Source of the DNA: Sycon ciliatum
Lineage: Eukaryota; Porifera; Calcarea; Leucosolenida; Sycettidae
Direction of reading: 5' to 3'
DNA length: 64,000 bases
Assembly (NCBI RefSeq): GCF_964019385.1
Contig: NC_088655.1
Location: forward strand, 9,859,630-9,923,629
Positions 1 through 64,000 of the stretch are shown here, piece after piece. A program made the translations under genes and the position numbers. Every line of letters starts with the position of its first letter. Position 1 is the stretch's first letter. The notes beneath the pieces are model-generated. The model had not been told where the DNA came from and made no database searches. It saw only the letters and a program-made list of their open reading frames with translations.

Positions 1-8043
<8,043 letters not shown>

Positions 8044-9968
8044 TCCCAAATCACTGGCATTAAAGAATTGGGAAATCAAAGGAGCCCAAGGAAGTTCTCC
8101 AAAGCTTCTCCTCGCATCCAACAGCGCCTGGCGGTTGCAGAACAACCTACAGTGAAGACCACCAGGGTATCAAACAGCCATCAAAACGCTGCACAACTGC
8201 GTTCGAGTAGGATTTGGGAACAATGGCCTCGCGCAAGCGCAAAAAAACGGACTAAGTCCGCCAACAACAGCTACATCCACCAAGAGTTTCGGGTATCATC
8301 GGCTCAACGAAGAAATTCCCTTACCTCTATATCGGCAGAAGTTGAGCAAGGATAAAGGGATGCAATTACTGGTAGAAGTACAAGGAACAAACTGAAAAGA
8401 CGACCTTCGAGCTTCATCAAAAAATAGGAGCCCGTGGATAAGCGGCACCAAATCGGTTCGGCAAGAGAAGCAGAGCTCAAGCATGCAACAGCCTACGCAT
8501 CAGACATTTTGTAAATCGCGCAACACTGAAGTACCTAGGCGTTTCATCTATAAGTCTAGTCTAATACGAATTTACCGTAAACTTTAGAAGGTGTCCCTCT
8601 AGTTTTCTTCATTATTGACCAGTTTACTGTGAGTTCTCATTTTCACTTTTCGCGGGAAATGCAAAAATGGAGAACATGTCGCATCACGATCACGCGCATG
8701 CGATTCGTAAATCATTGGAGCAAAAAAAATCATACCCGGTATGATCGGTATTTTGACTATGAAGTCGGTGCATAGTGATTCAAGCATTTTTCAATCTTGT
8801 ACCTGTCATTGTTGTAGCATGAAACATAGCCTATCATAGGCCATCAAATCGTCAGACATACGATTGGCTTGCTCCCACGGAAAGTTACTGGGAGATATTA
8901 TGTATAATATTGTTCTTACGAGACCTGCCTCGTTGGGAAACCTGCGTCAGATCAAACAGCTGGAACATGGCTCCACAAAACCTCTGGTGAAAAAGTAGTT
9001 TTGAATTTGAGAATTATGTGGATGGCTGGAGGTAAGGATCTACACATACAATCAAGAGTATAAGGGGGCTTATACTCTTGATACGATTGTATAACGTTGG
9101 TCCATTATAAATGGCATTATCGTTTGGTTGGGATCCACTTCTCACGATGATGATCCTTGGTCGGATCCATGCCATGGCATGGGATCATTGATTTCAATGA
9201 TTTGTTTAGGGATTGAAAGGGATGACGTCAGAAGTCAGTCGAAATTGAGTTTGGTATTAATTTTGCTCACAAACTACAGGCAAGAGTTCACAGGCCCAGT
9301 CCAGTAACTACACGTATCGCGTATGCCGGCAGATGCGTTGCGCTGCTGCTGTGAAGGAACCGACCAAACAACTGTTACGTGTACCGTGTACGTGTCCATA
9401 CAAACACTGGATGCAAGTGGCTCCAAAAAATCTTGCGTTGTCATGACCAGGGACTCCGGGCTGGTTTTCAAGCCCTATTGTATCTGAGCTGAGCACCCCT
9501 CCTCATACCTGTCCTGGGGGGGGGGGGGGGGGGGGGGGGGAGAGGGATCGCGATAACTCCAATTTCTGAAATTTTGGGTGCTCAATATTTTCGGGATGAG
9601 GGCAAAAGGCCAGGTTCGGTGACCAGAAATTTTAGGTACAGAGAAGCAGCTCCCTATTGCCAGTATTGGATTATGTGTGCTGGTGTTTGTTCGGTTTACT
9701 GAAAGTTTAGGTATGAAACCGATGCACCGAAAATACCGAAAATTTGTGAAATTACAGTATATTTGTCCGTGATTTTGACAGCTATTAAATCTCCATACTA
9801 GCAAGAGTACATAACCAAGAGTGTGCAAATCGACGATCCCGCAGCCCAGGGCAGAATGGCCGTGTACTCTTCGTAGTAAAGTTAGCTCACATGCCGGCCG
9901 CATTACCACGGGCTATGCCGCGACTGTGAGTGTTGAGAAACACAACCATCTTTAAGGACGTTTCGCTT
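8044..9968. other. Region upstream of PRRC2, no gene seen
   Basis: About 1.9 kb of non-coding sequence that should contain the PRRC2 promoter and 5' UTR; I cannot place a start site. Visible structure: an A/T-rich hairpin at 9047-9087 (ATCAAGAGTATAAG / CTTATACTCTTGAT around GGGG), a palindromic GGATCCATGCCATGGCATGG at 9164-9183, a G25 run at 9516-9541, and a small CAAGAGTA-family repeat at 9798-9876. Confidence 0.5.
9798..9876. mobile_element. CAAGAGTA-family MITE, small copy
   Basis: Begins GCAAGAGTACATAACCAAG, continues AGTGTGCAAATCG and ends GTGTACTCTT, matching the ends of the larger relatives at 47302-47573 and 54235-54560. Confidence 0.5.
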
Positions 9969-10805
9969 GTGTGGGGCCACCACGATGCCTGCTACTGCCA
10001 TTCGAAAATTCGAAAAGAGGCTAAAGCCAATGAGTTCTTCAAGACTGATGTGTCGTCAAATTCCATCAACACAGTTTCTACAGTGTAGACTAGACTTTCT
10101 CCATCACTTGCGTTCGTGTAATCATGATAGCCGGCGAGACGTCACGGGCCGTGAAAGTAATGAAGGATTCCGATTGTCCGGGGCTACTTCAAATCATCGC
10201 AGATACGCAGCCCAGAGTCCCGTGCAGCAGGCCATGAAAGTAATCCAACATGGCAGACACGGGGAGGGAGTGTCTTTGTGGATACAAATTTGCTCATCGG
10301 AGCGTCAGGCTTCGATATAACAGTGTATTGCCTATGACGTCATAAATATCCAACCGGAACTTCACAGCATGAAAAATAAAATCACGCAATCACATCACTA
10401 CCGTTGCCTTTTCACAGGTTCATCGGCAACAAGATTTAAATACGGTATTAGATCAGAACCAGGGATACTGCAGAGGCAGAAAATTTCGTCGGTCAATAAT
10501 TTCGTCAAACTCCAAAGAAAGGGAGTTCGTCCGGTTGAAAATTTCGTCCATGGATCATAAGAGTGTATAGAAAAGCTGGGCAAATCGACAATAGTCCAGC
10601 ATTTAATTTAGTCCAAACGTCCCTTGGACGAAAAAGACGAAAATAAATTCCAGACGAATATTTCTGCTTATACAGTAACACCCATAGGGCCATACGGTTC
10701 AAATGATCGCAGGACCGGGGCTCTGCCAACCGTGGATGGTTGTAGTCAGGAGCACTGTTTCCGAACACGGTGCGTCGTCCGCCTTGTAACATGCCGTCAA
10801 CCAAA
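9969..10805 (+). repeat. Dispersed repeat, copy 1, with a 208-bp MITE inside
   Basis: Matches 44404-45118 in inverted orientation over its whole length apart from insertions. On its minus strand short protein-like stretches are preserved in both copies (SCDHLNRM, PGSDLIPYLNL), so it may derive from a coding sequence, but I do not recognise it. A MITE at 10468-10675 interrupts it. Confidence 0.75.
10468..10675. mobile_element. 208-bp TA-flanked MITE nested in dispersed repeat
   Basis: Ends CTGCAGAGGCAGAAAATT and the imperfect inverse of CTGTATAAGCAGAAATAT, flanked by TA. The inverted paralogue near 44510 reads straight through as CCAGGGATAACACCC, the expected empty site. Confidence 0.8.
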
Positions 10806-11142
10806 CAATTTTTAAATACCAATGACCCGGTCCAACGGAAACAACGTACTGTGCACAGTAGCAGCATTGACAGGTGGAAATTTCAATATCTAAGAAAATA
10901 TTCTCGGGGCGAGCATCAGAAGCTCTCCCAATTTGCGGATGAGGTGTGTGGCCGAAAAGCAAAGCGGATTGCCGTACCGCTAAACTCAAAACCCACGGTC
11001 TGGACTGCAAACTGCTGAGTGAGTCTGGTATCTGATAAACCGTCTTCTCTGTACCAGGTATGGCACGTCGAATGGCTGACTCTGTGTCCACAGGGTTTCA
11101 GGCTACCGGTGCCAGGGCTGGGAATGCGGCTGTGTTCGAAAA

Positions 11143-11600
11143 TCCTGCGCAAGCTGGAGATGTCGTCCTCTGCCTCTGACGCCATCAAGTCTGAAGTCAT
11201 GCGGGCCCAATCCTGCGCAAGCTGGAAATGCCGTCCTCTGCCGCTGGGGACATCATGTCTGAGATCATGTGGGCCACGCACAAACTGACTGCACAATACA
11301 GGACGTTCAGGTCAGACACATTTGCACATGCTCCTCCGCACAGCCGGCTTGCAAGCCTGGTATCTGATCGCATCCATGATGTAACGATGATGTCATTCGG
11401 ATACATATGCACCTGCTCTTGGGGAGTCCTGGCTCCATGCAGCATGCATGTAAGCTTGGTATCTGATCACATCCATGATGTAATGATGATGTCATCCGGA
11501 TACGTATGCACGCACGTGCTCCATGCAGCATCATCATGCATGTAGGCGTCTGGTATCTGGTCACATCCATGATGTAATAATGATGTCATGCTGTACGGTA
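11143..11600. repeat. Two short tandem arrays in the 3' flank of the SURF1-like gene
   Basis: A 68-bp unit is repeated twice (11143-11274, starting ATCCTGCGCAAGCTGGA). Then a unit of about 95 bp occurs three times (11350-11600), each with a variant of GGTATCTGATCACATCCATG and GATGTAATGATGATGTCAT. The array ends 5 bp from the stop codon at 11605, so in the mRNA it is 3' UTR or immediate downstream sequence. Confidence 0.75.
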
Positions 11601-11604
11601 CAGT

Positions 11605-11866
11605 CTAGCCCTTCAGCTGCTGTCGACTGGAGGCTTTCCTCTTGGGTTTGCTCAGCGCCGTTTCAGCTTTCAACTGCAGGTACTGCCGGTAGAACGTGCC
11701 GGCATTCTTGAAGCCACGCCTGACGTACAGCGCAAGTGCGACGGCAGTGAAGGCAGCCATGAGTTGCGGTCTGATCGAGGTGGAGAGAGAGAGAAAGACA
11801 GGGACACGGACACATGTGTGTACATAGGCATGACAAGTTGTACAATCATACACACATACATGCACA

Positions 11867-11912
<46 letters not shown>

Positions 11913-11945
11913 TCACACACATTCACACACACTCACTCACACAAT

Positions 11946-11978
<33 letters not shown>

Positions 11979-11986
11979 TCACACAA

Positions 11987-12028
<42 letters not shown>

Positions 12029-15000
12029 TCACACACACTATCAGTCCCAGTAGGGAATACCATGATGCAAATTTACAAATTCCGTGACACATCGTGTCAA
12101 AACTACAGTACATTGAAACCTAGTCTAAACTGACCCCGCTCAAGGAACTACAACAAGTCATTGCAAAGGTCTTGTGACTGGAAAAACATCCCTTCATACA
12201 GGACCAGCACAAGGCGCCCTATCTTCCCTTTTCTTTATCAAGTTTCACACCGTTAGGCCACACCAAGTTATTTCTATGTTTCGCGTCACCCGCCCGCGTA
12301 CCTTTTCGAATCCTTGACAAGAAGAAAAAAAAGAACCTATACGAGCGAATCGATGGCTGTTCTGGTGAACATTCTCTAGCCAGTATGGCAGATCAGAGGT
12401 TATCAGCTTCTCGATAATCTTGCATTCCAGGCGATGGTACGTAGAAGGTGCGAGAGATGAACATTTCTATTTTTCCAAGCCGTGCGGTAGGCCTAGGGCC
12501 TGCTCACCAAGCGAGCAGAGATTCCAGGTGTCAAGGACTTCGAGATTTTCCACGATTGTGATGGAGCGGGATCCCACTCGACTCATGTCAAAATGCAGAA
12601 GGAGCCATCCATGAAATCTCTGTATGCAGTATCGGTCCAGCCCAGTCTGCTAGCTGTCCTGTGACGACTCGTCGTTTTGGATAGAAATGACAGTTTAGTA
12701 GTGGTATTCTGTGTGCAACATGGCTCAGTACACATAGAATGGAGTTTTGTTTTTTCTTCTGTTTTTGTTTTTTTCCGCCCGCCCGCGTGCCTTTTCCAGA
12801 AAATATCCATCGCGAAACATAGAATTAACTTGGTGTGGCCCTATACACCGCTACCCAAAAACGGTCTCTCGGCGACAAATTCTTCCAAAAATAATTAATC
12901 ATAACTCGTAACATTTTGTCCGTCTCCTTTTTTACCATAAAGATAATTTGAGGTGGCTGGGGCGGTACAACTTTTTAGGGGTAATTTTGACTACATTTTG
13001 ACTGCATTTTTGAGGGTATCGGCAAGGTGGAAATGAAATTCGAAAATGTTTTTCGGTGAATTTCTGGAGAAGAGCCTTCTCTAGCCTCCTATAGTTTTAT
13101 TTTTACTTTTGGACAAAATTTGAAAACGTTAAATCATTAAAGGTCCGTGCTATTTTTCCATAAAACCATTTTCAAATTTCATCTCCGCCTTGCCGATAAA
13201 CTTAAAATGCAGTCAAAATTTCCCCGAGAAAGTTGTACCGCCCCAGCCACCTTAATTAAATAAAATTAAAAAAGAGAGGACCATAAGTTTACAAGTTATC
13301 CGTTTTGTCCAATGCTAACGATTATAAGCAGGATACTGTTGAGGCAAAATGTGCAACAATTGGCACAAAACTGACTGATCTGATACTGACCTTCAACAAC
13401 CTGACCTCCATCCGAGTTAATTAATTATAATATATAATTTTCGGGCCAAGCCCATCTTCAGGAAGAGAAACAGTTTTTGAGTAGACAGCGGTGTATATTA
13501 AACTGTGTGAAGCATGAACTGTGGCTACAGTGGAGTCTGCACACCCTTAGGCCACGCCGTTTTTTTCTATGTTTCGCGTCACCTTTATTCGATGAAATCA
13601 ATGAGGGAGGGCGAAAAAAATAAAAAAGCCATCCAAAAAAACAGTGTACGTGCATTGCATTTGTGTACAGTGAAGCGACGCAGCACTGTTGATGTACATG
13701 TACATTGACATAATAGTACATAATGAGTGTATTATCCCCTCTGCCATGCTTGTGGTCCAAACACAGACGGCATGATGATTGTGTGACTTGCGGCCCAGCT
13801 TATTGCATGCACATGTGAGCTGAGTTACATTTTCCGGTTTTCTGGGTTTGCATTAAATTTGTATTGCATTTTCAAAAAAAAATTGTTCCGTTTTTTTTTA
13901 AAACTCCGGCTGTGAAATACATGCGCGCAGGGGACGCGAAACATAGAAAAAAACGGTGTGGCCTTAGGAAAGTGTTATCTTTAATTCTTTATCAAGGCGC
14001 CTTTATCTCCGCCTCTATCTGCTGTGCTGAAATTGCTGTGCCCGTCCATATCACTTCTCTCCTATAAAACTGCAAAGGCCACGTGACTGGAGATAACATC
14101 ACTGCATACATGTACAGGCAAAAGTACAGAACTCCCGAGAGTGTGCAACTTCACTAGTGAGTTTCTGCTACACGCAACTATAGTTACCAAAAAGGCTCCG
14201 TGTCAACTGCCGTGAAGTTTGACACGGATTTTACGTACGTTGTGCCGGTCCTGCTGTGCGTAGGATGCTCGTAACATCTAGCATGCTCGAACTCCCCGCC
14301 ACATATGTATTCTGTCCGCTCAGTTTTCACACGGAGACAAGTTGTGAAGCGCGCTTCACACGGAAAACGGTATGAAAAAATCCGTGTGAAACTTGATCCC
14401 GTACCGCGGCGAGGTTTCCATACGTACTTTGGTACATTTTACTGTGTGGCAGAACCTCGCTATTATCTGTGGTAGATTTGGTGTCACGTGTTTGTTTCGT
14501 CTTGGTCGCTGTGGACACGCGTCATTGGTTGGTGGTGTTGTGCGCATGCGCGAAACTGTGTGAGCTAGTCTTTGGTCTGTCGTCTTGTCAAGATGTAGTC
14601 GTTTTCCGTGTTCTTGTTTATTCGTCAATAAAAAGAGAGTAAAAAGGCAGTCCAGTGGTGGCGGTTGAGCTGATGCAGTGATGGAGAAGTAATGTTGTAG
14701 TGCTGCCCCGGCAGGACTTCTTCAAGTCGACATCACTTTTTTTTTTAAATGATTCAATGCTGGGTGCACATGTACATGTACACGTATGATGAGACGCATC
14801 CTGGACCTGTGGTGGACGAATCCTCGTTTGATCCAGCGACGAGCTCATTCTCCTGAAGCTGCATCATCTAGTGGCTGGTTGGTGTACACTGGGTGAACCC
14901 ACATTGGGAATTTCAGGTAGTGCTGGAGCATCCAGCTCAAGTACCAGCCCCCCCCCCCCCCCCCCCCCTCCCAACACACACACACACACACTGGCACACT

Positions 15001-15486
15001 CTTGAGTATGCCACTACAGTACAAACTGTGCTACCACAGTTGCGCTCACGGAAATCCCACCAAAACTACAAAGCTGGCGCCCTGGAGCAGTTCCGATTAC
15101 ATAACTGTATTTTGTACATGTGTACGTCCAGCCGCATTCGTACCACTTCAAGGGCGTCAAGGGCCGTGCAAGCCGAGGGCGCTAAATATGCGCTCTGGGT
15201 TGGATTTCACTGAGCGCAATTGTCTTATCGTAGAGTGTTGCTTACAGAAGTGAAGTGTACATGATGTTGATGGTTCCTTCCGGTTCGATGCAGTCCTGAA
15301 TGGTGCGCGGCTGGTCATAACCAAACATGTTCTTGATCTTGCGCCACGATAGATAGCTGGTCGTTACAAGGGCGCCAGCACGTGGATGGTCGTAATCCAG
15401 AAACGGACCTGAAAAAGCAGGACGAAAGCAAAGAGAGAATGAGAAAACACTTCAAAACAGACAAACGGACAGATACAAAGAGGCAG

Positions 15487-15573
<87 letters not shown>

Positions 15574-18500
15574 CTCCGTATCACATGACAGACCCGGACA
15601 CACGTCATAGGCCTTGTACACATTCGATGTAGTGCTGATGGCATGGCACGAAAGAGCCTCTCTGGGGGCATGTTGTAAAACACTGTACAATCCGTACGAC
15701 AGTTGACGCACCAACCGCTGCAATGCTTACCGCTGATCGGCACAAAGCGAAACATTTTACCCGCCTTTTCAAATCGAAAACACCACTGTACACATTGTGG
15801 TTCCATTTATCCACACGCGTCTGTTTTACGGATACAGCATGCTTTGTGTGTCTGCCTGCCAACACTCGTATCTCTAATATGCGGGGACCTCCCAAGTTAC
15901 GTGCATCTCGGTCTGCCGGGTACCCTGCGGGCGAGTTTTAGTGGTAATATTACTACTCTTGTGCCCGATGCTTGGCCCTTCTTCGTTGAGTATCTGATTC
16001 AGAGTTTCGGATGTTTTGAAGTTATGGGCAGTGCCTGGTCCTGGACCGCCCGGATAAGAGAGATACGAGTGTGCAGGGGCGTCGGAAGGTATTTCAGTGT
16101 GGTACGGTCAGCCATCTGAAGTACAGTTTACTCGTGGGGGAGGGGTGGAGATTTAGAGCCCAAATCAGTGCATTTTATCGAATCACTGGGTACTTGGGGC
16201 AACTAGAGGTACGGTCAATACCGTAGTGACGTGTCCGACGCCCCTGGTGTATAAGGATTACTGTGTTGGTGCATTTGTACAACGTCACAACTCATGACCG
16301 TTTGCTAGTAGCTGCAGGGAGACTCAGCACCACATAAACATGTACTGTACTTTCCGGAGTGTAAGCCGCACTGGAGTGTAAGCCGCACTGGAGTGTAAGC
16401 CTCCGCACTGGAGTGTAAGCCTCCGCACTGGAGTGTAAGCCGCCGCACTGGAGTGTAAGCCGCCGCACTGGAGTGTAAGCCGCACTGGAGTGTAAGCCGC
16501 ACTGGAGTGTAAGCCGCCGCACTGGAGTGTAAGCCTCCGCACTGGAGTGTAAGCCGCCGCACTGGAGTGTAAGCCGCACTGGAGTGTAAGCCGCACTGGA
16601 GTGTAAGCCGCACTGGAGTGTAAGCCGCCGCAATGGAGTGTAAGCCGCCGCACTGGAGTGTAAGCCGCCGCACTGGAGTGTAAGCCGCCGCACTGGAGTG
16701 TAAGCCGCCGCACTGGAGTGTAAGCCGCCGCACTGGAGTGTAAGCCGCCGCACTGGAGTATAAGCCGCCGCACTGGAGTATAAGCCGCCGCACTGGAGTA
16801 TAAGCCGCCGCACTGGAGTATAAGCCGCCGCACTGGAGTATAAGCCGCCGCACTGGAGTATAAGCCGCCGCACTGGAGTATAAGCCGCCGCACTGGAGTA
16901 TAAGCCGCCGCACTGGAGTATAAGCCGCACTGGAGTATAAGCCGCACTGGAGTATAAGCCGCACCTAGATTTTCTTGTCACGAAATACAGACATCAAACC
17001 TATAATAGAGAGGTTCTGCAAAACGAAAATGCGAACGAAGTTTCGCGAAAGTGTGTGCGAATTTTCGCACGAACTTTGCGTTCTGCACATTTTCGTAGTT
17101 CGCATGGGCCAAGTGCACGTACGCCATGACCCGATCTCACGAAATTTCCTACGAAAGTTCATTTCACGTTCCGTGCAAGTTTCGCGTCCAAAGTTGCGAA
17201 AGTTCGTGCAAAGTTTCGCACTTCATGACGTAGAGTGAAAGTTTGTACGCATTTTCGTTTTGCAGAACCTCTCTAATATCACCGTTCATTTGACCATCGC
17301 AGTATAGGCGCACTGACTTTTTTTAAGTGTGAATTAAGTGCTTAGAGTGCGGCTTTTACTCCGGAAAATACAGCAGTGTGACACAGGGGTGTCGCACCAG
17401 CAGAACGGTGACGGATCTCTCACCGCGAATGATCTCCATGACGAACGGCTCGGTCTTGCACTCCGCTGCCAGGTCAGTGACGGTGTGCTCCCGGCCATCC
17501 CAGCACTGCAGCTTGTCGCTTTTCATCGCCATACGCATGCCCAGCATAGTGAAGCCTTTCTCCTGTTGCTTCTCCACCTGGTGCACAATAAACAAATGCC
17601 GTATTTTCGGACATTAGCGCCGGTCTTTCAATACCGCCTTTCTGAGATAAGCGCCACATCATTTGCATGGATTTGTTCAAATTAGGTGAAATTCTAGGGC
17701 TCGCAAGCTACTACAATCCATTCAGAAAAAATGATATCCTAGTTTTTGGCCATAATTGGGTCAAATTTTAAGTTTTTTCACAATTTTGTTCTGCAATCCC
17801 GCATGTAACGCTCTTTAATTATGTTTCTGAAGTCCATTTCTCCGAAAAGCAAGCCATAACAAGAATAGGATTTCGGCCAGGTTTTGTCTTGTAAGCACTG
17901 AATTGGGAAAGGCCATGGAAATCCAATCCGTTTCACTCCACTTGCATCACTGCATTGTCCAGTTCTAACCCCAGCTGAGGTACCTTTTTCGGACCCTTTT
18001 TCTAACCTCAAATTTCGCGGCACTGCACTGTGTACGATAAAACCACTAAAAATCGCCAAATACGGGAGCTTGACAGAGCCAGCGCTCATCTTTTTTTATG
18101 AATGGACTGTAAGCGCCGTAGCCAGTATTGGCGAAAATACGGAAAATAATAATGATGACCAACGGCATATGTAAAGGAACTATAGACACAGGTATGTGAG
18201 ACATGTACATACGCATGTGCACGTGTACCACCACGGGATAGAGATGCTCACGACACGTGTGTGCGCAAACACATGCCACGCGCACACACATGCCACACGC
18301 ACACACACACACAGACACACACGCGCGTGCGCGCGCGCGGGGGCAAGCACACGCCATGTATACTATACGCCCGTCGCAAGAGAAGCCCGCAAACCTGCAA
18401 ACGCATTGGATGAGCACCCACAGATCTTCTCTTTATAGCAACGATAGCCTGATCTAATTCTGCACATGCGCTCTTATGCACGTCACTACGCGTTATACAG

Positions 18501-21108
18501 TCAGAAAGTGCAACAACTTTTCACAAAACTTACAGAGCATCGGAATGCTATTCTAACCTTGTACAGTCAACTTCGCTTATAACGACTGCGGATGTAACGA
18601 CAATTCGTGAATAACGACAGAATTTCCATGCCCAGAGCAAAGTCCCATCAAACTGTAACACGTATAGGGTATCAGGACGCTTCGCGAATAAGGACACTTT
18701 TCGGATGCCCCGCCGAGTGTCGTTGTACGCAAAGTTGACTGTACACTCATTTTGCATACCAGCTCGGAACGATGCCACAGATGCCCCCCCCCCCCCCCCC
18801 CCCCCCCGTAATAAAACTCACCATTTCGCCGTGGTGGTAGCGTAGGTAGCGCTGCAGGCTTACTCCGGCCAGCCAACCTATGTTGACGAGTACCTTGGAC
18901 TTTGTCTCGTTGCAGTAGAACGGCACAACCACCTGTGACAGAAAGCAAGGCACCAGCAGCACTCAGCAAGATTGAGGTGAAATTTGAAACGTTTCGCTGA
19001 GTGCTCCAACTACGAAAAGTAGCGGGCAATGCGTAATGCAGCAGCACTAGAGCAGCCTACCGAGAATGCTCAACAAGACGAAAGCCGCGGAGCATAATAC
19101 CCAATGCTGTAATGTAGAGCATGTGTACTACGAGACAGAGAAGTTCAACATTACTACATTATCATCACAGACGGCAGAGCACTTGTCCGTATTAGTACTA
19201 TAAGTCGCAAATTGCAAACATAACGCAGGGGCGCCACAAGGCAGTGGGGACTGGTACGACCGGAGGTTGCCCCCCCCCCCCCCCCCGGGAAAAAATCGGA
19301 TTTTTCGGCCAACAGCAATAGGGCACGTTTTAGCGCTCTTTTTTGGGTTTTTTAATAGATGAATTGGGCGGACCATAATGGATGAAAAGTGGTACGACCA
19401 TGCGACCATGACCGTGTGTGACGCTCCAGGTACTGCACATACTAGAAAAGCAGAAATTTTCGGTGATGTAATATTTTCGGCATTCTCCAAAACCGGCGGT
19501 TCGATGGAGGGAAACTTTCGGTAAACCCACTTTCCAGGTAAGTGAAGTACTACATTATAGTACCGAAATTTTCAGTAAAAATTTCGGCACTGAAGTTACT
19601 GAAAATAAAACACCACCGAAAATTTCTGACTTTACAGTATGAGGCATAATTTACTTCCTCGTTACCGGTATATTTACATGTGTTGCAGTACCTGGTAGCC
19701 GGACACGTGTGTGAACGGGTTGACGACCTGGCTCATGAAGCCGCTCTGATCGGCCGCAAGGAGAGTCTTGAACAAGACGGGACCGACGAGTACAGTCTCG
19801 CCCCGGACAAAGCGCCCAGTGAACCGTGCCAGTTCCTTGCCGGTCAGTAACTCCAAGCTGAAGTGGAGGCAAACGATGGCATAAGAACATGTTGCAATAG
19901 AAGGATCCACAAGCGGGATTCGAACCCAGCACCCCTGTCTTTCCGGGACAGTGCCCTACCGATTAGGCTACTAATACCCCCCCCCCCCCCCATTGGGGAT
20001 CACACACACCCGTGGGTCCTTCTTGCTACAAACAGACAAACCCGTAACTTAGTACTATAATTGTAGTAACCATGAACGGCCACCGTGTTCTGGTCAGCAA
20101 AGTGTGGCGGAAGGTTGCCTACAAGGGAGGGTCTGCAAATGTGAAAAGAGCACATTTCTACTTTTTTAAATGTCAGGGTTCCGGGCGGATGCCGGAACGA
20201 TCGATTTGTGGCCGAATTTTCGCTGTGTGAACAAACAAAAAAACACAATAATAAGAATGGGGGTGTGCTATCAGAGTGCCCCCCCCCCCCCCCCCCCTAC
20301 TCCCCTTGCCTACAAGAACCCTGTATGTTTACGGAATTCAAAACTCACCTCTTTACGTCGTCCCCCTACCACTCTAATGTAAGCCATGCATACGGTCCCA
20401 AATGATTGCGTGTCTCGGATCGGGGGGGGGTATAATACTCTTCATCAATAGCGATAATCGGACCCAAACAATGTTGTTACTGCCAACGCTTCTATGCCTT
20501 CCGTGAAGTATGGGCCATTTGTGCGCGTGCTCGCCCAGGAGCATTTGCACAACTTCCAAATTCAGGGCGCCACTTTGAGTCGGACTTGACCTAGCATGGC
20601 TACCGATCTACAAACAGATGAAGGGAACATGCCACGAACAGGAGTGAGAACATTGCAACTGCTTTTCGGTGAAAGCGTTCTCAGTGCTTGTACGTGCAGT
20701 TGCCCATGCCAGGATAGTCCGGGCGATGGGTGTTTAGAATATGGGTACGGGTAAGCCTCACCTTGCTGGCATGGGTACTTCGTTCTGGTTCGGCACATTC
20801 GTCTTCGACATATCACTCCACAAGTCCGCCAATATCGGCCCCGACAACACACTGGCAAGCACAACGACTATCGCCGCGCCGACCATCTTGAGCCACAGGT
20901 GGCGCCACTTTGTGGCAAGCTCCGGCGGCAGATCCGAAAGTGGCCAGGACGAGGAAAAGCGACGGAAGACGGCATGGCTAGCGCCAGACGTGGACGCGGA
21001 GCTGCCAGGGTACGAGGTCTGACATCGCGGCGAGTCCGCCCGAGTGCACCGTTGCCGTGCTAACGCGGATACGGATCGAATCGCTAGTGCCGTGCCAGGG
21101 ATGTGCAT
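11605..21108 (-). CDS. SURF1-like mitochondrial membrane protein (tentative), 6 exons, complete
   Basis: Exons in gene order: 21108-20762, 19857-19692, 18932-18822, 17577-17424, 15408-15246, 11770-11605. All are GT-AG with matching phases, 368 residues from the chosen ATG. That start (MHIPGTALAIR..) gives an Arg/Ser-rich, acid-free N-terminus like a mitochondrial presequence; in-frame starts further upstream to about 21231 cannot be excluded. A hydrophobic helix follows around residues 78-98. Then comes a block resembling SURF1/Shy1, the cytochrome c oxidase assembly factor: VPMPA, a ..FTGRF..ETVLVGP segment, SGYQVVVPF and VLVNIGWLAG. The C-terminal half has a second hydrophobic helix (exon 6) and a Lys/Arg-rich end. 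The canonical GGQT..N.HL motif of SURF1 is not seen, so this is either a diverged SURF1 or a different two-helix protein. Confidence 0.6.
11862..12032. repeat. (CA)n microsatellite with CACTCACTCACA interruptions
   Basis: Long CA array. In the transcript it is (UG)n, about 90 bases upstream of the last 3' splice site of the SURF1-like gene. Confidence 0.95.
12256..12840. mobile_element. 585-bp PIF/Harbinger-like MITE, GGCCACAC family copy 1
   Basis: Ends GGCCACACCAAGTTATTTC and the imperfect inverse of the same, with subterminal CTATGTTTCGCGTCACCCGC. TTA precedes the left end; CTA follows the right end (one mismatch). Related to 13550-13963 and 41394-41785. Confidence 0.75.
12949..13254. mobile_element. 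306-bp inverted-repeat element
   Basis: Arms AGGTGGCTGGGGCGGTACAA and its inverse, extending about 60 bp inward through GTCAAAAT/TGCATTTT complementarity. No coding sequence; flanked by AT-rich sequence. Confidence 0.75.
13550..13963. mobile_element. 414-bp PIF/Harbinger-like MITE, GGCCACAC family copy 2
   Basis: Ends GGCCACGCCGTTTTTTTC and inverse, perfect TTA on both sides. TTA/TWA duplications and GG-starting inverted ends are typical of PIF/Harbinger elements. Confidence 0.85.
15037..15222. mobile_element. 186-bp MITE, CAGTTGCGCTCACNGAAAT family copy 1
   Basis: Ends CAGTTGCGCTCACGGAAATC and GATTTCACTGAGCGCAATTG. The interior GCTGGCGCCCTGGA..CAGTT and CAGCCGCATTC are shared with 42537-42721 in gene 4. 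Confidence 0.8.
15490..15570. repeat. (GA)n(CA)n microsatellite
   Basis: AG tract running into an AC tract, upstream of the SURF1-like exon 5 acceptor (15409). Confidence 0.9.
16363..16963. repeat. 20-bp minisatellite derived from the MITE terminal motif
   Basis: About 30 copies of TAAGCCGCCGCACTGGAGTG, with 17-bp variants lacking one CCG-type triplet and some TCC variants. Left units carry GAGTGTAA and right units (from about 16757) carry GAGTATAA. The unit is the subterminal sequence of the host MITE (CCGGAGTATAAGCCGCAC) in tandem. All three minus frames are open through it, but only as repeat translation. Confidence 0.95.
17008..17273. mobile_element. 266-bp TA-flanked MITE, GAGAGGTTC family copy 1
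   Basis: Ends GAGAGGTTCTGCAAAACGAA and perfect inverse, TA on both sides. Nested inside the minisatellite-bearing MITE. Confidence 0.85.
17599..18142. mobile_element. 544-bp element with CCGTATTTTCG ends
   Basis: Ends CCGTATTTTCGGACATTAGC and the imperfect inverse of CCGTATTTTCGCCAATA; GCGCC motifs recur just inside. Lies in SURF1-like intron 3. The ends resemble those of the 43914-44296 element. Confidence 0.6.
18564..18741. mobile_element. 178-bp TA-flanked MITE, CAGTCAACTTCGCTTATAAC family copy 1
   Basis: Ends CAGTCAACTTCGCTTATAAC and imperfect inverse, TA on both sides. It lies in intron 3, its end 80 bp from the exon 3 donor. Same family as 31230-31417. Confidence 0.85.
18990..19112 (-). 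repeat. Retrozyme-related repeat fragment without ribozyme core
   Basis: The minus strand reads TACAGCATTGGGTATTATGC and on to GCATTGCCCGCTACTTTT, closely matching the non-ribozyme part of the repeat at 26942-27272. It breaks off where the hammerhead strand would begin. It lies in intron 2 of the SURF1-like gene, sense to that gene. Confidence 0.7.
19905..19975 (-). repeat. tRNA-like pseudogene or SINE head
   Basis: The minus strand has an A box (AGCCTAATCGGTAGGGCAC), a CTGTC/GACAG stem with a 7-base loop (CCGGAAA) and a B box (GGTTCGAATCC). The loop lacks U33, and the anticodon would be GGA with only a short variable region, so a functional tRNA is unlikely. A C run (19976-19990) adjoins it; the SURF1-like exon 2 acceptor is 48 bp away. 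Confidence 0.6.
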
Positions 21109-21401
21109 CCGTGCCAGGTGTCCCTGTGTTGTAATGTTCTGCATACAGCTTGGCAGAATGGCTGAGCATCCGCCTGCCGCCGCTCTCCTAGGTGATGTAG
21201 TGTACGCTAGAGGAGAATAACACCGCTGCATGAAGAGACCGAGCACTGCGTTACCACATGGTGTCGGTGTAGAGGTGATCGTCTGCGCCGGTCCCGACAA
21301 GCGACACGTCCTCAGCAGGGTTGTCATGGTACGTCAGCGGTCAGGCTACTCCTTCATCAACTGGGTTTTTTCTCTGGTACATGGATTTGCATCAACACAC
21401 A

Positions 21402-21610
21402 CAACATGCATGCAAGCACACACACATGCACGCACGGACACACGCACGCACACGCACGGACACACGCACGCACACACACACACACACGCACACACACACA
21501 CACACACACGCATGGCAAGCGCGCGCGCGCACACACACACACACACACACAAGTGAAAGCAAGCACACACACATATACATACATGTACACACACGCATAC
21601 GCATGCATGC
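21402..21610. repeat. (CA)n/CACG-rich microsatellite
   Basis: Mixed ACAC, CACG and GCGC tract upstream of the SURF1-like gene. A G18 run follows at 21677-21694. Confidence 0.9.
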
Positions 21611-21762
21611 ACGCACACAATCATACTGTACATTGCTGGGGCTACTCATAGCTGGACGTTGGCTAAGTGTGTGTGGGGGGGGGGGGGGGGGGGGAGTCTC
21701 CTCAGGAACAGGGAGAAAGATTAGTATTCAGACAGAATCTTGGAAAGATGGCTCAATTGGCC

Positions 21763-22115
21763 TTGGGGGTTTGCATGCCAAATGTCACTAAAAGTGCCAT
21801 TTCGTTCTTATAAAAGCACGGATGAACACGATTGGACGATAATGTTGTAGTCTTTAGGACGCTGAGTCAACTGGTTTTGGTCCGAGAAGGCTGCGATGCA
21901 GCATTCGGCCCTTATTCCCAATCGAACACGGTTGAGTAAGCGGTCACGTGCTCATGCGTACAATAGTCGCCTGGTCACCGTGCCCCCCAGGCCACAACTT
22001 ACAGCCTATGTGGGCGCGTTCCTGTCACTCGAGTTGAACCATTGAACCTGTGACTTGACCCTTAGTGTGAAAGTTGTAGCCAGCAGGGACAGTGACCAGG
22101 TCACCAGTGTACGCA
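21763..22115. mobile_element. Diverged partial copy of the TTAA foldback element
   Basis: Shares AATGTCACTAAAAG, TTATAAAAGCACGGATGA, TTGTAGTCTTTAGGACGC and ACCAGGTCACC with the 32719-34008 foldback, but is heavily substituted. Confidence 0.7.
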
Positions 22116-22370
22116 TACAGATTTTCTTTCATTCTCCTGGGTGGTTACCAACAGCCAGTGCATGCCGGAGTATGTGGTGGCATGTGTTTGCGGGGGGAAA
22201 ATGAAAAAAAGATCAAAAAGTAGGGATTGGCTGGGCACAACAAAAAGCCACTTCATAGCTGTGTGGTGTAGACCAGGCTGAATAGTGGCGGTCAATTCTT
22301 CAGCCCGGCAAGCTGTTGAATGGTGCAATCCCAGTACAAGTTGCTATGGCTTCTGCTGTACCATTGCTAT

Positions 22371-23740
22371 TGTAACGGAATCTCAGCCATTCCGTTCCCC
22401 GGGACACAGGACACGAAGGACAAGACTGGTTTGTATTACATTATTTATATTGACAAGACGGAAAAGCAAACTACTCTGACAGAGACGAACAAGAAGACTG
22501 ACAAAAGGACTCTCGACTACAAAATCGCGCATGCTCATATCACACATGCACGCGACTAGACGAGACAGTTTGGGGAATGCCATCACACAGGAAAACAACA
22601 CATCATTTCACAACACCTGCCCCCTTGATGACATTCCACAAAATAATAAACTGACACCACGTTCCACATGCACAACAGCAAAAGGAACCACAGCAGAACA
22701 GAAAAACGAAAACCAACCATCAACCTAGAGCCGACGCTCTAAAATAATATCCGGGCCACGAAACAGGGCCAAACAAAAACCTAGAGCCGACGCTCTACAA
22801 CCAGGCCACGCCACACAAGGCCAACCGAAACACGGGAGCCGAAGCTCCAACAAAATAATAACATGCGCACAGCTTCACCAAATAAATCTACAACAAAAAC
22901 ACTGGAGAACAACAGAACGAATAGAAGAGCAACAGACCGACAACAACCAAACTGAAACAACACAGCAACAAGCAACAAACTGAACAGAGAGAGAACAATA
23001 CAGCGAGCAAGACAACAAGACGAACAACAAGGACGACACACAGTCGGTGACGCCAGACTCGTCCACTGTCCTCTGGCGAGCCACGGCCACACGCTCCGTC
23101 GCGGTTCCTGCCATCTCAGGCTCCAGTCCACAGTGACTGTTCTAGTCCATCACCTTCTCTGCCTCCTCTCCGCGTCGTCTTCCGCTCCCACCAGCTCTTC
23201 ACCTCCTCCGCTCCCACGCTCTGTTTACTTCAAAGTAACAGTTACTTCGTTGTTGACGACGACGACGAACAGACTCACTACGAACTAACTCATCCTCTGC
23301 GTCCCGGGTTTCGGCACCAACTTGTAACGGAACGACACTTCACACTGAAGTCGCACACAGCACACACTGAGCCACACGTCAACATCTTGATAGAGAGCTA
23401 GAAGATACGTTCCATTGACTTTGTAGAGTGGGACGAACAACAATGAAGACGAAAGCCAAAAAACCACGAGAACGCAAAGCGCTCCGGAAACGGTCTTCCA
23501 GTACGCATGTACGCGCACGCTGCGTATGTGTACGGCAGAGCAACGCCTGCGGCGTCGCGGCTGGACGGCCGCGGCTCAAACAAAAGTGCAAAGCAGGCAT
23601 GCACAAATCAATGCTACGCAAACGAGAAAGAAACAAACAGTCTTCGAATAAATCAGAGAGAAGTAATGTGCTGCAATCAAAGTAGACCGGCACAGGACAT
23701 CACCAGACAAGAAAGACAAGAAAGACATTTATGCAGATAG
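22371..23740 (-). mobile_element. Possible degenerate LTR-retroelement remnant
   Basis: On the minus strand a primer-binding-site-like TGGTGCCGAAACCCGGGAC (23319-23301) lies 3 bp after a segment ending TTCCGTTACA (complement starts at 23323). TTCCGTTACA occurs again at 22380-22371, where a 3' LTR would end. The two candidate LTR segments do not otherwise match, and the interior has only a short frame starting at 23114 and no pol motifs. The region also shows strong strand asymmetry (A/C-rich on the plus strand). Confidence 0.35.
22730..22847. repeat. Three spaced mini-hairpins
   Basis: AGAGC-CGAC-GCTCT occurs at 22730-22743 and again at 22784-22797, followed by GGAGC-CGAA-GCTCC near 22834-22847. 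Each is a 5-bp stem with a 4-base loop. They lie inside the possible LTR-element remnant. Confidence 0.6.
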
Positions 23741-23853
23741 GCGAGGTGCAGTGAAACAGATAAGCTATTGTTGATGATGTTATTACATGTTACCAAAGTG
23801 ACACATTTCCTTACACTATCATCGCTTCTGGCGATGGGTGTCAAGAGGTCAAC

Positions 23854-23888
<35 letters not shown>

Positions 23889-23944
23889 GCCGGTTCCGAC
23901 TAGTCTCGCATCTGGAGCGCCATCAGGTGGCGTGAGTCTCTCTG

Positions 23945-24027
<83 letters not shown>
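23854..24027. repeat. (TG)n and (TC)n microsatellites
   Basis: (TG)n at 23854-23887, and (TC)n from about 23941 to 24027 with one AGTCTC interruption. Confidence 0.95.
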
Positions 24028-24035
<8 letters not shown>

Positions 24036-24244
24036 GCTGCCTCTCCAGGGCCCACGTGGACCTTGTGGTAGTGGCTCTACTGGGCAGGTGTCTGTGTATG
24101 CGTGCGTGTGTTGGTTTGTGCTCACATGTAGCCAGCCGTGACACGTGCTGCCACTCCACACAAAACAGCTCAAACGATGATGTAATGGAATGACATCATC
24201 GCGCATTTCGCATGGAGTAGCGAGTCTGGCGACACGGCGAGCCA

Positions 24245-24446
<202 letters not shown>

Positions 24447-24482
24447 CCTTGCAACCTGTTGAATGGTGCAATCCCAGCACTA

Positions 24483-26337
24483 CAGTGCGTTTTTTTTAAA
24501 CAGACATTTGTCGATTTTGATTTTTTAGTTTGTTCTCATTCCAAATTTGAAATTTTTTCTTCACAGCTGCGTTTGTGTGGGTCTTGGATCGAAGAAAATT
24601 AAGTTTGGGAATCGGAATAATAATAATTGTCAAAGTTAGATATTCGGCCGGGTTTTGCCTGAAAATCCGGTTTTAAATGGTTTTCAGTGGGTTTTGATTT
24701 TAAAACGAAAGTTTTAGCCAGGAAAGCTCATCACGTGCATGGTGTCCGCCAGAGTTCGAATCCAGTACAGTTCATCTTGATTCTTTTTTTCTCTTCTTTT
24801 TCGGTACAGCGCATGCATGTACATGTACATGACTGTGCAGTTGTGCTGTCTGCAGTTCTCCTAACCTTCGTAGGAAACCAGTAAGTCGTGGCTTTTCACG
24901 ACTTACTGTGGCAAACTGTACTGAATAATTCAAATGCTGTATTGCAAATAGCTCAATAAATCAAAACATTCCAGCATGCATGTAGGAAACTTCCCTCGAT
25001 CCCTGAAAGAATGCAGTGAAAATTCAACCACCACAACAAATCACAAGGGCAATTCACACAGCACCCATAAAGAGACTGAAAGGAAGCACTACATGAGCGC
25101 TTTTACAAACACACACACACACACACAAACACACAATGCAAATAGGTCACAGTTGTGTCTGGTTCAACATCTGCGAATAGTAGAAGATCAGCGAGCGTCG
25201 AAACGGCCCCAATAATTCCGTGTTTTGTGTTGCACTTGTGACAACAGTATTACACAGTGAACAGATGTGCTAGGACAGCCGACGACGTATATCATCGTTG
25301 GCGTCGGCCTCGTCGGTCTTCAGTCACGAACACATCGGCGCAGTTTTTCACGAATCCGTCCCGTCCACCAGTATGCAGAACAATAAAGCACTTGCCTTTA
25401 CCTGATGGTGCTTCATTTGGTTGCTTGCCTATACACTCCTGTCACCACTGTCGGATCACCTCCTAGTAACTGTGTGACGCGCATTGACCCACGTCTCATC
25501 CAGGTACATGTATGTCTCACTGACACAGGTAGCGATGCCGCCATGACACAATCCCGTGCCGTTCCATCATCATGTGTGTGATACCTCTGGTCTTGCCACA
25601 CTGGAATCCCATGGAACGCAACATTTTCCAAGAGCTAGTTTTGCTCATGTCTGGAAAATCGTCGATGCTTTCTATGCAGCGGGCAGGAACTTTGTCCAGT
25701 GTTGGGTGCTCCTTCGCAGCATAGAATCCGTAAATTACTTCTTTACATACAGTCCAAAGCAAATCCGTCAGGGTTGAGTGGTTTTATGGCACGAGTCTTA
25801 CATTGGGGATTGTCACTCTCGTCACCTTCATCACTGGAGACAGACAAGACCAACGCAGCACGCTGATTTTCGCCGTCAGCATCCCTGGTACATCTGTTCA
25901 TGGTGGAAATGCTGACGCCACACGCAACAGCAGCATGACGAATGGAATACTTGGGACCAATTCGATGCCCAGCCATTGTTCTCCTCGTCTTCGCAAAGAT
26001 TGTAAAACAGACACCACCATGTAGATTCTCTATCATGGCCCGCTCACGCTTTGTTATATGTGGCATGTCGAGAGAACAAGTTGCCACGAACGAAAAGACA
26101 CTCGAGAAAAAGCAAAATAGGGCCACAGATCATGAGAGCAGTCAGCAACAAAATGATTCCTCCAGCCACGAGGAGCTCGAAGGACACTCTGAACGAAACG
26201 GCGAAATGCCACGAGTCACACCTGGTTTTCGAATTTCGCGCGCAGATTTTCGTGACGCAACTCGCATGACATTTTCTCAAAAGTGGCCTTGAGTACGTTC
26301 TCAAGGATTTCAGAGTCTATTATAAAAAAACGCACTG
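24483..26337 (-). mobile_element. 1855-bp Tc1/mariner-type transposon with decayed transposase
   Basis: Ends CAGTGCGTTTTTTT and its inverse, each flanked by TA (24481-24482, 26338-26339). CAGT ends and a TA duplication define the Tc1/mariner superfamily. The interior contains a transposase pseudogene on the minus strand (25240-26066). A related sequence at 22313-22360 reads through the insertion point without the element. Confidence 0.85.
25240..26066 (-). pseudogene. IS630/Tc1-type DDE transposase pseudogene
   Basis: Recognisable pieces in order on the minus strand: an N-terminal helix-turn-helix-like region from the ATG at 26066 (MPHITKRERAMIENLH.. VACGVSISTMNR); KTSSWKMLRSMGF and MMMERHGIVSWRHRYL in a second frame; YLDETWVNARHT near 25515-25480, holding the first catalytic Asp; and GKGKCFIVLHTGGRDGF near 25400-25350 in a third frame. 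Frames shift at about 25750 and about 25520, and a short conserved stretch before YLDETW is missing. The last catalytic Asp/Glu is not found. Dead copy. Confidence 0.75.
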
Positions 26338-26492
26338 TAGTTGCTATGTCTAACATAGCTGTTCGCTATCATTGCTTCTGCAATGGGCAGGTCTGAGGTC
26401 TGAGGTGTGTTTGCGACCGTGCGTGCGTGTGTGCTGCACATCCTACAGAGCACGCCGATGTTGATGACGCACACGTACGCACATACATGCAG

Positions 26493-26680
26493 TACAGCCA
26501 GACCTCACTTAACCGCACACGTCCGTTTTCCACGAAAAAGTATCCGGATAGGCGAGGGAACCGGATAATCGAACACACATACCGTATGTATGCATGGCAT
26601 ATGCTGTAAATCGGCATCCAGCGATTTTCTTTAGGATGGTGAGGGATCCGGATAAAAGAAGACTGTTTTTTTTTACTATG
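26493..26680. mobile_element. Possible Tigger-like MITE fragment
   Basis: CAGCCAGACCTCACTTAACC after a TA, followed by ATCCGGATA and GGATAATCGAAC motifs recurring in both orientations. I cannot find a matching right end, so this is one end only. Confidence 0.35.
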
Positions 26681-27062
26681 TTCACATACCCAGCTCGAAA
26701 AGAATAATGAAAGACAATGGAGACCATTAGCAAACCGCCACGCGTACAGTCGAACGATTGGAAAGCTCCGATTTCCAATCGTCAAAGCATGCACAGCACG
26801 AAGCCGTACGCTGAACCATTTAGGGACGTGATGCGGGTGATGCGTGATGCAACCGGAATCGTGATCACCCGTTGGGGCTGCTCGGGTTTTGCCGTGTGTG
26901 TTAGGTCGCGGTGGCGACGCACTAGTGAACATTTGAATATGAATCACGCAATGCCCGCTACTTTTTGTAGTTTGAGCACTCTGGCGCTAGAACGACGAGC
27001 TATCTTAATGTCTGTGGTGCCTCCTTTGCACCATGGCTGGTAGCTCGGCCTATTTAGCTCGT

Positions 27063-27112
27063 AGCTGTACTGATGAGGCCGTTATGGCCGAAACAGCTTG
27101 CTGTCTACAGCA
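27063..27112 (+). ncRNA. Type I hammerhead ribozyme 1 (retrozyme-like repeat)
   Basis: CTGATGA at 27070-27076; stem II GGCC-GTTAT-GGCC; GAAA at 27090-27093; stem III (A)CAGC-TT-GCTG(T); cleavage position C27105 preceded by U. Stem I pairs GCTGTA with TACAGC, six perfect pairs. All conserved core bases (CUGANGA, GAAA, UH) are present. Confidence 0.9.
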
Positions 27113-27211
27113 TTGGGTATTACGCTCCTCGGCTTTGGCCTTGTTGAGCACTCTCAGTAGTCTGCTCTAGTGCTGCTGCATCACGCAATGCCCGCTACTT
27201 TTTTAGCTCGT

Positions 27212-27260
27212 AGCTGTACTGATGAGGCCTTTATGGCCGAAACAGCTTGCTGTCTACTGC
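27212..27260 (+). ncRNA. Type I hammerhead ribozyme 2 (retrozyme-like repeat)
   Basis: Same core as ribozyme 1: CTGATGA at 27219-27225, stem II GGCC-TTTAT-GGCC, GAAA, CAGC-TT-GCTG, cleavage after C27254. Stem I keeps GTA/TAC plus one more pair, with a U-U mismatch, so it is slightly weaker. Confidence 0.85.
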
Positions 27261-27662
27261 ATTGGGAATACGAATATAATAAAATTAATGTAAGCTATTT
27301 ACCTGTTCAATGTCACAACATTGATTTTAGTTGTCCGCGAGTGATCACCTTCCTCGAGTCGCTGCTTCACAGCACTACAAAGTAGTTGCCGTTTTCACAC
27401 CAGAATTATTCCTCTGTCGACGTAGACAGGCGAGAATGCCAGGGGATCGCTTAGAGTGCAGCTCGAGTTGCCAGCCAAACCTCGCTCTGTCTTCGTTGCA
27501 GTTTGGTCACCATTCAAGACCCTTATTTCTCCTTGGCTCATCACAGAGCCTTGACCACTCTCACAAAACTTCTGCTACGAGACTCGTAGACTTAGGCTAG
27601 GGTCTACTAATAGTTAGACTATTATGGTCTTCGCTTCGCAGATATCATCAACAATAATAATA

Positions 27663-28131
27663 ATTACCCATATAAAAACCGCTCTGTGAGCGGTTCTGAA
27701 AAACCTCTACTGGTGCAGCCCCGTCGTAAAAGTAAGAAATTAGAACTGGCGCATTGTCCTCCCAAATGTGAACTGATCCACCTAAATCGCGATTGACGGG
27801 ACCCGAACGCACCAGTAGCACGAGGTTCCTACCTGTGGATGCAGCTGGGGACGCTGGTCCATAGCCAAAGCCAAAGCGGCAAAGGTGGGCTTCGGGCCGG
27901 GGTAGATCTAAGTGTTGTATGGTAACTTGATCAGCGCCGACGCCGGCTGTGATCCTGTGCCCTCCCGACCTCGTGCTACTGGTGCGTTCGGGTCCCGTCA
28001 ATCGCGATTTAGGTGGATCAGTTCACATTTGGGAGGACAATGCGCCAGTTCTAATTTCTTACTTTTACGACGGGGCTGCACCAGTAGAGGTTTTTCAGAA
28101 CCGCTCACAGAGCGGTTTTTATATGGGTAAT
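27663..28131. mobile_element. Foldback element with 164-bp near-perfect arms
   Basis: Arms 27663-27826 and 27968-28131 are inverted copies with almost no differences, around a 141-bp spacer. Each arm ends in ATTACCCATATAAAAACCGC and carries its own small palindrome ACCGCTCTGTGAGCGGT. No conserved protein. Near-identity of the arms suggests youth or gene conversion. Confidence 0.9.
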
Positions 28132-28926
28132 TTCAGTTCTTTTTCTGTTCCCTCCCCCACCCTAGCCCAGCTCCGAAGATAAACATGGTGAGCACACGCG
28201 CGATGCACTGTACGTAGCCATGCAACTGCAGTAGCACACTGATACATTCCAGCCCTCCCCACCTCGCTACCCCGCACACAGACACCTTGTGACAAACACG
28301 CACATGCACATGGCACACACACACATGGGCACGCACACACATACATACACACACACACACGACCCAAACAGGAAATTCTTGATGAACATTGTATAATGCC
28401 ATGCAAAGCAGTGGCCACCATACTTCAGGAAGTCAGTTGTGAAACAAAAATAATTCAACTACAATGTGTAGGTAAGCTAGCAGCCAAAGCACAACATTGC
28501 AAACCGTGATGATATTTGCCTAAGGATTGCAGTTTGCAGACCACACCATGGAAGCAGTGAATACAGAATTATTGTAATGTCATACAAAGACGAGCAAAGA
28601 AGTGGCCACCATACACCAGAAACTTGCAGAAAGTCACATATCCAACAGATAGAGAAGTGAACAGCATCTGGTACAGCCCACACAAAACCAAGCTGACCTG
28701 ATAATCGTCCGAAGATCGTAAGTGGCAGATCCTTTTCAACGATAGCATGCAGGTGTACGTTACACGCATGGACAAAATCTGACCGTGTCATCGGCATACA
28801 TTGTCATCACATGCATACCCCACAGGTTACACACATGCACAGTAGAAGCACAATAAAAGCAATGGAAAAATATGAAGGGGTTGCTGAAGCATCTTCACAC
28901 TTCAATTTCAGACTTCGATGTGGTCG

Positions 28927-30107
28927 TCACGGGGTGATATACCTGCAAGATACAAGTGATACAGAAAGAAAGCATAAGGTCGTGAGGTAGGCTATGAGAC
29001 ACCACAAATGGGTCACCTACATGTATGTTCAGGGCTGGTGTACACACACACGCAGAATTATCATAATCGAGAATTTCCCAAACTACAGAAGAGCAATGAA
29101 ATCCATTTGCATGCACAGGAGCAATTTTGCAGTATGATGCGCAGCTCGGGAATACACCTGTTGGCAATGGATTACATTCCCATTGGAATTCCCATTCACG
29201 TGGGATTCACAGAAGCAATTTGGCAGTGTGCTGCGCAATGCGACACGACCTGCGATTCTGCGTGCGATGCAAACTCGCACAAAATACCATTCACAGAATC
29301 AGGACAAGACGTCAGCGATGCAACAGCGCCTTGCTGACGTGCCTCAAGTCAAACCTCAATGAGAATGCGTTTGTCGGTTACAACTGGTACAAATGTACAA
29401 GCAATTTCTGAAAATGCTCCTGTGAATCCTGCTTTTAATAAGCAGTGCAGGAATGTCCCTCCTCCGCTCCCCCCCCCCCTCCACACCCTCAGGGAACTTG
29501 ACAAGGAAGGGTGGTCTTCGCGGTTCCCAACATCTATTTGCAGTTTCTGGTCTCCACTATGTCTTTTCAATGGGGATTTGTACATACCATAAAAGCAAGC
29601 CTAAAAAATGAACAGCACATTTGCCGTTCCCCCACTGGGGAGGATGCGTTCCAAAGCTATCCTGACAAGATACTCCGAGAAGCGGTGCTGAGTGCAATGC
29701 ATTGTGAAACTGAAAAAGCTGACCAAGCCGGGGCATATAACGTCTAAACTTCAATTGTAGTTCGCCAGCTGACTACTTTCAGACTCCATGTAGGTTGGAG
29801 TACAGCTGGCTTAGAAGTTTGACAACGGCGCACGCACATAAGCAATGGCCACCTTACCTGTACTGTAGCAGTACTTCCGAGTTCCCGTATGGGAGTTCCC
29901 TCACTGTGTGTGCAATAGCAGCCTCATCGGACCAGTTCAATGCGACGCGGACAGTCCGACACTGAGGAGGACATTGAAGAAGTCAGAGACAGGAAGAATG
30001 GTTGATTTACAATTCAACTAGCAAGGCTGCACACCAACGAAGTTCCACTCACCATTGTGCCGTCCTTCTTGGAATGCAGAAATAACGCTTCCTCTCGAGA
30101 ACGCAGC
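28927..30107 (-). CDS. 3' exons of an unidentified gene (partial)
   Basis: Three exons with matching phases: 30107-30053 (LRSREEALFLHSKKDGTM), 29961-29858 (34 codons, starting CRTVRVALNWSDEAAIA and ending LLQY), and 28942-28927 (RYITP, then stop). All borders are GT-AG. The upstream exon must end in phase 2. The acidic exons at 30445-30760 end in phase 0, so at least one exon is missing or the model is wrong there. I do not recognise the protein. It could still be a fragment or pseudogene. Confidence 0.4.
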
Positions 30108-30346
30108 CTGTGACAGAGAAAAAGGAAGGTGCATCGCCATCGGCATTGGTCCTCTGCTATCACCGATTGCCGAGTTGCACAGTTCATTCTAACAAGACTG
30201 AGGATGTTCAAGAACTGGTAAGAGGAAAGGTCAGATTGCCTAGTTCCTAGGGCCTAGCATTCCTGGATGCCAGGATGTGCTGCCTCCCCCCCCCCCCCCC
30301 TCCCTTCTACTGCCTGGAAAGGGCAACATATGTGACAGCGTTCACC

Positions 30347-30750
30347 AGTACAGTCGGAGGAGAACATGGGAGAAGGCAAAAAAAGGGCAACACACATGAA
30401 TCCCTTATAAACAAGCAGTGGTAACTCTAGCACCAGCAATGTTGGACTTACATCCCAGCCATTGCCGCCGGATTCAGCGGCTTCTTCTTCTTCGTCTCCC
30501 ATCTTGGAAGCACTCCTTCCCGTAAGTTCAGTCCTGGGATCGGGAGTACAGTCGGAGGAGGACGTCGGAAAAGGCAAAAAGGCAACACACATGATTCCCT
30601 TATAAGCAAGCAGTGGCTACTCTGGCACCAGCAATGTTGGACTTACATCCCAGCCATTGCCGCCGGATTCCCACGCTTCCTCTTCGTCGTCTTCCAGTTC
30701 CCAGGTTCCATCTTGCAAATACTCCTTCCCGTAAGTAAGTGCAGTCCTGG
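30347..30750 (-). repeat. Tandem duplication of about 200 bp containing an acidic exon and splice donor
   Basis: Two adjacent copies (about 30347-30545 and 30546-30750) share AGTACAGTCGGAGGAG, CCCTTATAA(A/G)CAAGCAGTGG and GACTTACATCCCAGCCATTG. On the minus strand each ends in an acidic frame, DDEEEAWESGGNGWD or GDEEEEAAESGGNGWD, directly before GTAAGT. The frame upstream of the acidic part survives only in the 30750 copy (YGKEYLQDGTWE). Confidence 0.65.
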
Positions 30751-31020
30751 CCTGGGTGGATGCGCAGTACATTGACGATGGCGGAGATGGAGCAGGTCAG
30801 GGAGCCCTATAGGGTCCCGAGAGCAGATTGTGGCCAAATTCGGGACGATGCCGGACGCCAGTCAGTATGAAGTAGCGAATTACGGACCGCCACGTAGATT
30901 GGGGTCGCGGGGTCATAATCCATGGGCACTACTCGTACGTTGCTCCAAAAAAGGGCACTGCACTGTTCCACAGTTGCTGTTAGCGGTCGCCAAAGGCACT
31001 TGGTAGGCCGGTAATTGGGT

Positions 31021-31083
31021 CACGTGTCAACAAAGTGTCAACAACGTGTCAACAACGTGTCAACAACGTGTCGACCACGTGTC
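31021..31083. repeat. 11-bp tandem repeat
   Basis: Five to six copies of GTGTCAACAAC with slight variants. Confidence 0.85.
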
Positions 31084-31229
31084 TTTAGCGGTACACTAAT
31101 TTTGGTGTCCCCAAACTGAAAACATCGAGCACCAGTATGGAAAGGCTTTAGACAGAAAGCCTTTCCAATAATGCTGTGAGTGTGAAGTAATTACAATTTT
31201 TGTAGTACAGTACACATGGTACATGTATA

Positions 31230-31417
31230 CAGTCAACTTCGCTTATAACGACACTCGGCGGGGCATCAGAAAAGTGCCCTTATTCACGAAGTGTCGTTAT
31301 ATCCGAAGTCTCATTGTATGTGTCACAGTTGGATGGTACTTTGCTCTGGGCATGAAAATTATGTCGTTATTCGCGAATTGTCGTTATATCCGAAGTCGTT
31401 ATTGGCGAAGTTGACTG
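31230..31417. mobile_element. 188-bp TA-flanked MITE, CAGTCAACTTCGCTTATAAC family copy 2
   Basis: Ends CAGTCAACTTCGCTTATAAC and imperfect inverse, TA on both sides. Interior CACTCGGCGGGGCATC is shared in inverted orientation with 18564-18741. Confidence 0.85.
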
Positions 31418-31524
31418 TAGTATAATTATACTGTAGCACTTATGACTTAGCAGCTAAGATTTATATTTTTAATAGCACGTTGTGTGAGCGCCATGCATAC
31501 CGTACCGGTGCTCAGTCATGTCTG

Positions 31525-32143
31525 TACGTAGACCCGGGTGCTCGAATGAGACACAGGGTACCAAAACAGAAACACCCTGAAATTGTACCTAAACTTGTTC
31601 CGATTTCGTTTAGTTTTCACAAATACCATCAACATACGGCCCGCTAACGGTATGCCAAATTTCAGCGCTGCCCGGTAAGCGCTTTTTGAAATACTCGCGA
31701 CCCACTTTTTGCTGGGTCCTTGATTTGGGTCTCCTGTACGGTGCTGCCAAAGACCTGCTGAATCTGCGGCTCCACTGACCATCTATTCTTGGTCTCAAAA
31801 ATGAAGTAGTAAGTTACTACTCCCTGCCCTCAACTGCCACACCAAGCGTAGACGATGGTAGACCCGTGTGCTTGAATCGGAGATGATCTGACCAGTTCGC
31901 TGTTTCTGATTCGAGCACCCAATTTTCGAATAAAAAATCTGAAGGAAATACGACAATTTTACTGCGTACTGTAGCTTGTGTTGAAGCGCACCCAGGTTCT
32001 GAATTCCTGCTGGGTGGGTCAAGCCAGACTCTCTTCCCTGTTCCATCGCCTCTCCAAAAGTATATTCTGACATTATTGAGAGTTACAGATGAGAAATTTC
32101 ACACCTGTCAAATCGTTTCTGATTCGAGCACCCGGGTCTACGT
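31525..32143. mobile_element. 619-bp element with 23-bp perfect inverted ends
   Basis: Ends TACGTAGACCCGGGTGCTCG and perfect inverse. A second, degenerate pair of the same ends lies inside at 31857-31925, suggesting two elements sharing termini. Confidence 0.8.
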
Positions 32144-32330
32144 ATGCGCATATGCATATCACGGCTGTTTACTGTTTTAGTGTTGTCGTTAGCGTTGTTG
32201 CTGTTGTCGTGTTGACTGTTGTTCTTTTATTATTAAATTATCCAAGGTCGGCAGAGCATCCCAGACCACGCCACCACTCCCCTTATTCATGGTTCACACA
32301 TGACCTGTGACGGGTTTACGTGGCTCTACA

Positions 32331-32567
32331 GTCCATTTCAAAACTATACGCGTACCTAGGCAAAAACCGTTATGCCAGCATCTATACCACATAAAATCTG
32401 TGATCACGTTGTGCATAAATTTTTCCAAATTGGGCGTCTGTTATCCAATCGTTTAGAAACTATAGTGGTGGAGCGGTCCTGAGCAATATTCCGAAAACTA
32501 TTCTCAAAAAGTTCCAGCCAAATTTGAAATATTTCAAAAACCCTACGCGTCTATAGTTTTGAAATGT
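32331..32567. mobile_element. 237-bp inverted-repeat element inside LINE relic
   Basis: Ends CATTTCAAAACTATACGCGT and ACGCGTCTATAGTTTTGAAA. It truncates the 3' part of the LINE relic that begins at 32568. Confidence 0.6.
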
Positions 32568-32718
32568 GGTGAACTGGTGCAAAGAGGGGAATCCGAAGGC
32601 AGATGCGTATAGCACGGCGTTGAATTCTCTCCAGTGTGTCCCGCTGTTGCTGTGTGGTGTTGGAGAGGGCAAGGCTGCCATATTCGAGAACGGGTCGGAT
32701 GTAGGTCGTGTATATTAA

Positions 32719-34008
32719 AGGGGAAGTATACCCTAAAATCAAATTTTCACCAGTTGTAGTCTTTTGGGTGCTGAGCTCATGAGTCGAATGGTCTTGGTCC
32801 GAGGAAGCTGCGACGCTCCCTTCCTACTTGAATCCCAATCGAACTCGCGCACTTCCACCGAAACTGGGTGACTGCGCCCTACTAGATGGGGATTTGTATG
32901 CAAAATGTCACTAAGGGCCGGGTTCCACTGCGGCTCCGCGGCTCCGCTGCTCCGCGGCACTTGGCTGCATGCAGCGGAGCATCGCGGTTCCACTGTCACT
33001 CGCCATTCGCGGTACCGCGGTCGTGGTCCACACTTTTTGATGACGTTTCACCTGCCTGCGCGCGCGAAATCAAACAAATCCTCGTGTACTGGCCTGCGCA
33101 ACGAATTAAAATTTGAATTTTGAAATTCTGGCGTACAAAACAATGCAAAGTACGGGAAACAGGTCGAGCCGCGACCGCGGCTCGCAGTTTTTGGTCAAGA
33201 ATCGTAGCAAAAGCTCGCGGTGAGCCGCGGACTCGCTGCTCCAGCTCGAGCCGCGGTCACTATGGTAATGATGACGTTTCAAGCCGCGAAAGACGAGCAG
33301 CGGGGCAGCGGAGCCGCAGTGGAACCCGGCCCTAAAAGCGCCATTTCGTTCTTATAAAAGCACGGATGACCGCGATTGGCCCATATGTTGTAGTCTTTTG
33401 GACGCTGAGTCGACTGGTTTTGGTCCGAAAAGGCTGCGATGCAGCGTTCCTCCTTTATTCCCAATCGAACATGGTTGAACAAGCGGTCACGTGCTCCTGG
33501 GTGCCTAAATCACTTGGTCACCGCGCCAGCAGGCGACAACTTTCACACCAAGGTTCAACTCGAGTTCAACTCGAGTGACAGGACTGCACCCAAAAAAGGT
33601 CAAACAGGCTAGTAAGTTGTACCCTGCAGGCACGGTGACCAGGTGACTGGTGTACGCAGGAGCAAGTGACCGCTTGTTCAACCATGTTCGATTGGGAATA
33701 AAGGAGGAACGCTGCATCGCAGCCTTTTCGGACCAAAACCAGTCGACTCAGCGTCCAAAAGACTACAACATATGGGCCAATCGCGGTCATCCGTGCTTTT
33801 ATAAGAACGAAATGGCGCTTTTAGTGACATTTTGCATACAAATCCCCATCTAGTAGGGCGCAGTCACCCAGTTTCGGTGGAAGTGCGCGAGTTCGATTGG
33901 GATTCAAGTAGGAAGGGAGCGCCTCAGCTTCCTCGGACCAAGACCATTCGACTCAGCACCCCGAAGACTACAATTGGTGAAAATTTGATTTTAGGGTATA
34001 CTTCCCCT
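32719..34008. mobile_element. 1290-bp TTAA-flanked foldback element
   Basis: Ends AGGGGAAGTATACCCTAAAA and inverse, with TTAA at 32715-32718 and 34009-34012. The arms are about 400 bp each (32719-32914 plus 33333-33545, against 33640-34008) around a short loop. TTAA duplication is used by piggyBac and Kolobok elements; the AGGGG start is reminiscent of Kolobok but this is not proven. Carries a nested MITE in its left arm. Confidence 0.85.
32915..33332. mobile_element. 418-bp PIF/Harbinger-like MITE nested in foldback arm
   Basis: Ends GGGCCGGGTTCCACTGCGG and inverse, TAA on both sides. Very GC-rich, with GCCGCGG/CCGCGGC repeats. The other foldback arm lacks it and shows the empty site (..CGCTTTTAGTGACATT..). 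Confidence 0.85.
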
Positions 34009-34593
34009 TTAACAATAGGCTGGAAGCATTCATTGTGCCACGTGTCTTGTGGAGTTGGTGCAGTAGTTTTTTGGCTTTGTTGGCACGGCTTCAGTTGGTC
34101 CGGAGACGGATTTCTGGCTTTCCGAAATGAAAAAATGTTAAACGCTTCCGCCTTTTCTCCATCTGATCTAGCCACTGTTTCGTTCGCTGAAATAGGCGGA
34201 AGCTCCATTTTCGGGGACGACCGCAGCTGTATTCCCACGATAGCCCGTGGCCTACTTGTTGTAGCTGTTGTTCCTGTTGCTGTTGAATTCTTTATTCTCA
34301 CGATGGCACCATCGCCAATCAAATTCAATAAGTTGTTGTTGTTGTTGCATGCCTTGCTTTTGTCTCTAGCCCGCACGCATTTTACATTATATTTTGTAGT
34401 CAACTCCTATAGTCATTGTATATTAATTTTTTGTTTCTTTGTTATAATCAACTTCAGAACTAAATATTGCGACAGAGCTTTCGGCCATATTTTCAATTCA
34501 TCGCATTCCCAACTCATCACAACCACGCGCTCTTCAGCCGAACCATACAGACACCAGCAAGGACACTTCCATTGAGAGATAATATTGCTCCAC

Positions 34594-34640
34594 GCCTCTC
34601 GACAGCTGTTTCGCTCCCTGTCGGAGCTCATCAGTAGAGG
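34594..34640 (-). ncRNA. Type I hammerhead ribozyme 3 (minus strand)
   Basis: On the minus strand: CTGATGA (34634-34628), stem II GCTCC-GACAG-GGAGC, GAAA (34612-34609), a loop-less palindromic stem III (A)CAG-CTG(T), and cleavage after C34601. Stem I pairs CCTCT with AGAGG, with an A-G mismatch next to the cleavage site. A stem III of this kind is known from minimal hammerheads that act as dimers. The repeat it belongs to is not delimited. Confidence 0.7.
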
Positions 34641-34731
34641 ATGATAATGATGATAATGGAGGAATGATCATTCTTATACACCAGAAATGGCGCAAGCGCG
34701 CGCTTCCCACATAATATGTGGAAAGCGATTG

Positions 34732-34764
34732 ATATGCCATTGATATATTATATCAATGGCATAT
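34732..34764. repeat. 33-bp perfect A/T-rich palindrome
   Basis: ATATGCCATTGATATA, a central T, and its exact inverse. Could be a cruciform or an MITE footprint. A second small inverted repeat (CTTCCCACAT / ATGTGGAAAG) lies just before it. Confidence 0.8.
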
Positions 34765-35268
34765 GCAAGCTGCTAAAATGGTAAAGTGTGAGAACAGCGA
34801 TAAATAATCATAGTATGCGCTCATTGGTGGAGAAACACACCACACAAGCGACGAAAATCTTACTCGGAATACTGATGCCAATGGAAAGTACATGTATGTT
34901 GTTTATTATTATGATGTTGCAATGTCCATGTATGCAGGCGAGGCGAGACTCACCGCCGAGATCCCCCTACGCGACAGGCTCGGTTGCCGTTCAGGATTCA
35001 CACCGACCTGTCCGCCCGTCAACAGGATCGACAGCGGGAGGCCCCACTGATGCCGATGTCGATGCACACCAGAAAAAAGCATCTGAGCTTTCACCTTTTT
35101 GACTTCTTCCGCGAGGATCTAAGTTTTATTTTGTGAGCACGGAAGTACGTCGTTGTTTTGAACTTTTCGTGTGAGGAACAACACGATGATGAGTGCGTAT
35201 GCAGAAAACAATACTCCTCCGGCCGGCGATAACACCACCAACCCGAGCCCCAAAGGAACGCAATGTAG

Positions 35269-35396
35269 TTACGTGAAGGCGATTCATCTGGCGATGTTGC
35301 TGAAGATGCAGATGACGAACTCCGAAGTCTTTCATTTCAGAGCCGGGTGGGCAACATCGCCACCTTCGATACAGCGACATCATTTTCAAGTACGAG
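35269..35396 (+). CDS. Candidate plus-strand exon, unidentified
   Basis: An open stretch between AG (35267-35268) and GTATGT (35397) reads LREGDSSGDVAEDADDELRS followed by a serine-rich part. It looks more like real protein than neighbouring frames. A separate frame with an ATG near 35186 overlaps it. There are no partner exons I can tie to it and no family is recognised. Confidence 0.2.
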
Positions 35397-35656
35397 GTAT
35401 GTGTGTCACACTAACAGCAAACAAACATCCTTCCACTCCTTCGTAATCACAAATAAAACAAAGAGCTGGAGCTTCGTGGAGGAAGTACCAGTGCGACAAA
35501 CTGCTGTCGACTTTTGTTTATTTTGTCCCTTTTTGGCGTTCTCATTGTGTACAAAGTACACATCGAGTGTCTGAGCTGAGTTCAGAACAGGGAGTAGTAC
35601 AATACCTGGTTCAGACATGGCACGTGCTTGTTGCCAGGCTACAGCCAATGAGCGGC

Positions 35657-35755
35657 CAGAATAAGCGGGCAAGATCAGTAGATCTTGCCCGCTTATTCTG
35701 TACGCGATACGGTACAACTGCTGTTCTTGCCCGCATATCCGGGCAAGAACAGCAG
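35657..35755. repeat. Two adjacent long hairpins
   Basis: 35657-35700: CAGAATAAGCGGGCAAGATC, loop AGTA, perfect inverse. 35718-35755: CTGCTGTTCTTGCCCG, short loop, inverse. Both contain CTTGCCCG, as do the hairpins at 36325 and 58542. Confidence 0.85.
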
Positions 35756-36324
35756 TCATACAGCACCGCGCCGCACATGCGTACTTACCATTTTTCGAAG
35801 TCCTTGCCTTGGTCAACATCTCCGACGAGCTCTTCAAAATTTGTCTCGCTTCTCCAAAATAATTACTCACTACTGTCTTGAACGTCTTGAACGTCTGTAG
35901 GGAGGCCAGAAACGCCATCCAACCTTGCAGCTGGGCATGTTGCTCGGCGAAACGCACGTAAGGGAAGCAGACCTCAACAAGTGTAGCTTCTCAGCACTAG
36001 CATTCGAACCTTACTCTGACAATCATCAATCTTACTCGGAGAACGGGTTTATTCAACCAATCATATTACTGGTACTACTAACGTTACTACTGCCTTCAGT
36101 CGGCTTCACTGTACTTGAATACTTTCATCTCAAAAGTGGAAAGTCCTGACCAAACAAATAGCTGTTTATGATGGACATAATCATTGCACACAATGTGACA
36201 TTGCGGCATTTTGCCAAGGCTTTTTTCCTCTTTGAACATCTCCATATATGTGGGCCTTGTCTGAACCGCAATCCTACATAACACAGTTGCATCGGGCATG
36301 ACGCTCTGATCAGGCCCGAGGTCT

Positions 36325-36403
36325 GTGAGTGATCTTGCCCGAGGTCGCGACGCCCAAGGGGCGTAGCCCCGAGGGCGTCGCGACCGCGGGCAAGATCACT
36401 CAC
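36325..36403. repeat. 79-bp hairpin with conserved GGGGCGTAGCCCC loop
   Basis: Arms GTGAGTGATCTTGCCCG and inverse, then GGTCGCGACGCCC and inverse, with an apical AAGGGGCGTAGCCCCGA that itself forms a 5-bp stem. About 30 paired bases per arm with minimal mismatch. Confidence 0.9.
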
Positions 36404-36874
36404 ATGACCGAGGGTCATGCCCTCGCAACTGTGTAGGATTATGTATTTCAGAAGGCAAGCGTGCACCGACGTCCGTACATCGAACAGTTGGCTCGATCGA
36501 CGAGCACACGGGCTGGACTTCGTTTTTGACGATGAATGTACGCGTGGAGGTCAAGTCCGACAACTTTCACACCAAGGTTCAACTCGAGTGACAGGAGTGC
36601 ACCCAAAAAAGGTCAAACAGGCTAGTAAGTTGTACCCTGCAGGCACGGTGACCAGGTGACTGGCGTACGCAGGAGCACGTGACCGCTTGTTCAACCATGT
36701 TCGATTGGGAATAAAGAAGGAACGCTGCATCGCTCGCTTCGCAGCCTTTTCGGACCAAAACCAGTCGACTCAGCGTCCAAAAGACTACAACATATGGGCC
36801 AATCGCGGTCATCCGTGCTTTTATAAGAACGAAATGACGCTTTTAGTGACATTTTGCATACAAATCCCCATCTA

Positions 36875-37949
36875 TAGTCAGTTTCAAAAAGATTAGCAAT
36901 CCTTGTGATCGCCCGGGGAGTTTGCCGTCTTACCGTATGAGCGTTCGAGCGCTGCCTGGAAAAACTCACTGCGAACTCGAAGAAATAGTCCGCGCGAAAG
37001 CATGAAAAATGACAATTCACTGACGTCAGTACTCGTACATGTTCGTCTGGTTTACAACAAACGAGTTCTTCCTCGCATCGATATGGAGTCAGAGAGGACA
37101 TGTCGAAAGTGAGGTAAATTTTGACGGCCGGATGCGTCCGTTTTGTGACCAAATTAATAGATTCTTTGAGCTACCGCGGCGCGGATGCAATTTACTCTCA
37201 CGATGTGACGGCATTGACACAGACTCATTCCCAAGGCCTTGAAGTAGCAGAGCTATCCGTGTGACTTCGATGACATTTTGAGAAAAGCAGACGCCTGTGA
37301 AAGCTGATAGAAGACGCGTTGACTCCTAAATTCAAATAAATTGGCGACCTTCTATTACTAAAATAATTCTCAAACAGAAATTGATCCATCGATGTGCCGG
37401 TGCACTCAACAACACGTAGCTACAGCGCAATGACTTCCGTGTTTACTCACACGGTTTCAGTGTTGTGTGTATTTTCATAACTTCAAATGGCGTGAGCCAG
37501 TAAAGTGTCAGTCAGTTCGGCAGGAAACGCGAGCTCCAACAATAAGTCGCTTGGCGCAGCCGTCCTTCTTTGTCTTGTACCAGCGTGATTACCAAAACAA
37601 TGAAAAATGAAGAAAAATGTTTGACTTGAAGATTTGTTGGGATTTGAACTCACAACTTCATGGTCAGCAGACAGCATGCATGACCACAAGGCCAAAAAGG
37701 AGGGGATAAATCGTGGGTTTTGATAACAAATCGATACTGGCTTCCAGGGCAACATATAAACCATGGGAAAAGGCCAGAAACCTGGCGAAATACTAACTCC
37801 TTAACGGTTGGTCCAATTGTTCCGAAACATTCACAGAACAATTTGCCGTGCCCTAGCAAGCCGTTTTATGTACTTTGTTGTCCAAATTTCCCGTATCCTC
37901 ATACTTTTTAAGACCCAAACTTGATTGCTAATCTTTTTGAAACAGACTG
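36875..37949. mobile_element. 1075-bp TA-flanked Tc1/mariner-type non-autonomous element
   Basis: Inverted ends TAGTCAGTTTCAAAAAGATT and CAGTCTGTTTCAAAAAGATT, TA on both sides. The uninterrupted foldback arm gives the empty site CCCCATCTAGTAGGG. No transposase motif is seen in its short frames. It contains a tRNA-like sequence at 37632-37700. Confidence 0.8.
37632..37700 (-). repeat. tRNA-like sequence inside mariner-type element
   Basis: Minus-strand A-box-like GGCCTTGTGGTCATGC and B box AGTTCAAATCC at tRNA spacing. The anticodon arm does not fold, so it is not a working tRNA. Confidence 0.5.
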
Positions 37950-38112
37950 TAGTAGGGCGCAGTCACCCAGTTTCGGTGGAAGTGCGCGAGTTCGATTGGG
38001 ATTCAAGTAGGAAGGGAGCGTCTCAGCTTCCTCGGACCACGACCATTCGACTCAGCACCCCGAAGACTACAACTGGTGAAATTTTAATTTTTGCCTTAAC
38101 TTCCCCTTTTAA

Positions 38113-38436
38113 AGAACGCAGCCATATTGATGAAAAGTAAGAACGTCCCAGTCTAGCCAATCGGACCCAACATTCTTGGCCTTGGGCGTGCCACTCTACC
38201 GTGCAACCGGTCAATAACCTAGACTCGCAGCATGCATGCAATCAACTCAACACCCCACGCATGCTCAGGACGTGGGATGGGAGTGTCCGATGCACACACT
38301 GTGTATGGATATGGAGAGCTACCCACACGGCAAGCATCGGTATCGATCAGGCCGTTCAAATGTATCACCAGTGCTAGTAAATGTCCAATGTACAGTGACT
38401 CAAGGTAGAATGACTTGAATGAGTGCATGACAATGG
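38113..38436 (+). repeat. Dispersed repeat shared with the right end of the window, copy 1
   Basis: Starts GAACGCAGCCATATTGATGA, contains GTAAGAACGTCCCAG and GTGCTAGTAAATGTCCA, and ends GAGTGCATGA. Matches 63664-64000 in the same orientation at moderate identity. Its first 100 bp equal the right half of the 41229-41872 MITE. Confidence 0.75.
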
Positions 38437-38879
38437 GGGGAACAGAAATAAAGGAAACCAAAGAAAACACATCACCGCGGTTTACCCTTGTTGCTATCGA
38501 CGAAAGCAAATTGACGGCATAGCCAGGACCAGACTAGCGTGAGTCATGAATTCAAAGTTCAACTGGGCTAAGTGGCACATACAATGTACACACACACCAC
38601 ACACATGCGTGCACACACACACACACGCACACACACACACAACAACGGTCAACCAATGGAATTACTTGTACGAAAACTAAAAAAACTAAAAAACAAAAAA
38701 AACAGAGCAGGCAACCTTGATCTGACAAAACAACCGTTTCTACTGCCGACGGCTATTCAGGTCTGTACAGTGGTCAGCATGGTGTCCATATGTGAGCAAC
38801 GCCAACCCTGCTGCTGTGTCGGCCAATACAGCAGTGACCTGCACGAATGTACTAAAGCAATAGTGAAGAACCGTATCAA

Positions 38880-38909
38880 GGCACACATGCCCACACACAC
38901 ACACGCACG

Positions 38910-38958
<49 letters not shown>
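38880..38958. repeat. (CA)n microsatellite
   Basis: ACAC with ACGC interruptions, 3' of the type I membrane protein gene. Confidence 0.95.
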
Positions 38959-38960
<2 letters not shown>

Positions 38961-39222
38961 TGTTGCTCGCATGATGCATGTAGCAGAATGTTCACGCCAA
39001 GGCCAGTTCGCAGGCGGAAAGCAAGAGCAGTTGTTCACACATACCTTACCCACCGCCCGAGTCACAGGACTAGAGGACAGTACTTGCCTCACGCAACCAA
39101 CAGACACGCATGTTCCAGCACGTGCACAGACGAGAGCAGGCACGTGCACAGACAAGGTTGCGCCGTTCTGCTGCTGCACGGACACAACGCCGTCATCGTC
39201 ACGGCAAACGAAAGCGGGGCCC

Positions 39223-53252
<14,030 letters not shown>

Positions 53253-53490
53253 CCTCGAGGCAAGACGCTGTGGGCAGCGAAGGTCTAATAGAGGAGAAAC
53301 CACTTCTCACAAGAAAAGAAAAACAACTTCTGCTTTCCTCTTGCCTTGCAAAGCTTGGTGGCGTCGGCTTTGATGAAAATAATACCGTACCATATAATGC
53401 ATAGCATGCATAGCTGGTTGTGTGCTATGTGCATGTACGGTATATGTGTCCATATATGGCCATCTGCAAACCCAAAGAACCCGTATATTA

Positions 53491-53880
53491 GGCCTCGTTT
53501 ACACGACAACGATTGAAAAACGTTTTTGTCAAAAACGTTTTCAAAAGAATACGCTTCCACAGATTTTGATAAGAGCGTTTACACGACAACGCTGAAAAAC
53601 GTTTCAAAAACGTTTCAGACGAAAAACGGCCTTCAAAGTGTTTTTCAATCGTTTTCGTTCCGTTTCGTTCTCGTGTAAACGGCAAAAACGTTTTTCTAGT
53701 ACGAGCCCTGTACTCAAAACATGCCACCGCCAGCCTCCGCCAGGCCAACTTCTTGCACGTGACCATTGCGCGCCGAAAAACGTGTTGCAGTGTACGCGAT
53801 TATCGTTTTCGTGTAAACAGCAAAAACGTTTCGAAAACGATTGAAAAACGTTTTTCAATCGTTGTCGTGTAAATGAGGCC
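53491..53880. mobile_element. 390-bp PIF/Harbinger-like MITE upstream of the type I membrane gene
   Basis: Ends GGCCTCGTTTACACGACAAC and inverse, TTA on both sides; AAAAACGTTT repeats within. It lies about 240 bp 5' of the start codon, possibly in the promoter region. Confidence 0.9.
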
Positions 53881-54234
53881 TTAGTACCGTGTGTAAGTCT
53901 TTTTTGGTGCCATTCCGTCATTCGTACACATTTGGATCTGATCTCAGTGTTCTTACATGACACGTGATCGTTGCCGGGGCCATGGCCAATAGGCGATCTT
54001 CCCGCCGCGGGCATAATCAGGCCATCAGGTCCGTTTGACGTCATTTCGGGAGTTTCAGGACCGTTTGACGTCATTTCGGGAATGTTCGGACCGTTGACGT
54101 CATTTCGGGAATAATTTTTCGACCTTGCGACCTTTCGACCTTTGACCTTCCCTAATATGTTGCTTCGCGCTGTAAGAAATCAAATCAAGCACGCTCTGTC
54201 TACAAAAATTTTGTAGTCTGTCAGTACCAGTATA

Positions 54235-54560
54235 GTAGTAGCAAGAGTAGATAAACAAGAGTGTGCAACTCGCGGATGGGTTGGCCCACGGCGGAATTTT
54301 TTGTTGACGTAATCTTTTCGACGACGCACGCGCTGCGAGTCTTTCGGAAAGTTTTCCCTCGTGCTCTTGGCCGGGCTTTACACTACAACTAGTACAAGGT
54401 CGGTGTCCAGCACGTGCTCTCACACTGCTCTGCGGCAAACTGCGCGTTTCTCTGAAAAAAGGTGACGTCAACAAAAAATTCCGCCGTGGGCGGGGGTATC
54501 TGCAGATTGTGCAGGAGAGATCCGGAGTTGCACACTCTTGTTTATCTACTCTTGGTAGTA
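54235..54560. mobile_element. 326-bp MITE, CAAGAGTA family
   Basis: Ends CAAGAGTAGATAAACAAGAG and inverse; AGTGTGCAACTC inside both ends; AATTCCGCCG / CGGCGGAATT further in. Confidence 0.8.
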
Positions 54561-54749
54561 GGGAGTCGTACTCAAACTAGGGAGGTGACCACGGCGAGTC
54601 GATCCGAGTATGACCTTTCGGACTGGACTGGACTGAACTATTCCAAAAATAACAACGAGGGGTCACGGGTACCCCCGGGTGCGAGTCAACCCCTGTGACA
54701 CGGATTTCTGTGCCGTGTCACCTCCCTAGTTTGAGTACGACTCCCTGGT
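54561..54749. mobile_element. About 190-bp inverted-repeat element
   Basis: GGGAGTCGTACTCAAACTAG and CTAGTTTGAGTACGACTCCC enclose AGGGAGGTGAC/GTCACCTCCCT. It directly abuts the preceding MITE. Confidence 0.8.
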
Positions 54750-54815
54750 CAGTACACTGTACTCTGTAGAGTGTAGTGTTTTTCGTCCTCGCCTTGATTA
54801 TTATTATTATTATTA

Positions 54816-55185
54816 GGCCAAACTAAAGAAGGTGTGTGGTTCGACTCACCCGACCGACCGTACAATTTCAGCCCGACCGTAACTTTTTTTCGGCGGGCTG
54901 TCGTGTGACTGACGTACGTGGACTGAACACGTCCACGTCTACGTGCTGTGCGGCGTGAGTCTGCGGACGCAGGCGGCTCCTTTTGGACTTGACTTGTAGT
55001 TGTACTGCAGTGCAGTGCAGTGAGTGGTACGACTGCTGCCTTGTGCTGGTAGTAGAGTCTACTCGATACGCGTATACAGTGTATTTACATGTACTAAAAA
55101 ATATATTTTAAAAAAAAAATCCGCCCGCCCGCCCGTAAAAAAAATGTCCATGTTAGTCGAACCACACACCTTCTTTAGTTTGGCC
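54816..55185. mobile_element. 370-bp PIF/Harbinger-like MITE inserted in the LINE tail
   Basis: Ends GGCCAAACTAAAGAAGGTGT and perfect inverse (about 31 bp), TTA on both sides. It splits the (TTA)n tail of the LINE. GC-rich CCCGACCG and CCGCCCGCCCG motifs inside. Confidence 0.9.
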
Positions 55186-55446
55186 TTATTATTATTATTA
55201 TTATTTGTGCTCCCGCGTCAATGGGCTCGCCCAAATTCGCTTGCACCGAACCATGCGAAAAAAGGCCGCCAGCAGGCAGGCAGGCAAAGAAAAATAGAAA
55301 ATGGTGTCACATAAACTAATACAAACACGAATATCATTATTGATGACATTAATATACTGAATGAATGGCAAAGGCCATGTGAATACGGATAATCAGAGTA
55401 CCATCAACAAAGAATGTAGCTCAAACCATTGCAGTGCCAACTTCCT

Positions 55447-56550
55447 TCACCAGTACTCTGCCTTGTACGCATCTGTAACTGCGTTGCACAGATATGTCCA
55501 TTCACGGCGATCAAGTGCTCGCTGAGCCATCAGCTGCAAGTCCCTTGGAGTCCTCAGACGGCAGCCGACTCGCTCCGCGTCTTGATTCAGCAGGACCGGT
55601 AGCGTGATCCGCGGCCGCCCACGGTATCCCGGCACGGAGCAGCCAAAGAATCCACTCATGGCCTCCCTAGCCGGTGTGTGCTCATCTGATCGCAGGATGT
55701 GGCCAAACAACCGCCATCTTGCATTCACCAGAATGTTGCCAAGTGGAGCAGCACTGCAGCGCTCGTAAACCAAATCGTTCGACAGTCGGTTGGGCCACCT
55801 GATACCCAAGATATGCCGAAGTTGCCGCCGATGATACGATTCCAGCGCTTCAATTGTCTGTCGAGTGATGCCCCATGTGGAGCAGTTGTAAAGCAAGACA
55901 GGTAACACGAAGCAGTTATACAGCCGGACGCGCACCTCCAGACTCACTTGGTCTCTTCTCTTCCATAACTGGCAGAGGGACTTAAACGCTATCGCCGCAA
56001 GCTGCTTTCTGCGGGTGACATCCTCTGCATCACCAAGGAGAGAGCCGAGTTTCTTGACCATACGCCATGGCTCATCAGCACGATCGGCCTCTCGCTGGAT
56101 GGCTGTGAATTCTGTCTTGGTCTGGTTGACGGTAAGGGACCATGTACCCAAGATGGTGGCAACTTGTGGCTCTAACATCCGAAGCCAATCACTAGAGATA
56201 CTGATGAAGTCCACATCATCGGCGTACTCCACATCGTACGGAAGATGCCGGGCCACAGGTGCAGCCATTCGCTGTCGCACATCCTGCAGGGCAGCTTCCA
56301 GGTAGATCACGAATAGAATTGGCGACAAGGAGTCGCCTTGCGGGGTACCAATGTTAGTGGAGAAAGAGCTTGATGTTTCCGTGCCCAGTCTGACTGCCAA
56401 ATTCGTATCTGAGATCAGGTAACGGATCAAGCGTACCTCGTCTTCTTCCAAGAATCGCTGAACCACGTCCATCAACTGTCCTCGCCTGATCGTGTCAAAG
56501 GCACGTGACATGTCGATGCCCAGTATGCTGAATGACCAGTTTTTCTGGCT
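55447..56550 (-). CDS. LINE reverse transcriptase, C-terminal half
   Basis: Non-LTR RT motifs in order: DMSRAFDTI (first catalytic Asp), GTPQGDSLSPILF, EYADDVDF (YADD active site), LTVNQTKTEF, then the post-palm region (RKQLAAIAFKSL, VLPVLLYNCSTWGI, RRLFGHIL-like WRLFGHILRSDE, RGRPRITLP). Intact frame to a stop at 55447. It lacks a start of its own because it is the downstream half of the ORF whose upstream half is at 56586-58484 on the other strand. Confidence 0.85.
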   Translation of the reverse strand, partial: SQKNWSFSILGIDMSRAFDTIRRGQLMDVVQRFLEEDEVRLIRYLISDTNLAVRLGTETSSSFSTNIGTPQGDSLSPILFVIYLEAALQDVRQRMAAPVARHLPYDVEYADDVDFISISSDWLRMLEPQVATILGTWSLTVNQTKTEFTAIQREADRADEPWRMVKKLGSLLGDAEDVTRRKQLAAIAFKSLCQLWKRRDQVSLEVRVRLYNCFVLPVLLYNCSTWGITRQTIEALESYHRRQLRHILGIRWPNRLSNDLVYERCSAAPLGNILVNARWRLFGHILRSDEHTPAREAMSGFFGCSVPGYRGRPRITLPVLLNQDAERVGCRLRTPRDLQLMAQRALDRREWTYLCNAVTDAYKAEYW

Positions 56551-56585
56551 GAGGAGGGTGACTCCTTCTCTCCCTCTCTTGGGAT

Positions 56586-58484
56586 ATGTCTCTATCGAAC
56601 CTAGTGGATGGGGGCTTCTTTAGACAGGAAGGAAGCCAATTTAGTTTAGCGACGTTCAATGTACGTGGTCTATCGTCGAAAGTCAAACGTGAAGCGCTCT
56701 GTCGTGATTTGGCCAAGTACAAAATTGATGTTTGTGCCGTGCAGGAAACTAAAATTTGTGAAACGAGGCAAGAGTATTGTGGTGGCTATGTTCTTTACAC
56801 ACTGTCGCCAACCTGTCGTCATTATGGTCTGGCATTTGCAGTAAGAAGCAGCTTGGAGCCGAGAGTCGAGAGAGTTTGGAGCGTTTCTGACCGAGTCGCT
56901 GGAATTTCGTTACAATTGGGAAAAAAATCGACATTGAGTATCCTGAATGTGTATGCCCCGACGTCAGCTCGCTGCAGAGACAACAACTTTGAATTGGATG
57001 AATTCTACGATACCTTGACCAGAGCTATACATGACGTGGACTCGAGTTCCCTCTTCTTTGTTGTTGGAGACTTCAACGCGAAAGCTGGAACGAAGCAGCA
57101 GGACGAATCATGTATTGGCAGCCATGGGCGTGGAATCAGAAACGTCAGCGGAGAGACGCTAGTGCAGTTCTGTGAAATTAACAGATTATTCTTATCAAAC
57201 ACAGCGTTCTGCCACTCTGCAAGGCACAGGACCACATGGACAGGACAGCGACTTGACAGAGCCAGTGGCAAGATTGTCAACATTTACAACCAAATTGATT
57301 ATATTCTGTGCCGTCAATCGCAAAAGAGACTATTCACCAACGCCAGAAGTTACAATGGAACGGAAGTCACATCAGATCATAGGATTGTGGTGGCTCGCAC
57401 GCTTTTACCTCGAGTATTCGGCATATGGGGTCGGGCGGCGCGGAGCAGCCAGAAGAAGGTGGATCGCCTAGCAGTGCATCGTTTACCCGGGGATCCACAA
57501 CTGCAGAATCAGCTAACATTTGCCATCTCAGACAGAATTCAGAGGGTGTCAGAAGATCAGCCCAACACCGGATGGGATGCAATAGCTGCAGAGATCTTCC
57601 ACGCGGGCAAAGAGATTGTGGGTGTGACAGCCAAGACCAGTCATCGTCACCATGACCCAGAGACCGAGAGACTTTCCTGCATGCAGAGAGATGTCCGACT
57701 CCGTATTCAGGGCAGTGATGACCCAATCGAGCGAGAAATGTTGAGGACTGACCGGAATCGAATCCTGCATGATATCAGGAACAGATCCATCACAAACAGA
57801 GAAAATGAACTAATATCGCGAGCAGAGGAGATAGAGAGGCTCAAGGATGGAGCCCAGATGTTCCAAGCTGTACACTTGCTCCGGCGAAAGCCATCGCAGA
57901 AAGTCGTCGTTAAGGACAGCCAGGGCAAGATCATATGTAATGATAAGCAAGCAAGCTTGGAGATTAAGAATCATTTCTCATCGCAGCTCAGTGACTCTGC
58001 AATTCAGCAATTTGGATCCTTCACTGGGGAACCTCGACCGCTGCAGCATCCCGTTTCAACGGAGGAAGTGAAAACAGCACTAGCAAGACTCAACAACGGT
58101 AGAGCTGCAGGACCCGACAACATCCCGGGTGAGCTGTTGAAGTACTCAGCCGATGCCACTGCTCCCGTCATAAGCCGATGCATCAACAGCCTATTTCAGC
58201 AACACCGGGTAGAGCCATTCATCGGTCATGGCACACTAATACCTCTCCAGAAGCCCGGAAAGCCGGTGGGTGCTTTAACCAGTCTGCGACCGATCATCCT
58301 CCTGACAACTCTACGCAAAGTCATGTCGCTGGTAGTCCTCAAGCGCATCTCGCCAGCCGTAAACGATTTCCTATCACTGAACCAAAGTGGTTTTCGTGCA
58401 GGAAGGTCAACAGCTGATGTGGTCTGGTGCCATCGGTGGTTAGCAGCTACGACCCAGCGGTACCACTGGTCATTCAGCATACTG
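56586..58484 (+). CDS. LINE endonuclease and RT N-terminal half
   Basis: APE-type endonuclease: FNVRGL (about residue 24), VQET, NVYAPT, VVGDFNAKAG, YNQIDYIL and TSDHRIV. RT fingers follow: LNNGRAAGPDNIPGELLKY, LIPLQKPGKP.., LRPIILLTTLRKVMS, LNQSGFRAGRSTADVV. The element-derived frame ends at WSFSIL (about 58484); the last 20-odd codons of the open frame to 58550 are flanking DNA. Separated from its catalytic palm by the inversion, so it cannot work. Confidence 0.85.
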
Positions 58485-58541
58485 GTCCTCGCCTTGACAT
58501 GCTGTCAAAATCGAAAAACTGTAGAGTGTAGTACTACTCCC

Positions 58542-58627
58542 TGGTCATGATGGCTGAATCTTGCCCGAGCCTGCAGCCCAAGGGCCGTAGGCCCGAGGGC
58601 TGCAGGCATGATGCAGCCATCATGACC
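58542..58627. repeat. 86-bp hairpin with conserved GGGCCGTAGGCCC loop
   Basis: GGTCATGATGGCTG pairs with CAGCCATCATGACC; inside, GCCTGCAGCCC pairs with GGGCTGCAGGC around AAGGGCCGTAGGCCCGA. Same apical design as 36325-36403 with compensating C/G changes in the loop stem. Confidence 0.85.
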
Positions 58628-59104
58628 TCCTGAGCGTGCTTGATTACATACATCCTCCCCCACCGTTTAGATCAGTGATCATGGGTTCATGACCAGGGAG
58701 TTGTCTACGACTCCTTGTTCTTGACCTGCCCGGTACGGCTGTCATCACACCATGGTACAAAGCGCTGCGTCTACGTCCACGTTAGGAGTTTTTGGTCGGT
58801 TGTCATGATGATCCGTATACGGGGTGAAAACGGGAGCAGAGGAAACGGGAGACGTGGACGTGGTATGGAGAGGGGGGGGGGGGGGGGTATACGACTTTTT
58901 GTATGAACGTGCGTATCTCCCCCAGCCTTTTTCCGAGCGACCCTGTACTTCGATGTACGTGGGTTCAAATTTCTCCAAAAACCTGACTGTGTCACACAGT
59001 GTGTGTACGCGTCAAGAACTGTGCCTGTCTGATGACACGACCACCCGTTTTGGTTTTTTCACCATAGACGTAGACGTAAACGGGAGTCGGAGAACGTGGT
59101 GTGA

Positions 59105-59418
59105 TGCCAAAACTTCCCGTGTACTGTATTATAACAAAATTTGTATACTATAGTCCCAACACGGCACCTTTCACATTTGCATGCTTTCATGATCACAATC
59201 CAATTACCCCTACCCCTGCGCCTCTTTGGGCTCCCAGCGGCTTTGATGGGTCCACTTGTATCATAGTTAGTTTTGGCCAAGTGAGTAGGGCCAACTCACT
59301 TTGTATTTTCTTTTCTCCTTTCACTCTGATGATTCTTTAACAAGATGAAACCGGTCAGTAAGAAAGAAAAATGACCTTTTGTGATAAACGCTTGTGTCGG
59401 GGGTTCTCTATTTACAAT
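59105..59418 (+). repeat. Penelope-like element, left terminal repeat (pLTR)
   Basis: Starts TGCCAAAACTTCCCGTG and ends TCTATTTACAAT. Differs from the right copy mainly at AGTAGGGCCAACTCACT (59284-59300) and single bases. Contains a hammerhead. Confidence 0.85.
59314..59368 (+). ncRNA. Hammerhead ribozyme in left pLTR
   Basis: CTGATGA at 59326-59332; stem II TCTT-TAAC-AAGA; GAAA at 59347-59350; minimal loop-less stem III (A)CC-GG(T); cleavage after C59356. Stem I pairs CTTTC-ACT with AGT-AA-GAAAG. All conserved core residues are present; the short stem III suggests activity as a dimer. Confidence 0.8.
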
Positions 59419-59466
59419 ATTTAAGTTCCGTTATAGACCTCCCTCAAGCTTTCCAAACCCTTTGGT

Positions 59467-60324
59467 ATGGACTCCGCTAAGGCCAAACTCGGCATGGGCC
59501 GACAGAAACCCGCTACAGACGGCTCTCCTCGCCCACCGAAACGCACTAGATTTCCTGCTGATGACGACGACGTGATCTTCGATGATGATGTCAAAGATGA
59601 TGATGTCAAAGATGTTGACTCCCCTCCATCAACGCTCCTGCTTGGCGCCTCACCGCTACCGGACGCTGAACTCGAGAGGTATGTGACGTGGTGCATAAAC
59701 CGCATTGCTACAAGTGAGAAAATTGTCATCGAACAGCAAGGAAAATTGGACAAACTGCAGATTCAGTCTACCAGCCAAGTCTTTGAGCAATACATTCTGA
59801 ACAAGTTTTCCAAAATGTCTGATAAAGCTAGGCTTCACGAGTGTACCGAATACGTTGACACCGGCATAGCTAGCTGTAAACAGAAAATCGATAGAGCCAA
59901 TACAATTACAAACGAAGCAAAGAGAGACATGGATGATGTTGTGACAACACTATTGGATGACAAGCAAGGTGCAGACTTTGCAAGCATGATCCTATACCGT
60001 TTCGACTACCTCCAAAGCTTGAAATGTGCTACCAACATAGTAAAGAACTTGCGTCTCTCTAAGATTGCTGAGCGGAAAACACCAAAACAACAACCAGTAA
60101 AACCCATGGACGTCACAGCACTCCCACCGACTACAGAAGAAATTGGCACCTTAATTAAAAAGGAAGTGGCTCGCCAAGTAAAAGGGAATGCTGTCCAACA
60201 GAAGAAAACCATACCTAATCAACCAAAGCCCACTAAACCAAAGTCCACTAAGACAAAAAACTTTGTGGTGAAGGCCTCGTCTGGCAGAAGGAAAGTCAGC
60301 CCCCCAAAGGGCAGAAGTCGATAA
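59467..60324 (+). CDS. Penelope-like element ORF1 protein
   Basis: 285 residues, intact. An acidic stretch near residues 35-50 (DDDDVIFDDDVKDDDVKD), a helical middle part and a very Lys/Pro-rich C-terminus (from about 230). No recognised domain; a nucleic-acid-binding role is inferred from the basic tail only. Its stop overlaps the start of the RT frame. Confidence 0.7.
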   Translation: MDSAKAKLGMGRQKPATDGSPRPPKRTRFPADDDDVIFDDDVKDDDVKDVDSPPSTLLLGASPLPDAELERYVTWCINRIATSEKIVIEQQGKLDKLQIQSTSQVFEQYILNKFSKMSDKARLHECTEYVDTGIASCKQKIDRANTITNEAKRDMDDVVTTLLDDKQGADFASMILYRFDYLQSLKCATNIVKNLRLSKIAERKTPKQQPVKPMDVTALPPTTEEIGTLIKKEVARQVKGNAVQQKKTIPNQPKPTKPKSTKTKNFVVKASSGRRKVSPPKGRSR

Positions 60325-61050
60325 GAGATTTAAGACTAAGATTTGTTTGGAACTTAAAATTAAGTACCCATTCTACTTATGTTCTTAACTCTGGTTTTCA
60401 TAACTTTTCTCGTTGTACCTTCACTGAAATTGAAAAACAAATTCTAGGCTATGGTTCTAGTTTTCGTCCCAGTACGTACCTTCCCTCTTCTGTTTCACTA
60501 TTGAATGATATTAACTCACTAACACGTAGAGCTAGATGGAATGACTTATTTGCTAGAATGGGACCTCCAGTGTCCAATAGCTCGTTCATCCGCAAATTTC
60601 ACCTTCCTTCAGAGAAAGTACCACCCACTGCTCTACCAGATGTCGAATATTCGCTTCTTGATTTCAGTAATAGGCTTACCTCCAGTGTTGCTGCTGCAAA
60701 AATTACAAGCAAACGTTCTCATAATTTGACACTAAGTGAGTTTTCAGCATACAACTGTCTTAAACACAGAACAGATATCATTATTTGCAATGCAGATAAG
60801 AATCTTGGCACTGTTGTTTTAAATAGAGACGACTATCTAGCAGAAGGTTTTCGTCAACTAGCTGACGAGAAACATTATGCTGTTATGTCTGCTGACAACC
60901 AATCTTTGCATGATACATTGCACTCAAAATTGTCAAATATTTGCAAAAAACATTCTGCCTTTCTTTCCAAATCCGACACGAGTGCACTATTTAGTTGTTT
61001 CCCTTTCAAACCAGCTAAATTCTATATGCTTCCGAAAATACATAAAAACT
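60321..61050 (+). CDS. Penelope-like RT, N-terminal part (frame broken at 61050)
   Basis: Open from ATA at 60321, a different frame from ORF1, overlapping its end by 4 bp. No ATG early in the frame, so translation may need frameshifting from ORF1 or re-initiation. Motifs: NFSRCTFTEIEKQILGYGSS, NADKNLGTVVLNRDDY (RT fingers) and AKFYMLPKIHKN. A TAG interrupts directly after PKIHKN. Confidence 0.75.
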
Positions 61051-62119
61051 AGTGGCAGGCTTAGTCCCAGGCAGACCTATTGTCTCCTGTATTGGATATT
61101 GCACCTCGCCAGCATCTAGATTTATTGATTTTCATCTCAAGACTCTTATTGGTAAACATACAGACACTGTTCTTCAAGATACGTATAGTTTATCTTCTAA
61201 ACTTGAAAGCTCAACTTTTCCAGCTAACAGTAAACTTGTTACTGCTGACGTTGTTAGTCTGTACACCAACATGAGCTGGGCCGATACTACTGCAGCCCTT
61301 GATCAGTTCCTTAGTACACTTGATCATCCTTTAAGGACCCTTTTAGTCGAACTAATTGCTTTTGTTCTGGAAAACAATTTTTTCAATTTTGAAAATGTTT
61401 TATACCACCAACAACACGGCATGGCAATGGGGACACCTATGGCAGTAAACGTCGCAAATGTCTTTCTTTACATACACGAAAAGAAGTCTATAGCACTTTT
61501 CCAAAAGTCTATCTACCTGTTTGATAGATTCATTGATGATTTGTTTATGATTATCGATGAGTGCATTTGCATTGACACACTTAAGCAATCTCTCTACTCT
61601 ACACTTCCTGACATACATCTCACTTGGTCAGACGTTAGTGACGAGTGCATTTTCCTAGACCTTGAAATTTTCAAAGTACTTTCAGAGAATAATTGCCACA
61701 TGTTATATCGGACCCACCAAAAACCCAGAAATGCATATCTCTATATTCCTTTCAAGTCTGATCACCCAAAGTCAAACTTCCGCTCTTTTATTATAGCTGA
61801 ACTTGTTCGTTATAATAGGACAAATTCATTACTATGTGATGTGCTTGTTATTCGTGAGCGTTTTTGGCACAGACTTCGTCTCAGAGGCTATCCACCCCGT
61901 TTCTTGGCTCGCATCTTCGCAAGTATCGAGCCGTCACCTTCTGTTATACCTAAACAGAATAGTAAGAAACATGCTGATAGAGATAGACGTAAGATTACTT
62001 TTGTAACTGACTATCATCCTCACTTTGCAAATAATCGCCTAAAAACGATATTAGAAGAATCTTTCTCAACTTCTAACGTAGAGATCTTCTTTCGTAGAAC
62101 AAAACAACTCTCATATTGA
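61051..62119 (+). CDS. Penelope-like RT, palm and C-terminal part
   Basis: Continues in another frame with LVPGRPIVSCIGYCTSPASR, TADVVSLYTNM (first catalytic Asp), HGMAMGTPMAVNVANV, FDRFIDDLFMI (catalytic DD), DECIFLDLEIF, then VTDYHPHFANNRLKTIL and FRRTKQLSY. The tail before the stop resembles the thumb and linker of Penelope RTs, but there is no GIY-YIG module. Confidence 0.8.
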
Positions 62120-62232
62120 AACGTTCTCGTCTTTTAAGCTTTTAGAGACTATAGATCTAGCATTTCTCCACATTCTTCCTCCATACTTTATTTAATCACA
62201 AAACTTTTGCAGGCTTACATGCCTGCATTTTG

Positions 62233-62258
62233 GCAGTGTCCAAATTTGGACACTGCCA
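62233..62258. repeat. 26-bp perfect palindrome at the right pLTR boundary
   Basis: GGCAGTGTCCAAA and its exact inverse. Its last bases (TGCC) are the first bases of the right pLTR. The left pLTR lacks it. Confidence 0.9.
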
Positions 62259-62569
62259 AAACTTCCCGTGTACTGTATTATAACAAAATTTGTATACTAT
62301 AGTCCCAACACGGCACCTTTCACATTTGCATGCTTTCATGATCAGAATCCAATTACCCCTACCCCTGCGCCTCTTTGGGCTCCCAGCGGCTTTGATGGGT
62401 CCACTTGTATCATAGTTAGTTTTGGCCAAGTGAGTTGGCCCTACTATTAGCATGTATTTTCTTTTCTCCTTTCACTCTGATGATTCTTTAACAAGATGAA
62501 ACCGGTCAGTAAGAAAGAAAAATGACCTTTTGTGATAAACGCTTGTGTCGGGGGTTCTCTATTTACAAT
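62255..62569 (+). repeat. Penelope-like element, right terminal repeat (pLTR)
   Basis: Direct repeat of 59105-59418. Confidence 0.85.
62465..62519 (+). ncRNA. Hammerhead ribozyme in right pLTR
   Basis: Same sequence as the left copy: CTGATGA at 62477-62483, GAAA at 62498-62501, cleavage after C62507. Cleavage at both sites would release a 3151-base unit RNA. Confidence 0.8.
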
Positions 62570-62835
62570 TATTGTAGCGAACCATTCGAATTTTTTACAG
62601 TAGGTTATGATGCACGTTATTTCCGACGTGACGCGCTATTAATTTTCACGTCAAATTTGGCGTAAAACTCCACGACGTGAGCTAGCTGCAGCATGCATGC
62701 AGGTCACCATGGTTACTCGCGTTGTTTTTCGACGCACGAGCCAACACTACCAAATACCGGTACAGCTGTATGTAACGCGAGCTGAACTTTCGCATCATTT
62801 TAAAAATAACGAGTTACGTATGTGCATCTTAACGA

Positions 62836-62976
62836 CGTGTGTGTGTGTGTGTACGCGTTTGTGTGTATGCCACTGTGTGTGTGTACGCGTGTGTGTGTAT
62901 GCCACTGTGTGTGTGTGTTTCTGTGTGTGTGTGTGTGTGTTTTTGTGTTTCTGTGTGTGTGTGGGGGGGGGGGGGT

Positions 62977-63035
<59 letters not shown>

Positions 63036-63055
63036 TGTGTGTGTATGTGTGTGCA
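62836..63055. repeat. (TG)n microsatellite with G run
   Basis: TGTG with TTTG and TACGCG interruptions and a G12 run (62963-62974). Runs up to the acceptor of the zinc-finger-like exon. Confidence 0.95.
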
Positions 63056-63056
63056 G

Positions 63057-63241
63057 ACGAGACTGCCAGTCACTGGTGCCTCATGTGCAATCGTCCCCGG
63101 CCGGCTGTGCCAAAGCCTAGAGTGTTCATTTGCGGCTGTGGCAGGGACTTCCGTCCGCCCAACGATCTAACTCTCCACAGGAAATACTGCAACTCCTGGT
63201 GCTATCATTGCACGGAGCAATGGGCATCCAAAGGTCCAAAG
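63057..63241 (+). CDS. Candidate zinc-finger-like exon (partial gene)
   Basis: 61 codons between CAG and GTGTGT. The peptide has CLMC near the start, [21 protein letters not shown] in the middle and CYHC near the end: three CxxC/CxC pairs plus a His, a plausible zinc-binding fold. Phase in is 1, phase out 0. No other exon found in the window; neighbours would lie beyond the right edge or in repeat-rich sequence to the left. Confidence 0.4.
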
Positions 63242-63295
63242 GTGTGTGTGTGTGTATGTGTGAGCGAACGCACACTGGTTCTGAGAGCAGCATTA

Positions 63296-63635
63296 GTGAG
63301 GTTCTGCTCTATGTTACGGGAACCTGACGCGAAGAATTCCGGGAACTCACTTCGCGCTCCCGTCACGTCTGTTCTGCTCTGCATTCACGTAGACACACAC
63401 GTGTAATGTGTACTGGGAATTTCCCCTTCCATATTTGGCAGTTTTCTGCCTGCATCGAATGATACCCAGCAGATTCGTACGCATTTTCTTTGCGTGTGGC
63501 ACAACGTAGAGAACCTCATCTACGCGTAGAAATCTGGAGCCAAAACGCGCGAAGCCGTAGCCCAGACACCTGCATGCTAGCATGCTCTCTACATGATTTT
63601 TCTACGTTTCACCGACACGTATAGCAGAACCTCTC
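63296..63635. mobile_element. 340-bp TA-flanked MITE, GAGAGGTTC family copy 3
   Basis: Ends GTGAGGTTCTGCTCTATG and the inverse of GAGAGGTTCTGCTATACG, TA on both sides. Confidence 0.8.
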
Positions 63636-63663
63636 TACTGCCAGATGAGTTGTTGCTCAGAAC

Positions 63664-64000
63664 GCGTTATAACGCAGCCAGATTGCTGAAAAGTAAGAAC
63701 GTCCCAGGCTAACCCCTAACCCCTCGGACACAACGTTCTTGGGGGCGCCACTCTACTGTAATCATGGTACGAGTAATCGGTCAATATTCTATACCGACCG
63801 TACTCGCAGCGTGGATGCAATCAAATCAGCGCGACGTACTCAGGGCGTGGGATGGGCAGTTTTCCATGCATACGCTGTGCACGCAAAGCTACACCGCCCG
63901 CATACATCGGTGTCGGTCAGTCGGTCCGTTCAAATTACCCGTGCTAGTAAATATCCAGTGTACAGGGACTCAAGACAAAATGACATGGAGGAGTGCATGA
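63664..64000 (+). repeat. Dispersed repeat copy 2, runs off the window
   Basis: Paralogue of 38113-38436: AACGCAGCCAGATTGCTGA, GTAAGAACGTCCCAGGC, CAACGTTCTTGGG, GTGCTAGTAAATATCCAG, GAGTGCATGA. Confidence 0.75.

What the first reader, a model, noticed from the sequence alone, without database searches (positions are those of the whole stretch)
26942..27272. Retrozyme-like tandem dimer with two textbook type I hammerheads, 149 bp apart
The first hammerhead folds perfectly (6-bp stem I, GGCC stem II, CAGC/GCTG stem III) and the second keeps the whole core. Tandem hammerhead monomers with no protein match animal retrozymes, which are expressed as small circular RNAs. The 88-bp extra segment in the first unit makes the two monomers unequal, which is unusual.
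Basis: partly seen in the sequence, partly recalled or inferred. Interest (0 to 1): 0.85.

Follow-up and report, generated by a model that had tools for sequence, protein, structure and literature searches.

The report
Young hammerhead retrozyme family, one copy
This is one slightly damaged copy of a tiny mobile DNA element whose RNA carries a self-cutting ribozyme, and the many other copies in the same genome suggest where its RNA, probably a circle, starts to be copied back into DNA.

Summary
In detail: two type I hammerhead motifs in direct repeat, predicted cleavage after 27105 and 27254. The retrozyme reading is supported, but the anatomy given is wrong. The genome holds 992 matches to a 25-base unit tag, 0 in control, in dispersed pieces and 2-6-unit arrays with a 237-bp period. 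The "88-bp extra segment" belongs to that unit; unit 2 has lost it. The 149-nt junction was seen in 1 of 158 fetched loci, the window's own.

Mapped on the 237-nt unit, 53 of 60 sampled copies end 8-18 nt past the cleavage site (48 of 60 at 13-17), while 5' ends scatter. Flanks are A+T-rich or microsatellite, often with target duplications. Units within an array share variants, as if read from one template. I infer target-primed reverse transcription starting inside a joined RNA, most simply a circle, as in the internal initiation shown for a Penelope-like element (PMC11167929). A Penelope-like element with hammerhead-like cores lies in the same window. A related 226-bp family with compensatory stem changes ends at about the same place. 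Cleavage, circle and enzyme are inferred.

The parts
26941..27271 (+). whole retrozyme copy, about 1.6 turns of the unit; ends uncertain by a few bases
   Evidence: repeat boundaries and mapping on the 237-nt unit; flanking GAATAT 26935-26940 / 27272-27277 is only a weak target duplication (chance 0.028)
26944..27180 (+). one contiguous 237-bp unit (unit 1)
   Evidence: used as the query: 143 matches from 40 scored of 1283 candidates
27064..27111 (+). hammerhead 1, type I, predicted cleavage after 27105
27213..27260 (+). hammerhead 2, type I, one U.U mismatch in stem I, predicted cleavage after 27254
26967..27052 (+). segment of the normal unit, with a predicted hairpin, that unit 2 lacks
   Evidence: present in the units
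27196..27208 (+). deletion junction of unit 2
   Evidence: found in 1 of 158 loci, L069, which is the window's own place
27267..27271 (+). 3' end of the copy, 13-17 nt past the cleavage site of hammerhead 2; inferred start of reverse transcription
   Evidence: 48 of 60 sampled copies end at 13-17
18999..19111 (-). second, 113-nt copy in the window, 90% identical (102/113); begins at the base after the cleavage site and is cut short inside the segment missing from unit 2
59105..62573 (+). Penelope-like element, possible helper (not part of the retrozyme)
   Evidence: terminal repeats 98-100% over aligned blocks, 225 homologues of one frame, tail at 64 places; clade named from recalled features
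59326..59356 (+). minimal hammerhead-like core in the 5' terminal repeat of that element; an identical one starts at 62477
   Evidence: stems read by eye, not tested

Best explanation
A non-autonomous animal-type retrozyme. Inferred cycle: a copy is transcribed within a longer RNA; type I hammerheads cut it into 237-nt units; units are closed into circles by a host ligase (as published for other animals); a reverse transcriptase from an autonomous element, most likely Penelope-like, cuts A+T-rich DNA and starts cDNA synthesis at one internal site about 15 nt past the ribozyme junction, running round the circle from a small part of one turn to several turns. The product is a dispersed copy with a fixed 3' end, a variable 5' end and often a short target duplication. 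The window's copy covers about 1.6 turns and lost a hairpin-bearing stretch from its second unit, during copying or later. Shown: motifs, copy number, 237-bp period, fixed 3' end, duplications, array homogeneity. Inferred: cleavage, circle, enzyme.
For: 992 tag matches against 0 and 457 against 7 for another tag; 237-bp period in arrays of 2-6 units; 3' end at 8-18 in 53 of 60 copies, 5' ends at 48 different positions; flanking duplications of 8 bp or more in 26 of 61 against 4.0% in mismatched pairs; A+T-rich or microsatellite flanks; within-array homogeneity beyond all 1000 shuffles; a related family with changes on both sides of stem I and stem II pairs and the same end; a Penelope-like element in the window; published internal initiation and A+T-rich targets of such an element (PMC11167929).
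Against: No RNA data. The isolated hammerheads and the predicted circle prefer other pairings. The 149-nt unit of the window as a circle folds no better than shuffles (z -0.74), although the 237-nt consensus does (z -2.61). G+C of the consensus is 53.2%, above the under-50% reported for animal retrozymes. No sequence is shared with the Penelope-like element, no Pfam endonuclease or reverse transcriptase model matched its frames, and in PMC11167929 hammerhead cleavage was not needed for insertion. 7 of 60 copies end elsewhere.
Confidence: 0.6

Rival explanations
1. Same element, but the template is an uncut multimeric read-through transcript, not a circle; reverse transcription still starts internally about 15 nt past the junction.
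For: A start past the cleavage site only requires that the two sides of the junction are joined. PMC11167929 reports that uncut RNA is the dominant template of a Penelope-like element in vitro.
Against: Arrays carry array-wide variants (29 columns against 3.3 by shuffle), easiest from one circle. Of 138 loci, 7 pairs share only the 5' flank: L024/L115 start at different unit positions (51 and 137) in a shared host repeat, L121/L122 have no 3' flank to compare, L049 with L079 and L089 share 27 nt; the trio L025/L078/L098 I did not resolve.
Confidence: 0.25
2. Same element, but moved by a LINE enzyme rather than a Penelope-like one.
For: 5' truncation and target duplications are LINE-like; PMC4918200 compares 15-bp duplications of Nematostella hammerhead repeats with LINEs (passages seen). 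LINE frames lie at 55447-58550.
Against: The start is inside the RNA rather than at its 3' tail; hammerheads, tandem copies and A+T-rich targets are shared with Penelope-like elements.
Confidence: 0.3
3. Satellite DNA amplified at the DNA level, with hammerheads as relics.
For: Tandem arrays exist; L030 and L031 share both flanks but have two and three units, so arrays do expand or shrink.
Against: Dispersed copies with one fixed end, scattered other ends and target duplications; in sample 2, 19 of 37 copies are shorter than 130 nt.
Confidence: 0.04

Closest known systems
Metazoan non-LTR retrozymes (PMC7229834, parts 1-4 of 6 of the text read)
   Same: type I hammerheads in small non-coding tandem repeats (150-450 bp), many dispersed copies, duplications longer than 4 bp, coexistence with Penelope-like elements
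   Different: sequence family not named in what I read; consensus G+C 53.2% against under 50%; expression and circles not tested here; a fixed 3' end relative to the cleavage site is not described in the parts read
Penelope-like element of Anolis, PAc (PMC11167929, parts 1-2 of 4 read)
   Same: internal start of reverse transcription downstream of a hammerhead, A+T-rich targets, tandem or partial-tandem copies
   Different: PAc is autonomous with its own reverse transcriptase and endonuclease; its hammerhead cut is not needed for insertion in vitro; our element is non-coding
Plant LTR retrozymes (PMC4918200, passages)
   Same: non-coding element with hammerheads in direct repeats
   Different: plants: type III hammerheads in about 350-bp terminal repeats (size from PMC7761336, passages), 4-bp duplications; here type I, a 237-bp unit and longer duplications

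Membership tests
metazoan non-LTR retrozyme | type I hammerhead with conserved core and three stems | tested here: met
metazoan non-LTR retrozyme | small tandem repeats, 150-450 bp per unit, in many copies | tested here: met
   237 bp
metazoan non-LTR retrozyme | target duplications longer than 4 bp, when present | tested here: met
   26 of 61 copies with 8 bp or more against 4.0% in mismatched pairs; some are microsatellite runs
metazoan non-LTR retrozyme | non-coding | tested here: inconclusive
   no frame of 110 aa or more spans the element; two overlap it in part and were not tested further
metazoan non-LTR retrozyme | low G+C (given in the papers as typical, which I take as descriptive, not defining) | tested here: not met
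   53.2% in the 237-nt consensus
metazoan non-LTR retrozyme | highly self-paired monomer | tested here: inconclusive
   consensus circle 68% paired, z -2.61; the window's 149-nt unit z -0.74
metazoan non-LTR retrozyme | expression as linear and circular RNA; self-cleavage | not testable with these tools
   needs RNA
metazoan non-LTR retrozyme | loop 1-loop 2 contacts; absence of primer site and polypurine tract | not tested
   no call
plant LTR retrozyme | type III hammerhead | tested here: not met
   stem I is the open stem, so type I; the Rfam type III hits are far below gathering
Penelope-like element (59105-62573, the proposed helper) | terminal repeats with minimal hammerhead, reverse transcriptase of that clade, partial tandem copies | tested here: inconclusive
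   repeats, homologues and tandem tails found; cores read by eye; clade from recalled motifs, no above-cut-off Pfam hit

The most novel reading that the evidence does not exclude
Animal retrozyme arrays are written by target-primed rolling-circle reverse transcription of a ribozyme-made RNA circle from one fixed internal start, a conserved motif just past the ligation junction (16 of 18 bases shared by two families that are 59% identical overall) that a Penelope-like enzyme recognises in trans. The genomic 3' end is then a readable record of circle use, and the few copies that begin exactly at the cleavage site record cut RNA.
Probability: 0.5. Interest if true: 0.75.

Novelty: new member of a known kind. 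Interest (0 to 1): 0.55.

Why it matters
Which enzyme moves animal retrozymes, and whether the RNA circle is the template, are presented as hypotheses in the papers I read (PMC7229834, PMC7761336). A family with hundreds of little-diverged copies, a fixed 3' end and arrays that look like repeats of one template makes both questions testable from genomes alone and gives an exact prediction for an insertion assay. A second family ending at about the same relative place suggests that the start site is a functional signal.

Tried and rejected
Rejected: 149 nt as the family's unit. Rejected for L058: a second 3' end at positions 138-140; L058 is one copy split by a 607-bp insert with 14-bp inverted ends and a TTAA duplication. 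The other three copies of sample 1 ending there (L004, L026, L061) may have the same cause, from their junctions, but I did not trace their far halves. Not upheld: an excess of whole-turn copies; 8 of 61 five-prime ends lie at 8-18 (nominal P 0.007), but I judged the excess too weak and post hoc to claim. Suggestive only: 3 of 97 copies (L013, L059, L106) begin exactly at the cleavage site (P 0.008), and so does the window's minus-strand copy; only L013 has a duplication that fixes the boundary, L059 is ambiguous. Dropped: a start-site hairpin seen in the 149-nt fold but not in the 237-nt fold. No exact pattern match in viral or prokaryote collections. Scripts replaced: the hammerhead regex was faulty (one search replaces it), and the fuzzy junction search was too loose (one search replaces it).

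Full report
Observation. The sequence, the repeat map and a strict type I scan confirm two hammerhead motifs 149 bp apart with predicted cleavage after 27105 and 27254; the scan reports HHR1 only (HHR2 has a stem I mismatch) and nothing in 60 Markov sequences. A loose pattern is less telling: 18 overlapping matches, 2 of 100 shuffles reach that. Rfam has no hit at gathering score and sub-threshold type III hits. On isolated motifs ViennaRNA prefers a swapped pairing of stems I and III, so activity is not assured by folding.

Second copy in the window. A self-search found a copy at 19111-18999 on the minus strand, 102 of 113 bases identical. It starts at the base after the cleavage site and contains the beginning of the 'extra' segment, which first suggested that unit 2 is the altered one.

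Genome. The window lies in a 538-Mb assembly. Of the 100 places that one search lists, 35 lie in 11 arrays, so loci are fewer than tags. A DNA search scored 40 of 1283 candidates and returned 143 matches at 90-100% identity. Among 98 fetched loci, 20 arrays with 2-6 full units were found, with steps mostly of 234-238 bp. The 149-nt junction occurs in 1 of 158 loci, the window's own. The host was not identified; that it is an animal is inferred from its elements.

Ends. I mapped copies on the 237-nt unit with position 1 just after the cleavage site. Sample 1: 68 loci (8, 60), chosen by the tag at positions 76-95, plus the two window copies: 77 alignment rows, 17 dropped (9 duplicated loci; 4 fragments or rows beside N; 3 rows of the window's own copies; half of the split L058), 60 left. 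L039 and L057, both kept, also share both flanks, so at most 59 are independent. In 53 of 60 the 3' end lies at 8-18, in 48 at 13-17; 5' ends take 48 values. The other 7 end at 58, 120, 138, 140, 140, 221 and 231. Sample 2: 40 of the 100 places listed, leaving out places fetched before and obvious arrays; 42 rows, 5 dropped, 37 left. It was chosen by the 3' tag and so informs only on 5' ends: 32 values; 19 copies with a 3' end at 8-18 are shorter than 130 nt.

Targets. On 61 elements (before merging L058), 26 have an exact flanking duplication of 8 bp or more and 19 of 10 bp or more; flanks of mismatched copies give 4.0% and 1.7%. Several are microsatellite runs; less repetitive cases include L009, L014, L017, L036, L052 and L065. 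In 83 copies (both samples, window included) the first 20 nt of the 3' flank are 72.5% A+T against 51.2% for the window; 33 of 83 hold a simple repeat, against 1.2% of random window places and 3.3% of 612 pieces from locus ends. For the window's own dimer the duplication is weak (6 bp, chance 0.028), and the minus-strand copy has none.

Arrays. In 19 arrays with 54 units (dropping an inverted unit of L074, a distant unit of L094, and L030), mean distance within arrays is 0.0116 against 0.0238 in shuffles (lowest of 1000: 0.0174); 29 columns are fixed for a non-consensus base through a whole array against 3.3 on average and 13 at most. Within is below between in 17 of 19; L031 and the more diverged L002 are the exceptions. 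This fits repeated reading of one template; unequal exchange is an alternative, and L030/L031 suggest that it happens.

Second family. In 11 of the 98 loci then held (L062 and L083 overlap) a related unit of 226 bp (228 in a variant) occurs, in L064 and L078 tail to tail with the first family at (TA)n. Overall identity is 59%. Stem II is GGCC/GGCC, GUCC/GGAC or GUUC/GAAC, stem I GCUGUA/UACAGC or CUGCG/CGCAG: changes on both sides. Nine clear ends (L002, L049, L052, L054, L062 twice, L064, L078, L079) lie 11-14 nt past cleavage; in L097 one unit runs into first-family sequence 5 nt past cleavage instead. Around the start site 16 of 18 bases agree between families. Its copy number was not obtained.

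Penelope-like element. 59105-62573 has terminal repeats 98-100% identical in two blocks; one frame has 225 homologues; each repeat holds a minimal hammerhead-like core. Its tail has 64 places against 0, many in 343-bp steps; in 20 fetched tails, 12 continue with AT. No sequence shared with the retrozyme was found, and no Pfam reverse transcriptase or endonuclease model matched its three frames. Its role as helper is inference.

Mechanism. A start past the cleavage site means that the template had both sides of the junction joined: a circle or uncut RNA. Array homogeneity and the lack of clear transduction (one trio unresolved) favour the circle. PMC7229834 (parts 1-4 of 6) proposes circle templates and Penelope-like helpers; PMC7761336 (passages) proposes the same; PMC4918200 (passages) favours circles as templates for retrozymes and reports 15-bp duplications in Nematostella; PMC8490949 (passages) reports a possible duplication at a Schistosoma hammerhead repeat; PMC11167929 (parts 1-2 of 4) shows internal initiation and also that ribozyme cleavage was not needed. 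I saw no description of a fixed 3' end relative to the cleavage site in these texts or in the listings; most subscription journals are not held.

Verdict. A new, little-diverged retrozyme family, one copy of which in the window carries a private deletion. Ordinary as a kind; informative as a population of copies.

Noticed in passing
window 34600-34640, minus strand: A lone hammerhead-like motif (CCUCUA/GAGAGG stem I with an A.G mismatch, stem II GCUC/GAGC, stem III ACAGCUGU), single copy in the window.
   Followed up: partly
window 55447-58550: Endonuclease and reverse transcriptase frames of a LINE on opposite strands with a 35-bp inverted repeat at 56506-56540/58465-58499, as if part of it was inverted.
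   Followed up: no
window 27662-27826 and 27968-28132: Perfect 165-bp inverted repeat with a 141-bp spacer, about 400 bp downstream of the retrozyme.
   Followed up: no
L058 1055-1661: 607-bp insert with 14-bp inverted ends CCCTTTACTGTCCG and TTAA duplication inside a retrozyme copy.
   Followed up: yes
L030 and L062, minus strands: Further hammerhead-like motifs with other stems (GCUCAA/UUGAGC with GGGG/CCCC; GAUUGC/GCAAUC with GUCC/GGAC), possibly other families.
   Followed up: no
L068 643-1870 and L003 1282-2080: Pairs of copies in opposite orientation: head to head in L068, tail to tail in L003.
   Followed up: no
L097 near position 1280: A family-2 hammerhead joined directly to family-1 sequence (CGCAG then TTTGAGCACTCTGG), a possible chimera.
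   Followed up: no
window 19911-19972 and 6704-6778, minus strand: Two tRNA-like hits just above the gathering score, perhaps tRNA-derived repeats.
   Followed up: no
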